DNA from: Nitrosomonadales bacterium
GTDB taxonomy: Bacteria; Pseudomonadota; Gammaproteobacteria; Burkholderiales; Gallionellaceae
Assembly: GCA_016214695.1 (NCBI GenBank)
Contig: JACRNY010000001.1
Span: forward strand, 496,001-560,000
Direction of reading: 5' to 3'
Length of the DNA: 64,000 bases
In this document: one piece after another, positions 1-64,000 of the stretch
Numbering within the stretch: the first letter of the stretch is position 1
Layout of the letters: the number at the start of each line of letters is the position of its first letter
Translations under genes and position numbers: made by a program
The notes under the pieces: generated by a model
What the model saw: only the letters and a program-made list of their open reading frames with translations
Told to the model about the DNA's origin: nothing
The model's database searches: none

Positions 1-257
1 TCGTCCTTGACCAGAGCGGCAACGACTTGACCATCGCCGTTTCCGATCGCGGCCCCCTGATCTCGCCGGAAACACTCGCACAGTTTTTCGAGCCATTCTT
101 CACCACCAAACCCGACGGGCTCGGACTCGGACTTGCCATTTGCAAAAGTATCGCCGAAGCACACAGTGGCAAGTTGAGCGTCCATCCCCGCGAGCCGCAA
201 CCCGGACTCGTTTTCCAACTCAACCTGCCGGAATACCGAAATGGGCACCTCCAATGA
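1..257 (+). CDS. Sensor histidine kinase, C-terminal fragment (gene begins outside the window)
   Basis: Only the last part of the ATPase (HATPase_c) domain is present, in the frame whose first full codon is at base 3. It shows the FFEPFFTTK segment and the glycine-rich G box GLGLGLAICKSI, which form the ATP lid of histidine kinases. The stop overlaps the start of the next gene by four bases (ATGA), so the two are translationally coupled as a kinase/regulator pair. Sensor domains lie upstream and cannot be judged. Confidence 0.9.
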   Translation, partial: VLDQSGNDLTIAVSDRGPLISPETLAQFFEPFFTTKPDGLGLGLAICKSIAEAHSGKLSVHPREPQPGLVFQLNLPEYRNGHLQ

Positions 258-883
258 ATGAATGCATAGCCCCACTCGTCATCGTCGTCGATGATGACGC
301 ATCGCTGCGCAAAGCCCTCGTGTTCCTGCTCGAATCGGTCGGCTGGCGAGTCGCAGCGTATGAATCGGCGGAAGCATTCCTGGCTGCACTGGATGACCTC
401 ACCCAACCGGGATGCCTGATCCTGGACGTGCGCATGCCGCTGATGAGCGGTCTGGAGCTGCAGCGCACCCTCAATGAGCGCGGCGTACAGTTGCCGGTCA
501 TCTTCCTCACCGGGCATGCCGACGTCACCATCGCCGTGCAGGCCATGAAGTTCGGCGCCAGCGACTTCATCGAGAAACCGTTCAAGGACCAGACGCTGCT
601 CGACGCCGTCAGTCATGCCGTCAGGCGCGACCTCATGCGGCACAAGGAGAACGAGACCAGGTCGATGCTGTCGGAACGCCTGAGCAAGCTGACGCTGCGT
701 GAAATGGAAGTTGCGCGGCTGGTGGTGGAAGGTCTGCCTTACAAGGCGATCGGCATGCGGTTGTATATCTCCGAACGGACCGTTCAGGTGCATTGCCAGA
801 ATCTCAAATCGAAGCTGGGCATCAATTCTTCTGCGGAACTGACCCAGCTGTTGCTGCAGTTCAACGACAACAAGGGAACGTGA
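254..883 (+). CDS. Two-component response regulator, FixJ/LuxR type
   Basis: A 209-residue regulator with an N-terminal receiver domain and a C-terminal LuxR-type helix-turn-helix. Receiver residues are visible: the acidic DDD at 13-15, phospho-acceptor Asp58 in LILDVRMP, Thr86 and Lys108 in IEKPF. The HTH occupies roughly residues 145-200 (LTLREMEVARL to the end). The ATG at 254 was chosen because it overlaps the kinase stop and puts the receiver at the N-terminus; a longer frame from 140 has no receiver-like sequence before it. It is presumably phosphorylated by the preceding kinase. The target genes are not evident. Confidence 0.93.
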   Translation: MNECIAPLVIVVDDDASLRKALVFLLESVGWRVAAYESAEAFLAALDDLTQPGCLILDVRMPLMSGLELQRTLNERGVQLPVIFLTGHADVTIAVQAMKFGASDFIEKPFKDQTLLDAVSHAVRRDLMRHKENETRSMLSERLSKLTLREMEVARLVVEGLPYKAIGMRLYISERTVQVHCQNLKSKLGINSSAELTQLLLQFNDNKGT

Positions 884-936
884 TCCGGCAATAAAAAAAC
901 CGGCGTCCCTTTATAGCCGCCGAATCAACTCAAAGA

Positions 937-972
937 AAAATGGCTGATGAATCTTCATTCATCAGCCATTTT
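937..972. terminator. Bidirectional intrinsic terminator
   Basis: A perfect 15-bp inverted repeat (937-951 and 958-972, loop TCTTCA) lies between the converging regulator and FadL-like genes. On the minus strand it is followed by a T-rich run (TTTTTCTTT), so it terminates the FadL-like gene well; on the plus strand the T run is shorter. Confidence 0.8.
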
Positions 973-1034
973 CATCATCGACCAGCCCCGACAAACCCGC
1001 GCCAGGCGCGGACTTGCCGAAACCGGATTAATGC

Positions 1035-2438
1035 TTAGTACAGGTAGCTATACAGCAGTTGCGCGCTGTATCCACCGAAGTCGACTGTCACGCCGGAACC
1101 GTTGGTCGCGGAGACCTTGGGCACATAGACGTAGGCGAAGTCCACGTTCGACTGTTTGCTCACGGCGTAGCCCATACCCAGAGTCAGGTGGTTCTTGGCG
1201 ATAGCGGGGAACAACGGATGCATATACTTATCCGGCACCGGATTGTTGGCGATATTCACACCACCGCGCACGGTCAGCACATCGCTGGTCTTGTATGCGG
1301 CACCCAGCTGGAACACGTTCTGGTCGGCCCAGTTCTGGTTCAGGGTCATATCGACGGACTGTCCGGCCATGCCCATAGGTGCGCCACCATCAGCAGTAAA
1401 AGTCATGCTGAAATTCTTCATGACATCTTTCCAGCCGATGTTCTTGTAATCGGCGACCACCAACAATTTATCGCTGGCCTGATAAGCCATGCCGAGAGCG
1501 ATGGTCTGCGGCCACTGGAAGTTGTGCACCGCGACGCTGCCTTTTACCGGGACTGTGACTGGACCGCCACCTACAGCGGGGCCGGAGACGTTCATCGACA
1601 TCGTCGCACCAGTGGTGGTGAGATCGCCGATTGCGGTCTTGCTGTGGTAGGTCGCGCCCAAGGTCAACTGGCTGCTGATCTTGTAAGTGCCGCCCAGCTT
1701 GAAGGCAAAACCGTCACCCTTGGCTTGGCCGGTAAACGCACTGTCATTGGAGAAGTCGATACGCGCCCAATTGAGACCCGTCAGTTGACCGGCTCCGAAT
1801 GCGCCAGCCAGCGTGTTGACCATGCTGCCGCTCGCGCTGCCATAGGTCTGGGTGCCGCCGAAGCTGGAGACCATATCCATGAATTGGCCACCAGAAAGGG
1901 CCATCTTCAGGTCCATGCCCGCCCAGACGAAGTCCACGCTGCCTGCAACGGTGATCTTGTCATCCATCTGGTAGGCCAGAGGAATGATGAAGCGGCCAAC
2001 GCCGACTTCGGAACGCACCTTTTCACTCGTTCCTGCAGCGAGGAAAGATGTCGCCGAGTATTCGGTACCCATACCGCCCTGGGAGAACACGCCAGCGCCG
2101 TAGGTGAACTTGCCGGATTTCTTCACATATCCCATCGCCGGCATGTAGAAAGCGGTTGCTTCGGATTTTGCCGACGGCATACCGGTCATGCTGGAGGTGA
2201 TATCGGGTGCCAACAAGCCCAGCGCCACATCGATGCGGCTGCCTTCCTGCATCAGGCCGAGTGTGGCCGGATTGTTCATGACGGCTGCAGTGCCGTTGTC
2301 GTAGGCCATGGATGCGCCGCCCATGCTGGACGAGACTGGGCCGTAGCCTTCCATGTTCATGCCGTTGGTTGCGTAGGCAAACGGAGAAACCGCCATGCCC
2401 AGTGTCATTATTGAAGCTGCGATCTTTGTGATTCTCAT
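1035..2438 (-). CDS. Outer membrane protein, OmpP1/FadL family
   Basis: A 467-residue beta-barrel channel of the FadL/TodX family, which moves hydrophobic compounds across the outer membrane. It begins with a signal peptide (MRITKIAASIMTLGMAVSPFAYA) followed by the typical FadL start TNGMNMEGYGPVSSSMGGAS and the AVMNNPATLGLM motif, and ends in the aromatic residues LYSYLY, as beta-barrels do. The start at 2438 has GGGAGA upstream and directly yields the signal peptide, unlike the longer frame to 2516. It follows dsrE2 by about 75 bp in the same direction, so it may share the tusA promoter. A role with hydrophobic sulfur compounds is possible but not shown. Confidence 0.88.
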   Translation of the reverse strand: MRITKIAASIMTLGMAVSPFAYATNGMNMEGYGPVSSSMGGASMAYDNGTAAVMNNPATLGLMQEGSRIDVALGLLAPDITSSMTGMPSAKSEATAFYMPAMGYVKKSGKFTYGAGVFSQGGMGTEYSATSFLAAGTSEKVRSEVGVGRFIIPLAYQMDDKITVAGSVDFVWAGMDLKMALSGGQFMDMVSSFGGTQTYGSASGSMVNTLAGAFGAGQLTGLNWARIDFSNDSAFTGQAKGDGFAFKLGGTYKISSQLTLGATYHSKTAIGDLTTTGATMSMNVSGPAVGGGPVTVPVKGSVAVHNFQWPQTIALGMAYQASDKLLVVADYKNIGWKDVMKNFSMTFTADGGAPMGMAGQSVDMTLNQNWADQNVFQLGAAYKTSDVLTVRGGVNIANNPVPDKYMHPLFPAIAKNHLTLGMGYAVSKQSNVDFAYVYVPKVSATNGSGVTVDFGGYSAQLLYSYLY

Positions 2439-2461
2439 TGCTTCTATCTCCCTGATTGTAG

Positions 2462-2484
2462 TGAGACGCCCCAATGGCGTCTCA
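2462..2484 (-). terminator. Intergenic hairpin between dsrE2 and the FadL-like gene
   Basis: A perfect 9-bp stem (2462-2470 with 2476-2484) and 5-base loop. No T-run follows on the minus strand, so it is more likely an mRNA-stabilising or attenuating hairpin than a full terminator. Confidence 0.4.
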
Positions 2485-2512
2485 AATTGAAACAACTCCC
2501 GACAACTTATTA

Positions 2513-2980
2513 TCAAACGAACAGACAGATGTCCGTGTCACCTGCAAAACTCATGAAGGTCGCTGCACCGCCGTATTCGACGTTGTCGATGAATTCGCTC
2601 TTGTCGAATTCGAACAGGTCGACGGTCATCTGGCAGGCGACGAATTTCACGTCAGCTTCCAGGCACAGGTCACGCAGCTCTTCCAGCGAGGCGACACCGT
2701 GCTTCTTCAGCTTCTGCTTCATCATCATGGTCGCCATGGATTCCATGCCGGGCAGCATCTGCACCATCACGGGCATCGGCACGGGCATCGGCATCGCGGG
2801 ATTGGCCAGCGGGCTGATCATCACGCTGGACAGATCCTTGCGCAGCAACTGCAGACCGTAGAAGGTGAAGAAGATCTGCACGTCGTAACCGAGCGCTGCA
2901 GCGGTGGAACCCAGGATGAACGGCGGATACGCCATGTCCAGTGTGCCCTTGGTGGCGATGATCGCCATTTTCTTAGCCAT
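2513..2980 (-). CDS. dsrE2: DsrE2-type sulfur carrier (DsrE/DsrF family)
   Basis: A 155-residue DsrE-family protein of the DsrE2 subgroup, which in sulfur oxidisers is encoded beside tusA and takes part in cytoplasmic sulfane-sulfur transfer. Family features include the N-terminal MAIIATKGTLDMAYPPFIL strand-helix, a Met/Pro-rich middle (about residues 60-90), and two cysteines in the C-terminal half, Cys106 and Cys116 (KFVACQ), the latter in the position of the persulfide-carrying cysteine. It lies 36 bp after tusA, the classic tusA-dsrE2 pair. The exact sulfur donor is not known from sequence. Confidence 0.88.
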   Translation of the reverse strand: MAKKMAIIATKGTLDMAYPPFILGSTAAALGYDVQIFFTFYGLQLLRKDLSSVMISPLANPAMPMPVPMPVMVQMLPGMESMATMMMKQKLKKHGVASLEELRDLCLEADVKFVACQMTVDLFEFDKSEFIDNVEYGGAATFMSFAGDTDICLFV

Positions 2981-3016
2981 GATTTCCCCTTTTGTATTTT
3001 TTGGATAGTGAAGCGA

Positions 3017-3244
3017 TTACTTCTTCTTGACGTAGAAAACGTATTCGCCGTTCTCTTCTACGGTAGACAGCAGCGGATTGCCGGTCTGCTCGGAGAATGC
3101 GGCCATATCTTTCAAGGAACCGCAGTCGGTCGAAATGACCTTCAGCACCTGACCGGTTGTCATGTCGGCCAGCGACTTCTTGGTCTTCACGATAGGCAAC
3201 GGGCAAGACAGGCCGCGGGCATTCAGCTCTTTATCGAAATTCAT
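3017..3244 (-). CDS. tusA: Sulfur carrier protein TusA
   Basis: A 75-residue TusA/SirA-family sulfur carrier with the diagnostic CPLP motif at Cys14, the residue that bears the persulfide. In sulfur oxidisers TusA passes sulfane sulfur between rhodanese, DsrE-type carriers and the oxidation machinery. The start at 3244 (MNFDKELNARGLSCP) has AGGAGA at good spacing; the longer frame to 3265 lacks this. It is the first gene of tusA-dsrE2-(fadL-like). The region upstream carries a TATAAT promoter and two tandem operator-like sites. Confidence 0.95.
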   Translation of the reverse strand: MNFDKELNARGLSCPLPIVKTKKSLADMTTGQVLKVISTDCGSLKDMAAFSEQTGNPLLSTVEENGEYVFYVKKK

Positions 3245-3315
3245 TTGTTTCTCTCCTACGTTCATTCAAAATATTTTTTAGAAAAAAGTGCGTTTCCACA
3301 CAAAACCTGAGCGCC

Positions 3316-3321
3316 ATTATA
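3316..3321 (-). promoter_or_regulatory. Predicted -10 box of the tusA promoter
   Basis: On the minus strand a perfect TATAAT lies about 70 bp before the tusA start. It is preceded by the element TGGACGCTG, weakly like a -35, which directly abuts the first operator-like site. Confidence 0.5.
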
Positions 3322-3337
3322 GGGATATTCCGCCATT

Positions 3338-3386
3338 CAGCGTCCATAACCACGAAGGGGGTGGTTTCAATAGCTCTTTAGGGTTA
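3338..3386 (-). promoter_or_regulatory. Tandem 7-2-7 operator-like sites upstream of tusA
   Basis: Two 16-base elements 24 bp apart: TAACCACGAAGGGGGT (3347-3362) and TAGCTCTTTAGGGTTA (3371-3386). They are preceded by CAGCGTCCA (3338-3346). The second is a clear imperfect dyad (TAGCTCT / TAACCCT). The same arrangement occurs before soxY and, with variations, at two other loci in this window. The 7-2-7 geometry resembles NarL/FixJ-family binding sites; the regulator assignment is inference. Confidence 0.55.
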
Positions 3387-3502
3387 GCGGTTTTTTCCCT
3401 TTCGGCACAACGCTCCAACTGCGCCGACACGGCAGTCTCGTCACTCAAGAGACTGCCGCATAATCATCAACTTAATTCGTCATGCGCAACATCGGCTCAG
3501 AC

Positions 3503-4606
3503 TCACTCCATCATGGCCAGCTGAATTTTCATGGTGATGGCCGAACCCGCGATGATGGATACGAGGGCCAATAGTGAACCAAGAGAGAGCGTCGAGATGC
3601 CTGTGACGCCCTGACCTATGGTGCATCCTGCCGCCGTAACTGCACCGAACCCCATCAATACGGCACCGATGATGTGATAGGACATATCCTGCACGGAGGA
3701 GAAAGCCTCCCAGCGGAAGGATTTCGATGCCAGCGCATAGACCAGGGATCCGAGCGCCACACCGAACACGGTGGCGATGCCGAAGGTGATGATCTTGGAG
3801 ACGTCGGTCGAATAGGCGAAGTATTCCAGACTGTAGGCGGACGGCGCGACGAAGGACATCGATTCCGGGCGGTTGGAGTTGGTGCCGAAATAGGTCATCT
3901 CCAGCGTCTCCGGATTCTCGGCCAGACCGAGATGCCCGGTGACATACCAGCCGCCCACCACGATCGCGCCGACGATGAGTGCCGCCAGATTGTTATCCAG
4001 ACTCTTGCGGAAACGCCCGTCCTTGTACACGAAGATCACAATGGCCAGTGCCAGCGCGCCGGTGAGCGCCAGCTGCATGGTCTGCGCGCCCGCGGCATCC
4101 GCCCCGGCAAACAGTGCAGGCAGCAGCTGCCCGTTCTCGAAATGGACCGTGCCAAAAGGCGACTGCAGCACATTGATGCGGAAGGTGCCCAGCATCCCTT
4201 TCATGGTGACGATGGCAGCGAAACCCATGATGAAAAGTACGACCAGCGAGCGCAGGTTGCCGCCGCCGAGCCGCACCAGGTTCTTGTTGGCACAGCCACC
4301 GGCCAGCGTCATGCCGACGCCGAAGCACAGACCGCCCACGATGTAGCTCAACCAGTAGAAGTTCTTGCTGGCATACAGGGTCTCCGAGAAGTTGACGGAA
4401 CCCGCATAGCCGAGTGCATTGACGCCGATCATGGCAACCGCCATGGCGAGCAGCCATGCGCGCATGCGCCCCCAGTGTTCCATGTTCACCACATCCGAGA
4501 TGGCGCCCATGGTGCAGAAGTTGGTCTTGTTCGCGACGAACCCGAACACGGCGCCCAGCGCGAATCCGCTCCCGACGATGACCGTGGTTAAACTTGATGC
4601 CTCCAT
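3503..4606 (-). CDS. YeeE/YedE-family membrane transporter (sulfur-compound import)
   Basis: A 367-residue polytopic membrane protein of the YeeE/YedE family, whose characterised members (TsuA-like) import thiosulfate through conserved cysteines. Such cysteines are visible at NFCTMG (Cys31), AGGCANK (Cys105) and AAGCTIGQG near residue 330. About nine or ten hydrophobic segments are present. GGGGAGTG precedes the ATG. It sits between a terminator behind fccB and the tusA promoter, so it appears to be its own transcription unit. The substrate could be thiosulfate or another reduced sulfur species. Confidence 0.87.
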   Translation of the reverse strand: MEASSLTTVIVGSGFALGAVFGFVANKTNFCTMGAISDVVNMEHWGRMRAWLLAMAVAMIGVNALGYAGSVNFSETLYASKNFYWLSYIVGGLCFGVGMTLAGGCANKNLVRLGGGNLRSLVVLFIMGFAAIVTMKGMLGTFRINVLQSPFGTVHFENGQLLPALFAGADAAGAQTMQLALTGALALAIVIFVYKDGRFRKSLDNNLAALIVGAIVVGGWYVTGHLGLAENPETLEMTYFGTNSNRPESMSFVAPSAYSLEYFAYSTDVSKIITFGIATVFGVALGSLVYALASKSFRWEAFSSVQDMSYHIIGAVLMGFGAVTAAGCTIGQGVTGISTLSLGSLLALVSIIAGSAITMKIQLAMME

Positions 4607-4683
4607 ATCTTCACTCCCCTAAAGTTGCTTCTGTTGCTCGATTCGTTCCTTGCAAGCAAAAACGAAGATCGTCTCCACAAATA

Positions 4684-4723
4684 AAAAAACCCTGCCTGGC
4701 AATGTCTGCCAGGAGGGTTTTTC
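4684..4723 (-). terminator. Intrinsic terminator after fccB
   Basis: Imperfect stem CCCTGCCTGGCA / TGCCAGGAGGG with A-run before and T-run after, functional on the minus strand (seven consecutive T) and possibly on both. It separates fccB from the YeeE/YedE gene. Confidence 0.8.
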
Positions 4724-4743
4724 TCAAGACTGCGTTGCCCTGA

Positions 4744-6009
4744 TCAGGACGACATCTCGACGAGGATGTTCCTGATCCAGCTTTCCGCGTACATCGCTTC
4801 GGTCTCGGAGAGATCCGCAGAGACGCCGACGGAACCCGGCACCGCCTCGATCGCCTGGGAGCTTGCGTTCACGCGATACACGCCGGTCACGCTGACTGCC
4901 TCTTTGGCCGACAGATAGCTGTAGCAGGTGTTGATCGCGGACATCTCGGTCATCTTGCGGCCGTTCATCATCGCCACGATGTTGGTGGCACAGACTTTGG
5001 CTTCCGAGTTGGCGGAGTATCCGGACTTGGGCATCGCACCCGCGATGGAGGAATCGCCGATGACGTGGATGTTCGGCTGCTTGCGCGACTCGAAGTCGAA
5101 CGAACGCACCGGACACCACTTGCCGTCGTCACCCACCAGACCGGCGACATGGGCGATATGACCTGCCTTCTGCGGCGGGATGATGTTGATGACATCGCCC
5201 TTGACCTCTTCGATGCCCTCGATCAGCACCGTCATGTTCTTGTTGTCCACTTCGGTGACCTTTTTGGCGGGACGGTAGTCGATGATGCCCTCGTAGTGCT
5301 TCTTCCAGCCCTTCAGGAACAGGCCCTTCTTGGAGACGATATCCGGATTGGCATCCAGCACGATGATCTTGGAGCCGGGCTTGTTCTGCTTGAGGTACAT
5401 GGCGATCATGCTGGTACGCTCGTACGGTCCGGGCGGGCAACGGTACGGGGCCAGCGGGATGGACAGGATGACGGTACCGCCAGGCTTCATGGCCTCCAGT
5501 TGCTTGCGCAGCAGCACGGTCTGAGGACCGGCCTTCCATGCGTGCGGCATGACCTGGTCGTCATAGCCCTTGATCTCGTTGGTGCGGAAGTCGACACCGG
5601 GAGATACCACGCACTTCTCATACGGGAAATCGCCGGCGCTGGTCTTGACGACTTGCGCCTTGGCATCGATGCCGGTGACTTCGGCCTGGACCACCTTGAT
5701 GCCGTGGTTGGCTGCCAGCTGGTCGTACTTGATGGTCAGCGAGGACAGGTCCGGCATCAGGCCGCCGATGTACAGGTTGCTGAACGGGCAGGAGATGTAA
5801 TGGTCGTTGCGCTCGATCAGGGTCACCTCGATGGTGGGATCCTGCATGCGGATGTATTTCGCCGCGATAGTGCCGCCGTAGCCGCCACCGATCACCACCA
5901 CTTTGCGCGCACCCGCCTTGTTGGTCGTGGCGCAACCGGCCAGACCCAGTGTCGCGACACCAGCGCCAGCGCCGAGGAGCTTGAGGAAATTTCTGCGTTC
6001 CATAGTCAT
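4744..6009 (-). CDS. fccB: Flavocytochrome c sulfide dehydrogenase, flavoprotein subunit
   Basis: A 421-residue FAD protein that oxidises sulfide to sulfane sulfur in the periplasm and passes electrons to its cytochrome partner. It carries a twin-arginine signal (MERRNFLKLLGAG), the dinucleotide motif VVVIGGGYGGTIAAKY, the flavin-linking cysteine in YISCPFSN, and the two redox cysteines in YRCPPGPYER and KWCPVRSF that form the sulfide-reactive disulfide. The start at 6009 has AAGGAG nine bases upstream. It lies 16 bp after the diheme cytochrome gene, so the two form a typical fccAB pair within the sox-fcc run. Confidence 0.94.
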   Translation of the reverse strand: MTMERRNFLKLLGAGAGVATLGLAGCATTNKAGARKVVVIGGGYGGTIAAKYIRMQDPTIEVTLIERNDHYISCPFSNLYIGGLMPDLSSLTIKYDQLAANHGIKVVQAEVTGIDAKAQVVKTSAGDFPYEKCVVSPGVDFRTNEIKGYDDQVMPHAWKAGPQTVLLRKQLEAMKPGGTVILSIPLAPYRCPPGPYERTSMIAMYLKQNKPGSKIIVLDANPDIVSKKGLFLKGWKKHYEGIIDYRPAKKVTEVDNKNMTVLIEGIEEVKGDVINIIPPQKAGHIAHVAGLVGDDGKWCPVRSFDFESRKQPNIHVIGDSSIAGAMPKSGYSANSEAKVCATNIVAMMNGRKMTEMSAINTCYSYLSAKEAVSVTGVYRVNASSQAIEAVPGSVGVSADLSETEAMYAESWIRNILVEMSS

Positions 6010-6025
6010 GTTGTTTTTCTCCTTG

Positions 6026-6604
6026 TTATTTCTGGCTGGCGTAGAAATGCGCCACAGCTTCCCAGTCGGCAGCGGTCAGGGATTTCACCTTCTCCGCTTT
6101 CTTTTCCGAGATCTTGCGCTTGCCGTCACGGAACTCGCCCATCTGGATCTGCAGATACTTCAGCCATTGGCCGGCGACGACGGGAGTGTCTTCCTCGAAC
6201 TCCTTGCCGTTCTCCAGGTGGCAGCGCTTGCAGGCGTTGTCATAGACGACCTTGCCTTGCGCAACCAGTGCGGGATCGACTGCCGTTGTCTGTGTCGTGC
6301 GTTTCTGCTTGGCGAAGAAGTCGGCCATCAGCACGATCTGCTCGTCGCTGTAACCTTTGGCCAGGCGTGCCATGACAGTGCCTGTGCGCTCGCCGCTCTT
6401 GAACTTCTTCATCGCATCGATGAAAAACACCTTTGACTGACCGGCCAGGCTGGGCATGCTGGGGCCGGCGCTGGCCCCCTGGGTGCCGTGACAGCCGGCA
6501 CAAGCGTAAGACAGTATCTCTGCGGTCGGCTCGATTGCATTGGCCGCAGCCGAAAAGGCGAAGGCACTGATCGCCAAAGCCAATCCACTCCATTTTCTTC
6601 TCAT
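6026..6604 (-). CDS. fccA: Diheme cytochrome c, FccA-type subunit
   Basis: A 192-residue secreted cytochrome with a signal peptide (RRKWSGLALAISAFAFSAAANA) and two heme sites, CAGCH and CKRCH, in a cytochrome c4-like duplicated fold. The position directly before fccB identifies it as the electron-accepting subunit of flavocytochrome c. The ATG has AGAGGAG upstream. A free-standing c4-type role is less likely given the neighbour. Confidence 0.9.
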   Translation of the reverse strand: MRRKWSGLALAISAFAFSAAANAIEPTAEILSYACAGCHGTQGASAGPSMPSLAGQSKVFFIDAMKKFKSGERTGTVMARLAKGYSDEQIVLMADFFAKQKRTTQTTAVDPALVAQGKVVYDNACKRCHLENGKEFEEDTPVVAGQWLKYLQIQMGEFRDGKRKISEKKAEKVKSLTAADWEAVAHFYASQK

Positions 6605-6660
6605 AACTTGCTCCTCTTTCTGTGTATGAAGCTCCCTGTAGCGGGTTTTGATACCACGCT

Positions 6661-6711
6661 GCCTGTACTGCTCTGCTGCCTTGTTACCGTACTGCCTTAT
6701 TGCCGTGCTGC
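6661..6711. repeat. Low-complexity GGCAnTA-type repeats upstream of fccA
   Basis: The 133-bp gap between the EB_dh cytochrome and fccA holds a run of short imperfect repeats; on the minus strand GGCAATAA, GGCAGTAC, GGTAACAA, GGCAGCAG and AGCAGTAC follow one another. No clear promoter or terminator was seen. Confidence 0.35.
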
Positions 6712-6737
6712 TTTATATTCGTCGTGGCGATGCTTCG

Positions 6738-7742
6738 TTACTGCTTCACTGCATTGAAATCTGCCGCCGCATTATCGAGGCCGAGCGTGTAACCCAGCGA
6801 GACGTGATGGAAACGACCATCCGCGCTGTCGTCATGGATAGCGAAGCCCATGTTATAGAGCTTGCCTGCCGCGATGGCGTGGTCACCCTTGCCCCCCGCT
6901 GCCAGGGTGCGCTCGAATATCACCGTCCAGTGCCTGCCGCTCTTCTTGCCTTCGGCCTTGATCAGGCTTTTGCCGCCGTCCATGTGGCGCGCTTCCAGAA
7001 TGTAGCCGTCGCGCGCCTTCTCGTTGCTGCGGAACTGGATCACGTCCATGAACTTGCCCTCCTTCAGCGCCGCCTCGATCTCGGCATCCGACTTCAGCTT
7101 GTCCCAGCCGCCACGGGTATTGCCGGTCACGCTGAGCCCGGTGCGCGATTCCTTGATGTACTTGGTCGCGCCCTCGCCCCAGCCCAGTTCCTTGGCCTTG
7201 GCGTGCCCCTTGGCACCCGCATCGTTCGCATCCGACATGCCGCGCAAGTCCTGGTGGCAAGTCGCCCAGCAACCGCCGCGATCGGCATATTCGACCTTGT
7301 TGTCATCGAACATCACGGTCAGCTTCGTGTCGTTCTTGGGGTCCATCTTCTTGCCGCCGCCGGCCTTGGGCGTATCCCACTCGAAACGCAGATAGATCTT
7401 GTTGCCGTCATGCGCGGCCTGCACCGAGACCGGAATGGAACCGGCTTTGCCTTTGGGCACGGCGTTGTCCAGCGGCTGGCGCTCGTTGCCGACCGGCTTG
7501 CCGGCCGCGATCTTGTCGCCAATCTCCACCGCATCGGTGTCGTGGCATTTCACGCAGGCGCGCTTCTTTTCCAGGATCTGGTTGGCAGCGGAATGGTCTT
7601 TCTTGATCAGTACCCATTCCAGGCCGGACTGGCCGGGATAGAACAGCGGCACTTTGACGGCAGGCACCTTGCTCCAGTCGGGGGCCGCCAGCACAGGGCC
7701 GGCGATCAGGGCGCTCATCAGGGTAACAGCGATTTTCTTCAT
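6738..7742 (-). CDS. Periplasmic c-type cytochrome, ethylbenzene-dehydrogenase-related heme domain
   Basis: A secreted cytochrome (334 residues from the chosen start) related to the EB_dh heme-binding family (gamma subunit of ethylbenzene/DMSO-reductase-type enzymes). A signal peptide (MKKIAVTLMSALIAGPVLAA) is followed by a canonical heme site CVKCH (63-67) and a second, wider site CWATCH (158-163), i.e. CX3CH. The ATG at 7742 is nine bases after GGAG; the ATG at 7748 is only three bases after it. It is placed between a NapC-type tetraheme cytochrome and fccA, so it probably carries electrons in the periplasm. The specific partner is unknown. Confidence 0.8.
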   Translation of the reverse strand: MKKIAVTLMSALIAGPVLAAPDWSKVPAVKVPLFYPGQSGLEWVLIKKDHSAANQILEKKRACVKCHDTDAVEIGDKIAAGKPVGNERQPLDNAVPKGKAGSIPVSVQAAHDGNKIYLRFEWDTPKAGGGKKMDPKNDTKLTVMFDDNKVEYADRGGCWATCHQDLRGMSDANDAGAKGHAKAKELGWGEGATKYIKESRTGLSVTGNTRGGWDKLKSDAEIEAALKEGKFMDVIQFRSNEKARDGYILEARHMDGGKSLIKAEGKKSGRHWTVIFERTLAAGGKGDHAIAAGKLYNMGFAIHDDSADGRFHHVSLGYTLGLDNAAADFNAVKQ

Positions 7743-7808
7743 CTTCATCGACTCCAGGTACGTTGTAATGACTGCGGAGCTGCATGGCAGCCGCCCCGCC
7801 ATGCAGTT

Positions 7809-8450
7809 TCAGATTGCGGCCGGTGCTTCTTCTTCCTTTTGTTCCAGCTGGGAATGGACAGGCTTGTGCGCGATGCCCTTGTGGCATTCTATGCAGGTGA
7901 TGTTGTCTTCCTGCGCTTCCTCATGCTTGATCTGCGAACGCGCCTTCTGTTTGTCCGGATCCATGGTGGCGAAGCTGTGGCAGTTGCGGCACTCCTTGGA
8001 ATCGCGACTTTCCATCCGCTCCCAAACACGCTTGGCCATCTCCAGGCGGTGCGCCTCGAATTTTTCCGGCGTATCCACGATGCCGGTGATCTTGCCGATC
8101 ACATCGCGCGCGGCCATCAGCTTCTGGAACGACTTGAACATGTAGTCAGTGGGAGTTTTGCTGCTGGCGACGTGACAGTCGGAGCAGTTGACGGTGGTGC
8201 CGCTGCGGTTCTTGTAGTGGACCGTCTGCTTGAGTTCCTCGTAGGGAATGGTCATCTCATGACAGGAGGTGCAGAACTCGGAGCGGTTGGTCCACTCCAT
8301 ACCCATGTTCAAGCCACCCCAGATGATGATGCCAAGGATCACCCCCGCGCCGAGCAGGAATCCGAACGAACATTTTGGCGGGCGTTTCATCTTCGCCCAG
8401 ATGCTTTCCTTGGGTGCTGCCTGTTTCTCCTTCTGCGCTTCTTCGCCCAT
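7809..8450 (-). CDS. NapC/NirT-family membrane-anchored tetraheme cytochrome c
   Basis: A 213-residue protein with one N-terminal membrane anchor (about residues 28-50, FGFLLGAGVILGIIIWGGL) and four heme motifs, CTSCH, CSDCH, CRNCH and CIECH, as in NapC/NirT/CymA proteins that exchange electrons between the quinone pool and periplasmic redox proteins. A short Lys/Pro-rich cytoplasmic stretch precedes the anchor. GGGAGA precedes the ATG. In this run (soxYZ upstream, EB_dh cytochrome and fccAB downstream) it could feed electrons from sulfur oxidation into the quinone pool, the reverse of NapC; that direction is inference. Confidence 0.9.
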   Translation of the reverse strand: MGEEAQKEKQAAPKESIWAKMKRPPKCSFGFLLGAGVILGIIIWGGLNMGMEWTNRSEFCTSCHEMTIPYEELKQTVHYKNRSGTTVNCSDCHVASSKTPTDYMFKSFQKLMAARDVIGKITGIVDTPEKFEAHRLEMAKRVWERMESRDSKECRNCHSFATMDPDKQKARSQIKHEEAQEDNITCIECHKGIAHKPVHSQLEQKEEEAPAAI

Positions 8451-8551
8451 CTTCTCCCTTTCCTCTATCGAGTTATTTTTGGTTTTAGCAATGATGCAAT
8501 GGCCCTTCCATCAGCACAATGGGCTGGCCGGATAGTGTATTAATTTTGCTA

Positions 8552-8863
8552 TCAGCCGATCGCCGCCTCGTCCGTACGCTTTTCGCCACGGTTATCCGTC
8601 CACGAGAGGGTGAGCTTGTCTCCCGCCTTGCCGCCCTTGAAACGGAACATCAGGAATGGATTCTTGGAGACGGAAGTACCGTATTGGCCTTCCAGCACGG
8701 TCCTGCCGTTATGCTGCACCTTGATGTCGGTGATGTACCAGGCCGGTACGAGGTTGCCCGATTCGTCCTTGCGGCGCCCGGTCTCCATCTCGTGCTGCAT
8801 CAGCGCGCGCACCTCGGTCACACCATTGGTCGCGGTGGCTTTCATCTTGGTCGGATTGGACAT
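8552..8863 (-). CDS. soxZ: Sulfur-oxidation carrier subunit SoxZ
   Basis: A 103-residue immunoglobulin-like SoxZ protein that pairs with SoxY to form the periplasmic carrier on which sulfur intermediates are bound. Matching features are the KMKATATNGVTEVRALMQHEMETG start, GNLVPAWYI and the C-terminal LTLSWTDNRGEKRTDEAAI. It has no signal peptide, as usual, since SoxZ is exported with SoxY. Its ATG overlaps the soxY stop by one base (TGATG). No soxXA, soxB or soxCD gene is present in the window. Confidence 0.95.
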   Translation of the reverse strand: MSNPTKMKATATNGVTEVRALMQHEMETGRRKDESGNLVPAWYITDIKVQHNGRTVLEGQYGTSVSKNPFLMFRFKGGKAGDKLTLSWTDNRGEKRTDEAAIG

Positions 8864-9345
8864 CAGCAGCCCCCCGCAGTGACTTTGACTTCTCTGGAGA
8901 TCTTGTAGAACTTGCCTCCTGCCTTGACCAGCGCGACAACGGTGCCGGTCTGCGCCATCTTGATGCGGGTGGAGATATAACCCTCCGTTCCTTCCGGGAA
9001 CGTATAGTGCTCGGCCAGCGCCGTCGGATTCTTGTCGACCAGAATGGATATCTGTTCGGTCTGCGGCAGTTTGCTCTCCACGATCACCGGGACGGTCGCA
9101 CCGTTCTCGGCAGTCTCGGGCACATCGAGGTTGATGAGGTTGCTGTCAGCGGGTGCCAGCCCGCCCATCGCCTGGAATGCCTCTTTCAGAGTCTTGGCTT
9201 CAAAGACTTTGCGGTCCACTGCCGCCAAGGCCGACTTGGGCAGCAAGCCCAGCGTGACAAACATGCCAAAAAGACCCAGTCCCACGCCAGCCTTGAGGGC
9301 ATGGCGACGACTGAGATCTATCGTGTTGCAATCGGGTTCGTGCAT
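8863..9345 (-). CDS. soxY: Sulfur-oxidation carrier subunit SoxY
   Basis: A 160-residue SoxY with a twin-arginine signal (SRRHALKAGVGLGLFGMFV) and the swinging-arm cysteine at the very end (VTAGGC-stop). The usual family end is GGCGG; here the two glycines after cysteine are missing. The ATG at 9345 has AGGA seven bases upstream, whereas the ATG at 9351 is one base from it, so 9345 is preferred. It is first in the soxY-soxZ-cytochrome-fccAB run. Two operator-like sites lie 71-110 bp before the start. Confidence 0.93.
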   Translation of the reverse strand: MHEPDCNTIDLSRRHALKAGVGLGLFGMFVTLGLLPKSALAAVDRKVFEAKTLKEAFQAMGGLAPADSNLINLDVPETAENGATVPVIVESKLPQTEQISILVDKNPTALAEHYTFPEGTEGYISTRIKMAQTGTVVALVKAGGKFYKISREVKVTAGGC

Positions 9346-9406
9346 TAACATATCCTAATATAGTTAATAGAATCAGCAGGTAGCGGATTTGATAACACCC
9401 TTGCAT

Positions 9407-9455
9407 CAGCGTCCATAGCTAGCACGGGGGGACTTGAGATAGCCCTTAGGAGTTA
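9407..9455 (-). promoter_or_regulatory. Tandem 7-2-7 operator-like sites upstream of soxY
   Basis: Two 16-base elements, TAGCTAGCACGGGGGG (9416-9431) and TAGCCCTTAGGAGTTA (9440-9455), exactly 24 bp apart and preceded by CAGCGTCCA (9407-9415). This flank, the spacing and the orientation toward the gene are the same as before tusA. Confidence 0.55.
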
Positions 9456-9485
9456 TAAGGATATTTGACAAAAACAGTCATGCAT

Positions 9486-9502
9486 TCTCCATGAAATGGA
9501 GA
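9486..9502 (-). terminator. Small hairpin after the first-listed SulP gene
   Basis: Perfect 7-bp stem TCTCCAT / ATGGAGA with loop GAA, followed on the minus strand after 11 bases by a short T run. A weak candidate terminator for the soe-sulP operon; the rest of the 210-bp gap holds the operator-like sites. Confidence 0.35.
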
Positions 9503-9555
9503 TGGGGCAAGATACTGCGCGTAACAGCGCCAATCAGATCCAGTAGCTGCTGTTG

Positions 9556-11139
9556 CTAGGTTGCAACTCGCTCAAAGCTCTTGCGCGCGCCGGCGCGGCG
9601 CTGGTGATATTTCGTGGACAACTCTTCCCACTCGATGACCAAGGTGCCGCCGGTGATCTCATGCTGCTTCTCCCAGTTGGACAGCAGATCGAGGCAGGCG
9701 TGGTCGATGTAATCCAGATGCTCGAAGTGGACATGCACCTCGGAGCCCGGCCTTACCTCTTCCAGTGCGGCAGCCAGCTGCGGCAGACGGATCAATGTGG
9801 CAGCGCCCTTCAGGTGCAGCTCGACGCGGTTGCGCACGATATCCTCATCCCACTTGATCTCCAGATGCGAGAAGGCCTGCAGCAACTTGAGTATCGACAA
9901 GCCGAGGCCGACCAGCACGCCTTCCAGCAGATTGGTGGCCACGATCATGACGATGGTGATGAGATAGATCGCCACTTCGCTCTTGCCGAACTTGAGCAGA
10001 CCGGGGAGCGCCTTGGGGTAGGCCAGTTTGTAGCCGGTGAACACCAGCACCGCCGCCAGGCTGGCGACCGGGATGTAGCTCAGCGTGAACGGCAGCACCG
10101 CCGCGAACATCAGCAACCAGACGCCGTGCAGGAAAGTGGAAGCGCGCGTCTTGCCACCCGCCTCGACGTTGGCGGTTGAACGCACGATCACGCCGGTCAT
10201 CGGCAGCGCGCCGAGCACGCCGCAGATGGAATTGCCCACACCCTGCGCGGCCAGCTCCTTATCATATTTAGTGCGCGGCCCCTGGTGCAACTGATCCACC
10301 GCACTCGCGCTCAATAGCGTCTCCGCGCTGGCGATAAAAGCGACCGACACCGCGGCGATGAGGATGTCCTTGTCGAGTGCATGCTTCAGGCTCTCCAGCG
10401 TGGGGTACTGGATCGCCGCCCAGAAGTTGTTGATATCTTCCGGATTGGCGAGCAGATCGGGAATGTACTTGATCTTGAGTTGCATGACGGAAGAGACGAT
10501 CACCGCCACCACCACGGCCACCAGCGGCCCCGGCAGCACCTTCACGCGTTTCGGTGCGAACAGATTCCACAGCACGATGATCGCGATGGTCAGCAAGCCG
10601 ATGAAGAAGGCTTGCAGCGAAGTGCCGCCCGTCGAGAACGTATCCATCAGCGCCGGCACGATGCCGGCGAAGTTGGCCATGCCGGAACCGATCGGCTTGT
10701 TGTCGAGCATGACGTGGAATTGCGAGGCCAGGATCAGCACGCCGATGCCGGCCAGCATGCCATGGATGACGGCGGGCGACACCGCGCGGAACCATTGCCC
10801 CAGTTTCAGAAGACCAGCCGCCAACTGCATCAAACCGGCCAGCAGCACGATCACGCCCAGCATGGCGATGCCGTGATGCTGTACCAGTTGCCACACCAGC
10901 ACGGTCAGGCCCGCCGCCGGGCCGCTGACCTGCAAGGGCGAACCCGCAATGAGACCGACCACCAGACCGCCGACGATGCCGGTGACCAAGCCAGCCATCG
11001 GCGAAACGCCGGAAGCGATCGCCACCCCCATGCATAGCGGCAGAGCCACCAGAAACACGACCACCGATGCCAGCACATCCTTGCCTATCGTCGCCCGAAA
11101 GCCCTGTAACACCTTGCTGCCCTGTATCGCGTGCATCAT
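9556..11139 (-). CDS. SulP-family anion transporter (last of three)
   Basis: A 527-residue SulP/SLC26-type transporter: about 12 membrane segments with the signatures PLCMGVAIASGVSPMAGL and SGPAAGLTVLVWQLVQ, then a C-terminal STAS domain (about 440-515, including VHFEHLDYIDHACLDLL). SulP proteins carry sulfate, bicarbonate or related anions. It is the third consecutive SulP gene behind soeABC. Its divergence from the other two (shorter N-terminus, SLQVSGPAAG-type pore sequence as in bicarbonate-type members) suggests a different substrate such as bicarbonate. Substrate and direction cannot be read from sequence. Confidence 0.9.
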   Translation of the reverse strand: MMHAIQGSKVLQGFRATIGKDVLASVVVFLVALPLCMGVAIASGVSPMAGLVTGIVGGLVVGLIAGSPLQVSGPAAGLTVLVWQLVQHHGIAMLGVIVLLAGLMQLAAGLLKLGQWFRAVSPAVIHGMLAGIGVLILASQFHVMLDNKPIGSGMANFAGIVPALMDTFSTGGTSLQAFFIGLLTIAIIVLWNLFAPKRVKVLPGPLVAVVVAVIVSSVMQLKIKYIPDLLANPEDINNFWAAIQYPTLESLKHALDKDILIAAVSVAFIASAETLLSASAVDQLHQGPRTKYDKELAAQGVGNSICGVLGALPMTGVIVRSTANVEAGGKTRASTFLHGVWLLMFAAVLPFTLSYIPVASLAAVLVFTGYKLAYPKALPGLLKFGKSEVAIYLITIVMIVATNLLEGVLVGLGLSILKLLQAFSHLEIKWDEDIVRNRVELHLKGAATLIRLPQLAAALEEVRPGSEVHVHFEHLDYIDHACLDLLSNWEKQHEITGGTLVIEWEELSTKYHQRRAGARKSFERVAT

Positions 11140-11166
11140 GCCGAAAGCCTTATTTTGAATTCGTCC

Positions 11167-13317
11167 TTACAACCAGGTCTTGACCCCGTCGTCGCCGCCG
11201 ATGTGTTGCTTGAGCAAACGGCGTTTCGCATCCGGCTTGACCTTGATCACTTCCGCGTAGATCGATTCCAGCGCCTTGTCCTCATCGGAAAAGATGTTCT
11301 GCTCGCCGATGTAGTTCAGCAGGCCGGAATGACGCATGATATCGAGCACCTGATTCTTCAGTCCGCTGAACACCACGCGGATACCACCCGAGCGCAGCCG
11401 CTCCACCACATGATGGATCACCTCATCGCCGGAGGCATCGAGCTGGTTGATACCGTCAGCCACGATCAGCAGATGCTTGGCCTGCGGATTGCTGGCGACC
11501 GCTTCGAGTATGGTGTCTTCAAAATATGGCACGTTGGCAAAATACAGCGAGCCGTCGTAGCGCATGGCGATGATATTCTCGCTCACCGGCAGGTTGTGCA
11601 CCCTGACGTCGCGCAGGGTGCCATCCGGGTGGCGACCGAGGATGGCGACGCGCGGTTTCATGGTGCGATACAGATAGAGGATGATCGCCAGCCCGGCGCC
11701 GACCATGATTCCGTTATCCAGATGCGGCGCGAACGCGAGTGTGGCGACAAAAGTCACGATGGCGGCGATGCCGTCATGCTTGTGCGTGTGCCATGCATGG
11801 GCGATGGCTTTGAAATTGACCAGACCGATCACGGCCATCATGATCACCGCGGCCAGCACCGCCTGCGGCAGGTGATACAACAACGGGGTGAGGAACAGCA
11901 AAGTGACCAGCACGATCAGTCCCGCGAACACGTTGGACAAGCCGGTGACGGCACCCGCATTGAGGTTGACCGCCGAGCGCGAGAAGGAACCGCTGACCGG
12001 GAACGACTGACTCAGGCTGCCGACGACGTTGGAGATGCCCTGCCCGAGCAGCTCCTGGTTGGGATCGATGCGCTGCTTGGTCTTGGCTGCCATCGCCTTG
12101 GCGATGGAGATCGCTTCCATGAAACCCACCAACGAGATCACCAGCGCGCTGGAAAGCAGCGCCATCATGGTCTCCCAGCTCACCTTCGGCAAACCGATCT
12201 CGGGCAACCCTGACGGGATGCTGCCCACCACTTCACCGCCACCCACCAGCTTCAGTTCGCCCTTGCTCACCTTCTTGATGCGCCAGCGATAACCGTCCGC
12301 TGTCTCTCCCTGTGGCACCTGTCCGCTCAGATAAAGTCTGGCCGGCTGCGTGTCGGTAGCCGGAACCTGCTCGAAGATGAACTTGCGCAGCGAGCGTGCG
12401 GCCTTGCGGTTCTCTCCTTCCAGATGCTGTATCTCCAGACCGAGCAGCTCAAGTTCGTATTTCAGCGCCGCGATATGCTGCCTGCTGCTGTCCTGCGCAT
12501 TTTGCAGCTGCTTGAGTTCTGCCGATTTGGCAGTGAGCACACCATTCAATTCCTCGATCTTGATCTCGCCGCGGGAAAAATCGTTGGCCAGGTTCTTGAC
12601 CTCCGCATCCGCGATCTCCTCGATCATGCCCTTGCTGTTGTGCTCGAAACCGATCATGAAGCTGGCGACCGTGGTGATGGTCACCGCGATCAGCACGCCG
12701 GGCAGTTTGGGAGCATATTTCTTCAGCGCCCACATGATGGCGAAAGCCGAGACCCCCATCACCAGGGTGGGCATATGCGTCTCGCCGATCTGCAGCAGCA
12801 CGCCCCAGATATCGTTGATGAAGTGCTCGCTGCGCCCCATGGAGACGCCGAACAGCTTGTTGAGCTGGGACAGGCCGATGATGATCGCCGCGGCATTGGT
12901 GAAACCTACGATCACCGGATGCGACAGGAAGTTGACCACCACGCCGAGCTTGAAGATACCCAATCCGAGCTGGATCAGGCCGACCATCAGCGCCAGCAGG
13001 ATGGCCAGCGCGACGAACTGTTCGGAACCTGTGGCGGCCAGCGGCGCCAGCGCGGATGCGGTCAGCAGCGAAGCAACCGCAACCGGGCCGGTGGCGAGTT
13101 GTGCAGAGGAGCCCCACATCGCGGCAATGATGCCCGGCAGGAACGCGGCATACAGGCCGTAATAGGCGGGCAGACCCGCCAGTTGCGCATAGGCCATGGA
13201 CTGCGGGATGAGCACCAGCGCGACAGTGATGCCGGCGATGAAGTCGGTCCTGACATTTGCGCCGTTCAGCGGCCACCAGGACAGGAAGGGAAAGAAGCGT
13301 TTGAGTTGATTATTCAA
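11167..13317 (-). CDS. SulP-family anion transporter with coiled-coil insertion (middle of three)
   Basis: A 716-residue SulP transporter, about 130 residues longer than usual. The N-terminal half (IPQSMAYAQLAGLPAYYGLYAAFLPG) and C-terminal STAS domain (about 585-700) are standard. Between membrane segments at about residues 226-355 lies an insertion beginning EHNSKGMIEE that is strongly charged and heptad-like (AKSAELKQLQNAQDSSRQ, LGLEIQHLEGENRK), predicted as a coiled coil followed by a small beta-rich part. The start is TTG, with GAGGA upstream, overlapping the stop of the previous SulP by four bases (TTGA), so translation is coupled. Confidence 0.9.
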   Translation of the reverse strand: MNNQLKRFFPFLSWWPLNGANVRTDFIAGITVALVLIPQSMAYAQLAGLPAYYGLYAAFLPGIIAAMWGSSAQLATGPVAVASLLTASALAPLAATGSEQFVALAILLALMVGLIQLGLGIFKLGVVVNFLSHPVIVGFTNAAAIIIGLSQLNKLFGVSMGRSEHFINDIWGVLLQIGETHMPTLVMGVSAFAIMWALKKYAPKLPGVLIAVTITTVASFMIGFEHNSKGMIEEIADAEVKNLANDFSRGEIKIEELNGVLTAKSAELKQLQNAQDSSRQHIAALKYELELLGLEIQHLEGENRKAARSLRKFIFEQVPATDTQPARLYLSGQVPQGETADGYRWRIKKVSKGELKLVGGGEVVGSIPSGLPEIGLPKVSWETMMALLSSALVISLVGFMEAISIAKAMAAKTKQRIDPNQELLGQGISNVVGSLSQSFPVSGSFSRSAVNLNAGAVTGLSNVFAGLIVLVTLLFLTPLLYHLPQAVLAAVIMMAVIGLVNFKAIAHAWHTHKHDGIAAIVTFVATLAFAPHLDNGIMVGAGLAIILYLYRTMKPRVAILGRHPDGTLRDVRVHNLPVSENIIAMRYDGSLYFANVPYFEDTILEAVASNPQAKHLLIVADGINQLDASGDEVIHHVVERLRSGGIRVVFSGLKNQVLDIMRHSGLLNYIGEQNIFSDEDKALESIYAEVIKVKPDAKRRLLKQHIGGDDGVKTWL

Positions 13318-15101
13318 TTCGTCCTCGGTTCGCCATCAGGCAGGTTGATATGACATTCGGAAAAGATACGCGCCGTGCAGTTGCGGCAGATTTCGGTATC
13401 GAGCGTGGCATAGATCGGCTTGACCCAGTTCGACATGGTCGGAAAGAAGCCGCCCGGACCGATGTCGTCGAGCTTGTCGGCTTTGCGCAAGTACTTGTAG
13501 ATGTCGTCCTTGCAACGGTAGAAATACAGCCCGCCGCCCAGCTTGTGCCTGCGGCGCGCTTCCTGCGCCAGCATCTCCGCGCCCGCCACATCGACGAAAC
13601 TGATACCGCGCGCGACGATCATCACGGATTTTTTCTGCGGTTCGATCTCGTCTATCTTCTGAAGACTGCTCTGCACATGGTCAACAGCACCGAAGAAGAT
13701 CGCGCCGTTGAGTCGCACCATGGCCAGCTGCGGACACTGCGGCTGGTCCTCGGCGGTCACGAAGTGATAGGCCCCTTCTTCCTTCGCCGGCACCACTTGC
13801 ACCAGGTTCGGGCGCGAGACGCGGAACAGGTAGATGGCGAGCGAGAGCAGGATGCCGAAGAAGATCCCTTTTTCCAGGTCGATCAGCGTGCCGATCAGTG
13901 TCACGAACAGGATGACCGTCTCGGAGCGGTCGCTGCGGATGATGGACGCAATGTGGTGGAAATCGATGAGCCCCCACGCGACCAGGAACAGAATCCCCGC
14001 CATCGCCGCCGTCGGCAGGTAGGAAGCCAGCGGCGCTACCAGCAGCAGCACCAGCATCAGGAAGACCGAGGCATACACCGTCGCCAGCGGCGTCTTCGCG
14101 CCAGCTGCGTAGTTCACGCCGCTGCGGTTGAACGATCCGCAGGAAGCGAAGCTGGAGAAGAAGCTGCCGACCAGGTTGGACAGCCCTTGGCCGATGAATT
14201 CCTGATTGCTGTCGATGCGCTGTTCCGATTTCACCGCGATGGAACGCGAGATGGAGACGGCCTCGGTCAACGCCAGCATGGTCACCACCAGCGCGGGGAA
14301 CAGCACCTTGTGGATGGTGGCGTAGGAGAAATCCGGCAATGACAGCGGCGGCAGATGCGAGGGCAACGCGCCCACGGTCTTGATCATCGTGTTCTCCACG
14401 CCGAGCTCAAGGTTGAGCAGCCATGCCACCACGCTGCCCACCACCATCGCCACGATCATGTAGGGCAGCTTGGGGATGTAGCGCTTGGAGAGGATACCGA
14501 CCGCCAGCGTGACTGTGCCGACCAGCAAGACCCAGGGGTTTATGTTGCCGGCCTGCGCGATCAGTTGTTCGATCACCACATGGAAATGCGAGCCGCGCGG
14601 GATCGGGATGCCAAAAAAGTTCTTCACCTGGCTGGCGGCGATGAGCAATGCAGCGCCCGCAGTGAAGCCGATGACCACGGTGTGCGAGATGAAATTGACC
14701 AGCACCCCCATGCGCGCGAGACCGAGGATGAGCTGAAACAGGCCCACCAGGAATGTCAGCGTGAGTACCATACTGATGAACTGCGGCGAACCGGGATCGG
14801 CCAGCGGGCTCATGGCGGCGAAGACGGCGATCGAGATGGCGGTGGTGGGTCCTGAGACCAGGTGCCAGCTCGAACCGAACAGTGCGGCGATGATGGCCGG
14901 CACCATGGCCGCGTACAGGCCGTATTCCGGCGGCATCCCGGCGATGGTGGCGAAGGCCACCCCCTGCGGCAACACGATCAGTGCGCCGGTGATACCCGCG
15001 ACCAGATCGGCCCGGGTGGACTGTTTGTCCACCATGTGCTTCCACTGCAGGAACGGGAAGAAGCGATGCAGCCAGTAATTGCGCGTATGGGAAGTCTTCA
15101 A
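13314..15101 (-). CDS. SulP-family anion transporter (first of three, after soeC)
   Basis: A 595-residue SulP transporter with the canonical VLPQGVAFATIAGMPPEYGLYAAMVPA segment, membrane domain to about residue 430 and STAS domain near 445-545. The C-terminal tail has a CRNC...SECH cysteine/histidine pattern (TLDTEICRNCTARIFSECH region) that could bind a metal. The start appears to be TTG at 15101, 10 bases after the soeC stop, with no strong ribosome site; an ATG at 15035 is the alternative but would remove the conserved HRFFPFLQW segment. Directly behind soeABC, it is a good candidate for exporting sulfate made by sulfite oxidation. Confidence 0.9.
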   Translation of the reverse strand: MKTSHTRNYWLHRFFPFLQWKHMVDKQSTRADLVAGITGALIVLPQGVAFATIAGMPPEYGLYAAMVPAIIAALFGSSWHLVSGPTTAISIAVFAAMSPLADPGSPQFISMVLTLTFLVGLFQLILGLARMGVLVNFISHTVVIGFTAGAALLIAASQVKNFFGIPIPRGSHFHVVIEQLIAQAGNINPWVLLVGTVTLAVGILSKRYIPKLPYMIVAMVVGSVVAWLLNLELGVENTMIKTVGALPSHLPPLSLPDFSYATIHKVLFPALVVTMLALTEAVSISRSIAVKSEQRIDSNQEFIGQGLSNLVGSFFSSFASCGSFNRSGVNYAAGAKTPLATVYASVFLMLVLLLVAPLASYLPTAAMAGILFLVAWGLIDFHHIASIIRSDRSETVILFVTLIGTLIDLEKGIFFGILLSLAIYLFRVSRPNLVQVVPAKEEGAYHFVTAEDQPQCPQLAMVRLNGAIFFGAVDHVQSSLQKIDEIEPQKKSVMIVARGISFVDVAGAEMLAQEARRRHKLGGGLYFYRCKDDIYKYLRKADKLDDIGPGGFFPTMSNWVKPIYATLDTEICRNCTARIFSECHINLPDGEPRTN

Positions 15102-15111
15102 AATGTCGCGA

Positions 15112-16095
15112 TCAGCCTATGGTCTGATAGTAAAGATTCTGCGGATGGTTGGCCTGCGCAAAGAAGAACCAGCGCTCCGCCAGCAGACCGATGTACTGCA
15201 ACACGAACGCGACACCAAGCAGGCTCGGCGTGAACAGACCGAAGGCCAGCAGCGCCAGCGGGACCACGAAAGCCATGATCAGGAACGCCGGCTTGATCGC
15301 GCGCATGAAGGCGATGCTCTTGCCGTGGAAGTATTCGCGCGTATTGAACGTGCCGCCCATGGCGCCCATCGAGCGCTGCACGATGTAGGGGTGCTTCACG
15401 CCGATGGCGGTCTGCATGGTCGATTTCGGTTTCAGGCGCGCGTTACGCACCAGCGAGGCGGCGCGTCCGGCAAAAGCCAGTACGGTGATGATGATCGCCC
15501 ACCCGACGAAGAAGTCGGCCTGGTCGGGTGCGGCCGAAGCTGCGTAGAACGCGGCCAGGATGAAGCCGGAAGAGCCGCCCATCAGGATATAGTTGATCAC
15601 CGTCAGCGGCGAATTCCATTCGCGCAGGAAGCGCAGGCAGGCGTAGATCATCGCGGTGCAGACGAACAGTGTGAACGCCAGCAAAGTGCCGACGACACCG
15701 AGCACGAAAGACAGATCGATGGGCTGGCCACTGGGCAGCGTCAGCAGCACCGGACGGAACCCGGCCAGGTGCGACACGCCGAACAGGAACACCACGCCCA
15801 TGAATGCCGGCAACGCGATCAGTTCGCGCGACAGCCAGGAGGTGCGCCATTGCAGTATGCCGCGCCACGCGCGAGTGATCATGTAGATGGGCTTGCCGAG
15901 GTGGAAGATTGCGGCAAACAACCCGCCGCCGAGCAACAGCATCGCGATGGCGCTGCCGTTGCCGTAGAACTCGTCGGACTGCATCGGCAGCAGGCCGAAC
16001 AGCGCATAGGATTGATGCGTGAACAGGGCAAGGAACAGGCCCTGTGCCGCCCCGATGAGCGTGGTCAGAAAAATGACGGAAAAAGCTGGTTTCAT
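15112..16095 (-). CDS. soeC: Sulfite-oxidizing enzyme membrane anchor SoeC
   Basis: A 327-residue integral membrane protein of the NrfD/DmsC anchor type, with about eight hydrophobic segments. It anchors the molybdoenzyme to the inner face of the membrane and passes electrons to quinone. Identity rests on the adjoining SoeA-type catalytic and SoeB-type iron-sulfur genes and the DmsC-like features (HLGKPIYMITRAWRGILQWRTSWLSRE). It follows soeB by 28 bp. A polysulfide-reductase-type complex is the alternative, but the sulfur-oxidation context favours sulfite oxidation. Confidence 0.88.
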   Translation of the reverse strand: MKPAFSVIFLTTLIGAAQGLFLALFTHQSYALFGLLPMQSDEFYGNGSAIAMLLLGGGLFAAIFHLGKPIYMITRAWRGILQWRTSWLSRELIALPAFMGVVFLFGVSHLAGFRPVLLTLPSGQPIDLSFVLGVVGTLLAFTLFVCTAMIYACLRFLREWNSPLTVINYILMGGSSGFILAAFYAASAAPDQADFFVGWAIIITVLAFAGRAASLVRNARLKPKSTMQTAIGVKHPYIVQRSMGAMGGTFNTREYFHGKSIAFMRAIKPAFLIMAFVVPLALLAFGLFTPSLLGVAFVLQYIGLLAERWFFFAQANHPQNLYYQTIG

Positions 16096-16123
16096 AATGT
16101 ACCGTTCCTAACAGTTTGCTTCA

Positions 16124-16855
16124 TTACCATGCCGAGGCATCGTCCATCGACGAGGCGTCCTTGGCCGGCTTGGGCAGGTGACCGTCCACTTTGAGCGGAT
16201 TGTCGGCGCGCTCCAGCTCGTCCATGTGGATCTTGAGCTTGGTCTTGCGCCGCGGCAGATAGTGGTTGGCGGGATGCGTGCCCCACTCCGGCATCAGCGC
16301 GTAGCCGCCCTCCTCGCGGATCGCCAGCGACACGGCAGATTCGGGATCGTGGATGTCGCCGAACAGACGCGCGCTCGTCGGACAGGCTTTCACGCAGGAC
16401 GGTTTGCGGTCGGCTTCCGGCATGGACATATCGTAGATGCGGTCCACGCACAGGGTGCACTTCTTCATCACCTTGGATTTCTCGTCGATCTCGCGTGCGC
16501 CGTACGGGCAAGCCCAGGTGCAGTACTTGCAGCCGATGCACTTGTCGTAGTCCACCAGCACGATGCCGTCTTCCTTGCGCTTGTACGATGCGCCGGTCGG
16601 GCACACCGGCACGCAGGGCGGGTCTTCGCAGTGCAGGCAGGATTTGGGGAAATGCAGCGTCTCGCTGTGCGGGAACTGGCCGATCTCGAAGGTCTGCACG
16701 CGGTTGAAGAACGTGCCGGTCGGATTCAGGCCATACGGGTTTTCGTCGCACAGGGGACCGGCGGAACCGGAGGTATTCCACTCCTTGCAGCTGGTCACGC
16801 AGGCGCTGCAGCCGACGCAGACGTTGAGGTCGATAACGAGCGCGAGTTGGGTCAT
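16124..16855 (-). CDS. soeB: Sulfite-oxidizing enzyme iron-sulfur subunit SoeB
   Basis: A 243-residue DmsB-like ferredoxin with four cysteine sets for [4Fe-4S] clusters: CVGCSACVTSC, CLHCEDPPCVPVC, CIGCKYCTWAC and CTLC with CVKAC. It carries electrons from the molybdenum subunit to the membrane anchor in the cytoplasm and has no signal peptide. Its ATG overlaps the soeA stop by four bases (ATGA). Confidence 0.93.
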   Translation of the reverse strand: MTQLALVIDLNVCVGCSACVTSCKEWNTSGSAGPLCDENPYGLNPTGTFFNRVQTFEIGQFPHSETLHFPKSCLHCEDPPCVPVCPTGASYKRKEDGIVLVDYDKCIGCKYCTWACPYGAREIDEKSKVMKKCTLCVDRIYDMSMPEADRKPSCVKACPTSARLFGDIHDPESAVSLAIREEGGYALMPEWGTHPANHYLPRRKTKLKIHMDELERADNPLKVDGHLPKPAKDASSMDDASAW

Positions 16856-19767
16856 TTCGCACCGCCTTTCTTCTTGCCGCCGCCGAAGTAGGCCAGCCAG
16901 CTCGGATGTTCTTTCATGCCGGGATATTTCTTCATGGGTTCGAATTGCGGGGAGGTCTGTTCGGGCTCGCCCTCTTCCGCCTTGTAGATGCGCACGCGCA
17001 CGTCATACCAGGCCGCCTGTCCGGTGATCGGGTCGGAGTTGGAGAAACGCTTGCCGTCGGCCTGCGCCGGCAGCTCTTCCGAGATCACATGGTTGAGCAG
17101 GAAGCCCAGCTGCGACTCGTTGGCGTTCGGCTCCAGGCTCCACGCGCCGGCAGCCTTGCCGACGGCGTTCCAGGTCCACACCGTGCCGGGTTCGACCGAC
17201 TCGCTGTAGCGCGCCATGCAGCGCACCTTGCCCCACTGCGATTCGCACCATATCCAGTCGCCGTCGGCGATGCCGGCGTTCTTCGCGGTCAGCGCGTTGA
17301 CGTAGAGATAGTTGTGCGCGTGGATCTGGCGCAACCAGGCGTTCTGCGAGTCCCACGAGTGGTACATCGCCATCGGACGCTGGGTCAGTGCGGTCAGCGG
17401 GAACTTGAGCTTGTCGCTGGTCTGCGTCTCCAGCGGTTCGTAGTAGAACGGCAGCGGATCGAAGAAGGTCTCGATGCGCTTGGCCAGATGCTTGGGCGGC
17501 TGGCGTGTGATGCTCTTGCCCTGCGCGGCCAGGCGGAACTTCTGCAGCACCTCGGAATACAGGTGGATCAGGATGGGTTCGGCATAGCGCGTGATACCAG
17601 CGTTCTGGGACCATTCGAGATAACCCTGGTTCCAGTTGCGCATGAACTGGTAGGAACGCGGCAGCACATGGTGGTGCACACAGTCGTTCTTGGCATACAT
17701 CTCCCACTGGTTCGGGTTAGGCTCGCCGCGCAGCGTCTTCTCGCCGCCCTTGCCGCGCCAGCCGGAGAGGAAGCCGATGCCGGAACCCGGCGCGGTCTCC
17801 CAGTTGACGATGAAGTCGGGATAGTCGCGGTATTTGCGCTTGCCGTCCTTGTCGACGAAGGCCGGCAGTTTCAATCTGCTTCCCAGTTCGATCAGTACTT
17901 CCTGGAAGGGCTTGCATTCGCCGGTCGGCGGCACCACCGGGATGCGCACCGAATCCACCGGGCCGTCGAACTCGGAGATCGGACGGTCCAGCATGGACAT
18001 CACGTCATGCCGCTCCAGGTAGGTCGTGTCCGGCAGGATCAGATCGGCAAAGGCGGTAGTCTCGGAATGGAATGCATCGCATACCACCAGAAACGGGATC
18101 TTGTATTCGCCGTTCTCGTCCTTGTCGACCAGCATCTTGCGCACTTCGCTGGTGTTCATGGTCGAGTTCCAGGCCATGTTGGCCATGAACAGCAGCAGCG
18201 TGTCGATCTTGTAGGGATCGCCGCGCCAGGCGTTGGTGATGGCGTTGTGCATCAGGCCGTGCACCGACAGCGGGTACTCCCACGAGAACGCCTTGTCGAT
18301 GCGCACCGGGCTGCCGTCCTCGTTGACGAACAGGTCGTCCGGATCGGAAGGCCAGCCGAGCGCCATGCCATCCAGCGGGGTGTTCGGCTGCACCGCCTTG
18401 GGATGATTCGGCGTGCGCGCGCAGGGCGGGATCGGGCGCGGGAACGGCGGCTTGTGACGGAAACCGCCGGGGCGATCGATGGTGCCCAGCAGCGTCATCA
18501 GTATCGACAGCGCGCGTATGGTCTGGAAACCGTTGGAGTGCGCAGCCAGACCGCGCATGGCGTGGAAGGAGACCGGATTGCCGGTGACGGTGTCGTGCTC
18601 CTTGCCCCAGGAATCGGTCCACGCGATCGGCAGTTCGATCTTCTGGTCGCGCGCGGTAATGCCCATCTCGTGCGCGAGGCGGCGGATGGTGTCGGCCGGG
18701 ATGCCGGTGATCTGCTCCGCCCATTCCGGCGTGTAATCCTTGACGCGGTCCTGCAGCATCTGGAACGCCGGCTTGACCGGCGTACCGTCCGACAGTTTGA
18801 ATTCACCGAGCAGAAAAGGGTCCGCGCCTTCGGTATGAGTGATCACCGGCTTGTTGGTATTGCGGTCCCACCACAATTTGTTCTGCGGATCGTAACAGCC
18901 CTCTTCCTTGGCGACCTCGGTGCGCACGAACATGCCGAACTCGTCGTGCTCGGCATCAAGGTTCACCAGTTGGCCGGAGTTGGTGTAGCGCACCAGAAAG
19001 TCGCGATCGAACAGGCCGAGCGCGATGATCTCGTGGATCAGCGCCAGGAACAGCGCGCCGTCCGTGCCCGGACGGATCGGCACCCACTCGTCGGCGATGG
19101 CGGAATAGCCGGTACGCACCGGGTTGATGGAGATGAAGCGGCCGCCCTCGCGCTTGAATTTGGAGATGGCGATCTTCATCGGATTGGAGTGGTGGTCTTC
19201 CGCCGTGCCGATCATGATGAACAGCTTGGAACGCTCGAGGTCGGGGCCGCCGAACTCCCAGAACGAACCGCCGATGGTGTAGATCATGCCTGCGGCCATG
19301 TTGACCGAGCAAAAACCGCCGTGCGCCGCGTAGTTGGGTGTGCCGAACTGGCGCGCGAACAGGCCGGTCAGAGCCTGCATCTGGTCACGGCCGGTGAACA
19401 GCGCGAACTTCTTCGGATCGGTCGCGCGGATCTTGCCCAGGCGCTCGCCAAGGATGGAGAAGGTTTCTTCCCAGCTGATCTCCTCGAACTCGCTTGTGCC
19501 GCGCTCGGCCCCGGGCTTGCGGCGCAGCGGCTTGGTCAGGCGTGCGGGCGAGTACTGTTTCATGATGCCGGACGAACCCTTGGCGCAGATCACGCCATTG
19601 TTCAGCGGATGATTCGGGTTGCCGTCGATGTAGCGCACCTCTCCGTTGCGCATATGCACGCGGATGCCGCAACGGCAGGCACACATGTAACAAGTAGTGT
19701 TCTTGATCTCGGTCTTGGCATCCGCGACCGGCGGGGCGAACGGGTCATGCAATGGGTTTGATTTCAT
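16852..19767 (-). CDS. soeA: Sulfite-oxidizing enzyme molybdopterin subunit SoeA
   Basis: A 971-residue molybdopterin oxidoreductase of the DMSO-reductase family that oxidises sulfite to sulfate in the cytoplasm. An N-terminal [4Fe-4S] site (CYMCACRCGIRV plus VICAKG) is followed by the cofactor-binding domains and the C-terminal molydopterin dinucleotide-binding fold (MAMYHSWDSQNAWLRQIHAHNYL). No Tat signal is present, which fits cytoplasmic SoeA. The ATG at 19767 (MKSNPLHDPFAPP) was chosen because the longer frame to 19818 reads into AT-rich promoter DNA; its ribosome site is weak. It leads the soeABC-sulP operon and is divergent from sat. Confidence 0.9.
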   Translation of the reverse strand: MKSNPLHDPFAPPVADAKTEIKNTTCYMCACRCGIRVHMRNGEVRYIDGNPNHPLNNGVICAKGSSGIMKQYSPARLTKPLRRKPGAERGTSEFEEISWEETFSILGERLGKIRATDPKKFALFTGRDQMQALTGLFARQFGTPNYAAHGGFCSVNMAAGMIYTIGGSFWEFGGPDLERSKLFIMIGTAEDHHSNPMKIAISKFKREGGRFISINPVRTGYSAIADEWVPIRPGTDGALFLALIHEIIALGLFDRDFLVRYTNSGQLVNLDAEHDEFGMFVRTEVAKEEGCYDPQNKLWWDRNTNKPVITHTEGADPFLLGEFKLSDGTPVKPAFQMLQDRVKDYTPEWAEQITGIPADTIRRLAHEMGITARDQKIELPIAWTDSWGKEHDTVTGNPVSFHAMRGLAAHSNGFQTIRALSILMTLLGTIDRPGGFRHKPPFPRPIPPCARTPNHPKAVQPNTPLDGMALGWPSDPDDLFVNEDGSPVRIDKAFSWEYPLSVHGLMHNAITNAWRGDPYKIDTLLLFMANMAWNSTMNTSEVRKMLVDKDENGEYKIPFLVVCDAFHSETTAFADLILPDTTYLERHDVMSMLDRPISEFDGPVDSVRIPVVPPTGECKPFQEVLIELGSRLKLPAFVDKDGKRKYRDYPDFIVNWETAPGSGIGFLSGWRGKGGEKTLRGEPNPNQWEMYAKNDCVHHHVLPRSYQFMRNWNQGYLEWSQNAGITRYAEPILIHLYSEVLQKFRLAAQGKSITRQPPKHLAKRIETFFDPLPFYYEPLETQTSDKLKFPLTALTQRPMAMYHSWDSQNAWLRQIHAHNYLYVNALTAKNAGIADGDWIWCESQWGKVRCMARYSESVEPGTVWTWNAVGKAAGAWSLEPNANESQLGFLLNHVISEELPAQADGKRFSNSDPITGQAAWYDVRVRIYKAEEGEPEQTSPQFEPMKKYPGMKEHPSWLAYFGGGKKKGGAK

Positions 19768-19863
19768 GTGCTGGAATTTATATTTATATATAGTGCTAAA
19801 GCGCGGCAGCCTTAGCAAATTACTCAGATTTTATAGGTCTGCAAGTATGCGTATCGCACGCCA

Positions 19864-19937
19864 GCACTGCCATAGCCGTGATGAGGGATTGAAGCATAAC
19901 CCGTAAGGGGGGTGCACACCTCAACCCATGAGGGCTA
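19864..19937. promoter_or_regulatory. Three tandem operator-like sites between soeA and sat
   Basis: Three 16-base elements: TAGCCGTGATGAGGGA (19873-19888), TAACCCGTAAGGGGGG (19897-19912) and CAACCCATGAGGGCTA (19922-19937), spaced 24 and 25 bp. They fill the middle of the 257-bp divergent region between soeA and sat and could serve both directions. The rest of the gap shows no convincing -35/-10 pair, though TACAAT lies shortly before the sat ribosome site. Confidence 0.55.
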
Positions 19938-20024
19938 TCGCCGACTTGAAGTTGTTGTTCTAGTGTGCGACACCTGAAGATTCATAAGTACTTGACTAGA
20001 TTACTACAATAAAGGGAGGCATGT

Positions 20025-21203
20025 ATGGCGTTGGTCAACCCGCATGGCGGGGGCAGTCTCAATCCGTTGTTGCTCGAAGGTTCCGCACTCAAGTCCGAAC
20101 TCGAAAAAGCAAAAAAACTTCCACAGGTCAAAGTCAGCTCGCGCGAGAAAGGCGACATCATCATGTTCGGCATCGGCGGCTTCACCCCGCTGGATGGCTT
20201 CATGACCCATGCCGATTGGCAAGGCGTATGCGACGGCATGAAGATGGCGAACGGCCTGTTCTGGCCCATCCCCATCACACTGTCCGTCAGCCAGGCAGTG
20301 GCCGACTCGATCAAGACCGGCCAGGAGATCGCGCTGACCGATCCGGAGAACGGCGAAACGCTGGCCACCATGTCGATCACCGAGAAATACACCATCGACA
20401 AGGCGCACGAGTGCGCCATGGTGTTCAAGACCACCGACCCGAAACACCCCGGCGTCAAGATGGTCATGGAACAGGGCGAAGTCAACCTGGCCGGTACCAT
20501 CAAGGTGCTGTCACAGGGCGGATTCCCGGAGAAGTATCCCGAACTGTTCAAGACACCCAAACAGACGCGCGAGATCTTCAGCCAGATGGGCTGGTCCAAG
20601 ATCGCCTGCTTCCAGACGCGCAACCCGATGCACCGTTCACACGAGTACTTGGCCAAGATCGCCATCGAAGTGTGCGACGGCGTACTGATCCACTCGCTGC
20701 TGGGCAACCTCAAGCCGGGCGACATCCCCGCCGAGGTGCGCGCCAAGGCCATCGGCACCCTGACCGAGAAGTATTTCGTCAAAAAGACCGTGGTCCAGGC
20801 CGGTTATCCGCTCGACATGCGTTATGCCGGTCCGCGCGAAGCGCTGTTGCATGCGGTGTTCCGTCAGAACTACGGCTGCTCGCACCAGATCGTCGGCCGC
20901 GACCACGCCGGTGTCGGCAGCTACTACGGTCCGTTCGACGCGCATCACATCTTCGACCAGGTGCCCAAGGGCGCGCTGGAAACCGAAGCTCTGAAGATCG
21001 ATATCTCGTTTTGGTGTTATAAATGCGGCGGCATGGCCTCGGCCAAGACCTGCCCGCACGACGATGCCGACCGCCTGCAAGTCTCCGGGACGCAGTTGCG
21101 CAACTCACTCTCCAAAGGTGAGAATGTACCCGCAGAGTTCAGCCGCCCCGAGGTGTTGGAGATTTTGCGTGCTTATTACGCGAGTTTAGAAGGTGAAAAG
21201 TAA
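20025..21203 (+). CDS. sat: Dissimilatory sulfate adenylyltransferase (ATP sulfurylase)
   Basis: A 392-residue homo-oligomeric ATP sulfurylase. In sulfur oxidisers it converts APS and pyrophosphate to sulfate and ATP, conserving energy. Active-site motifs are visible: [13 protein letters not shown] (QTRN and the HRSH nucleotide-binding histidines), [16 protein letters not shown], and a CysX2C...CysX8His-like metal site ([16 protein letters not shown]). GGGAGG lies upstream. It heads sat-aprM-aprB-aprA, a layout that shows it works with APS reductase in reverse. Confidence 0.96.
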
Positions 21204-21216
21204 TGGCGGTAGGTTC

Positions 21217-21254
21217 GTCGAGTATTGGAAGTGACTTCTTTTTCCACACTCGAC
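21217..21254 (+). other. Hairpin in the sat-aprM gap
   Basis: GTCGAGT (21217-21223) pairs with ACTCGAC (21248-21254), extended by TGG/CCA across a small internal bulge. No T-run follows, so a processing or stabilising role is more likely than termination. The 103-bp gap otherwise shows only the aprM ribosome site (GAGGAG). Confidence 0.4.
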
Positions 21255-21306
21255 AGCCAACCGGTTTCAGGATGGTCATTCGTCAGCAATTATTGAGGAG
21301 AAACTA

Positions 21307-22131
21307 ATGTTCACGAGCAATCCCTTTGCCGCACTTTCGGCATCGATCCCAACCGACTACATGCAGGCGTATATCGTCGTGATGATCCTGCTGGTCATGG
21401 GCGGCACGATACTTGACATGCTGCACAAGAAAAGCGCGAAGTACTTTTTCGAGAATGCGAAAAAGGCACAGAAGAGCGCAAAACGCGAAGTCAGCGGCGG
21501 TGAAAAGGTGGCGATGGCCGCTTCCGTGCTGGTCAACGAAGTTCTGACCTCCGGCGAATTCGACAATCCGCGCCGCCGCATCTCCCATCTGCTGACCATG
21601 TGGGGAACCATCATCTTCATCGTGACTACCGCGATCATGATCTTCTCGCCGGAGTCCACCTCTACCCTGCTGCCGCAGCTGTGGCACATCGGCGCGCTGA
21701 TGCTGGCCGTGGGTGGATACTGGTTCTGGTTCTTTATCCGTGCCGATGTCGCTGCGGAAGGCCTTTCCAGCTTCCGTCTCGAGCGCGCTGACCTGTTCAT
21801 CCTCTCGCTGCTGGCCACCTCGACCTTCGCATTGATCTGGTCGTTCACCGGCGGTGGTGTGACCGTGTTCTTTGCCCTGTTCATCCTGTCCAGCACCGTG
21901 CTGTTCGGTGGTGTGTACTGGTCCAAGTTCGCCCACATGTTCTTCAAGCCGGCTGCCGCCTTCCAGAAGCGCGTCATCATGGCCGATGGTGGCCGCGAGA
22001 ATCTGCCGCCCGACTATGACCTGACCGATCCCGAAGTGCAGCGCAAGTTCCCGGATGTGCCCCAGTACATGGGCAAGAATCCGCCCAACATGGGCCTGTG
22101 CATCAAGGCTGAACGAGCCAACCATTACTAA
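21307..22131 (+). CDS. aprM: APS reductase membrane anchor AprM
   Basis: A 274-residue membrane protein with about six hydrophobic segments, found immediately before aprBA in sulfur oxidisers that lack the QmoABC complex. It is thought to link APS reductase to the quinone pool. The C-terminal part after the last helix is soluble and rich in charged residues. Assignment rests on position and overall character (HLLTMWGTIIFIVTTAIMIF, GGYWFWFFIRADV). It carries no visible heme or iron-sulfur motif, so the electron path is not explained by its sequence. Confidence 0.88.
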   Translation: MFTSNPFAALSASIPTDYMQAYIVVMILLVMGGTILDMLHKKSAKYFFENAKKAQKSAKREVSGGEKVAMAASVLVNEVLTSGEFDNPRRRISHLLTMWGTIIFIVTTAIMIFSPESTSTLLPQLWHIGALMLAVGGYWFWFFIRADVAAEGLSSFRLERADLFILSLLATSTFALIWSFTGGGVTVFFALFILSSTVLFGGVYWSKFAHMFFKPAAAFQKRVIMADGGRENLPPDYDLTDPEVQRKFPDVPQYMGKNPPNMGLCIKAERANHY

Positions 22132-22174
22132 TGCTGTCCTGACCAATTTTCGATAAGAAATAGAGGAGTATCGT

Positions 22175-22657
22175 ATGCCAACCTTTGTATATATGACGCG
22201 TTGTGACGGTTGCGGAGAGTGCGTTGACATCTGCCCGTCCGACATCATGCACATCGACAAGAAACTGCGTCGCGCCTACAACATCGAGCCCAGCATGTGC
22301 TGGGAGTGCTATTCCTGCGTGAAGGCCTGTCCGCATCACGCCATCGATGTGCGCGGCTATGCCGACTTTGCACCGCTCGGACACAGCGTGCGCGTGATCC
22401 GTGACGAAGAGAAAGGCACCATCGCGTGGCGCATCAAGTTCCGCAACGGCAAGAAAGACATGGAACTGCTGGCTCCGATCACGACCAAGCCCTGGGGCTC
22501 TGCAACACCGGACCTGTCCAAAGTGCCCGCCCCCAGCAAGGAAATGCGCGACAGCCAACTGCTGTTCAATGAACCGAAATATATCCGTATGGATGACGGT
22601 GGATTGCACACACTGCAATCCAATGGTCTGGAAATCAAGAAGGGAGTGCAGTACTGA
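22175..22657 (+). CDS. aprB: Adenylylsulfate reductase beta subunit
   Basis: A 160-residue ferredoxin-type subunit with two [4Fe-4S] sites, CDGCGECVDICPSD and CWECYSCVKACPHHAID, followed by the C-terminal arm that wraps around AprA (from GYADFAPLG onward). It passes electrons between the AprA flavin and the membrane. GAGGAG precedes the ATG. Its TGA overlaps the aprA ATG by one base. Confidence 0.96.
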   Translation: MPTFVYMTRCDGCGECVDICPSDIMHIDKKLRRAYNIEPSMCWECYSCVKACPHHAIDVRGYADFAPLGHSVRVIRDEEKGTIAWRIKFRNGKKDMELLAPITTKPWGSATPDLSKVPAPSKEMRDSQLLFNEPKYIRMDDGGLHTLQSNGLEIKKGVQY

Positions 22658-24549
22658 TGAGCTACTCGACAATCATCGAAGACAATATCGACATCCTGGT
22701 GGTGGGTGCTGGCCTGGGCGGTACCGGCGCGGCATTCGAGGCAAGATATTGGGGACAGGACAAGAAGATCGTGATCGCCGAAAAGGCGAACATCATGCGC
22801 TCCGGCGCGGTGGCGCAGGGTCTGTACGCGATCAACTGCTACATGGGTACCCGCTTCGGCGAGAACAACCCGGAAGATCATGTGCGCTACGCGCGTATCG
22901 ACCTGATGGGCATGGTGCGTGAAGACCTGCTGTTCGACATGGCGCGCCACGTGGACTCCGCTGTGCATAACTTCGAAGAGTGGGGTCTGCCCATCATGCG
23001 CAACGAGAAGAAGGGTTCCTTCCTGCGTGAAGGCCGTTGGCAGATCATGATCCACGGCGAATCCTACAAGCCCATCGTTGCCGAAGCCGCCAAAAAGTCC
23101 GCAGACAAGGTGTTCAACCGTATCTGCGTGACTCACCTGCTGATGGACGAGTCCAAGGAGAACCGTGTCGCCGGTGCCGTAGGCTTCAATGTCCGCACTG
23201 GTAACTACCACGTGTTCAAGTCCAAGACCGTGATCTGCGGTGCCGGTGGCGCTTCCAACATCTTCAAGCCGCGTTCCGTCGGCGAAGGTGCAGGCCGCGT
23301 CTGGTACGCTCCGTGGTCTTCCGGTTCTGCATATGGTCTGATGATCGAAGCCGGTGCCAAGATGACCCAGATGGAAAACCGCATCGTACTGGCCCGCTTC
23401 AAGGATGGTTACGGCCCTGTCGGCGCCTACTTCCTGCACCTCAAGACCTATACCCAGAATGGCTACGGCGAAGAGTACGAGTCCAAGTGGTTCCCGGCAC
23501 TGCAGCAAATGGTGGGCAAGGAATATCTGGATCCGGAAGTTTCGCACCGGACTCACCGCCCCATCCCGACCTGCCTGCGTAACCACGCGATCATCAACGA
23601 GGTGAATGCCGGTCGCGGCCCGATCCACATGGTCACCATGGAAGCCTTCCAGGATCCGCACCTCGAAGAGATCGGCTGGCACAACTTCCTGGGCATGACC
23701 GTCGGTCAGGCCGTGCTGTGGGCTGCCACCGACGTGGATCCCAAGTACGAAAACCCCGAGCTGACCACCTCCGAGCCTTATGTGATGGGTTCGCATGCGA
23801 CCGGTTGCGGCGCCTGGTGTTCCGGTCCGGAAGATCTGTCTCCGCCCGAGTACTTCTGGGGCTATAACCGCATGACGACTGTTGAAGGTCTGTTCGGTGC
23901 CGGTGACGCAGTAGGCGGTACGCCACACGCTTTCTCGTCGGGTTCTTTCACCGAGGGTCGCCTGGCTGCCAAGGCTGCCTGCAAATACATCGATGACGGC
24001 AAAGCAGAAGGCATCCGTGTCTCTGACGCCCAGATCGACCGTCGCAGGGAGCAAATCTACAAGCCTCTGGAAACCTACCGTGTGTTCAGCAATGAAGTGG
24101 TTGCCGGTACCGTCAATCCAAACTTCATCAATCCGAGACAGGGTCTGGATCGTCTGCAGAAGATGATGGATGAGTACTGCGGTGGTTTTGGCGTCAACTA
24201 CATGACCAACGACAAACTGCTGAACATCGGCCTGAAGAAGATGTCGATTCTGGGTGAAGACCTGGAAAAGGTTGCCGCGTCTGATATCCATGAGCTGCTG
24301 CGCGCATGGGAACTGAAGCATCGCTTCCTGACTTCTGAAAGCGTGTTCCACCATACGTTGTTCCGCAAAGAGACTCGTTGGCCGGGTTACTACTACCGTG
24401 GCGATGTGATGAAGCTGGACGACCAGAACTGGCACGTACTGACAGTTTCCCGTCGCGATCCCAAGACGGGCGAGTACACGATGGAAAAAGCACCGCTCTA
24501 CCACCTGGTAGGTGATGTAGAGAAAGCGGCGCCAGTAGACCACCACTAA
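22657..24549 (+). CDS. aprA: Adenylylsulfate reductase alpha subunit
   Basis: A 630-residue FAD enzyme. In this setting it runs oxidatively, joining sulfite with AMP to make APS in the cytoplasm. The N-terminal dinucleotide fold (VVGAGLGGTGAAFEARY), flavin-contact SGAVAQGLYAIN and the HATGCGAWCSGPEDLSP segment are characteristic of dissimilatory AprA. It is the last gene of sat-aprMBA. Codon use is strongly biased toward a few codons, as expected for an abundant protein. Confidence 0.97.
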   Translation: MSYSTIIEDNIDILVVGAGLGGTGAAFEARYWGQDKKIVIAEKANIMRSGAVAQGLYAINCYMGTRFGENNPEDHVRYARIDLMGMVREDLLFDMARHVDSAVHNFEEWGLPIMRNEKKGSFLREGRWQIMIHGESYKPIVAEAAKKSADKVFNRICVTHLLMDESKENRVAGAVGFNVRTGNYHVFKSKTVICGAGGASNIFKPRSVGEGAGRVWYAPWSSGSAYGLMIEAGAKMTQMENRIVLARFKDGYGPVGAYFLHLKTYTQNGYGEEYESKWFPALQQMVGKEYLDPEVSHRTHRPIPTCLRNHAIINEVNAGRGPIHMVTMEAFQDPHLEEIGWHNFLGMTVGQAVLWAATDVDPKYENPELTTSEPYVMGSHATGCGAWCSGPEDLSPPEYFWGYNRMTTVEGLFGAGDAVGGTPHAFSSGSFTEGRLAAKAACKYIDDGKAEGIRVSDAQIDRRREQIYKPLETYRVFSNEVVAGTVNPNFINPRQGLDRLQKMMDEYCGGFGVNYMTNDKLLNIGLKKMSILGEDLEKVAASDIHELLRAWELKHRFLTSESVFHHTLFRKETRWPGYYYRGDVMKLDDQNWHVLTVSRRDPKTGEYTMEKAPLYHLVGDVEKAAPVDHH

Positions 24550-24557
24550 GCAAATAT

Positions 24558-24591
24558 CGGCCGGATTTTCCGGTTTTGGAAAATCCGGCCG
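24558..24591 (+). other. 14-bp perfect inverted repeat just after aprA
   Basis: Arms at 24558-24571 and 24578-24591 with a 6-base loop, flanked by a second pair of arms, CAAATAT (24551-24557) and ATATTTG (24599-24605). There is no T-run directly after it. It may protect the aprA mRNA 3' end; a proper terminator follows 40 bp later. Confidence 0.55.
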
Positions 24592-24631
24592 GCGAAATAT
24601 ATTTGCTGCGACAAATGTTCTTTTATCAATT

Positions 24632-24666
24632 GAGGACCAGCATATTTTTTGTTGGTCCTCTTTTTA
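24632..24666 (+). terminator. Intrinsic terminator of the sat-apr operon
   Basis: GAGGACCA (24632-24639) pairs with TGGTCCTC (24653-24660), followed directly by TTTTTAT. It separates aprA from the next small-gene group. Confidence 0.8.
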
Positions 24667-24733
24667 TCTATCAGGCTGGTAGCGTGACATCGCTATAGAT
24701 AGAATCTTGAAACAATGCGTAGGTGAGATATCC

Positions 24734-25084
24734 ATGAATATTCTTGAAAAAACAGATGAAGAAATCCTGGAATTGGCCAACCCGATGTGGGCCGATCTGA
24801 TCAAGTACTCCAATGAAGGAAACTACGGTGCTTTCACGCGTAATTTTTCGAGCTCTTTCATTGCGGGCGCCAATGAGGTTGAAATGGGCAAGCAGTTTGC
24901 CAGAAGCGACCTTGCGAAAAACCTGTCGGAAGATTATTCCTATCTCGGCATCATCCGCCGCGGAGAATATGTCACTGTTCTGTACAAAGTGATCAACAAG
25001 AAAAATAACAGCGAATGGCTGGGAAGACTGGTGCTGGGTTATGAAAAAGACAAGGTCAGAATCTTCGGCGCTACGCTGTTCTAG
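24734..25084 (+). CDS. Uncharacterised 116-residue protein
   Basis: Not recognised. The protein is soluble, with an N-terminal helical part (NILEKTDEEILELANPMW) and a C-terminal set of alternating hydrophobic strands (YVTVLYKVINKKN, GRLVLGYEKDKVRIFGATLF), a layout compatible with an NTF2/SnoaL-like fold. The ATG at 24734 has AGGTGAG upstream and was preferred over the ATG at 24707. It heads a group with an FKBP-like and a TPR-like protein, after the apr terminator. Confidence 0.7.
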   Translation: MNILEKTDEEILELANPMWADLIKYSNEGNYGAFTRNFSSSFIAGANEVEMGKQFARSDLAKNLSEDYSYLGIIRRGEYVTVLYKVINKKNNSEWLGRLVLGYEKDKVRIFGATLF

Positions 25085-25116
25085 AAAAGAATTATCAATA
25101 TCAGGGCGCTCTAGTC

Positions 25117-25626
25117 ATGTCAGATACGATTGAAGACGAAAAATTCGTTGAACTGAGTTACAAGGTCATCGATAACAAAACCGGTGACGTATTGGTTACT
25201 GTGGATTATCCGCTGGGCTATGTTCACGGCGTGAATGATGTGATGTCCGATGAAGTGACCAGGGAGCTGTATGGGAAGAAAGTCGGCGATATCATCGAAG
25301 TGCCGGTAGACACTACCAAGTTATACGGCGAGCGGGATGAATCACTGGTTTTTACCGATCGCATAGAAAATGTCCCGGAAGAATATCGGGAGATCGGCAT
25401 GACCATCACCATGGAAAATGAAAAGGGTGAACCCAGAGACTTTATCGTCACCCGATTCGACGACAAGACATTGACTATCGATGGGAATAATCCATTGTGT
25501 GGAAGAGAAGTCACCTTCATGCTGGAAGTCCTGTCCATCCGTGACGCTACCGATGAAGAGATCGACCTTGGCGGAGCGGTCGGCGCCGATCCCGACCTGA
25601 ATGAGATACTCGACCGGGCAAAATGA
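25117..25626 (+). CDS. SlyD-like FKBP-type peptidyl-prolyl isomerase
   Basis: A 169-residue FKBP-family protein of the SlyD architecture. An FKBP half (VELSYKVIDNKTGDVL, KKVGDIIEVPVD) contains the inserted flap and the DGNNPLCGREVTFMLEVLSI segment that matches DGNHPLAGKTLNF in the true slyD of this window. It lacks the His-rich metal-binding tail and is strongly acidic. The usual aromatic PPIase residues are poorly kept, so chaperone-like binding may matter more than isomerase activity. Its stop overlaps the next start by four bases (ATGA). Confidence 0.82.
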   Translation: MSDTIEDEKFVELSYKVIDNKTGDVLVTVDYPLGYVHGVNDVMSDEVTRELYGKKVGDIIEVPVDTTKLYGERDESLVFTDRIENVPEEYREIGMTITMENEKGEPRDFIVTRFDDKTLTIDGNNPLCGREVTFMLEVLSIRDATDEEIDLGGAVGADPDLNEILDRAK

Positions 25627-26690
25627 ATTTCTCGACCAATTACATCATTTTCCCGCCTAACAAGGCGCTGGAACGTGCCATAGCGAATTCGATCGGCATG
25701 CTGAGTGCAGAGGTGGCAGCAGCGGCTGCTCCGGATACCAAGGTTGCAGTGGCGGATAATTTTCGTTACGCACGGGGAAATTATGAGCAGCACCGTTTCA
25801 GTTCCAGGATTTTTGAGAGCTTACGCGAGTCCCTTGAAGCAGCGCTGGCAGACATTGCCGATGCAGGCGATCCTGCTGCAAAGATCAGTCGCGCCCGAGA
25901 GCCATTGGTCTGGGCGGAGACGCAGAACAATCTCGGCAACATCCTTGCCGCACTGGGGCAGCAGCGCAGAGATGCAACATTGTTTGAACGGGCCATCCTG
26001 TGTTTTGGCAATGCATTGGAGGAGTTCACTCAGGAAGGCTCTCCGCAGGAATGGGCGGCCACGCAATATAACCTTGGCACAGCCAATCAGGCGCTTGGCC
26101 GGCTACTTGAAACCACGCAGCCGTTGAAGATCGCGGTAGATGCCTACACCAATGCTTTGCTGGTCTGGACGCGAGAAAAGTCGCCGCAGGACTGGATGTA
26201 CACCATGCATCAGCTGGGGGGCACCTTGCATGCGTTCGGCAAACTGCTTAAAGGCAACCGTCAGTTTCAAAAGTCCGTTGTTGCCTACAAGAATGCCCTT
26301 GCCGTACTCGACGCCGATAATTACGCATTGGAGTTGACTGCCACCCATAACAATCGGGCCGTCACTTTGCATCATCAGGGCGAGTCGGAAGAAAACCCCG
26401 GCCGCTTAAAAGAAGCGATCAGTTCCTACGAATTGGCATTGACGGTCAGCATGGAGCAGCAGTTGCCAATCCATTTGGCAGTCATCTGCCGGGTGAACAA
26501 GGCGACAGCACAAAATGTACTGGCTCAATTGACCAATGACGCTGTGCTTGCAGAAGAAGTAGCCGATGAATTTGAAGTGATCCTGGAATGTTTTCCACAC
26601 GCGCTACAGCCACTTTGTTCGAAGCATTGCGAGGAACAGCGGGAAAAGGCGCAGGCTCAGCTAAAAGCGCTGAGCAGCAAGGTGGGCTGA
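25623..26690 (+). CDS. Tetratricopeptide-repeat protein of unknown role
   Basis: A 355-residue soluble helical protein with repeated TPR-like units, including WAETQNNLGNILAALGQQ, WAATQYNLGTANQALGRLL, WMYTMHQLGGTLHAFGKLL and ELTATHNNRAVTLHHQGE, spaced about 55-60 residues. This long-spaced pattern resembles TPRs found in Sel1/CHAT-associated proteins. No catalytic motif or signal peptide was seen. Translationally coupled to the SlyD-like gene, it probably acts as a binding scaffold with it. Confidence 0.8.
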   Translation: MNFSTNYIIFPPNKALERAIANSIGMLSAEVAAAAAPDTKVAVADNFRYARGNYEQHRFSSRIFESLRESLEAALADIADAGDPAAKISRAREPLVWAETQNNLGNILAALGQQRRDATLFERAILCFGNALEEFTQEGSPQEWAATQYNLGTANQALGRLLETTQPLKIAVDAYTNALLVWTREKSPQDWMYTMHQLGGTLHAFGKLLKGNRQFQKSVVAYKNALAVLDADNYALELTATHNNRAVTLHHQGESEENPGRLKEAISSYELALTVSMEQQLPIHLAVICRVNKATAQNVLAQLTNDAVLAEEVADEFEVILECFPHALQPLCSKHCEEQREKAQAQLKALSSKVG

Positions 26691-26703
26691 AAGGGAGTTG
26701 AGA

Positions 26704-27120
26704 TCAGATCCGCTCGGAAAGTTTATGTTCCACCTCAATGAATGAGCCGGTATCCGCCAGAAAACGAATCGTTCTGGCGCCAAAACCGACTTCCGGGCTG
26801 GATTCTGTCTTATCGATAGATAAAGTCAGCGCCACGCCCAACCTTGGAGACAGATTGTGGCTTTTACAGACTTCAACGATTTTTTCTTTAATGGGTTCCA
26901 GCTGTTTTACGATGATATCCGTCAAGGCAAATACATCCACCTCTCCCGATATTGTCTCCGTGGATAACTCCCAGGAACTGATAACCGGCTTATCCAGACC
27001 GCTGTATGCACCAGCAGCATTGACTGAGGTGGGCTCTATCCCAAGCAGGCGCGTGATGTCGTCGGGGTTGAAGTGATAACCCAGCAATGCAAAGTAAGCC
27101 CGTCCTTTATTCGATGCCAC
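26704..27120 (-). CDS. DUF4279-family protein
   Basis: A 138-residue soluble protein resembling the DUF4279 family (AYFALLGYHFNPDDITRLLGIEPTS at the start, SWELSTET, then IRFLADTGSFIEVEH at the end). The function of the family is not known; members often occur near toxin-immunity or stress genes. The start is GTG with GAGGAA upstream. It converges on the TPR gene with only 13 bp between them. Confidence 0.72.
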   Translation of the reverse strand: MASNKGRAYFALLGYHFNPDDITRLLGIEPTSVNAAGAYSGLDKPVISSWELSTETISGEVDVFALTDIIVKQLEPIKEKIVEVCKSHNLSPRLGVALTLSIDKTESSPEVGFGARTIRFLADTGSFIEVEHKLSERI

Positions 27121-27180
27121 GATAGTTTCCTCGTTGGTTAATTACCGGGCAGAGTATAACGTACAGAAAGAGGTGTTCTG

Positions 27181-27597
27181 TTGACATCTGAAACAACACA
27201 AGAAAAGAAAAGAAATCCCAATGATCCATGCCTGTTTTGCTCGGATCCGCACGGGGTATCGATACAGCATGAACTTGCTTACAGCGCTCGTGACTCATAC
27301 CCGGCGAGTCCGGGGCACGCCGTAATCATCCCGCGTCGGCATGTATCCAGTTTTTTCGACCTGACGCCGGAAGAAGTGGCTGCCTGTATGGATCTCATTA
27401 AAGAGGAAAAAAAACTCATTGACGAGGAATTCAATCCGGATGGCTACAATATCGGCGTCAATGTCGGACAGGCGGCGGGGCAAAGCATTTTCCATGTCCA
27501 TATCCACATCATCCCCCGCTACAAAGGAGACGTTGAGAACCCACAGGGGGGCGTGCGGCATGTGATTCCAAAGAAGGCACATTACACGCGTAAATAG
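27181..27597 (+). CDS. HIT-family nucleotide hydrolase
   Basis: A 138-residue histidine-triad protein: the FCSDP cysteine start, GHAVIIPRRHVSSFFDL and the catalytic HVHIHIIPRYKGD triad are clear. Such proteins cleave nucleotide-phosphate bonds (Ap4A- or AMP-conjugate-type substrates). The start is TTG with AGAGGTG upstream, and no in-frame ATG fits the conserved N-terminus. It is divergent from the DUF4279 gene. Confidence 0.88.
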   Translation: MTSETTQEKKRNPNDPCLFCSDPHGVSIQHELAYSARDSYPASPGHAVIIPRRHVSSFFDLTPEEVAACMDLIKEEKKLIDEEFNPDGYNIGVNVGQAAGQSIFHVHIHIIPRYKGDVENPQGGVRHVIPKKAHYTRK

Positions 27598-27603
27598 TAT
27601 AAT
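27598..27603 (+). promoter_or_regulatory. Possible -10 box before the 56-residue gene
   Basis: A perfect TATAAT starts one base after the HIT stop codon, about 90 bp before the small gene at 27693. No good -35 is seen at the usual distance. Confidence 0.3.
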
Positions 27604-27692
27604 TTCACCAGCAAGATGGGAGAGGTCGATATGCCTGTTTACATACTTCCCGTTTTCAACCACCGTTTTTTTTAACCGAAGGAGATAGCAGC

Positions 27693-27863
27693 ATGAGTGA
27701 TGACAAGAAGCCTTTCTGCCGCCCCAAAATTTCAGATGGCCACGCATTCCGCGTTACTACCCGTCAGAAAGAAATCGTCCCGGGACAGTTTTTTGTAGGC
27801 TATGAAACCATTTGGGAACCGGCCCAGAAAGAAGTGCCCTACAGCACTCCCAAGAAGCCCTGA
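27693..27863 (+). CDS. Small uncharacterised protein, 56 residues
   Basis: An open frame of 57 codons starting MSDDKKPFCRPKISDGHAF and ending PYSTPKKP. It has a strong ribosome site (GAAGGAGAT eight bases before ATG) and is followed by an intrinsic terminator, so it looks like a genuine small gene. The protein is basic and Pro-rich with one cysteine and no membrane segment. Function is unknown and no family was recognised. Confidence 0.65.
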   Translation: MSDDKKPFCRPKISDGHAFRVTTRQKEIVPGQFFVGYETIWEPAQKEVPYSTPKKP

Positions 27864-27886
27864 AGTAATCAGCAAGGAACAATCTG

Positions 27887-27926
27887 CCGCGCGAGCCTGT
27901 ATGGTCGCGCGGTTTTATTTTTTCGA
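27887..27926 (+). terminator. Intrinsic terminator after the small gene
   Basis: CCGCGCGA (27887-27894) pairs with TCGCGCGG (27905-27912), followed by TTTTATTTTTT. Confidence 0.8.
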
Positions 27927-28026
27927 GTTGCTTTGTGGTGCCCAGGATTGTCCCCAAGCGCGTCTCTCAAGCCAGCGACAAGTATGAGAACGACGGGCAG
28001 TGTAGCGACCAGCCCGCCGCAGAACC

Positions 28027-28788
28027 TTACTGCGTCACTTCTGCCGCGCGCTGCGGCTCCAGAAATCCACCCGCACGGAAAGTCAGTACCAGCGTGTCAC
28101 GATGACCGTTCTCTCCCGCCGGCTGGATCGGGGTGGATTCATGGATGACACGCTGGTCATCGAGCAGCAGCAACGTCCATTTCTCGGTCAAGGTGAAGCG
28201 CTGACCGTGCCTGCCGTTGAATTCGAAGATGCGACTCTCCCCGCCACGGATGTTCTCGCGCCCGGCGAACAGGATGGCGACGAAATCGGTGCCGTCGCGG
28301 TGTGCCCCTTCCGGCGTCGGGCGCCCGATGCCGCTGCTGGTGTCGATGCGGAATTGATGCGCTTCCACATACCAGGGCTGCACCCCTTTGACCTCTGAAC
28401 AGACCTGTGCGATGGACTGCAACAGCCTGGTGATCACCGGTTGCGCCACGAACTCCGGCTTCAACGGCTCGAACATGCGCAGCATGCCGCCGTGCAGGGC
28501 GTTGTATTCCAGCGGCTGGTAATGTGCGCGATGCGCCGCCTGTTTTATGTCCTTGCCGTCGACAATGAAACTGGCATGGCGGCGGCGGCGATAGCGTCCG
28601 CCGTCCTTGAGGAAGTTGTCCGGCGGCAGATCGTTCCAGTCCGCCTTCAGCGCGTCCAGCGCAGAAAGCGGCATATCCAGAAAGGTCGCCACTCCGGACG
28701 GGCTCAACACTCCGAAACCCTGGCTCTTCACGGCATCGGCAAGGTGGAAGGGATCGATATAGGTGGGAGAAAGATTGGCGGTAGTCAT
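28027..28788 (-). CDS. 2OG-Fe(II) dioxygenase family protein
   Basis: A 253-residue protein of the 2OG-Fe_Oxy_2 family. The metal-binding facial triad is visible as HRDGTDF (His and Asp) and the later VIHESTPI histidine, with the co-substrate arginine in TLVLTFRAG. Relatives hydroxylate free amino acids or act on sulfur-containing small molecules; the substrate is unknown here. It is divergent from the binding protein at 28998 with a 209-bp gap in which I see no clear promoter or operator. Confidence 0.82.
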   Translation of the reverse strand: MTTANLSPTYIDPFHLADAVKSQGFGVLSPSGVATFLDMPLSALDALKADWNDLPPDNFLKDGGRYRRRRHASFIVDGKDIKQAAHRAHYQPLEYNALHGGMLRMFEPLKPEFVAQPVITRLLQSIAQVCSEVKGVQPWYVEAHQFRIDTSSGIGRPTPEGAHRDGTDFVAILFAGRENIRGGESRIFEFNGRHGQRFTLTEKWTLLLLDDQRVIHESTPIQPAGENGHRDTLVLTFRAGGFLEPQRAAEVTQ

Positions 28789-28997
28789 AGCGGATAGGTC
28801 ATGTATTCAATACGCGCAACAGGCCGCTACTATAAACAACACGCGCCGCGGGCGCTCGGGTTCTTGCTTTGATTTGCGCAGGATGTTGCAGCAGTGCCGC
28901 CGCACCCAGGCCCGCACAATACAGTGGAAGGGGCTAGAATGTACCCGAAGCACTCCATCAATCGGACCCAATGAAAATAGCCGGATCGGGAGGAATA

Positions 28998-29879
28998 ATG
29001 AACACCACATCTCTGTCGCAAATCCACCGGGGCAGCGGCCGGCACGCGCTATCGCACCGCATGTCGCCATGGCTGACCATGCTGCTGGGTCTCCTGCTCA
29101 GCACCTGCGCCATGGCGGCGACCCAGACCTACACCTTCGCAGTCACCCCGCAATTCGAGCAGCGCAAGCTCATCGCCATCTGGATGCCCATCGTGGAAGA
29201 AGTAGAGAAGCGCACCGGCCTTTCCATCAAACTGACCTCGATGCTGTCGGTGCAGGAATTCGAAAAAGAACTCGCAAGATCCACCTTCGACTTCGTCTAC
29301 TGCAACCCCTACAACATCATCAAGTCGGTACCCGATCCCGGTTATATCCCGCTGGTGCGGGATCGCTCGCCCATGCGCGGCATCGTACTGGTGCGCAAGG
29401 ACAGTCTCTATACCAAGCTCTCCGATCTCGAAAAGAAGACCGTCGCCTTCCCCTCACCCAACGCGATCGGCGCCAGTCTGCTGGTGCGCGCCGATCTGGC
29501 ACGGCTGCACCGTGTGACCATCAACCCGATGTATGTGAAGACGCACAGCTCGGTCTATCTGCATGTGGTCAACGGCTTGGCGGATGCCGGCGGCGGGGTC
29601 GAGACGACCCTGCAGGAGCAGGAACCCGCCGTCCGTGATGCACTGCGTATCCTCTACACCACACGCGAGTTCCCCTCGCTACCTGTCGCCGCCAATCCTC
29701 GCGTGCCGAAATCGGACCGCGACAAGGTGCGCAAGGCATTGCTCGATCTGAGCATGACCAAGGAAGGCAGAGAGATGTTTGCGCGCGTGCCGATGCAAGA
29801 GCCGGTGGCGACCTCGCTGGAAGACTATGCGCCGATGCGCGCCTGGGGGCTGGAGTCTTTCTGGGTAGACAAATACTGA
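28998..29879 (+). CDS. PhnD-like periplasmic substrate-binding protein
   Basis: A 293-residue exported protein of the phosphate/phosphonate-binding (PhnD, PBP type 2) family. A signal segment (SPWLTMLLGLLLSTCAMAA) is followed by YTFAVTPQFEQRKLIAIWMPIVEEVEKRTG, FDFVYCNPYNII and VAFPSPNAIGASLLVRADL, all typical of PhnD-like folds. The ATG at 28998 has GGGAGGA upstream. No transporter genes follow; instead a membrane sensor kinase begins four bases after the stop, so it probably serves as a ligand-sensing component, as in TorT- or TtrB-like systems. Confidence 0.88.
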   Translation: MNTTSLSQIHRGSGRHALSHRMSPWLTMLLGLLLSTCAMAATQTYTFAVTPQFEQRKLIAIWMPIVEEVEKRTGLSIKLTSMLSVQEFEKELARSTFDFVYCNPYNIIKSVPDPGYIPLVRDRSPMRGIVLVRKDSLYTKLSDLEKKTVAFPSPNAIGASLLVRADLARLHRVTINPMYVKTHSSVYLHVVNGLADAGGGVETTLQEQEPAVRDALRILYTTREFPSLPVAANPRVPKSDRDKVRKALLDLSMTKEGREMFARVPMQEPVATSLEDYAPMRAWGLESFWVDKY

Positions 29880-29883
29880 GTCC

Positions 29884-31359
29884 ATGTCACTGCGCGCAAA
29901 ACTGCTGCTGCCGCTCGTCCTTATCGGCATCCTGATCTCCGGCTACCTGTCCGCCTTCTGGGTCCCGCGCACGCTGGCCGCGGACGAAGTCGCGCATCTC
30001 AGGGCTGTTGACCGGCATTTGAGCAGCGTGGCGGACAGTCTCGTTCCGCTCCTGCTGGGGAACCAGCTCGACATCCTGCACGGCAACCTCGATTCGCTGA
30101 AACAGGCCAATACAGACTGGCTCAGTATCCGACTGGTCAACGCCGAAGGCAAACAACTGTATCCACTGGCAACCGGGGTGGTATCACAGGAACCGCCCGC
30201 TCTTCCCGATTTGCGCAAAGTGGAAAAACCCATCCACTATCTGGGCGAACACCTCGGCACACTCACCATCCAGGTCGACCTGGCGCCTTCGCTGGCAAAC
30301 ACACGCAATGAAATCACCGAACTGACCTTGGTCCTGCTTGGCGTGCTGGCCGTGCTGATGCTCACCATCGTCACCACGGCGGAGATCATGGTCGGCAGAC
30401 CGGTTCGCCAACTGTCAGATGCCGCTTCGCGCCTGGCCCGGATGGATTTCGGAACGCCGCTGCCGAATGTCGGAACGGACGAGATCGGCGCGCTGGTCAA
30501 CAGCTTCTCGTCCATGCGTGACGATCTGCAAAGCAACCATGCCAGCCTGGTACAGGAGATCGCCGATCGCAAGGAAGCGGAGGAAGCGCTCAAGCAGCTG
30601 AACGAAACGCTTGAGCAGCGCGTCAGAGCCGAAGTCGCGGCGAACCGCGACAAGGATCACCTTCTCATCCAGCAGTCGCGTCTCGCCGCCATGGGCGAGA
30701 TGGTGCACAACATCGCGCACCAGTGGCGACAACCGCTGAATACGCTGGGACTCATCATCAGCAACATCGTGGACGACTTCCGTTTCAAGACCCTGACCGA
30801 AGAGACGCTGGAACGCGACGCGGCCAGCGCACGGCGGCTGCTCGAAAAGATGTCCGCCACCATCGACGATTTCCGCGACTTCTTCCGCCCGGACAGGGAG
30901 AAGTCGAGTTTCGACGTCGCCACAGCCGTGCGCGATGCCGTCTTCATCATTGAAGCTGCGCTGAAAAGCAACCATATCGATCTCGCGGTGGATGCGCCGC
31001 CGGGTCTGACCTCCAGCGGCTTCCCCAGCCAGTACGGCCAGGCAGTACTCAACCTGCTGGTCAATGCCAAGGAAGCGATCCAGGAAAACAGGGACTCCGA
31101 CGGCCGCATCCGCGTGGCGCTCAGACAGGAAGGCGGCGATGCCGTGCTGAGTGTGGAAGACAACGGCGGCGGCATCCCGGAAGACATTCTGCCGCGCTTG
31201 TTCGACCCCTATTTCACCACCAAGGACCAGGGTAGCGGCATCGGTTTGTACATGGCGAAAATGATAATTGAGCGTAATATGGAAGGCGGGATCAGCGCTG
31301 CCAATATCGAAAACGGCGCCCGTTTCACATTGCGGATCCCGCTGGAAAGAAATGCCTGA
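29884..31359 (+). CDS. Membrane sensor histidine kinase
   Basis: A 491-residue kinase with an N-terminal membrane segment (about 7-27), a periplasmic domain, a second segment (about 145-167), HAMP (RPVRQLSDAASRLARMDFG), a coiled coil (225-260) and an HWE/HisKA-type kinase core. The phospho-acceptor is the histidine in HNIAHQWRQPLNTLG; N box NLLVNAKEAIQEN and G boxes DNGGGIPEDILPRLFDPYFTT and GSGIGLYMAKMI follow. With the PhnD-like protein before it and a receiver/HD-GYP protein after it, this forms a complete sensing cascade. Confidence 0.92.
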   Translation: MSLRAKLLLPLVLIGILISGYLSAFWVPRTLAADEVAHLRAVDRHLSSVADSLVPLLLGNQLDILHGNLDSLKQANTDWLSIRLVNAEGKQLYPLATGVVSQEPPALPDLRKVEKPIHYLGEHLGTLTIQVDLAPSLANTRNEITELTLVLLGVLAVLMLTIVTTAEIMVGRPVRQLSDAASRLARMDFGTPLPNVGTDEIGALVNSFSSMRDDLQSNHASLVQEIADRKEAEEALKQLNETLEQRVRAEVAANRDKDHLLIQQSRLAAMGEMVHNIAHQWRQPLNTLGLIISNIVDDFRFKTLTEETLERDAASARRLLEKMSATIDDFRDFFRPDREKSSFDVATAVRDAVFIIEAALKSNHIDLAVDAPPGLTSSGFPSQYGQAVLNLLVNAKEAIQENRDSDGRIRVALRQEGGDAVLSVEDNGGGIPEDILPRLFDPYFTTKDQGSGIGLYMAKMIIERNMEGGISAANIENGARFTLRIPLERNA

Positions 31360-31373
31360 TCGAATCGGCCGTC

Positions 31374-32399
31374 ATGAGCGCAGATAACACCACCACACAG
31401 ATCGATTCCGGATTCCTGAAGACCTTGGCCGTACTCTATGTCGAGGACGACGATGAAATTCGCGAATTGCTGTCGCGCTTTTTGCGCCGCTGGATCGGCA
31501 CGCTGCATACCGCCACCAACGGACAGGAAGGCAGCGCGGCCTTCCTTGAACACAAACCCGATGTCGTGGTGACCGACATCAAGATGCCGGTGATGGATGG
31601 TCTGGAAATGGCTGCCGCCATCAAATCGTCAGCGCATGAAGTACCCATCATCGTGATCACCGCCTACAGCGAGCGCGACTACTTCATCCGCGCAATCGAG
31701 ATCGGCGTCGATCAGTACGTGACCAAGCCGGTCAATACCGACATCCTGCTCCATGCGATCTACAAGAGCGCAAGTCACCGCCTGCACCAGCAAGAGCTGG
31801 AAAAGGCCGAGAAGCTACTCATCGATTCGCTGGAGCAAACCATCGTCGTGCTATCGCGCGCCATCGAGATGCGCGACCCCTACACCGACGGTCACCAGAA
31901 GCGCGTTGCCCTGCTGGCAACGGCCGTTGCCAAAGAGATGGGTTTGCCGGACGGCACCATCAACGGCATCCGCCTCGGCAGCATGGTGCACGACGTCGGC
32001 AAGATACGGGTGCCATCGGAGGTGCTGAGTTGCCCGAGGAAACTGACCAGGACCGAGATGGATTTCATCAAGACCCACCCCGATTCAGGTTACGAGATAC
32101 TCAAGGACGCCACATTTCCCTGGCCGGTGGCGCGCATGGTGATCGAACACCACGAACGGCTGGATGGCACAGGCTATCCCAAGGGCCTCAAAGGCGAAGA
32201 GATATGCATCGAAGCGCGCATCATCGCCGTTGCCGACGTCGTCGAGGCGATGACCTCCTTCCGTCCTTATCGCCCAGCGCTGGGAATCGAGGCAGCGATT
32301 GCCGAGATCCGCAAAGGCCGCAGCACCATCTACGATCCCAGGGTCGTGGACTGCTGCATCCGCGCACTGGAAAGAGCCGAGCTCAAATTCTGGACCTGA
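31374..32399 (+). CDS. Response regulator with HD-GYP output (cyclic di-GMP phosphodiesterase)
   Basis: A 341-residue protein: receiver domain (YVEDDDEIRELLSRFL; phospho-acceptor in VVVTDIKMPVMDG; ITAYSERDYF; VTKPV) followed by an HD-GYP domain. The HD-GYP metal and motif residues are present: GSMVHDVGKIRVPSEVL, the second histidines MVIEHHERLDGTGYPKGLKG, and IIAVADVVEAMTS. Such proteins degrade cyclic di-GMP. It is the output partner of the preceding kinase, so ligand binding is expected to tune cyclic di-GMP. Confidence 0.92.
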   Translation: MSADNTTTQIDSGFLKTLAVLYVEDDDEIRELLSRFLRRWIGTLHTATNGQEGSAAFLEHKPDVVVTDIKMPVMDGLEMAAAIKSSAHEVPIIVITAYSERDYFIRAIEIGVDQYVTKPVNTDILLHAIYKSASHRLHQQELEKAEKLLIDSLEQTIVVLSRAIEMRDPYTDGHQKRVALLATAVAKEMGLPDGTINGIRLGSMVHDVGKIRVPSEVLSCPRKLTRTEMDFIKTHPDSGYEILKDATFPWPVARMVIEHHERLDGTGYPKGLKGEEICIEARIIAVADVVEAMTSFRPYRPALGIEAAIAEIRKGRSTIYDPRVVDCCIRALERAELKFWT

Positions 32400-32455
32400 G
32401 ACCATTGGCCGGCGACCCCTGGTAGCCGGACGAACTGTTCTCGCCAAATTAAACC

Positions 32456-32782
32456 ATGGCACGCAGAAATCACTACCACGTCTACGTCATCGAACTGTCG
32501 AAAGACGTGCTGCATGAAGGTCGCTTCAAACGCTGCAATCCCGACTACCTTCCCGGCAAGCCCTGCGTCTACGTCGGCATGACCGGACTAGACCCCGACG
32601 TGCGTTTCGACAAGCACAAGGCCGGCATCCAGGCGAACCGCTATGTCAGGGAATACGGCTTGCGATTGCTGCCCGACCTCTACGAGGGGTTCAACCCGAT
32701 GTCTTATGACGAGGCGTGCGAGAAAGAGGTAGAAGTGGGAATCGATCTGCGCGGAGCGGGGTTCGGGGTCTGGCAGGCCTGA
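32456..32782 (+). CDS. Small GIY-YIG-like protein
   Basis: A 108-residue basic protein whose N-terminus, HVYVIELS followed by PCVYVGMTGLDPDVRFDKHKAG, follows the spacing of the GIY-YIG nuclease core, with a downstream conserved glutamate region (EACEKEVEVGIDLRG). The catalytic arginine is plausible but the match is partial, so nuclease activity is uncertain. It follows the HD-GYP gene by 56 bp, probably without functional link. Confidence 0.6.
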   Translation: MARRNHYHVYVIELSKDVLHEGRFKRCNPDYLPGKPCVYVGMTGLDPDVRFDKHKAGIQANRYVREYGLRLLPDLYEGFNPMSYDEACEKEVEVGIDLRGAGFGVWQA

Positions 32783-32809
32783 TCAGGGCTGACTCGCTGA
32801 AAATATGAG

Positions 32810-32837
32810 GCTTATTGCATAAGCGGGAATTTGCCCG
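32810..32837. other. Palindromes upstream of the TusE-like gene
   Basis: GCTTAT-TGC-ATAAGC (32810-32824) overlaps a second stem, CGGG-AATTTG-CCCG (32824-32837). They lie before TTGACA-like sequence about 85 bp ahead of the TusE-like start. They could be an operator or a weak terminator of the preceding gene. Confidence 0.35.
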
Positions 32838-32930
32838 TATTAATAGTTGACAATGGCACTCAGTAGTTTGAAGATGTGCTCTCGGGTTGATCTTTTTCCA
32901 GATCACCCTCGTCAGCAGGAGGACGCTATC

Positions 32931-33296
32931 ATGCTCGACATCAACAAAGCCATCAGCAATCCCCTACGTTATGAAAGTGATCCGGAAGGCAATCTGTCCG
33001 ATCTGGCTCAATGGTCTCCCAACCACGCGAACCAGCTGGCAGATGCCAAGGGGCTAGTGCTCACAGACGAACATTGGGAAGTCATCTACTATCTGCGCGA
33101 ACGCTTTCGCGAGCACGGCAACGAAGATAATGCGCGGGATGTGTTGCGCGATCTGGAAAAGCGGTTCGGCGACGAACGCGGGCGCGCTTACCTGTATGAG
33201 CTGTTCCCGCTTGGTCCGGTGAGTCAAGCCAGCCAACTGGCCGGTTTGCCGCTACCACCACACTGTCACGACCTGTCTTTCGGCAGTGTGATGTAA
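32931..33296 (+). CDS. TusE/DsrC-family sulfur-relay protein
   Basis: A 121-residue DsrC/TusE-like protein. Core features are DLAQWSPNHANQLADAKGLVLTDEHWEVI, YYLRERFREHG and GPVSQASQLAGLPLPPHC. In DsrC two C-terminal cysteines occur (CysB in QAC, CysA penultimate). Here the QAC cysteine is serine, leaving one cysteine as in TusE, and nine residues (HDLSFGSVM) follow it instead of one. AGGAGG lies eight bases before the chosen ATG. It is probably a sulfur carrier or a regulatory relative; no dsrAB is in the window. Confidence 0.82.
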   Translation: MLDINKAISNPLRYESDPEGNLSDLAQWSPNHANQLADAKGLVLTDEHWEVIYYLRERFREHGNEDNARDVLRDLEKRFGDERGRAYLYELFPLGPVSQASQLAGLPLPPHCHDLSFGSVM

Positions 33297-33419
33297 TTCC
33301 GCCCGCCTGGCTGCTGCCCCCTCAGAGGTTCATGGTAGTCATCCAGGATGGCGGAAGCACGCTTGCGTCCGGTTTCGCCGAAATCGGAATGACAGTCATG
33401 AGGTCTGTTCGATTCAATG

Positions 33420-33806
33420 TCACGTCTGAGCCCAGGGCAAACCGTCGAAACGCCAGCCATTGTGGGAATTGCGGTGATGGTTGTCGTCGAGATCCCCCTC
33501 GAAACCGTGCGCCACATTGTAGATGTCCTTCATGCCGGCCTTCTCCAGCGCCTCGCCGGCATCAGCTGAGCGGCGACCGGAACGGCAGATGAGCACCACG
33601 GGGCGATTGACGCTGGAGGCTTTGCGCACCTTCGCAACAAAATGCGGGTCGATCTCCCAGTCCGGCCCGTCCACCCAAGGAATCAGTATGGATCCGCGTG
33701 GATGACCGACGAACATATGCTCCATCTCGCTGCGCACGTCGACGAAGACAGCCTCGGGGTTGGCTTGCAGGAAATCGTATGCCTCTTTGGGTTTGAGATG
33801 TTGCAT
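33420..33806 (-). CDS. Single-domain rhodanese (sulfurtransferase)
   Basis: A 128-residue rhodanese with the active-site loop ICRSGRRS, whose cysteine takes the persulfide, the VFVDVRSEMEHMFVGHPRG entrance motif and the WRFDGLPW end. It moves sulfane sulfur between donors and carriers such as TusA. In many sulfur oxidisers this gene sits directly with tusA-dsrE2; here it is 30 kb away and near the TusE-like gene. GGAGG precedes the ATG. Confidence 0.88.
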   Translation of the reverse strand: MQHLKPKEAYDFLQANPEAVFVDVRSEMEHMFVGHPRGSILIPWVDGPDWEIDPHFVAKVRKASSVNRPVVLICRSGRRSADAGEALEKAGMKDIYNVAHGFEGDLDDNHHRNSHNGWRFDGLPWAQT

Positions 33807-33847
33807 GGCTCCTCCTTGTCGTCTCGATGGCGGAGATTATAGCCCTG

Positions 33848-34008
33848 TCACTTACCGGCTAGTTCCTGCAATTTCTTCGGCTGGAGGATATGCCCGTCCA
33901 GATTGGCGGTTTTGAGCCTGCTGACGTAGGCCACCGCATTTCGCCTGCTTGCCGCACTCGACTGCCTCCAACAATACTGTCATGCCGCTGATGCCGCCGC
34001 CGAGGGTG
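33848..34008 (-). pseudogene. Possible decayed gene fragment
   Basis: The 225-bp gap between rhodanese and metallophosphoesterase shows coding-like sequence in two frames. From about 34008 the minus strand reads TLGGGISGMTVLLEAVECGK, then a different frame reads VAYVSRLKTANLDGHILQ and PKKLQELAGK to a stop at 33848. A single frameshift near 33935 would join them. The first part resembles an FAD-binding GGGISGM start. The original gene was not identified. Confidence 0.25.
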
Positions 34009-34031
34009 GTTGGTTGCGACGGGAGCGCCCA

Positions 34032-34562
34032 TCAACCCTGCGGTAGTTTGCGGATCTCGAAAGTCATGGTAGCCAGATCGCCAAGTATCCAGGTCGGGAT
34101 GGCTTTCACGCCGGGCGCGTCTATGCCCGCGACCGAACCGGGATTCACCAGCCAGCACTCGCCACCTTTGACATGGGACTGTTTGCCGATATGCGCCGTG
34201 TGGCTGTGGCCGTGGCAGACCAGATCGTAGTCGCCAGTACAGGCGAAAGCGTGGCCGTGGTGCGGCATATGAGTCACGAAGATCCTGCGTCCGCCGAGTT
34301 CCAGCATCGCCTCCTCACCGTAGTATGTGAAGATGCCCTCGGATTTTGCCATCATGCGATATAAAGAGGCGACATCACCGATGTTGTTGCCATGTACGGC
34401 GTGGATGGGGATGCCCAGTTTGAGGGAGGCGCGCAAGGTATTGACACCGATCAGGTCGCCGCAATGAATGACTGCCTGCGCACCTGCGGCCTGGGCTTCA
34501 ACGATAGCCTGCACGAGAGGATCGGAGCGGTCATGACTGTCTGAAACGATACAAATCTTCAT
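34032..34562 (-). CDS. YfcE/MJ0936-type metallophosphoesterase
   Basis: A 176-residue calcineurin-like phosphodiesterase. Metal-binding motifs are in order: SDSHD, HCGDLIG, HGNNIGD, VTHMPHHG and CHGHSHTAH, followed by LVNPGSVAG. Such enzymes hydrolyse phosphodiesters with Mn or similar metals; the natural substrate is unknown. The start at 34562 gives the canonical MKICIVSDSHD; the longer frame to 34646 runs through the operator-like region. It is divergent from the GAF kinase operon and shares its intergenic region. Confidence 0.88.
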   Translation of the reverse strand: MKICIVSDSHDRSDPLVQAIVEAQAAGAQAVIHCGDLIGVNTLRASLKLGIPIHAVHGNNIGDVASLYRMMAKSEGIFTYYGEEAMLELGGRRIFVTHMPHHGHAFACTGDYDLVCHGHSHTAHIGKQSHVKGGECWLVNPGSVAGIDAPGVKAIPTWILGDLATMTFEIRKLPQG

Positions 34563-34611
34563 ACTGTTTTCATGTTGCTGGGTTCGATGCATTAGGCAGA
34601 ATCGGCGCATG

Positions 34612-34661
34612 CAGTGTCTATAACCACATCGGGTAATATCGACCATAATCCTGATGGGGTA
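34612..34661. promoter_or_regulatory. Tandem operator-like sites between metallophosphoesterase and GAF kinase
   Basis: TAACCACATCGGGTAA (34621-34636) and TAATCCTGATGGGGTA (34646-34661), 25 bp apart, preceded by CAGTGTCTA (34612-34620), which parallels CAGCGTCCA at the tusA and soxY sites. By analogy the flank points toward the metallophosphoesterase, but the kinase-regulator-sqr operon starts on the other side at 34806 and could be controlled too. Confidence 0.5.
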
Positions 34662-34805
34662 ATAGAAAAAATTCCCTTCGCCGCGGATTGATATTTAAGG
34701 GAAAGCGGCTTAACCTTGCGGTCGGCATTCGACTGCCGGAAATTTATTTCACTCAAACAATTTGCGAACTCGTTGTAATTTTCAGACATTATTCAGCTGA
34801 ATGCT

Positions 34806-36029
34806 ATGGGCAGAAAGATGAAGTCAGCAGACGAACCGGACACCGCGGCGTTCTTCTGGACGCGCGATCCCGATTTCGTGCTTCCCGGCAAGAACGGCGG
34901 ACTGGACAACTGTGTGGAACAGGCGTTCGCCGCATCCCGTTCCAGCGACCTGGGCACTTTGCTGAACTCCTTTCTCGAGACCGCCATCGGTTTCATCAAG
35001 GCGCGTGCCGGCGTGGTACGAGTGCTGCTTCCCGACGAACAGACCCTGCAGGTCATCAGCGCGGTAGGGCTGAGCGGAGAAGAACTGGAAGCAGAGCGCA
35101 TTGTCGAATTGGCGTGCGAAGATTGTGGCAAGGATGCCTTCAGGCACGGCCTTTGCACCACCGATGTGACCACCTGCGAGACCCGGCACAGCGATCAACC
35201 GCATGGCCAGTTCCAGTCGGTGATCTCCATCCCGCTGGAAAGCCGCAACTCCCCCGAAACAATGCTTGGCGTCTTCACCCTCTTCTTCGACACTCCGCAA
35301 TCCTCCTCCGGCAACGCAGCGACCATGGCAATCAGTTTCGCCGACCTGCTGGGAACCCTGCTCGAGCATATCAAGTCGACACGCGAAGCAAAACGCGAAG
35401 AGCTGCTGCGGGAACGCCAGTCCATCGCCAACGAGATCCACGATTCGCTGGCTCAGACGCTTAACTATGCGCGCATGAACACCACCCTGCTGAGCGACGC
35501 AGTACGCAACAACAACGAGGTGATGGCGACCAAGTATGCCCGCGACATCGACGAAGCCCTGGAGATCGGCCAAAAAGCGGTGCGCACACTGATCACCGAT
35601 TTCCGCAGCGAAATGGATCCGGCCGGCCTGCTCCATGCACTACAGACGCTGGCCGAAAAGTTCGGCCAGCAACACGAGATCTCGCTCGATTGCTCCATCC
35701 GCGTCGCCGACCTCGATCTGCCGCTGGAACACGAGATCCAGGCCTATCACATCGTGCGCGAGGCGCTTTCCAACATCATCAAACATTCCAACGCCAGCCA
35801 TGCCCGCCTGATCGTGGACCATCTCTGCGGCTACTATGTGTTCACCGTGGAGGATAACGGTGTAGGCACCTTCTCGCCTGTAGAAGGCCATTACGGGATC
35901 ATCATCATGCGCGAGCGGGCGCAACGTATCGGCGGCGAAATCAAGGTAGAAAGCACCAAAGGACTGGGAACATGCGTACAATTATTCTTCCCTGAACCGG
36001 GGACGAACTGGAGAACCGCGCATGCCTGA
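34806..36029 (+). CDS. Cytoplasmic GAF-domain sensor kinase, NarX/NreB-like (HisKA_3)
   Basis: A 407-residue kinase without membrane segments. A GAF-like domain (about 40-195) contains four cysteines in the pattern C-x2-C-x9-C-x6-C (Cys104, 107, 117, 124), which could bind an iron-sulfur cluster or sense thiol/persulfide state. The kinase core is of the NarX class: IANEIHDSLAQTLNYAR holds the phospho-acceptor histidine, REALSNIIKHSNASHARL the N box, and VEDNGVGTF the G box. Start choice is uncertain (ATG 34806 or 34818; weak ribosome sites). Its stop overlaps the regulator start by eight bases, and sqr follows. Confidence 0.9.
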   Translation: MGRKMKSADEPDTAAFFWTRDPDFVLPGKNGGLDNCVEQAFAASRSSDLGTLLNSFLETAIGFIKARAGVVRVLLPDEQTLQVISAVGLSGEELEAERIVELACEDCGKDAFRHGLCTTDVTTCETRHSDQPHGQFQSVISIPLESRNSPETMLGVFTLFFDTPQSSSGNAATMAISFADLLGTLLEHIKSTREAKREELLRERQSIANEIHDSLAQTLNYARMNTTLLSDAVRNNNEVMATKYARDIDEALEIGQKAVRTLITDFRSEMDPAGLLHALQTLAEKFGQQHEISLDCSIRVADLDLPLEHEIQAYHIVREALSNIIKHSNASHARLIVDHLCGYYVFTVEDNGVGTFSPVEGHYGIIIMRERAQRIGGEIKVESTKGLGTCVQLFFPEPGTNWRTAHA

Positions 36030-36729
36030 GGAATTGAAGATCGCACTGGTAGATGACCAGAGCCTGTGTCGACGCGGATTGAGCGAACTGCTGACCCGCT
36101 GTTACGGTTTCAACGTACTTGGCGCAGTCGGCACCATCGAGGATCTGCGCGCCCTGATCAAGGAGCAGCCGGATCTGCTGGTCATGGACCTGCGCATGAA
36201 GCCGATGGATGGCCTGGCGATGCTGGAACAGTTACGCAAAGAAGGCTGCACCATCCCTGCTGTGGTGCTGACCATGAGCGACTCGGAAACCGATCTTGGC
36301 AATGCGATCCGCGCCGGTGCGCGCGGTTACCTGCTGAAGGACATGGCCCCGGAAGAGGTGGTGGATGCCATCCGCCGCGTGGCCGCGGGCGAACTGGTGG
36401 TCGCCCCCACCATGACCGTCAAGATGATCGACATGCTGCGAGGCGACCAGCCCGGGCAGGAGCCGAAAAATTCGCTCAAACTGCTGACCGAGCGAGAGCG
36501 TGAGATTCTGCAGCTTTTGTCACGCGGAGAAAGCAACAAAGCGATCGCTCAGACCCTGAAGATCAGCTACGACACGGTGAAGCAGCACGTTCGCCACATC
36601 CTGAACAAGCTCAACCTGTCATCGCGCGTGAAGGCTGCCGTGCTGTTCGCCAAGGAACAGGGCATGCCTGAAGACAGCGAGTCGTTATCGAACAAGCATA
36701 TCGAATCAAAGCAGCAGAGCAGCAAATGA
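36022..36729 (+). CDS. NarL-family response regulator
   Basis: A 235-residue regulator: receiver domain (ALVDDQSLCRRGL, LLVMDLRMKPMDG with the phospho-acceptor Asp, LTMSDSETD, YLLKDMAPEEV) and a C-terminal LuxR/NarL helix-turn-helix (LTEREREILQLLSRGESNKAIAQTLK, then DTVKQHVRHILNKLNLSSR). GGAG is eight bases before the ATG. It pairs with the overlapping GAF kinase and precedes sqr by 42 bp. NarL-family proteins bind 7-2-7 heptamer repeats, matching the geometry of the shared sites in this window; that link is inference. Confidence 0.93.
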   Translation: MPEELKIALVDDQSLCRRGLSELLTRCYGFNVLGAVGTIEDLRALIKEQPDLLVMDLRMKPMDGLAMLEQLRKEGCTIPAVVLTMSDSETDLGNAIRAGARGYLLKDMAPEEVVDAIRRVAAGELVVAPTMTVKMIDMLRGDQPGQEPKNSLKLLTEREREILQLLSRGESNKAIAQTLKISYDTVKQHVRHILNKLNLSSRVKAAVLFAKEQGMPEDSESLSNKHIESKQQSSK

Positions 36730-36771
36730 ATCAGGGCATCGTCTTTTAATTGAAAATATAGAGGAGAAAAC

Positions 36772-38043
36772 ATGGCGCACATCGTCATCATGGGAGCGGG
36801 GGTCGGCGGCATGCCGGCAGCGTACGAAATGCGGGAAAAACTGGACAAGAAGCACAAGGTCACAGTCGTCTCGAACAGCGAGAACTTCCATTTCGTCCCT
36901 TCCAACCCGTGGGTTGGTGTGAAATGGCGCGAGCGCAAGCAGATCGAATTCCCGGTGCGCACCTACCTGGAGCGCAAGGGGATCGAGTTCATCTCCACCG
37001 GCGTGAAACGCGTGCATCCGGACCAGAACAAGCTTGAACTGAACGACGGCAAACATATCGATTATGACTATCTGGTCATCGCCACCGGTCCGAAGCTGGC
37101 CTTTGAAGAGGTCGAAGGCCTGGGCCCGCACGGCGGCCATACCTATTCCGTCTGCCACGTAGACCATGCGATGAAATCGCACGATGAATGGGAGCATTTC
37201 TGCAAGAACCCCGGCCCCATCGTGGTCGGCGCAGTCCAGGGCGCCTCCTGTTTCGGGCCCGCCTACGAGTACGCCTTCATCATGGATACCGATCTGCGCA
37301 AGCGCAAACTGCGCAGCAAGGTGCCGATGACCTTCGTCACCTCGGAACCCTATATCGGCCACCTCGGTCTGGGCGGCGTGGGCGACTCCAAGGGCATCCT
37401 CGAGTCCGGCATGCGCGACAAGCACATCAAGTGGATCTGCAATGCCAAGGTCACCAAGGTCGAAGCCGGCAAGATGTACGTCACCGAGCATGACGATATG
37501 GGCGTGGAGAAGAAGAAGCACGAACTGCCGTTCAGCTACAGCATGATGCTGCCAGCATTCAAGGGCGTCGATGCCGTGTTCGGTCTCGAAGGGCTGACCA
37601 ACCCGCGCGGATTCATCACAGTGGACAAGCACCAGCGCAATGCGAAGTACAAGAACATCTTCGCCGTCGGCGTCTGCGTGGCCATCCCGCCGGTCGAACC
37701 CACCCCGATCCCGGTCGGCACCCCAAAGACCGGTTACATGATCGAGTCCATGGTGACCGCTACCGTGTACAACATCCATGCCGACCTGGTGGGCGAACCT
37801 GCCGACCATGAAGCGACCTGGAACGCTGTGTGTTTGGCCGATTTCGGCGAGAGCGGCGTGGCCTTCGTGGCCATTCCTCAGATTCCGCCGCGCAATGTGA
37901 ACTGGTTCTCTGAAGGCAAGTGGGTGCACCTGGCCAAGGTCGCGTTCGAGAAGTACTTCATCCGCAAGATGAAGAAAGGTACGTCCGAGCCGTTCTATGA
38001 AGGCAGCATCATGAAGATGCTGGGTATCGAAAAGCTGAAATAA
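36772..38043 (+). CDS. sqr: Sulfide:quinone oxidoreductase
   Basis: A 423-residue FAD protein that oxidises sulfide to sulfane sulfur and reduces membrane quinone. The dinucleotide fold starts at residue 4 (IVIMGAGVGGMPAAYEM). The three catalytic cysteines of SQR are visible: Cys128 (YSVCHVDH), Cys160 (GASCFGPAYEYAF) and Cys354 (NAVCLADFG). The C-terminal segment (WVHLAKVAFEKYFIRKMKKG) is the amphipathic membrane-binding end typical of SQR. GAGGAG precedes the ATG. Being last in the kinase-regulator operon suggests sulfide-linked control. Confidence 0.93.
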   Translation: MAHIVIMGAGVGGMPAAYEMREKLDKKHKVTVVSNSENFHFVPSNPWVGVKWRERKQIEFPVRTYLERKGIEFISTGVKRVHPDQNKLELNDGKHIDYDYLVIATGPKLAFEEVEGLGPHGGHTYSVCHVDHAMKSHDEWEHFCKNPGPIVVGAVQGASCFGPAYEYAFIMDTDLRKRKLRSKVPMTFVTSEPYIGHLGLGGVGDSKGILESGMRDKHIKWICNAKVTKVEAGKMYVTEHDDMGVEKKKHELPFSYSMMLPAFKGVDAVFGLEGLTNPRGFITVDKHQRNAKYKNIFAVGVCVAIPPVEPTPIPVGTPKTGYMIESMVTATVYNIHADLVGEPADHEATWNAVCLADFGESGVAFVAIPQIPPRNVNWFSEGKWVHLAKVAFEKYFIRKMKKGTSEPFYEGSIMKMLGIEKLK

Positions 38044-38062
38044 GCCTTCGCTGCGCAGCAAC

Positions 38063-38092
38063 AAAAAGCCCCGGCAAGCCGGGGCTTTTTTT
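38063..38092. terminator. Bidirectional intrinsic terminator between sqr and moaA
   Basis: AAAAAGCCCCGG-CAAG-CCGGGGCTTTTTTT: a strong stem with A-run on one side and T-run on the other, serving the converging sqr and moaA genes. Confidence 0.92.
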
Positions 38093-39059
38093 ATCCTCCG
38101 GTGGAGGACATGACGCGGATCATTTTGCCGGGATTCTCGCGGAACTCATGCCGCTCCGGCTTGATCTCGATCGCAGCGCGGATCGCCGCTTCCAGTTCCG
38201 CATCGCCGATACCATTTCTCAGCAATGGCCGTAACTCGAATTTGTGCTCCTGTCCCAAGCAAAGGTAGAGCGTACCATCAACCGAGAGCCGCACACGGTT
38301 GCAGGTCTCGCAGAAATGCTGCGACATGGGCGTGATGAACCCGATACCGAGCTTGCCATCCGGCGAAACCAGATAGCGTGCCGGCCCTGCTCCCGGCACT
38401 GCCCCATCGATCAGGGCAAACCGTTGCTGCAGGCGCAGGCGTATCGGTTGCAGGTCGACATAACCGGCATTCCTGCCTGTCTCCCCCATCGGCATGGTCT
38501 CGATGAGTCGCAGTACAAAACCGTGGCGCAGACAGAACGTCGCCATGTCCACCACTTCGTCCTCGTTCACCCCGGACATCACCACCATGTTGATCTTGAT
38601 CGGCTGAAACCCGGCTGCTTTGGCGACCAGCAAACCGTCGAGGATGGATTGCAGCGCATCGCGCCGGGTGATGTTGTGGATACGTTCGGCGCAGAGCGAA
38701 TCGAGACTGACATTGAGGCGCGTGACTCCGGCCGCTTTGAGCGCATGGGCTTGTTGCGCCAATTGTGTGGCATTGGTGCTCAGCGCCAGATCCCTGACAC
38801 CGTCGATGCGCGCAAGGCGGGCGGACAGTCCGGCCAGATTCCTGCGCAGCAAGGGTTCGCCGCCGGTGATACGTATCTTCGTTGTCCCCAGCCGCGCAAA
38901 GGCTGCGACGACGCGTTCGATCTCGTCGAAATCCAGCCAGTCTTTCGGCTCCTCGTAGTCGCGAAAACCCTCCGGCATGCAATAGGTACAGCGCATGTCG
39001 CAGCGGTCGGTGACCGAAAGCCGCAGATAATCGATGGAGCGTCCGAAGCGGTCTTGCAT
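38091..39059 (-). CDS. moaA: GTP 3',8-cyclase (molybdenum cofactor step 1)
   Basis: A 322-residue radical SAM enzyme that rearranges GTP in molybdopterin synthesis. The N-terminal cluster motif CDMRCTYCMPEG and ITGGEPLLRR are followed by the C-terminal second cluster site (CETCNRVRLSVDG ... CLGQ) and the conserved GG end (MSSTGG). AGGAAGG lies before the ATG. It supplies cofactor for molybdoenzymes such as SoeA in this window. Confidence 0.96.
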   Translation of the reverse strand: MQDRFGRSIDYLRLSVTDRCDMRCTYCMPEGFRDYEEPKDWLDFDEIERVVAAFARLGTTKIRITGGEPLLRRNLAGLSARLARIDGVRDLALSTNATQLAQQAHALKAAGVTRLNVSLDSLCAERIHNITRRDALQSILDGLLVAKAAGFQPIKINMVVMSGVNEDEVVDMATFCLRHGFVLRLIETMPMGETGRNAGYVDLQPIRLRLQQRFALIDGAVPGAGPARYLVSPDGKLGIGFITPMSQHFCETCNRVRLSVDGTLYLCLGQEHKFELRPLLRNGIGDAELEAAIRAAIEIKPERHEFRENPGKMIRVMSSTGG

Positions 39060-39132
39060 GGCCTTCCTGCGTTCCCCGTGAACTTACAAAACAAAACAGG
39101 CCGACATGACGTCGGCCTGTTTCCTGTTGGTC

Positions 39133-39209
<77 letters not shown>

Positions 39210-39262
39210 AGGGCGCGGATTATAGCAGAGCACTGCGCTTTCCTTGAAGCGGTTTTGCTCTT

Positions 39263-39631
39263 TCACGCACGCAGAAAAGTAACGATGTCGCGCAACTCGC
39301 GCTTGATGGAAACAACATCCATCCCGCCGGTATCATGCGATATCGTTTCTTCATCCCGGACAGCATGTTGGTCGAGTCGGCTACGCGCTCCACTGATGGT
39401 GAAGCCCTCCTCATAGAGCAACTGGCGGATGCGGCGGATGAGCAGAACTTCATGGTGCTGGTAATAACGGCGATTGCCGCCGCGCTTGACCGGTTTGAGC
39501 TGGGTGAACTCCTGCTCCCAGTAGCGCAGCACATGCGCCTTCACCCCGCACAACTCGCTGACCTCACCGATGGTGAAATAGCGCTTTGCCGGGATAGGCG
39601 GCAGCTCGGAGTTAGCTACGTGGTGTTCCAT
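39263..39631 (-). CDS. MerR-family transcriptional regulator
   Basis: A 122-residue MerR-type regulator with the winged helix at the N-terminus ([41 protein letters not shown]) and a short helical end. No effector-binding cysteines are evident. It starts inside the 3' end of ihfA (20-base overlap), a conserved ihfA-merR arrangement of betaproteobacteria. Targets are unknown. Confidence 0.9.
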
Positions 39632-39920
39632 GATAGGTCTTTTCTACCATGCTCTTGAGTTTCTGGCTGGGGTGGAAAGTCACCACGCGGCGTGCCGTGA
39701 TCGGGATCTCTTCGCCGGTCTTGGGATTGCGCCCGGGACGTTGCGGCTTGTCGCGCAACTGGAAGTTGCCGAAGCCGGACAGTTTGACGCTTTCGCCTTG
39801 CTCCAGCTGCATGCGTATCTCCTCGAAGAACGCTTCCACCATGTCTTTCGCTTCACGCTTGTTCAGGCCCACTTTTTCAAACAGCAGATCGGCCAGTTCC
39901 GCCTTGGTGAGTGTCGTCAT
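39612..39920 (-). CDS. ihfA: Integration host factor alpha subunit
   Basis: A 102-residue DNA-bending protein of the HU/IHF family with the conserved [31 protein letters not shown] arm region in two parts and [23 protein letters not shown] start. It pairs with IhfB to bend DNA. It follows pheT closely, as in most proteobacteria. Confidence 0.96.
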
Positions 39921-39929
39921 ATTCCCCTC

Positions 39930-42284
39930 TTACATTCGCAACTGCGCGCCTTGTCGTTGCAACGCTGCAACCAGACGCGACATATTTTCTTCAATCTCGT
40001 TCTCGGTCAAAGTTTTTTGAGTATCTTGCAATAACACACGGAATGCAAGGCTTTTTTTGCCTTGCTCCACACCTTTTCCGCGATACACGTCGAACAATGC
40101 CAGTTCGCTCACATTTGCCGCTTTTTCTGCCCGCATCGCGTCCAGTAGCGATTGAGCTGCCATACTCTCATCCACCACAACCGCCAGATCGCGGCGTACC
40201 GGCGGGAAACGCGAGATATCCTGCAGCTTCGGAACCGCGCTTTGCGTCAGGGCAGCCAGTTCGACTTCGAACCAGACCAGTGCCTGCGGCAGATCGTTCT
40301 TCTGCTGCCATTGCGGATGCAGTTCGCCCACCCAGCCGATGGCTCGCCCGTCCAGCAGGATGCGCGCCGAACGACCGGGATGCGAGGCCGGATGTGCTGC
40401 GGCCTGAAAAGTCAGGTTGCGCGGGGCGAACAGAGCCTCGATATCTCCCTTCACATCGTAGAAATCCACGTTGCGCGCAGTGACACCCCATTGCTCGGAT
40501 ACCGTACCGCCGTAGGCCAGGCCAGCCAGGCGCTCTTCCTGTGCATAGCTTCCAGCCTCAACCTTGAAACAAGCGCCGATCTCGAACAGTCGCACGCGCG
40601 GCTGCTTGCGTGCCAGGTTGGTGCGCAAGGCATTGACCAACCCGCCCAGCAAACTGCTGCGCATCACGCTCATCTGGCTGGCGATTGGATTCTTCAGCGG
40701 AATCGGCGCCTCGTTGCTGCACAGGGTGTTTTCCCACTCTGCTTCGACGAACGAGTAAGTGATCGCTTCCTGATAGTCGCGCAGCACCATGGCCTGGCGT
40801 ATCTTCGCCAGCGGGCGCTCTGCTTCGATATTAGGCAATATGTTCATGCGCGCCTGGATGGCGGCAGGCTGGATGTTCTCGTAGCCGTGCACGCGCGCGA
40901 TTTCTTCAACCAGATCTTCTTCGATGGCGATATCGAAACGGTAGCTGGGAGGCGTCACTGTGAACTCCCCCCCCCTTTGCTGGAACGCCATACCGAGCCG
41001 CGTCAGGATCTGTGCGATTTCTTCTGTTTCCAGCGCCACGCCCAGTACTCGCAGCACGCGCGAAGTACGCAGTCTGACCGGATGTCGCACCGGCATTTCG
41101 CCCGTTGCTTCCGTCACTGCGCCGGCGTGTCCGCCGCAGATGTCGAGAATCAATTGGGTGGCGCGGTCCAATGCAAGCTGAGTTGCGGCAAAATCCACGC
41201 CGCGCTCGAAGCGATAGGAAGAATCGGAAGCAAAGCCGAGACGGCGCGACTTGCCGACAATCACGCTCGGGGCAAAGAACGCGCTCTCCAAGAACACATC
41301 GGTGGTCGCTTCATCGACTGCGCTGCCAGCGCCACCCATCACCCCTGCCAAGGCGACCGGCCCATTGCCATCGGCGATCACCAGCATGTCGTCCTGCAAC
41401 TCCACTGTCTGTTCGTTCAACAGCTTCAGGCTTTCACCGTTGCGTGCGAAACGCACCTCGATGTCGCCGTTCAGTTTGTTCAGATCGAAGGCATGCAGCG
41501 GCTGCCCTAGTTCCAGCAGCACGTAGTTGGTCACATCCACCAGCGCACTGATGCTGCGCAGGCCGCAACGCTGCAGACGCTGCACCATCCAGGCCGGAGT
41601 CGTCGCCTTGGCGTTCACACCGGAGATCACGCGTCCCGTGTAGCGCGGGCAGGCAGCCGCCGCAGACAGCTTGGCCTTGCGGCTTTCCTTGCCTGCTTGC
41701 TTGAAGGCGGTTTGCGGAAGCGCCTGCAACGCAGCGCCGGTCAGCGCCGCCACTTCGCGCGCGATGCCGTTCAGCGACAGGCAATCGCTGCGGTTCGGTG
41801 TGAGTTTGAGGGTGATCAGGTGATCGTCGAGATCGAGATGTTCGCGGATGCTCTGCCCGACGACCGCGGCCTCTTTCAATTCCATCAGTCCGGCACTTTC
41901 TTCCGCCAGGCCGAGTTCCTTTTCCGAACACATCATGCCGAAGGAGGCGACGCCGCGCACCTTGGCCTGCTTGATCTCGATACCGGGCAGCTTCGCGCCG
42001 ACCAGCGCACAGGGCGCTTTCATGCCAACGGTCACATTTCCCGCGCCGCACACGATGGTCAGCGGCTCGACTTGCCCGACGTCCACAGTCAGCACGTTCA
42101 AACGGTCGGCATCGGGATGTTTGTCTTTGCTCAGCACCTGCGCCACCACGACCTTGTCGAAAGCGGGCGCAACCGGAGTCATCTCTTCCACTTCCAGCCC
42201 GGCCATGGTCAGCAGATGCGACAACTCCCCGCTGGAGAGCGAAGGGTTCACGAAGGTACGCAACCAGGATTCAGAGAATTGCAT
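39930..42284 (-). CDS. pheT: Phenylalanyl-tRNA synthetase beta subunit
   Basis: A 784-residue PheRS beta chain: N-terminal tRNA-binding EMAP-like domain (about 40-150), B3/B4 editing domain (ALVDVTNYVLLELGQPLHAFD), B5 domain, catalytic-like core and C-terminal anticodon-binding FDX-ACB domain (KKSLAFRVLLQDTQKTLTE). With PheS it charges tRNA-Phe. Length matches the family. It starts two bases after the pheS stop codon. Confidence 0.97.
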   Translation of the reverse strand: MQFSESWLRTFVNPSLSSGELSHLLTMAGLEVEEMTPVAPAFDKVVVAQVLSKDKHPDADRLNVLTVDVGQVEPLTIVCGAGNVTVGMKAPCALVGAKLPGIEIKQAKVRGVASFGMMCSEKELGLAEESAGLMELKEAAVVGQSIREHLDLDDHLITLKLTPNRSDCLSLNGIAREVAALTGAALQALPQTAFKQAGKESRKAKLSAAAACPRYTGRVISGVNAKATTPAWMVQRLQRCGLRSISALVDVTNYVLLELGQPLHAFDLNKLNGDIEVRFARNGESLKLLNEQTVELQDDMLVIADGNGPVALAGVMGGAGSAVDEATTDVFLESAFFAPSVIVGKSRRLGFASDSSYRFERGVDFAATQLALDRATQLILDICGGHAGAVTEATGEMPVRHPVRLRTSRVLRVLGVALETEEIAQILTRLGMAFQQRGGEFTVTPPSYRFDIAIEEDLVEEIARVHGYENIQPAAIQARMNILPNIEAERPLAKIRQAMVLRDYQEAITYSFVEAEWENTLCSNEAPIPLKNPIASQMSVMRSSLLGGLVNALRTNLARKQPRVRLFEIGACFKVEAGSYAQEERLAGLAYGGTVSEQWGVTARNVDFYDVKGDIEALFAPRNLTFQAAAHPASHPGRSARILLDGRAIGWVGELHPQWQQKNDLPQALVWFEVELAALTQSAVPKLQDISRFPPVRRDLAVVVDESMAAQSLLDAMRAEKAANVSELALFDVYRGKGVEQGKKSLAFRVLLQDTQKTLTENEIEENMSRLVAALQRQGAQLRM

Positions 42285-42286
42285 AG

Positions 42287-43357
<1,071 letters not shown>

Positions 43358-43717
43358 TTACGCGCCGAGGCTGGCTTTGGCTTGTGCGACGATCTGCGAG
43401 AACGCAGCCTTGTCGAACACGGCCAAATCGGCCAGCACCTTGCGGTCGATCTCGATCGCGGCCTTCTTCAGACCGTTCATGAACACGCTGTATGCCATGC
43501 CCTGCTCGCGCGCAGCCGCATTGATACGGGCGATCCACAAAGTGCGGAACTGGCGTTTCCTTTGACGACGGTCACGATAAGCATATTGACCGGCCTTCAT
43601 CACCGCTTCTTTGGCGATGCGGTAGACGCTGTTGCGACGACCACGGTAACCCTTGGCCTGGTTCAGGACTTTCTTATGGCGCGCACGCGCCGTTACACCA
43701 CGTTTGACTCTTGGCAT
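43358..43717 (-). CDS. rplT: 50S ribosomal protein L20
   Basis: A 119-residue L20 ([23 protein letters not shown] start, [23 protein letters not shown]). It is needed for early 50S assembly and in many bacteria represses its own operon by binding the leader of rpmI. It follows rpmI by ten bases. Confidence 0.98.
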
Positions 43718-43727
43718 TTTCTACTCC

Positions 43728-43925
43728 TTATGCGTAGGGCATCATGGCGCGAACGGACGCCGTGTTGGTTTCATGGACACCGGTAGAGCCACGCAGCTGA
43801 CGCTTGTTCTTGGTGGTTTTCTTGGTAAGGATGTGGCGCTTGAACGCTTGACCGCGCTTGATGCTGCCACCGGCGCGGACGCTGAAGCGCTTCTTCGCAC
43901 CGCTTTTGGTTTTCATCTTTGGCAT
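43728..43925 (-). CDS. rpmI: 50S ribosomal protein L35
   Basis: A 65-residue L35 ([38 protein letters not shown]). The start at 43925 gives the canonical N-terminus; the longer frame to 43991 does not. It lies between infC and rplT in the classic order. Confidence 0.97.
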
Positions 43926-44057
43926 AACGACTCCATTTATTTGATGACGCCGGGAGGTCCCTGACAGGAACACTTGAAAACCCGGAACCACTTGTACGGG
44001 ACTCTTTTTACTGCCACCGCTGCGGCGAGTCCCTTGCTCCGCTGCGACGTAAAAATC

Positions 44058-44145
44058 TTGGGAAGGGAGAAGAAGGGTTACCCCACCTCTCCGAATCTAA
44101 GAGCGCCGGTTTTACCCTTCCCCTTAACCCTTCCCTCTTCCCCAA
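44058..44145 (-). promoter_or_regulatory. Long imperfect hairpin in the infC-rpmI gap
   Basis: The 227-bp gap holds two related G-rich arms on opposite strands (44058-44080 and 44125-44145, ending in GGGTTA / TAACCC). They could fold into a long stem upstream of rpmI, where L20 autoregulation acts in other bacteria. They also resemble dispersed CCCTTCCCC-type repeats. Function is inferred from position only. Confidence 0.35.
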
Positions 44146-44152
44146 AAATCCT

Positions 44153-44671
44153 TTACTTCTTCTTCGGCCCCAGCACCATCACCATCTGACGGCCTTCCAT
44201 CTTGGGGAACTGTTCCACCGTCCCGTGCTCGACCAGGTCTTCCTTGATGCGCTCGATCAGCTTCATGCCGATCTCCTGGTGCGCCATCTCGCGGCCGCGG
44301 AAACGCAATGTGATCTTGGTCTTGTCGCCGTCGGTCAGGAATTTGATCAGGTTGCGCAACTTGATGTTGTAGTCGCCTTCGTCCGTACCCGGACGGAACT
44401 TGATCTCTTTGATCTGGACCTGCTTCTGCTTGAGTTTGGCTTCGTGCTGTTTCTTGGCTTCCGCGTATTTGAATTTGCCGATATCCATGATCCGGCAAAC
44501 AGGCGGTTCGGCCAAAGGCGCGATCTCCACCAGATCCAGTTCCGCTTCGTCCGCCATGCGCAGTGCTTCCGCGACCGCCACAATGCCAACCTGTTCTCCC
44601 TCCGCGCCGATGAGCCGCACCTGCGGTGCTGTTATCTGCTCATTGATACGCTGCGACTTATCCTGTGCTAT
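44153..44671 (-). CDS. infC: Translation initiation factor IF-3
   Basis: IF-3 of 172 residues. The in-frame upstream sequence reads [20 protein letters not shown], the conserved IF-3 N-terminus, but contains no ATG, GTG or TTG start; the first GTG (44620) would delete it. The gene therefore starts with a rare codon: ATA at 44671 (eight bases after GGAG) or ATT at 44677. IF-3 genes classically use AUU-type starts for autoregulation, since IF-3 itself rejects such codons. Downstream motifs include [20 protein letters not shown] and [12 protein letters not shown]. Confidence 0.93.
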
Positions 44672-44692
44672 TGCAATTTCTCCATTAAAAAA

Positions 44693-46606
44693 TTAAACCG
44701 CGCCATCCGCGTGCAGTTCGGCATTCAAGCGCTGAATCAGCGCTTCCACCGACATCTGCCCAAGGTCTTCACCTGTTCGGGATCGCACGGCAACGAGGCT
44801 TGCAGCGACTTCCTTGTCGCCAATGATCAGCTGGTAAGGCAACTTCTGCAAGCTATGTTCGCGGATTTTATAGGTAATCTTCTCATTGCGCAAATCAGAT
44901 TGCACCCTGAATCCGGAAGCACGCAGTGTTTCCGCCACTTTTCCGGCATATTCCTCCTGCGCCTGCGAGATATTCATCACCACCATCTGCACTGGCGCCA
45001 GCCATAAAGGCAGGGCACCAGCATGGTTTTCCACCAGAATGCCGATGAAACGCTCCAAAGAGCCCAGAATGGCACGGTGCAGCATCACCGGCACCTTGCG
45101 GCTGTTGTCTTCGTCCACGAACTCCGCGCCCAAACGACCCGGCATGGAAAAGTCCACCTGGATGGTGCCGCACTGCCAGGAACGGCCGATGGCGTCCTTG
45201 ATGTGGAACTCGATCTTCGGGCCGTAGAAGGCACCCTCGCCCGGCAATTCTTCCCAGCTCAGGCCGGAAGCACGCAAAGCGGCACGCAGGGCATCCTCGG
45301 ACTTGTCCCAGATATCGTCGGAACCGACCCGGCTTTCCGGGCGCAGCGCCAGCTTCACCACCACGTCGCTGAAGCCGAAATCCTTGTAGACCTTGAGCAC
45401 CAGCGCGTTGAATGCAGTCACCTCGGATTCGATCTGGCCTTCGGTACAGAAGATGTGACCGTCGTCCTGCACGAAACCACGCACGCGCATCAGGCCATGC
45501 AAGCCGCCGGACGGCTCGTTGCGGTGGCAGGAACCGAATTCGCCGTAGCGCAACGGCAGCTCGCGGTAGGAGCGCAGGTCGGCATTGAACACCTGCACGT
45601 GGCCGGGGCAGTTCATCGGCTTAATGGCGTAGTCGTGTTTCTCCGACTCGGTGGTGAACATGTTGGCCTTGTAGTGTTCCCAGTGGCCGGATTTCTCCCA
45701 CAGCACGCGGTCGATGATCTGCGGGCAGCGGATCTCCTGGTAGCCGTTGTCACGGTAGACACGGCGCATGTACTGTTCGATCACCTGCCACATCGCCCAG
45801 CCCTTGGGATGCCAGAACACCATGCCCGGTGCCTCGTCCTGCATGTGGAACAGGTCGAGCAGCTTGCCCAGCTTGCGGTGGTCGCGCTTCTCCGCCTCTT
45901 CCAGACGTACCAGATAGGCATCGAGGTCTTCCTTCTTCGCCCAGGCCGTGCCGTAGATGCGCTGCAGCATCTCGTTCTTGGAATCGCCACGCCAGTAGGC
46001 CCCGGCCACCTTCATCAGCTTGAACGCCTTGAGCTTGCCGGTAGACGGCACGTGCGGGCCACGGCACAGGTCGGTGAACTCGCCCTCGCTGTACAACGAA
46101 ACATCCTGATCGGCCGGAATGGCCGCGATGAGCTCGGCCTTGTATTTCTCGCCCAGCGACGTGAAGTAAGCCACCGCTTCGTCGCGCGTCACCACCTTGC
46201 GCGTCACCGGCAGGTCTTTCTTGGCCAGCTCCGCCATGCGCTTCTCGATGGCGGCCAGGTCTTCCGGGGTAAACGGGCGCGAATAGGCGAAGTCGTAATA
46301 GAAACCGTTCTCGATCACCGGACCGATGGTCACCTGCGCCTCGGGGAACAGCTCCTTCACCGCATAGGCCAGCAAGTGGGCAGTGGAGTGACGGATCAGG
46401 TCGACGCCGTCGGCATCCTTGTCGGTGATGATGGCCAGCTTGGCATCGGCAGAGATCAGGTGCGAGGTATCCACCAGCACGCCGTCCACTTTGCCGGCCA
46501 GTGCCGCACGCGCCAGACCGGCGCCGATGCTCTGCGCGACCTCGGCCACGGTCACGGGGTTGGGATAACTGCGTTGCGAACCATCCGGTAGGGTAATGAC
46601 AGGCAT
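44693..46606 (-). CDS. thrS: Threonyl-tRNA synthetase
   Basis: A 637-residue class II synthetase: TGS domain ([13 protein letters not shown]), editing domain with [16 protein letters not shown] and the later [16 protein letters not shown], catalytic core with zinc ligands ([14 protein letters not shown], then [26 protein letters not shown]) and the C-terminal anticodon domain. The ATG at 46606 gives the usual MPVITLPDG start; a GTG three codons upstream is the alternative. It precedes infC by 21-ish bases, the standard order. Confidence 0.97.
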
Positions 46607-46700
46607 TTCGTCCACTCTGCTAAAAACAAATGCGACGATCGTCGCACTTCATATTTCAAAGGCGCAGCCTGCGCCAAACGGGCGCGCAGTATAGCGCAAG

Positions 46701-47483
46701 TCACTCCGCCATGCCGAGGTAGGCGATGAGCGCGTCCAGGGTGAACACGAACAGCAGGCTTTGCAGCACGGCCTTGATGGCGACCTTGGGCACCTCGGTC
46801 ACCGAGGGCTGCGCCTGCATGCCGTTGTAGCAGGAGATGGTGGAGATGGCGAGGCCGAACAGGCAGCCCTTGAAGGCGACCACGGCGAATTCGGTCAGCT
46901 TGACGGTCTGCAGGAAGCGGCCGACCTGGTCGAGCCAGGAGACGTTCTGGAACATGGCACTGATCGCCAGTCCGCCGCCGATGGCGACGACCTGAAAGTA
47001 GATGGTGAGCGCCAGCACCGCCAGCGTCACCCCGGCGATGCGCGGCACCAGCAGGTAATCCTGCGGCGGGATGCCCATGCGGCTCAGGCTGGTCATTTCG
47101 TTGCGAGTCTTCATCAGTGCCAGTTCGGAGGCGATGGCGGCGCTGCTGCGCGCAATGATGATGATGGCGGCGAACAGCGGGCCGACTTCGCGCACCACGG
47201 TCCAGATCAGGATCTTCACCGTCAGCTCGCTGTCGCCGCCGACCAGCGAGGTGATCTGGGTGATGACCAGTGCCCCGCTCAACAGACCGAACACGGCGAC
47301 GATACCCAGGGCTTCGACGCCGGTGAAGAATATCTGGCGATGGAACACGGCATTGACGGGGGCGATGCGCAGCACGCGCAGATGGGTGAAGGCATACCAC
47401 AGCAATTGCAGCGGGCCGGAAACCGACTGGCGCATCTGCGTCAGTTTCAGCCATGCCACGAATCTGGACCAGAGCGAGGACAT
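46701..47483 (-). CDS. MlaE-like ABC permease of an MCE lipid-transport system
   Basis: A 260-residue membrane protein of the MlaE family (FFTGVEALGIVAVFGLLSGALVITQI, VVREVGPLFAAIIIIARSSAAIASELALMK, GIPPQDYLLVPRIAGV), the permease that works with MCE proteins in phospholipid transport. Its ATG at 47483 overlaps the stop of the cyclase gene by one base. It is the last gene of the MCE cluster (ATPase-like, MCE, lipoprotein, cyclase, permease), before thrS. Confidence 0.88.
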   Translation of the reverse strand: MSSLWSRFVAWLKLTQMRQSVSGPLQLLWYAFTHLRVLRIAPVNAVFHRQIFFTGVEALGIVAVFGLLSGALVITQITSLVGGDSELTVKILIWTVVREVGPLFAAIIIIARSSAAIASELALMKTRNEMTSLSRMGIPPQDYLLVPRIAGVTLAVLALTIYFQVVAIGGGLAISAMFQNVSWLDQVGRFLQTVKLTEFAVVAFKGCLFGLAISTISCYNGMQAQPSVTEVPKVAIKAVLQSLLFVFTLDALIAYLGMAE

Positions 47484-49270
47484 CAGCGCTCCGCCAACAA
47501 GGGCGGCTTCCAGCCGTATACCTGGAACACGCCGCCTTTCACGCTCTGTTCGCCGCAATCGGCCAGTCCGCCCGAGTTCTCCACCGCCTTGGCCACGGCA
47601 GCCGTACATACCACGGGAAAGTTCAGAGTCTTGGTCAGGTCTTCCAGCTTGGCAGTGAGACTGACCGCATCACCGATGGCAGTATATTCGTGCCGCAAGG
47701 CTGAACCGATATGGCCGATAACCACCTCGCCCACATGCAGCGCAATGCCGATCTCGATCGGCGCGATCCCCTTCTCCTGCAAGCGCGCATTGACGTGACG
47801 CAGGCGCAGCAACATCTCCTGTGCCGCTTCCAGCGCATTCTTCTCCGGACATTCCAGCACCTGCGGCGCGCCGAAGAACGCCATGATGCCGTCGCCGATG
47901 AACTTGTCCACCGTGCCCTTGTGCTGGTGGATGGCAACGGTCATTTCGGAGAAGTAATCGTTGAGCAGGGCGACCACTTCCTGCGGCGGGCGGCTCTCGC
48001 TGCGCGCGCCGAAGCCGTGGATATCGGCGAACAGGATGCACAGGCGGATACGCGCACCGTCCAGTCCGGAATGGATGTTGCCCGCCATGATCTCCTGCAG
48101 CACTTCCTGGCTGACGTAACTACCAAAGGTACCGCGCAACCAGTTGCGTTGCTGCACCAACTGCACGCCCTCATAGATCAGCCGGGCCACAAAAGCGAAC
48201 AGACCGGCGAACAATATCGTGCCCGGCGGAAGATACAGCCCGCGCCCCAACAGCCAGGTGGAGGAAAACAGCAGCAACACGGGGAACACGAGCAGAGCAG
48301 CCAGCTTGAGCCAGCCGATACGCCCCAGCCAGAACAGGGCAGCAATCATCGTCAGCGCCAGCATGACCCGGGGATCCGCATCACGGACCAGACCTCCTGC
48401 CATCATTGAGCGCAGCATCTGCGCCTGCATCAACACCCCGGGAACACGATTTCTGAACGGATCCCAGGCCGCCAGGGGCACCGGAGAATTCACCCGCTCG
48501 GCCAGCGACGATACCACCCCCAGTATCACCGGCCGGCCGCCGAAAGTGCGGATCAATTGCCCGGAATCCGACTGCGCCTGCCACTCCAGCACTTTGTTGA
48601 AAGATATGTATTCGAACTTCTCGCCCGCCGCGAAATCCACCATCCCCGGCCCGCTGCGCGCATTCCCCAGATGCGCAGCCATCTTGTCGACGAACATCGT
48701 ACCTTGCGCATTCACCGTGCACATATTGGGATCGAAACGACGCACGAATCCATCGTTATCCGGGCAGACCAGTACCGAACCCAAGGTATCCCCGCCGGAA
48801 GCGGCAACGAGCGGTTCGTACACCGAGCGGAAACTGCCGTTGACCTCCACCGTCTGCGCCAGCACCAAAGGCGTCTGCGCTTTTGCCGTTTGCAGCCCCT
48901 GCAGCAGACTCTGGTCGTACTGAGGGATCAGGAATTGATAGGAGCGTGCCGGCAGTACGATATCCAGCCCGAGCACGGCCGGCTTGGCGACCGCCATCGC
49001 TTGCAGGAACTTGCCCAGGTGCGGATGCCACAAGGCAAATGGCTCCTTGAATGCCTTGTAGGAGGCATCGTCGATACCAACGATCACCACATCGTTCGGC
49101 ACCGGCCGGGCATCATACTTGTGCAAGAGGGCGAACTGATCATCAAGGATCTTGCGGTTCAGCCACTCCCCCGTTTCCGAGACATGCAGGAGGACCGCCG
49201 CCAGCAAACACATGAACAAGCCCAGCAGCATCCTGACTTTGGGATCGTTCAGCCGTTTCAGCGTTTCCAT
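47483..49270 (-). CDS. CHASE2-domain adenylate/guanylate cyclase
   Basis: A 595-residue class III cyclase. One membrane segment (about 14-30), an extracytoplasmic CHASE2 sensor (about 35-300; VPNDVVIVGIDDASYK, PAVLGLDIVLP), three further membrane segments (about 305-370) and a cytoplasmic cyclase domain. Metal aspartates and motifs are kept: LCILFADIHGF, GTVDKFIGDGIMAFFGAP, and EYTAIGDAVSLTAKLE. It probably makes cyclic AMP. Unusually it lies inside an MCE transport cluster, translationally coupled to the MlaE-like gene. Confidence 0.92.
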   Translation of the reverse strand: METLKRLNDPKVRMLLGLFMCLLAAVLLHVSETGEWLNRKILDDQFALLHKYDARPVPNDVVIVGIDDASYKAFKEPFALWHPHLGKFLQAMAVAKPAVLGLDIVLPARSYQFLIPQYDQSLLQGLQTAKAQTPLVLAQTVEVNGSFRSVYEPLVAASGGDTLGSVLVCPDNDGFVRRFDPNMCTVNAQGTMFVDKMAAHLGNARSGPGMVDFAAGEKFEYISFNKVLEWQAQSDSGQLIRTFGGRPVILGVVSSLAERVNSPVPLAAWDPFRNRVPGVLMQAQMLRSMMAGGLVRDADPRVMLALTMIAALFWLGRIGWLKLAALLVFPVLLLFSSTWLLGRGLYLPPGTILFAGLFAFVARLIYEGVQLVQQRNWLRGTFGSYVSQEVLQEIMAGNIHSGLDGARIRLCILFADIHGFGARSESRPPQEVVALLNDYFSEMTVAIHQHKGTVDKFIGDGIMAFFGAPQVLECPEKNALEAAQEMLLRLRHVNARLQEKGIAPIEIGIALHVGEVVIGHIGSALRHEYTAIGDAVSLTAKLEDLTKTLNFPVVCTAAVAKAVENSGGLADCGEQSVKGGVFQVYGWKPPLLAER

Positions 49271-49277
49271 CGCTTCC

Positions 49278-50066
49278 TCACTTCAGTGCGGTCGCAGCGA
49301 TGCGGGCGGCGCGGTCACGGTACTGCGCCGCCTGTTCGTTCTTGCCCAGCATCTCGTATGCCTGTGCCGAAAGCAGCAAATCCTGGCGTATCTTCTCCGG
49401 CAGCCCGAGTGACTTGTCGATGACCAGCGCCTCTTCCAGCAGGCGCAACGCAACCTCGGCCTCCTTCTTCATCAGCCGGGCCGATGCCATCAGCCGCAAT
49501 GCATTGGCATGCTCGATCGGCACGCCGCTGTTCGCCGATACTGCGCGTTCGCTCAACTGCAACGCCTTGTCCGCATCGTTCGCCCGCAGGGCGATACCGG
49601 CACGCACGTTGTCGATCACACCGGACATCCTGCAATCCGATTCGCAATAAACCGCGGCCCTGTCCACCCAGAGTGCGGCATCCGCCGCATCGTTCGCTTG
49701 CAAGCGCAACAGGGCTTTCTGCAGCGCCGCTTCCGCCAGATGCGCCGGCGCATGGTGCAGCGCCTTATCCTCCAGCAACTGATCGAGGAGGCGTTGCGCC
49801 AGCGCAGACCTGCCCAGTACATTGTTCACTCTGGCAAGATTGAGGGTATTGATGGCGATGCCGTTCACGTTCTCGATGGCGACGTCGATCTGCAGGGCTT
49901 GTTCATACAGGGTCGCGGCAGCCTGATATTCGCCGCGCTGGAATGCGCGTTGGGCGCGCTGGTTGAATTCGGTAGCCTGTTCCAGGCGCGCGCTGCGCAG
50001 CACTTCCACCTCGCCACAGCCGGCCAGCAACACCAGGCCGCACAAGATCGAAACGACTGAACGCAT
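49278..50066 (-). CDS. Predicted lipoprotein with TPR-like repeats
   Basis: A 262-residue protein with a lipoprotein signal (SILCGLVLLAGCGEVEV; lipobox LAGC) followed by helical TPR-like units (EFNQRAQRAFQRGEYQAAATLYEQAL, QLSERAVSANSG, ALRLMASARLMKKEAEVALRLLEEAL). The ATG at 50066 was chosen; a TTG two codons upstream sits closer to GGGAGG. In the MCE cluster it could act as an outer-membrane-linked partner, like MlaA or the PqiC-type lipoproteins, though it is not homologous to these by eye. Confidence 0.78.
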   Translation of the reverse strand: MRSVVSILCGLVLLAGCGEVEVLRSARLEQATEFNQRAQRAFQRGEYQAAATLYEQALQIDVAIENVNGIAINTLNLARVNNVLGRSALAQRLLDQLLEDKALHHAPAHLAEAALQKALLRLQANDAADAALWVDRAAVYCESDCRMSGVIDNVRAGIALRANDADKALQLSERAVSANSGVPIEHANALRLMASARLMKKEAEVALRLLEEALVIDKSLGLPEKIRQDLLLSAQAYEMLGKNEQAAQYRDRAARIAATALK

Positions 50067-50084
50067 GCCCAAGCTATCCTCCCG

Positions 50085-50999
50085 TCACGGCTGAGTGGGT
50101 GCGACGTAACCGTCAACCGGCAGAATCTGCTCTTCCGGCTCGGTGAACAGGCTGTTGAGCAGCCAGGATTTCTTCACGCCGCCCAGCGTCTCCTGACCAT
50201 CCTGCACCAGGGCATTGGCATTGCGTACCAGCGAGGGAATCTCGCCGGCCGAATCGTTGGTGATCTTCCTGATATCCGCAGTCGCCGACTGGACGTTGTC
50301 CAGTGTGGTATCAGCCTTGTCGACCAGCTTGGGGATGGCCTTATCCAGCGTCTCCAGGCTTGAATTGATGCGCCCCATCGCCTGATTGCTGCTGACGCCG
50401 AGTTGGGTGAACTGATTCACTGTCTCGCGGAAACCGCCCGTGGCCAGATTCAGATTCTTGAGGGTTTGCTGCACATCACCGCCGGGATTGTTGATGCTGG
50501 AAGTGATCTGGTGGATGTCGCCGAGGATGGGCTGCAGTTGCGCAGCCAGGTTTTCGACCACGGCTCCGGCATCCTGTCCGCGCTCGAATTCCAGCACGCT
50601 GTTCTGCGTCACCTGTTTGACCTGCTGCGACCCCGGGATGATCTCGACCACGCTCTCGCCGACCAGCGCCTCCTTGACCAGTCTGGCCTTGGCATCCTGC
50701 CCGATCAGGTGGACGTATTCGTCATCCAGCGAGACTTTCACCCGCACGGTCGCGTTCGGTTGCATGCTGACTTCCTGCACGCTGCCCACCTTGAAACCGA
50801 TGAACTTCACCGCCATGCCTTTGCTCAATCCCTGCGCGTTCGGGGTGATGAAGTAGATCGCGGTGCTGCGGCTGAAATAATCCTGCCTGGCGGCGATCAT
50901 CGCCAACACCAGCAGCATGACACCGATGGCTCCGAGCATGAAACGCTGCGTGCGTTTCTCGATGCTCAGCAATCTCTGGTTGTAATTGGGCAGTTTCAT
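50085..50999 (-). CDS. MCE-domain (MlaD-like) protein
   Basis: A 304-residue MCE protein: one N-terminal membrane anchor (about 20-37), the MCE domain (about 45-130; YFITPNAQGLSKGMAVKFIGFKVGSV), then a long helical region (about 140-290) rich in Gln/Asn/Thr, as in multi-helix MCE tubes. It forms the periplasmic lipid-binding part of the transport system. It follows the ATPase-like gene by 13 bp. Confidence 0.88.
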   Translation of the reverse strand: MKLPNYNQRLLSIEKRTQRFMLGAIGVMLLVLAMIAARQDYFSRSTAIYFITPNAQGLSKGMAVKFIGFKVGSVQEVSMQPNATVRVKVSLDDEYVHLIGQDAKARLVKEALVGESVVEIIPGSQQVKQVTQNSVLEFERGQDAGAVVENLAAQLQPILGDIHQITSSINNPGGDVQQTLKNLNLATGGFRETVNQFTQLGVSSNQAMGRINSSLETLDKAIPKLVDKADTTLDNVQSATADIRKITNDSAGEIPSLVRNANALVQDGQETLGGVKKSWLLNSLFTEPEEQILPVDGYVAPTQP

Positions 51000-51012
51000 T
51001 CTGGCTATGGCT

Positions 51013-51567
51013 TCACAACTGAATCACGAGCTGCTTCGGATCGTCCTTGTCGCGGTATTCCTCGAAACTCACCAGTACCGAGGTCCTGAACGGGAAGTAT
51101 AAACGGAATACCTTGTCGAATCTGACTGCCCGCGCCAGTTCCTTGCGCGACAGACCTTCCAGCATGGAATCGTAAATGATCAGTTCCGGCCCCACCAGCA
51201 TGGCACGCACGAAGCCGACCAGACGCTTCTCGTACAGCGACAACTGGTCGGGCAACTTGAGCAGCAGTGTGGACACGGCATCCTCGTCTTCCAGACCGCA
51301 CTGAAACAGCAGTTGCGCCACGTTGTCTTCGAGCTTCCCGGCGACCTCGATGCCATGATACTGCACCGGCAGGACGATGTTCTCCCACACCCGCAGGTTG
51401 CTGATCAGACCGCCGTTGTGCGGCACGATGACCACCCCAACCTGCTCGCCCAGATTCTTGAGCAAGGCAGCACGCTGGGATTCGGAACGGACGACGAGAC
51501 AATAGGAATAGCCCGATTGCAGCAGGGCCTGGGTGCCTTCTTCTCCATGCAAGCTCAATGTGAACAT
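51013..51567 (-). CDS. ABC-ATPase-like protein lacking ATP-binding motifs
   Basis: A 184-residue protein whose outline follows an ABC ATPase of the MlaF type: the Q-loop neighbourhood VVIVPHNGGLISNLRVWENIVLPVQYHG, a degraded signature LSLYEKRLVGFVRAMLVGPELIIYDSMLEGLSRKEL in place of LSGGQ...DEPxxGLD. The Walker A P-loop is absent (SYCLVVRSESQRAALLKN at its place) and the catalytic glutamate after Walker B is serine. It probably cannot hydrolyse ATP. The start at 51567 excludes sequence derived from the adjoining tRNA gene. It heads the MCE cluster. Confidence 0.75.
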   Translation of the reverse strand: MFTLSLHGEEGTQALLQSGYSYCLVVRSESQRAALLKNLGEQVGVVIVPHNGGLISNLRVWENIVLPVQYHGIEVAGKLEDNVAQLLFQCGLEDEDAVSTLLLKLPDQLSLYEKRLVGFVRAMLVGPELIIYDSMLEGLSRKELARAVRFDKVFRLYFPFRTSVLVSFEEYRDKDDPKQLVIQL

Positions 51568-51605
51568 GGCACTTCTCTGAAGAACTGTCGGGAGATTCGG
51601 GAAAT

Positions 51606-51682
51606 TGGTAGGCGCGATTGGACTCGAACCAACGACCCCCACCATGTCAAGGTGGTGCTCTAACCAGCTGAGCTACGCGCCT
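51606..51682 (-). tRNA. tRNA-Val (anticodon GAC)
   Basis: A 77-base tRNA with encoded CCA. The minus strand begins AGGCGCGTAGCTCAGCTGG; the anticodon arm CCACC-TTGACAT-GGTGG gives GAC. Acceptor stem pairing (AGGCGCG with CGCGCCT) is complete. Confidence 0.95.
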
Positions 51683-51765
51683 GTAAAAGGACGCGCATTG
51701 TAACCGAACAGGTCGGGAGCGCCAAGAAATTAATGCAGATTAGTTTAATGCCGGGGGAAACGTAA

Positions 51766-51889
51766 TTTTGGTTACGGCACCTCAGCTCAATACTGCTTTA
51801 AGGAAGTTTTGGTTACGGCATAACCTGCTTCGCAGGCAAGCCTTCACCGAAACCATGCATCAGCTCAATACTGAGCTGATGCATGGTTT
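51766..51889. repeat. Direct repeats and a perfect hairpin at the dnaB 3' end
   Basis: Two copies of TTTTGGTTACGGCA (51766-51779, 51807-51820) and two of TCAGCTCAATACTG (51782-51795, 51860-51873) lie after dnaB. The second copy forms part of an 18-bp perfect inverted repeat (51850-51867 with 51872-51889, 4-base loop) that includes the last codons and stop of dnaB. No T-run follows. CCTGC/GCAGG (51824-51836) makes a smaller hairpin between them. Confidence 0.6.
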
Positions 51890-53250
51890 TCAAATCTCGT
51901 GTACTCGCCGCGGAAGGTGAGCCTTACCGTGCCGATGGGGCCGTTACGCTGTTTGCCGACGATGATCTCGGCCGCACCCTTGTCCGGCGAATCCGGGTTG
52001 TAGACCTCGTCACGGTAAATGAACAGGATCAGGTCGGCATCCTGCTCGATAGCGCCGGATTCGCGCAGGTCGGACATGACCGGGCGCTTGTTCGGACGCT
52101 GCTCCAGGCTGCGGTTGAGCTGCGACAGCGCAATCACCGGCACGTGCAATTCCTTGGCCAGCGATTTAAGTGAACGGGAAATTTCGGAGATCTCGGTGGC
52201 GCGGTTCTCGCTCGCCTTGCCTGCCGGTGAAGACATGAGCTGGATATAGTCGATGACCACCAGGCCGAGGCCGTTGTTCTGCCGGTGCAAGCGGCGCGTG
52301 CGCGAACGCAATTCCAGGGCGTTCAGGCCCGGCGTCTCGTCGATGAAGATGGGGGCATCGTTGAGCAGACCTAGGGCATGGGTCATGCGCGACCAGTCTT
52401 CGTCTTCCAGTTTGCCGGTGCGCAAAGTGTGCTGGTTGAGGCGCCCCACCGAACCGATCATACGCATCGCCAGTTGCGCGCCGCCCATTTCCATACTGAA
52501 GATCGCCACCGGCTTGCCTTCCAGCGCCACATTCTCGGCGATGTTGATGGAGAAGGCGGTCTTGCCCATACTGGGGCGACCGGCCACGATGACCAGATCG
52601 CCGGGTTGCAGGCCCGAAGTCATGCGGTCCAGATCGGCAAAACCCGTCGCCGTACCGGTCACATCGCTGGCGTCGTCGCGACCGTACAAAGTCTCGATGC
52701 GTTCCACCACCTGCGTCAACAGGGGCGGCATGGCAACGAAACCCTGACTGCCGCGTTCGCCTTCCTCGTTGATCTCGAGTACGCGGCTTTCCGCCTCATC
52801 CAGCAACTGTCCCGCCGAGCGCCCGCCCGGATTGTAGGCGCTGGTCGCAATCTCGCTGCCCACCTCGACCAGCTTGCGCATGATGGCGCGCTCGCGCACG
52901 ATCTCCGCGTAGCGGCGGATGTTGGCGGCGGAAGGTACGTTCTGCGCCAGCGTGCCCAGATAGACCAGGCCGCCCGCCTTCTCCAGCTCGGCATTGCTTT
53001 CCAGCGATTCGGCCAGCGTGATGACATCCACCGGCTGCGCATGTTCGGTCAGGCGTCCGATGTGACGCCAGATCAGGCGATGTTCGTGACGGTAGAAATC
53101 GCTCTCGCTCAGCAGGTCGGCGACCTTGTCCCATGCGCTGGTGTCCAGCAGGATACCGCCCAGCACCGATTGCTCCGCCTCGACCGAGTGCGGCGGGAGC
53201 TTCAGTGATTCGAGCTGGGAATCGGCAACGGGAGCGGAAAAATTTTGCAT
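51865..53250 (-). CDS. dnaB: Replicative DNA helicase DnaB
   Basis: A 461-residue hexameric helicase: N-terminal helical domain ([21 protein letters not shown]), linker, and RecA-like domain with Walker [20 protein letters not shown] and the [12 protein letters not shown] Walker B. It unwinds DNA at replication forks. It lies downstream of rplI in the betaproteobacterial order. The last seven codons lie in the hairpin described separately. Confidence 0.97.
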
Positions 53251-53315
53251 GGAGTGACCGCAAATTTCGGGAGGGAGATTCTACACGTATAACGTGAATT
53301 TCGCGCAGCGACCGA

Positions 53316-53411
53316 CCGTACCCCTCGCCCCTTGGGAGAGGGGTACGGGGGTGAGGGAACGATCAAGGCGCAGACATCCCCTGATTTGGAGGGGTCGGCA
53401 CCTTGATCGTT
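53316..53411. repeat. Two adjacent palindromes between dnaB and rplI
   Basis: CCGTACCCCTC (53316-53326) pairs with GAGGGGTACGG (53338-53348), a form common to dispersed CCCCTC-rich intergenic repeats. Next to it AACGATCAAGG (53358-53368) pairs with CCTTGATCGTT (53401-53411) around an inner CCCCT/AGGGG stem. Confidence 0.55.
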
Positions 53412-53418
53412 CAGGCAA

Positions 53419-53447
53419 CAAAAAAGGGCTGTTGCCAGCCCTTTTTC
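53419..53447 (-). terminator. Intrinsic terminator after rplI
   Basis: GGGCTG (53426-53431) pairs with CAGCCC (53436-53441); the minus strand continues in a run of six T. It ends the rpsF-priB-rpsR-rplI operon. Confidence 0.85.
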
Positions 53448-53472
53448 TTAACTACCTGACAATGCTGGCTTA

Positions 53473-53919
53473 CTACTCGCCCAGCACCGAGATCGTCACG
53501 TTCACGACCACGTCCGGATGCAGCGCGATGCTGACCGGATGATCGCCGATCTGCTTCAGATGCCCGGTTGGCATGCGGACCTGGCTCTTCTCGACCTGAT
53601 GGCCCTGGGCCACCAGTGCGGTCGCGATGTCGGCATTGGTCACGGAACCGAACAGCTTGCCGTCCACACCCGCCTTTTGCACGATCTGCACGGTCAGGCC
53701 GTCCAGCTTGCCGCCGCGCGCCTGGGCATCGGCCAGCTTGGCAGCTTCAGCCGCTTCCAGCTCGGCACGGCGCGCAGCGAAGTCCGCCACGTTGTGCTCT
53801 GTCGCACGCTTGGCCTTGCCTTGCGGGATGAGGAAGTTGCGCGCGAAACCGTTCTTCACTTTGACCACATCGCCCAGCTGGCCGAGGTTGATGACTTTTT
53901 CCATCAGAATAACTTGCAT
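53473..53919 (-). CDS. rplI: 50S ribosomal protein L9
   Basis: A 148-residue L9 with the N-terminal RNA-binding domain ([30 protein letters not shown] in two parts), the connecting helix and the C-terminal domain. GGAG precedes the ATG. It is the last gene of the rpsF operon, 10 bp after rpsR. Confidence 0.97.
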
Positions 53920-53929
53920 GATCTACTCC

Positions 53930-54199
53930 TTAGTGCAAATCGGTGTAAGGCAGCAAAGCCAGGAAGCGTGCACGCTTCACGGCGACGCTCAACTGACGCT
54001 GGAAGCGCGTCTTGGTACCGGTGATACGGGCCGGGATCAGCTTGCCGTTCTCGGTGATCATTTCCTTCAGGATGTTCAGGTCCTTGTAATCCACTTCCGC
54101 GATCTTCTCGGCGGTGAAGCGGCAGAACTTGCGGCGCTTGAACAATTGACGCGAAGCGTTGTTCTTCTTGTCGTCTTTTTTCTTAAATACACGAGCCAT
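53930..54199 (-). CDS. rpsR: 30S ribosomal protein S18
   Basis: An 89-residue S18 ([49 protein letters not shown]). It binds S6 on the platform of the small subunit. AGGGG lies before the ATG. Confidence 0.97.
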
Positions 54200-54208
54200 G
54201 TTGTGCCC

Positions 54209-54505
54209 CTATCTCAATGTGACGTTATCAATGTGCAATACCAGCTGCGCGATCTTGAGGCTGCGCTGCGCCAGGAAACCTTCGGCTTTCACCTGCTGTC
54301 CGGGTTGCAAACGGCTGACCTGCTGTGCCGCTTCGCCCAGTGCCAGTGCCGGTACCACACACTGAACCTGGCGTTGCATCCCTGCTTCCTGCTGCATCGA
54401 GGTGTGGCGCAATTTGAACGCCACTCTCGCCAATCCTGCCGGGGTGTAGCGCAAGCCTTCCAGCTCGACCACTTCCCCTTCGATCACACAACGGTTGCTG
54501 CTCAA
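54209..54505 (-). CDS. priB: Primosomal replication protein N (PriB)
   Basis: A 98-residue single-stranded-DNA-binding OB-fold protein used in replication restart, placed between rpsF and rpsR as is usual. Motifs include GLRYTPAGLARVAFKLRHTS and VKAEGFLAQRSLKIAQLVLHI. There is no ATG at the right place: TTG at 54505 (SSNRCVIEGEV follows) fits best, with AAGGA directly adjacent; GTG at 54487 is the alternative. Confidence 0.85.
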   Translation of the reverse strand: MSSNRCVIEGEVVELEGLRYTPAGLARVAFKLRHTSMQQEAGMQRQVQCVVPALALGEAAQQVSRLQPGQQVKAEGFLAQRSLKIAQLVLHIDNVTLR

Positions 54506-54512
54506 TCCTTGC

Positions 54513-54902
54513 TTACGCTGCCGCTGCCGGAGCTTCTGCTGCCGGAGCCGGCGCTGCGGCATCGCTGCCGAACGAACGCGACTTCTCTTCCTTCATCATG
54601 GCGGAAGGCGTAACGACTGCAGCCTTGGTCTTGATGGTCAGGTGGCGCAACACGGCGTCGTTGAACTTGAATGCGTGCTCGAGCTCGTCCAGCGTGGGCT
54701 GGTCGACTTCGATGTTCATCAGCACATAGTGTGCCTTGTGGATCTTCTGGATCGGGTATGCCAGCTGGCGGCGGCCCCAGTCTTCCAGACGGTGGATGTG
54801 ACCGTTCTTGCTGGTCACCAACGTGCGATAACGCTCAACCATCGCGGGCACTTGCTCGCTCTGATCGGGATGCACGATAAATACGATTTCGTAGTGTCGC
54901 AT
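54513..54902 (-). CDS. rpsF: 30S ribosomal protein S6
   Basis: A 129-residue S6 ([25 protein letters not shown] in part) with an Ala/Pro-rich end ([16 protein letters not shown]). The ATG at 54902 has AAGGAGATG upstream and gives the canonical N-terminus. It leads the rpsF-priB-rpsR-rplI operon. Confidence 0.97.
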
Positions 54903-54956
54903 TACATCTCCTTGTGGATTAAAGCCCCCCGACATTGATGGACGGTGGAGCAAGGT

Positions 54957-54980
54957 GAAAAACTCCCTTTTTCAGGGAGG
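54957..54980 (-). terminator. Intrinsic terminator after the FtsX-like permease
   Basis: CTCCCT (54963-54968) pairs with AGGGAG (54974-54979); the minus strand continues with six T. It ends the permease transcript just inside the rpsF leader. Confidence 0.7.
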
Positions 54981-54985
54981 GGCGC

Positions 54986-55013
54986 ATTATAGGGATATTC
55001 GGCGCCGCGTCAA
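54986..55013 (-). promoter_or_regulatory. Predicted sigma-70 promoter of rpsF
   Basis: On the minus strand TTGACG (55008-55013), a 16-base spacer and TATAAT (54986-54991). The spacer end and -10 region (GAATATCCCTATAATG) is the same as in the tusA promoter. The promoter lies upstream of the small terminator-like hairpin at 54963. Confidence 0.7.
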
Positions 55014-55023
55014 GCCTAAGCCA

Positions 55024-57498
55024 TTAATCCGCCGCAAGAATACGCAGCGGCGAACGCAATGTTAATTTGCGGGTCGCCAACCATCCGGCCAGCATCACCA
55101 CCCCCATGCCGCCGCCCACGCCGATGAGCCACACGGCAGGATTGGCCTGCCAGGGGATCTCCAGCACGAATCTGGCCAGCACCCAGCCCAGCAACACCGC
55201 CCCAGCCGCCGCAAACAGCCCGCTCAGCCCCCCCAGCACGGCGAACTCGGACAAATGCAGGCTGCGCAGATAACGGCTGTCCGCCCCCAGTGTGCGCAGG
55301 ATCGCCGCCTCGTGGCTGCGCTCGTCCTGCGTCGCCAGCAAGGCGGCGTACAGCACCGCCAGACCGGAGAGCAGCGTGAACAGGAACACCGCGCTGACCG
55401 TCTGCGCGATCTGGTCCATGATGTTACGCACCTGGGCGATCACGGCGCCGGTATCGATGAGCAGGATATTGGGGAAGGCACGCGCCAGCTCATCTCCCGC
55501 ACGCACCTTGTCCGGCGGCAGATAGAAGCTGGAAAGGTAACTGGCCGGAAACTCCCGCAGCAGTTCCGGTGTGGTGATGACGAAGAAATTCACCCGCATC
55601 GAATCCCACTGCACCTTGCGCAAGCTGGTGACCCGCCCGGTGAAACGGCTGCCCGCCACATCGTAGGTGAGTGTATCGCCAGGATGGATGCCCAGCGTCC
55701 TGGCGATGCCCTCCTCCACCGAAAGCTCGCCCCTGGCATCCCTGCCCCACCATCTACCGGATGACAACTCGTTCCATACCGGCATCTGCTCCATATAGGA
55801 AAGGTTGAACTCCCGCTCCACCAGCCCGCGCGCGCGCGGATCGGGATAGCTGCCCCCGTTGATGGCGCGTTCGTTGATGGCGACCAGCCTGCCGCGCACC
55901 ATCGGTTGCAACTCCGGCGACGGCAAAGACTGCCGCATGAAGAAATCACGCAGCGGCTGATATTGGTCGGGCTGGATGTTCACCAGAAAACGGTTCGGGG
56001 TATCCGGCGGCAGCTTGCCCTGCCATGCTTCCAGCAGATCGGCGCGCACCAGAGTCAGCACCAGCAAGGCCATCCCTCCAAGACTCAGTGCCACCACTTG
56101 TACCGCGGCACTGCGGCCGTGGCGTGCGAGGTTGTTGAACGCATGCCGCCATTGCGACCGGAAATAGAAAGAATTGCGCGCCAGCCCATGCAACAGCAGC
56201 CACGCCAGCCAGCCGAACACCAGCAGCCCCGCCAGTAATCCGCCCAGCACCGCCAGCCCCAGCTTCAGCGAGCCCGCATGCCACAGGAACAACAGCGCCA
56301 GCGCGCCGATCGCCAGGCCATAGATCAGCCAGCCGCTCGCCTCGGGCATGCCCATCTCGCGACGCAGCACACGCAACGGCGACACCTTGCGCAACTGCAG
56401 CAAAGGCAGGAAGGCGAAGCCGAGCAGCAGGGCGAAGCCGCTGGCCGCCGCTTTTAGCAACGGCACCACGCCCGGCTGCGGCAAACTCGCATCGCGCATG
56501 GAAGCGATGCTCTCGACCAGAAGTGCCTGCGTGACATAACCCAGCAGCCCGCCGAGCAGCACCGCGACCACGCCGAGCAGGATGAACTGGTACAGGAACA
56601 GCCACAGTACCTGCGCTTGCTGCGCCCCCAGACAACGCATCACCGCACAGCCATCCAGGTGGCGCAACACGAAGCGGCGCGCGGCAAGCGCCATCGCGGC
56701 GCCCGCCAGGATCGCGGCAGTGAGCGCCGCCAGACCGAGGAAATGTTCGGCGCGTTCCAGCGCCGTGCGTATCTCGGGACGCGCGTCGCGCACGTCTTCC
56801 ATCTTTTCGTTGCCGGAGAGTTTCCCCTCCAGTTCGGCGCGCAGTGCCTTCACCTGCAGCGCCTCACCCGCGACCAGCAGGCGATAGGAGAGGCGGCTGC
56901 CTTCCTGCAACAGGCGGGTGGAAGCCAGGTCGGCATCGTTCATCAGCACACGCGGGGCAAAACTGGAGAAACCGACGGACTGGTCGATATCCTTCACGAT
57001 GCGCGCCGCGACACGGAACCGCCGGGCGCCTATGCCCACCTCGTCACCGATCTGCATGTCGAAGCGGCGCAGCAGGCGCTCATCCGCCCACACCGTACCG
57101 CGCGCCGGAATGGCCTTGGCCGCATGCACGCTGCCGTCGTCGATCTCGATCTTGCCGCGCAGGGGATAGCCCGCCTCCACCGCCTGTATCTCGCTCAGCA
57201 ACACCTGCTCGCGATATAACACCATGCTGGGAAAACTGCGGCTCTGCACCACCTGCAGGCTTCGCCTGTTTGCCAGCATGCGGTAATCAGGCGGGAACGG
57301 TCGCGTGGAAGTGATGCGCAGATCGGCACCGATCAGGCTTTGCGCCTGTTGCTGCAAGGCCTGCCGCACGCGGTCGGCGAACAGGCCGACCGTGGCAAGA
57401 CTGCCCACCGCCAGCACCAGCGCCAGCAGCAGCACGCGCCACTCCCCGGCGCGCCAGTCGCGGCGCAGGAGGTTGAGGGATAAACGCAGGAGATTCAT
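55024..57498 (-). CDS. FtsX-family ABC transporter permease (YbbP-like)
   Basis: An 824-residue membrane protein with two FtsX/MacB-like halves and about ten membrane segments, resembling YbbP. It works with a LolD/YbbA-type ATPase, probably in extracting or exporting envelope molecules. The start at 57498 (MNLLRLSLNLLRRDWRAGEWR) gives the typical cytoplasmic start; the longer frame reads through the ugd tail. The likely partner ATPase (58918-59589) is separated from it by ugd. Confidence 0.9.
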   Translation of the reverse strand: MNLLRLSLNLLRRDWRAGEWRVLLLALVLAVGSLATVGLFADRVRQALQQQAQSLIGADLRITSTRPFPPDYRMLANRRSLQVVQSRSFPSMVLYREQVLLSEIQAVEAGYPLRGKIEIDDGSVHAAKAIPARGTVWADERLLRRFDMQIGDEVGIGARRFRVAARIVKDIDQSVGFSSFAPRVLMNDADLASTRLLQEGSRLSYRLLVAGEALQVKALRAELEGKLSGNEKMEDVRDARPEIRTALERAEHFLGLAALTAAILAGAAMALAARRFVLRHLDGCAVMRCLGAQQAQVLWLFLYQFILLGVVAVLLGGLLGYVTQALLVESIASMRDASLPQPGVVPLLKAAASGFALLLGFAFLPLLQLRKVSPLRVLRREMGMPEASGWLIYGLAIGALALLFLWHAGSLKLGLAVLGGLLAGLLVFGWLAWLLLHGLARNSFYFRSQWRHAFNNLARHGRSAAVQVVALSLGGMALLVLTLVRADLLEAWQGKLPPDTPNRFLVNIQPDQYQPLRDFFMRQSLPSPELQPMVRGRLVAINERAINGGSYPDPRARGLVEREFNLSYMEQMPVWNELSSGRWWGRDARGELSVEEGIARTLGIHPGDTLTYDVAGSRFTGRVTSLRKVQWDSMRVNFFVITTPELLREFPASYLSSFYLPPDKVRAGDELARAFPNILLIDTGAVIAQVRNIMDQIAQTVSAVFLFTLLSGLAVLYAALLATQDERSHEAAILRTLGADSRYLRSLHLSEFAVLGGLSGLFAAAGAVLLGWVLARFVLEIPWQANPAVWLIGVGGGMGVVMLAGWLATRKLTLRSPLRILAAD

Positions 57499-57574
57499 CT
57501 GCCGCGCGCCCGGTTGCTGGGTGAGGCGGCTTGCGCCACGCCCGGATCCGTCGGATGCGGCGCGGCACGCATGC

Positions 57575-58741
57575 TCAGTCCTTGCCGAACAGATCGCGGC
57601 TGTACACCTTGTCCGCCACGTCGCGGATATCGTCGGTGATGCGGTTGGCGACGATGATATCGGCCTGCTGCTTGAACTGCGCCAGGTCATTCACCACCCT
57701 GGAGTGGAAGAACTCCGCCTCTTTCAGCGCCGGCTCGTAAACGATGACCTCGATACCCCTGGCCTTGATGCGCTTCATGATGCCCTGGATGCTGCTTGAT
57801 CTGAAATTGTCCGAACCGCTCTTCATCACCAGGCGGTGGATGCCGACCACTTTCGGATTGCGCTTGAGGATGCTGTCCGCCACGAAATCCTTGCGCGTGG
57901 TGTTGGATTCGACGATGGCGTGAATGAGGTTCTGCGGCACGTCCTGGTAGTTCGCCAGCAGTTGTTTGGTGTCCTTCGGCAGGCAATAACCACCGTAACC
58001 GAAGGAGGGATTGTTGTAGTGATCGCCGATGCGCGGATCGAGGCAAACGCCCTGGATGATCTGCTTGGTATCCAGACCGTGGGTGGCAGCATAGGTGTCC
58101 AGCTCGTTGAAGTAGGCGACGCGCATGGCCAGGTAGGTGTTGGCGAACAGCTTGATGGCTTCGGCTTCGGTCGAGTCGGTGAACAGCACCGCGATGTCCT
58201 GCTTGAGGGCGCCCTGCTTGAGCAGGTTGGCAAAGATCTCTGCGCGCCAGGAACGCTCACCGACCACGATGCGCGAGGGATGCAGATTGTCGTACAGTGC
58301 GCGCCCTTCGCGCAGGAACTCGGGCGAGAAGATTAGGTTCTCGCACTTGAGTTGTTGCCTGAGCTTGGCGGTATAGCCGACCGGGATGGTGGACTTGATG
58401 ATCATCACCGCCTGCGGATTGATGCTGAGCACGTCCTGTATCACCGCCTCGATGGACCTGGTGTTGAAATAGTTGGTCTCGGGATCGTAATCGGTCGGTG
58501 TGGCGATGATGACGTATTCCGCACCGGTGTAGGCTTCGCGCTTGTCCACCGTGGCCTTGAAGTTCAGTTTCTTGTGCGCCAGGTAATCCTCGATCTCCAC
58601 ATCCTCGATGGGCGACTGCTTGCGGTTGAGCATTTCCACCTTTTCCGGAACGATGTCGATGGCCACGACCTCGTTGTGCTGCGCCAGCAGCATGGCGTTG
58701 GAGAGACCGACGTAGCCGGTTCCGGCGATAGCGATTTTCAT
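57575..58741 (-). CDS. ugd: UDP-glucose 6-dehydrogenase
   Basis: A 388-residue NAD-dependent enzyme making UDP-glucuronate for envelope polysaccharides. The Rossmann motif [18 protein letters not shown], the ESPEFLREG-like [22 protein letters not shown], and the catalytic cysteine segment [17 protein letters not shown] are present. Its position between an ABC ATPase gene and its permease is unusual. No other polysaccharide gene is adjacent except the glycosyltransferase-like gene at 59749. Confidence 0.95.
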
Positions 58742-58917
58742 GATGGCTTCTTATCCAAAAAAGGTTCGAACAGCAAAACCGGAGTGCATCTCTGGCAAGG
58801 GGACAGGCTGATTTTCTTGCGTCAACATTACATTCTTTCGATGCGGGGCATTATGCCGCATCCCCGGACAGCGCCGCAAACGCGACACGGGCAGGGTGTG
58901 TGATTCGCGCATCAGGA

Positions 58918-59589
58918 TCAGGCCTGGACCACCCTGCCGGCGGCCAGCCGCAACTGCTTGCCGCAGCGACGCGCCAACGCCTCATCGTGCGTCACCAGGA
59001 TCAAGGTCGTGCCCTGCGCACGATTGAGCTCAAGCATGAGTTCGATGACTTGCGCACCGGTGGCGGCATCCAGATTGCCGGTCGGCTCATCGGCAAAAAG
59101 TATCCGCGGCTGGGTGACGAAGGCGCGCGCCAGTGCCACGCGCTGCTGCTCGCCTCCGGAAAGGTGCTTGGGAAGGTGATGTGCGCGTGCGCTCAGACCG
59201 ACCTGCCGCAGCGACAGCTCGGCACGCTGACGGGCGTCAGCGGCACCGGCCAGCTCCAGCGGCAGCATTACGTTTTCCAGCGCATTCAGCGCCGGCAGCA
59301 ATTGAAATGACTGGAACACGAAGCCCGCCAGTTCGCCGCGCAATCTTGCACGTCCATCCTCATCCAGCTTGAACAGATCCGCACCGTGCAGCAGCACACT
59401 GCCGCTGCTCGGCACATCCAGCCCGGCCAGCAATCCCAACAGAGTGGATTTGCCGGAGCCGGACGCACCGACGATGGCCATGCTCTCGCCCGCTTCCACC
59501 GCGAAGGAGACATCGTGCAGGATGGTGAGCGGGCTGTCGCCGCTCATCACCTGCTTGGTCAGCCCCGCTGCTTGCACTATCGACGCCAT
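58918..59589 (-). CDS. LolD/YbbA-type ABC transporter ATPase
   Basis: A 223-residue ATPase with complete motifs: Walker A GASGSGKSTLLGLLAG, Q loop FVFQSFQLLPALNALENVMLPLEL, signature LSGGEQQRVALARA, Walker B ILFADEPTGNLD and the switch histidine LILVTHDEALA. It belongs to the MacB/LolD/YbbA group that powers FtsX-type permeases. The only such permease nearby is at 55024-57498, past ugd. The 176-bp gap before ugd shows no clear signal. Confidence 0.92.
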   Translation of the reverse strand: MASIVQAAGLTKQVMSGDSPLTILHDVSFAVEAGESMAIVGASGSGKSTLLGLLAGLDVPSSGSVLLHGADLFKLDEDGRARLRGELAGFVFQSFQLLPALNALENVMLPLELAGAADARQRAELSLRQVGLSARAHHLPKHLSGGEQQRVALARAFVTQPRILFADEPTGNLDAATGAQVIELMLELNRAQGTTLILVTHDEALARRCGKQLRLAAGRVVQA

Positions 59590-59748
59590 GAGAATCTTTC
59601 CCGAATCCGTTTGCCAATCGCCGACAGTTTATCAGCCGGTGACGGGATCGCGCGCGATGATTCAGCCTCTGCCCCTTCGCCCCAGGAACCGGAATCGGGC
59701 ATACGCTGTAGAATGCCGCATCCCGGCAACAAGCAGCCACGACACGCG

Positions 59749-60825
59749 ATGCGCCACCCACATCTCGCCGTTTCCATCTCCGGCCACGGTTTCGGCCATG
59801 TAGCGCAAACGGCGCCCATCCTGAACCTGTTGCACGAACGCATGCCGCAATTGCAACTGACGGTGCGTTCAAACGTTCCGGTCGCACATCTGCGTTCCCG
59901 CATCCGCGCACCGTTCACACACCTGCCGAGTGAAGGCGACATCGGCATGGTGATGTCCTCGGCGCTGGACGTGCGCGTCGAAGAGAGCCGTGCAGCCTAC
60001 CGTGCCTTCCATACCGGCTGGGACGCACGCGTGCAGAGTGAAGCCCGTCTGTTGCGCGAACTCGGCGCGGATGTCGCGTTTTCCAACGTGGGTTATCTGC
60101 CGCTGGCAGGAGCACAGCTGGCGGGGATCGCCAATGCGGCACTGTGCTCGTTGAACTGGTTCGATATCTATCACCACTACATCCGCGACGACGATATCGC
60201 CGCCCAGATACACACCTGCTACGCCGCCAGCGACGCCTTTCTGCGCACCACCCCCGGTATGGCGATGGACACACTGCCGAACCTGATCCCGGTCGCCCCC
60301 ATCGCGGCAATAGGCGAAAACCGGCGCGACGAACTGGTCCGCCACCTGGGCCTATCGAAGGACGAGAAGCTGGTGCTGGTGAGCATGGGCGGTATCGCCA
60401 GCCGCCTGCCGATGGAAAACTGGCCGCGCATCGACGGCGTGCGCTGGCTGGTGCAGGACAGTTGGCAGGTGGTTCATCCAGACGCTATTGTGCTCGAGTC
60501 GCTGCCCATGGATTTCAGCGACCTGCTCGCCAGCAGCGACGCACTGCTCAGCAAACCCGGCTATGGCAGCTTCGTCGAGGCGGCATGCAGCGGCGTGCCG
60601 GTGTTGTATGTCGACCGCCCGGACTGGCCGGAAACGCCGGCACTGGTGGAATGGCTGCAACGACGCGGCGCATGCTGCGAAGTATCGCGCGTGCAGCTGG
60701 AACGCGGCGAGATCCAGCACCCCTTGTTCGAACTGCTGGAGACATGCTTGCCCACCCCGCCACTTCCAAACGGCACAGTCCAGGCCGCAGAGTGGCTGCT
60801 GGACAGGCTGTCGCCATCCGGGTGA
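59749..60825 (+). CDS. Glycosyltransferase-like protein (GT-B, MurG-like fold)
   Basis: A 358-residue protein of GT-B outline. The N-terminal SISGHGFGHVAQTAPIL is the loop seen in glycosyltransferases that use nucleotide sugars. The C-terminal half has LVLVSMGGIASRLP and the donor-binding ALLSKPGYGSFVEAACSGVPVLYV with a conserved Pro-Gly-Tyr-Gly. The ATG at 59749 was chosen as the first that yields the fold; the longer frame from 59386 overlaps the divergent ATPase gene. Donor and acceptor are unknown. Confidence 0.8.
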   Translation: MRHPHLAVSISGHGFGHVAQTAPILNLLHERMPQLQLTVRSNVPVAHLRSRIRAPFTHLPSEGDIGMVMSSALDVRVEESRAAYRAFHTGWDARVQSEARLLRELGADVAFSNVGYLPLAGAQLAGIANAALCSLNWFDIYHHYIRDDDIAAQIHTCYAASDAFLRTTPGMAMDTLPNLIPVAPIAAIGENRRDELVRHLGLSKDEKLVLVSMGGIASRLPMENWPRIDGVRWLVQDSWQVVHPDAIVLESLPMDFSDLLASSDALLSKPGYGSFVEAACSGVPVLYVDRPDWPETPALVEWLQRRGACCEVSRVQLERGEIQHPLFELLETCLPTPPLPNGTVQAAEWLLDRLSPSG

Positions 60826-60885
60826 TTGATTTCGTCCGCCCCAAACGGCAGGATGCAGGCTGTACAAATTCACAAAGCCCACAAC

Positions 60886-61305
60886 ATGATCGAATACATC
60901 TTCTTCGATGCCGCCCTGCGCGACAAGTTCGTCAGCTATGCCAGGCAGCATGACGTTCCGTGCAATGCTGTCGAAGACAATCTCGGACTGGTCGTGGAGG
61001 TCTCCGAGGACATCCCGGAAGAGATTTCGGACAAGCTGGAAGAATATTACGAAGCGCTGGAAGACGAGCAGACCAGCCTGAGCAAAGCCGAGGGAGACCT
61101 GAAGCGCCTTGCCGGCTTCCGCTTCAACCTGCCGAACGGGGAATCGCGCATGCTGCCGCTGCAGACCGAGGTGGCCAACCGCCTGCTGGTGCATTTCACC
61201 CTGGCCGAGATCCAGGCCCTGTTCGAGAACGTGGCGCGCTGCACGCTGGACCCGAACGACGAACAGCTGTGCCACATCCTCGCAGCGCAGGAAAAGAAAG
61301 ACTGA
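60886..61305 (+). CDS. Conserved hypothetical protein, 139 residues
   Basis: A soluble acidic protein (IEYIFFDAALRDKFVSYAR; ISDKLEEYYEALEDEQTSLSKAEGDL; QTEVANRLLVHFTLAEIQALFENVARCTLDP). It is mainly helical with a central coiled-coil stretch. No catalytic motif was recognised. Start is uncertain between ATG 60886 and 60853. It follows the glycosyltransferase gene and ends at a shared terminator. Confidence 0.7.
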   Translation: MIEYIFFDAALRDKFVSYARQHDVPCNAVEDNLGLVVEVSEDIPEEISDKLEEYYEALEDEQTSLSKAEGDLKRLAGFRFNLPNGESRMLPLQTEVANRLLVHFTLAEIQALFENVARCTLDPNDEQLCHILAAQEKKD

Positions 61306-61322
61306 GCCCCGCCTCCGGCGAA

Positions 61323-61352
61323 TAAAAAAGCCCGCTGATGCGGGCTTTTTTA
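61323..61352. terminator. Bidirectional intrinsic terminator
   Basis: AAAAAAGCCCGC-TGAT-GCGGGCTTTTTT between the converging hypothetical gene and slyD; works in both directions. Confidence 0.92.
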
Positions 61353-61368
61353 TTTGTGGTGCAGCGAA

Positions 61369-61854
61369 TCAGTGGTGATGTCCGCCGTCGCCATGCACAT
61401 GCCCGTGCGCCAGCTCTTCGGCCGAAGCTGCGCGCACCGCGGTGACCACGCCGGAGAAATTGAGTGTTTTGCCAGCCAGCGGATGGTTGCCATCCACGGT
61501 GACTTCGTCGTCGGTGACTTCGGTGACGGTGTAGAGCATGAAGTCTTCGTCATCATCGCCCTCAGCTCCGCCCTCGAACTGCATGCCGACCGCGACATCC
61601 TTGGGGAACATGGCGCGCGGTTCGACGCGCACGAGATCATGTTCATATTCACCAAAAGCATCATCCGGTGCCATGCTGACGGTGAACTTGTCGCCGACCG
61701 CCTTGCCGTGCAAGGCTTCTTCAACGATCGGGAAGATGCCGTCATATCCGCCATGCAGGTAGCTGATGGGCTCGTTGTTCTTTTCCAGCAGCGCGCCGCC
61801 GGCATCGGTCAGTTCATAGGTCAGCGAGACGACAGCGTTCTTTTCGATCTTCAT
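61369..61854 (-). CDS. slyD: FKBP-type peptidyl-prolyl isomerase SlyD
   Basis: A 161-residue SlyD: FKBP half (VVSLTYELTDAGGALLE, YLHGGYDGIFPIVEEALHGKAVGD), inserted flap domain (about 70-120) and a short histidine-rich metal-binding tail (HGHVHGDGGHHH). It helps folding and nickel handling. The ATG overlaps the peroxiredoxin stop by four bases. Confidence 0.94.
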   Translation of the reverse strand: MKIEKNAVVSLTYELTDAGGALLEKNNEPISYLHGGYDGIFPIVEEALHGKAVGDKFTVSMAPDDAFGEYEHDLVRVEPRAMFPKDVAVGMQFEGGAEGDDDEDFMLYTVTEVTDDEVTVDGNHPLAGKTLNFSGVVTAVRAASAEELAHGHVHGDGGHHH

Positions 61855-62333
61855 TTCATTTCCTTTATCAATTTAATAATCTCCTGGGCGTGTCCGTGTG
61901 CGTGGACGCCGTACAGGACATGGCGCAGCTTGCCTTTTTTGTCGATGATGAAAGTGGAACGCTGGATGGCGAGTTTCTTGTGCCCATCCACTTCCTTTTC
62001 ATACAACACGCCGTATTTCTTGCAGACACGCCCTTCGGTATCGGATAGCAGCTGCACCGAAAGTCCATATTTGTCGCGGAAAGTGGCATGACTGATGCAG
62101 TCGTCACGACTGATTCCGACCACGATGGTGTCGTATTTGGCGAATTCCGCCTCATGGTCGCTGAATTCGTTCGCCTCCATCGTGCAGCCCGGCGTGTCGT
62201 CCTTGGGGTAGAAATACAGCACCATCTGCTTGCCGAGTTGCGCACTCAAGCTGAACATATGCATGTCCGCGTCCGCCAGCTCGAATTGCGGCGCATCCGT
62301 TCCGACCTGCAACTGCACAACTTGTAATGGCAT
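61851..62333 (-). CDS. bcp: Thioredoxin-dependent peroxiredoxin (Bcp/PrxQ)
   Basis: A 160-residue PrxQ-type thiol peroxidase with the peroxidatic cysteine in YFYPKDDTPGCTMEANEFSD. It reduces hydroperoxides. AGGAGG lies before the ATG at 62333, preferred over an ATG seven codons upstream. It is coupled to slyD. Confidence 0.93.
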   Translation of the reverse strand: MPLQVVQLQVGTDAPQFELADADMHMFSLSAQLGKQMVLYFYPKDDTPGCTMEANEFSDHEAEFAKYDTIVVGISRDDCISHATFRDKYGLSVQLLSDTEGRVCKKYGVLYEKEVDGHKKLAIQRSTFIIDKKGKLRHVLYGVHAHGHAQEIIKLIKEMK

Positions 62334-62408
62334 AGCGCCCTCCTGCCGGACCATTCTAACCGAGTTTCATTTTGCACCAAATGATTTTGCGGAGATTATA
62401 ATCATCCA

Positions 62409-63557
62409 ATGAAAACCAAATCGACCCTGCTTGGCGGCCTGTCTGTCAACGAATTTCTGCGCGATTACTGGCAGAAGAAACCGCTGCTGATCCGCCAGGC
62501 CATCCCCGGCTTCAAAGGGCTGCTCGATCCGCAGCAATTGATCGAACTGGCCTGTCGCGACGATGTGCAAGCGCGTCTGGTAACGAACCAGCGCAGCCGC
62601 TGGGCATTGCGCAACGAACCGTTCGAACCCGCAGATTTCCGGGGGCTCTCGAAGAAGGGAAAATGGTCGGTGCTGGTGCAGGGCGTCAACCATTTCCTGC
62701 CCGCGGCAGCGGAGCTGGTCAAGCAGTTCAACTTCATCCCGCACACGCGGCTGGATGACCTGATGGTGAGCTACGCCCCCAAAGGCGGCGGTGTGGGGCC
62801 GCACTTCGATGCCTATGACGTTTTCCTGGTGCAAGGGCTCGGTCACCGGCGCTGGCAGATCTCTACCCAGAAGGACCAGACCCTGATCGAAGGCGCCCCT
62901 CTGCGCCTGCTCAAGGATTTTCGCGTCGAACAGGAGTGGGTGCTGGAAGCTGGCGACATGCTCTACCTGCCGCCGCATTGTGCCCACAACGGTATCGCCG
63001 AAGACGACTGCATGACCTACTCCATCGGCTTCCGCACGCCGTGGTATCAGGAGCTGGCGGAACAGTTCCTCGTCTACCTGCAGGACCGCATCGAGATCGA
63101 CGGCACCTATGCCGATCCCGACCTGAAGACCCAGAAGCATCCCTCCGAGATCAGCACTGACATGCTGCATCAGGTGGCGCATGCGATCAGCAAGGTGCGC
63201 TGGGACGACGAGGATATCGCCAACTTCCTCGGCTGCTACCTTTCCGAACCGAAGCCCCATATCTACTTCGATGCACCAGCCAGAGCGCTATCCGAGACGC
63301 GTTTCGCGCAAGCGCTGCAGGCGCGCGGCGTGACGCTAGACCTCAAGACGCAGATGCTATGCAAGGACAGCACGATATTCATCAACGGCGATGCATACCC
63401 GGTCAGCAAGTCCGCTTTCCGCGTGCTGCGCGAACTGGCCGATGCACGCAAGATCGCCGGGGCGGACAAGCTGCCGCGCGAAGCCGCCGAACTGCTATAC
63501 CAATGGTATCGGGATGGTTATCTGAGTCCGACGACAAATATCGGGAGACGCACATGA
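62409..63557 (+). CDS. Ribosomal-oxygenase-type JmjC/cupin protein (RoxA/YcfD-like)
   Basis: A 382-residue 2-oxoglutarate/Fe(II) oxygenase. The JmjC-like core has PHFDAYDVFLVQ (His, Asp) and LYLPPHCAHNGIAEDD (third metal ligand histidine), followed by a dimerisation helix region and a winged-helix end, the YcfD architecture that hydroxylates an arginine of ribosomal protein L16. The start follows an AT-rich promoter-like stretch. Its stop overlaps the next start by four bases (ATGA). Confidence 0.88.
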   Translation: MKTKSTLLGGLSVNEFLRDYWQKKPLLIRQAIPGFKGLLDPQQLIELACRDDVQARLVTNQRSRWALRNEPFEPADFRGLSKKGKWSVLVQGVNHFLPAAAELVKQFNFIPHTRLDDLMVSYAPKGGGVGPHFDAYDVFLVQGLGHRRWQISTQKDQTLIEGAPLRLLKDFRVEQEWVLEAGDMLYLPPHCAHNGIAEDDCMTYSIGFRTPWYQELAEQFLVYLQDRIEIDGTYADPDLKTQKHPSEISTDMLHQVAHAISKVRWDDEDIANFLGCYLSEPKPHIYFDAPARALSETRFAQALQARGVTLDLKTQMLCKDSTIFINGDAYPVSKSAFRVLRELADARKIAGADKLPREAAELLYQWYRDGYLSPTTNIGRRT

Positions 63558-64000
63558 ATGACGACACCCTGCAACATACGCAGTTCGACGGTGTGGCGGA
63601 TTACATCACCGCACTGGATACAGTCTGTTCCGCAGCCCGGCACACCCTCAATATCTTCGAGAAGAATTTCGAGGACATCGGCTTCAACTCGGAAGCGCGG
63701 TTCGATAGCCTGCGTCACTTCCTGCTTGCCAACAGCGCCAACCGGTTGAATCTATTGGTACATGACCCGCAATACCTGACCCGCCGTTGCCCGCGCATGA
63801 TGGAATTGTTACGCCAGTTCGGACACAGCATGGCGATACATCAGACGCCGCAGAGTCTGCAGCACATCTCCGATCCCTTTGCTGTCGCCGATCACGATCA
63901 TTATGTCCGCCGCTACCACTTCGACGACACCCGTGGCCTGCTGGGCAAGAACGATCCCGAGGAGGCTCGCCGGCTAAATTCACGTTTTCTGGAAATGTGG
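63554..64000 (+). CDS. Uncharacterised protein, N-terminal part (runs off the window)
   Basis: The first 149 residues are seen, starting MNDDTLQHTQFDGVADYI. Segments such as RHTLNIFEKNFEDIGFNS, LRHFLLANSANRLNLLVHDPQYL and PFAVADHDHYVRRYHFDD recall small phospholipase-D-fold-like proteins of proteobacteria with unknown role. It is translationally coupled to the ribosomal oxygenase. Completion lies beyond base 64000. Confidence 0.75.
   Translation, partial: MNDDTLQHTQFDGVADYITALDTVCSAARHTLNIFEKNFEDIGFNSEARFDSLRHFLLANSANRLNLLVHDPQYLTRRCPRMMELLRQFGHSMAIHQTPQSLQHISDPFAVADHDHYVRRYHFDDTRGLLGKNDPEEARRLNSRFLEMW

Follow-up and report, generated by a model that had tools for sequence, protein, structure and literature searches.

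A soluble GAF sensor kinase and a NarL-like regulator associated with tandem-dyad promoters of sulfur-oxidation genes in a Gallionellaceae bacterium

TtrSR is the two-component system of tetrathionate respiration, which is a reduction and not an oxidation. RsrS-RsrR and TspS-TspR differ from the pair considered here in the types of their regulators and are not known to have a link to the Dsr pathway. The regulators of sox described for Hyphomicrobium are ArsR-type repressors, as far as the accessible part of the source goes (PMC12423496). For NarL, the available text of a further source gives an engineered site, TACCCCTAAAGGGGTA, and, for the activated napF promoter, a site of 7-2-7 type at positions −40 to −49 (PMC4549865). 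Neither a transcriptional regulator dedicated to the oxidative Dsr pathway nor a description of the two-component system presented below was found in the literature searched, the coverage of which mostly did not extend to subscription papers.

The window, that is the whole stretch of DNA analysed, comprises 64,000 nucleotides (C2:496001-560000) of a 2.66-Mb Gallionellaceae assembly. On its plus strand, family searches identified a soluble GAF-HisKA_3-HATPase sensor kinase (34806..36029), a NarL-like response regulator with REC and GerE domains and the recognition helix DTVKQHVRHIL (36022..36729), and a sulfide:quinone oxidoreductase-like (sqr-like) flavoprotein (36772..38043). The sqr-like gene, which a first-pass annotation of this DNA placed in one operon with the kinase, follows the regulator after a gap of 42 bp and has no promoter module of its own, unlike sqr in several relatives. 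Among named sequences, the kinase is nearest to one of a Nitrosomonadales MAG (92% identity) and one of Sideroxyarcus sp. (90%). On the minus strand lie a metallophosphoesterase gene (34032..34562; Metallophos_2, 4e-28; start MKICIVSDS at 34562), which belongs to the YfcE family by its score against TIGR00040 (58 bits, cut-off 56.25), and 3' of it a rhodanese gene (33420..33806). Two overlapping sets of kinase loci were compared, one of 15 and one of 30, the latter including the genome itself. The order in which rhodanese and phosphoesterase genes face kinase, regulator and sqr is widely conserved among these loci; the phosphoesterase is divergent from the kinase in many relatives, and the rhodanese gene is directly divergent from it in some. 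A DsrC/TusE-family gene (32925..33296, plus strand; TIGR03342, 87.3 bits, cut-off 53.5) adjoins the rhodanese and phosphoesterase genes, apart from the dsr cluster. In two genomes of other families (L237, L238), a YfcE-like phosphoesterase is found near sat as well, which suggests a link to ATP sulfurylase or to nucleotide turnover in sulfur oxidation.

Two 7-2-7 dyads occupy the region between the phosphoesterase and the kinase, and both are real and conserved. Facing the phosphoesterase on the minus strand, the proximal dyad TAACCACATCGGGTAA (TAACCAC-AT-CGGGTAA; 34621..34636) is centred at about −45.5 and the distal dyad TAATCCTGATGGGGTA (TAATCCT-GA-TGGGGTA; 34646..34661) at about −70.5 from the start site predicted by the −10 box. 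Directly at the proximal dyad, a TATAGAC block (34616..34622, minus strand) takes the place of a degenerate −35, and 27 nt after the first T of this block begins the phosphoesterase's −10 box, CTAATG (34590..34595, minus strand). Like pairs were found before genes of the window that we take, from sequence and established knowledge, to be tusA, soxYZ, a soeA-like molybdoenzyme gene and sat; the dsrE2 gene was identified by family search (NF047629, 275.9 bits, cut-off 210). One pair faces tusA-dsrE2 (3347..3386, minus strand; elements 3347/3371, module match 3343-3391), one faces soxY (9416..9455, minus strand; elements 9416/9440, module match 9412-9461), and one lies between the soeA-like gene on the minus strand and sat on the plus strand (19897..19937; elements 19897/19921, module match 19896-19940). 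Start-to-start spacing is 25 at 34621/34646 and 24 at tusA, soxY and soeA/sat alike. In the promoter module thus defined, a pair of NarL-type dyads with a spacing of about 24 bp adjoins TAT[AG]GAC, and the dyad sequences of the window include TAGCTCTTTAGGGTTA. Nine such elements had been claimed in the first-pass annotation; eight were found, as these four pairs, and no ninth was scored within the window when the own genome was searched by profile.

A loose single-dyad consensus was not significant in the window alone (5 matches against 2.56 expected), and an assessment of the motif on the window by itself was rejected. The case for the dyads rests on their tandem layout and on conservation. 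Footprinting among the relatives compared yielded three conserved blocks in the kinase intergenic region, namely a −10-like CATTAG, which reads CTAATG in the direction of the phosphoesterase, the tandem dyads with GTCTATA, and TTGATA-N17-TAACCT directed at the kinase. Allowing up to 3 mismatches, the relatives' consensus for the proximal dyad has its sole window match at 34619-34636 (shuffle mean 0.02), and that for the distal dyad its sole match at 34645-34662 (shuffle mean 0.00). A TATAAT/YTAATN box starts 26-27 nt after the first T of TAT[AG]GAC in 26/26 kinase-locus and 26/26 tusA promoters, and the phosphoesterase and tusA promoters of the window fit this spacing too. It fits just 1/5 soxY promoters, the window's own not among them, and most soeA/sat modules have no TAT[AG]GAC anchor. 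Where the −10 layout holds, the dyad centres fall near −45 and −70; this position upstream of a poor −35 is what leads us to infer activation through the dyads.

The module was sought across genomes with three profiles, R1 built from 26 modules (including 3 of the own genome, at tusA, soxY and soeA/sat), R2 from 58, and R3 from kinase-locus modules only, so as to reduce circularity. Applied to the own genome with a threshold of E<=10, R1 recovered the four modules, matched soeA/sat on the second strand too, and scored a weak site (E=0.22) located between dsrA and the genes that lead to dsrC; this weak site is not among the R2 matches at E<=0.5. A second SoxY homologue (55% identity) is encoded just left of the window (G000:C2:493743-494222), with no module scored there. 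Among the matches listed, 73/120 family genomes have an R1 match at E<=0.01, and 65 R1 matches lie away from the kinase locus. The neighbourhoods of 60 of these were analysed (those left out are G011:C198, G101:C63, G110:C247, G032:C56 and G113:C48), and 58/60 adjoin sulfur or allied genes: tusA-dsrE in 26, soeA and/or sat in 22, soxY in 6, and sqr, a SulP permease gene, a cytochrome c gene and dsrA/dsrC in one each. Of the remaining two, one is at a contig end (L143) and the other lies just upstream of cytochrome bc1 genes (L099). The latter module (L099:1285-1330; G010:C30) stands just 5' of a likely Rieske gene, assigned by inspection of an open frame from 1386, and of cytochrome b; bc1 is a general electron-transport complex. 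R3 gave 11 matches away from kinase loci at E<=0.01, about 1.2 being predicted by chance from the E-values: 8 beside tusA, soxY, sqr or SulP, the bc1 site, and 2 others. R3 proved too narrow, finding only one own-genome module at E<=0.05 and missing the other own modules. One relative, G050, has four R2 matches at three places (phosphoesterase, tusA and soeA/sat) and none of the four at soxY. Two loci (L213, L215) show no sulfur gene, and L215, inside a GGDEF-EAL gene, was taken as false. The sulfur regulon that had been proposed from the window is thus supported by the genome-wide search, and we regard a conserved sulfur-oxidation regulon as nearly certain. Published induction fits a thiosulfate-responsive programme and does not bear on the module sites themselves.

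The first-pass annotation had staked its proposal on the motif travelling with this two-component system in related genomes, and it does so: among the 120 genomes of the family, 71 have both kinase and module, 3 the kinase only, 2 the module only and 44 neither (Fisher p about 1e-26, a value that treats genomes as independent and ignores their relatedness). The kinase-only genomes (G034, G049, G098) have no R1 match; in G034, R3 scored a match close to the kinase, and in G049 a weak match. The module-only genomes (G101, G111) are 69% and 53% complete. When only modules away from the kinase locus were counted, 46 family genomes had both, 28 the kinase only, 2 the module only and 44 neither. Across 399 genomes of the order, the corresponding numbers are 21, 57, 1 and 320, and without the own family 12, 57, 1 and 316. 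The one module-only genome, G311 (f37), has modules at sat and dsr and no kinase at E<=1e-45; the other motif-positive sampled members of its genus have the kinase, and an assembly gap is possible. SoxY is present in 231/399 order genomes among the matches listed, so that the module does not track SoxY by itself; within the family, 52/52 SoxY-positive genomes carry the kinase. Ancestry and the Dsr pathway itself both confound the co-occurrence, and the link between module and two-component system is strong but inferential.

The kinase also accompanies oxidative dsrA. DsrA is encoded in 64/300 genomes of an order sample, which divides into 56 genomes with kinase and DsrA (their membership of the sample is deduced), 8 with DsrA and no detected kinase, and 236 with neither. 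Outside the sample, dsrA is present in 12/12 kinase-positive genomes checked, giving oxidative dsrA in 68/68 kinase-positive genomes examined, of 78 that are kinase-positive in the order. Among other-family kinases, 17/20 have no sulfur-library gene, kinase and regulator homologues aside, within stretches of up to 19.5 kb. That these kinases lie away from sulfur genes was considered and rejected: dsrA is mostly just beyond those stretches, kinase and dsrA sharing a contig in 36/56 genomes and lying <=40 kb apart in 30/36. In the own-genome dsr cluster, a gene for a Cas6/Cmx6-like protein (TIGR02807, 128.3 bits, cut-off 98.85; L054:1864-2460) sits between a small-protein gene and the DsrC gene, and one is found at the equivalent position across families (L200, L201, L203, L205, L208, L209, L210, L212, L214, L219).

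Upstream of dsrA in 20 other-family kinase-positive genomes, none of which is among the R2 matches of the order search, a variant dyad TA[ACG]YC-N4/5-GRG(Y)TA occurs in 18/20 (shuffle control mean 0.34, maximum 3; last ten genomes 8/10 against 0.1), the pattern having been written after inspection of all 20 sequences. Companion elements 10-40 nt from the variant dyad are spaced at 23 or 24 nt in 11/15 ordered pairs. We read these data as pointing to one regulator and one site probably common to the order, the site having drifted.

Several features suggest that the regulator reads the dyads, which we consider likely from its sequence and theirs. Its best solved relative is NarL (5.5e-39), it has the REC and GerE domains of NarL/NarP, and sites of 7-2-7 geometry are conserved at the putative targets. 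Its helix TVKQHVRHIL is NarL-like (TVKVHVKHML in NarL), the variable position being Q, L or M across 57 distinct sequences. Three other GerE regulators were compared, two beside HisKA_3 kinases and one FixJ-like in the window; their helices are TVSTHKARLM, TVSVYRSRLL and TVQVHCQNLK, and the NarL-like helix is found in this one alone of the four. The genome encodes three further HisKA_3 kinases (L001, L002, L004); these were considered as well, and the two regulators beside them have a different helix. It is unlikely, though the likeliest of the alternatives, that a different transcription factor reads the dyads of a real regulon and that the two-component system is merely linked to the same gene clusters. 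Recognition by this regulator is argued from sequence, G311 has modules with no detected kinase, and the R2 module, present in 17/56 kinase- and dsrA-positive genomes, is missing in 39/56, all of which favour such a factor. Against it stand the co-occurrence of kinase and module outside the own family as well as within it, a recognition helix set apart from those of the other three regulators, the variant dyads at dsrA in kinase-bearing other families, and the closeness of the dyads to NarL's engineered palindrome as given in the accessible portion of PMC4549865.

The two elements at 34621 and 34646 had been taken as a sign of autoregulation of the kinase operon, with the caveat that they may serve the metallophosphoesterase. 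The caveat proved the better reading. Among the R1 matches listed, 61/61 of those lying upstream of a kinase are directed away from that kinase, and 21/21 downstream of a kinase point in sqr's direction of transcription, sqr following the module in 14/14 of these 21 checked by DNA. At four loci (L037, L040, L041, L044) the phosphoesterase is not at the kinase locus, the dyads are absent and the kinase promoter is retained; L043 still has the dyads, together with what is left of the phosphoesterase start. In other families, modules upstream of the kinase face soeA (L201, L202, L207) or the tusA side (L200, L209). Since the elements are oriented opposite to the kinase, are lost with the phosphoesterase, and leave a separate kinase promoter, they belong to the promoter of the divergent phosphoesterase. 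The kinase-regulator-sqr operon has its own sigma-70-type promoter, TTGATA-N17-TAACCT (34688..34716, plus strand), which relatives without the dyads keep. On the orientation of the 61 modules and the four dyad-less loci, we reject autoregulation as what the elements chiefly do. That they additionally act in both directions across the divergent region is distinctly improbable: the distal dyad is centred about 69.5 bp upstream of the predicted kinase start, where activators can act, and may for this reason have a side effect on the kinase, yet the uniform orientation, the retained promoter at the dyad-less loci and the soeA- or tusA-facing modules of other families all weigh against it.

By hydropathy the kinase is soluble, in keeping with the cytoplasmic location given in the first-pass annotation: its highest 19-residue Kyte-Doolittle mean is 1.23 and no transmembrane stretch is present, so that it does not belong with the membrane-bound periplasmic sensors NarX and NarQ. 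Its match to GAF is weak (GAF_2, 5.4e-6, 27.1 bits, below the cut-off of 28.6). The four cysteines attributed to it held in part. Among 58 distinct sequences, C104 and C124 are near-invariant (57 each), but C107 is found in 51 and C117 in only 30, so that the four cysteines do not form a strictly conserved cluster. The kinase may be a sensor of redox state, of a metal or of sulfane sulfur. More specifically, it could sense intracellular sulfane sulfur or the state of a sulfur relay by means of the GAF-domain residues C104 and C124, and be an order-wide, dedicated master activator of oxidative Dsr, together with Sox, Soe/Sat, Tus and Sqr, through a site that drifted along with the regulator between TACYCC-N4-GGGTAG and TAACCC-N4-GGGTTA; we offer this tentatively and think it rather doubtful as a whole. 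That the dyads repress, or that a nitrate/nitrite sensor system sets sulfur oxidation by electron acceptor, is quite unlikely, for although the transmitter is closest to NarQ/NarX and the regulator to NarL among NCBIfam models, both fall below the equivalog cut-offs (NarQ 157.7 of 553, NarX 115.9 of 578; NarL 189.5 of 250, NarP 163.8 of 343), the kinase has no transmembrane segment and tracks dsrA, and sites upstream of a poor −35 fit activation.

The explanation we favour, and believe probable as a whole, is that the window holds a sensor-regulator pair and one target promoter, that of the phosphoesterase, of a conserved oxidative sulfur regulon. The soluble GAF kinase would sense an intracellular cue of sulfur oxidation and, by analogy with its family, phosphorylate the NarL-like regulator, dimers of which would, to judge from site geometry and recognition helix, bind two dyads near −45 and −70. 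The bound regulator would then activate promoters with a poor −35, the predicted targets being tusA-dsrE2, soxYZ, soeA/sat, sqr, dsr and the YfcE-like phosphoesterase. The kinase's presence in 56/64 dsrA-positive genomes and 0/236 others of the 300-genome sample, together with a defined module, makes it testable which signal induces the oxidation of sulfur and how facultative oxidisers of iron or sulfur make their choice. Targets in unculturable genomes can likewise be predicted from the module, which also puts the YfcE-like phosphoesterase into a sulfur context. The repeated signals and the sensor-regulator pair, which travels with the metabolism across the order, suggest that microbial sulfur oxidation has a dedicated switch that turns it on.

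Each of the described systems shares part of this arrangement. SoxR, sHdrR, SqrR and BigR likewise control sox and cytoplasmic sulfur-oxidation genes and have a conserved sensor cysteine pair, as described in the available part of PMC12423496, whereas they are ArsR-type one-component repressors and the present system is two-component, with dyads upstream of the −35 position and a REC-GerE regulator in place of a one-component winged-helix protein. RsrS-RsrR and TspS-TspR of Acidithiobacillus resemble it, in the text accessible to us, as two-component control of thiosulfate or tetrathionate oxidation (PMC5093147) and differ in that their target is the tetrathionate pathway. TtrSR also employs a NarL/FixJ-class regulator for a sulfur pathway, although the regulator of the window scores just 52.6 bits to TtrR (cut-off 290). 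The closest likeness is to NarX/NarQ-NarL/NarP, in regulator domains, recognition helix, HisKA_3 transmitter and inverted heptamers with a 2-bp gap. The window dyads resemble TACCCCTAAAGGGGTA, and the module dyad centred near −45 is placed similarly to the −40 to −49 site at napF, both comparisons drawing on the portion of PMC4549865 at hand. Unlike those systems, the one described here has a soluble GAF sensor with no membrane segment, its proteins score below the equivalog cut-offs, and its putative targets are promoters of sulfur oxidation in which the dyads stand in tandem, at a distance of about 24 bp. It is therefore, within an explanation that we hold to be probable overall, a NarL-type two-component system in a new form, joining a soluble GAF sensor to a sulfur-oxidation regulon.
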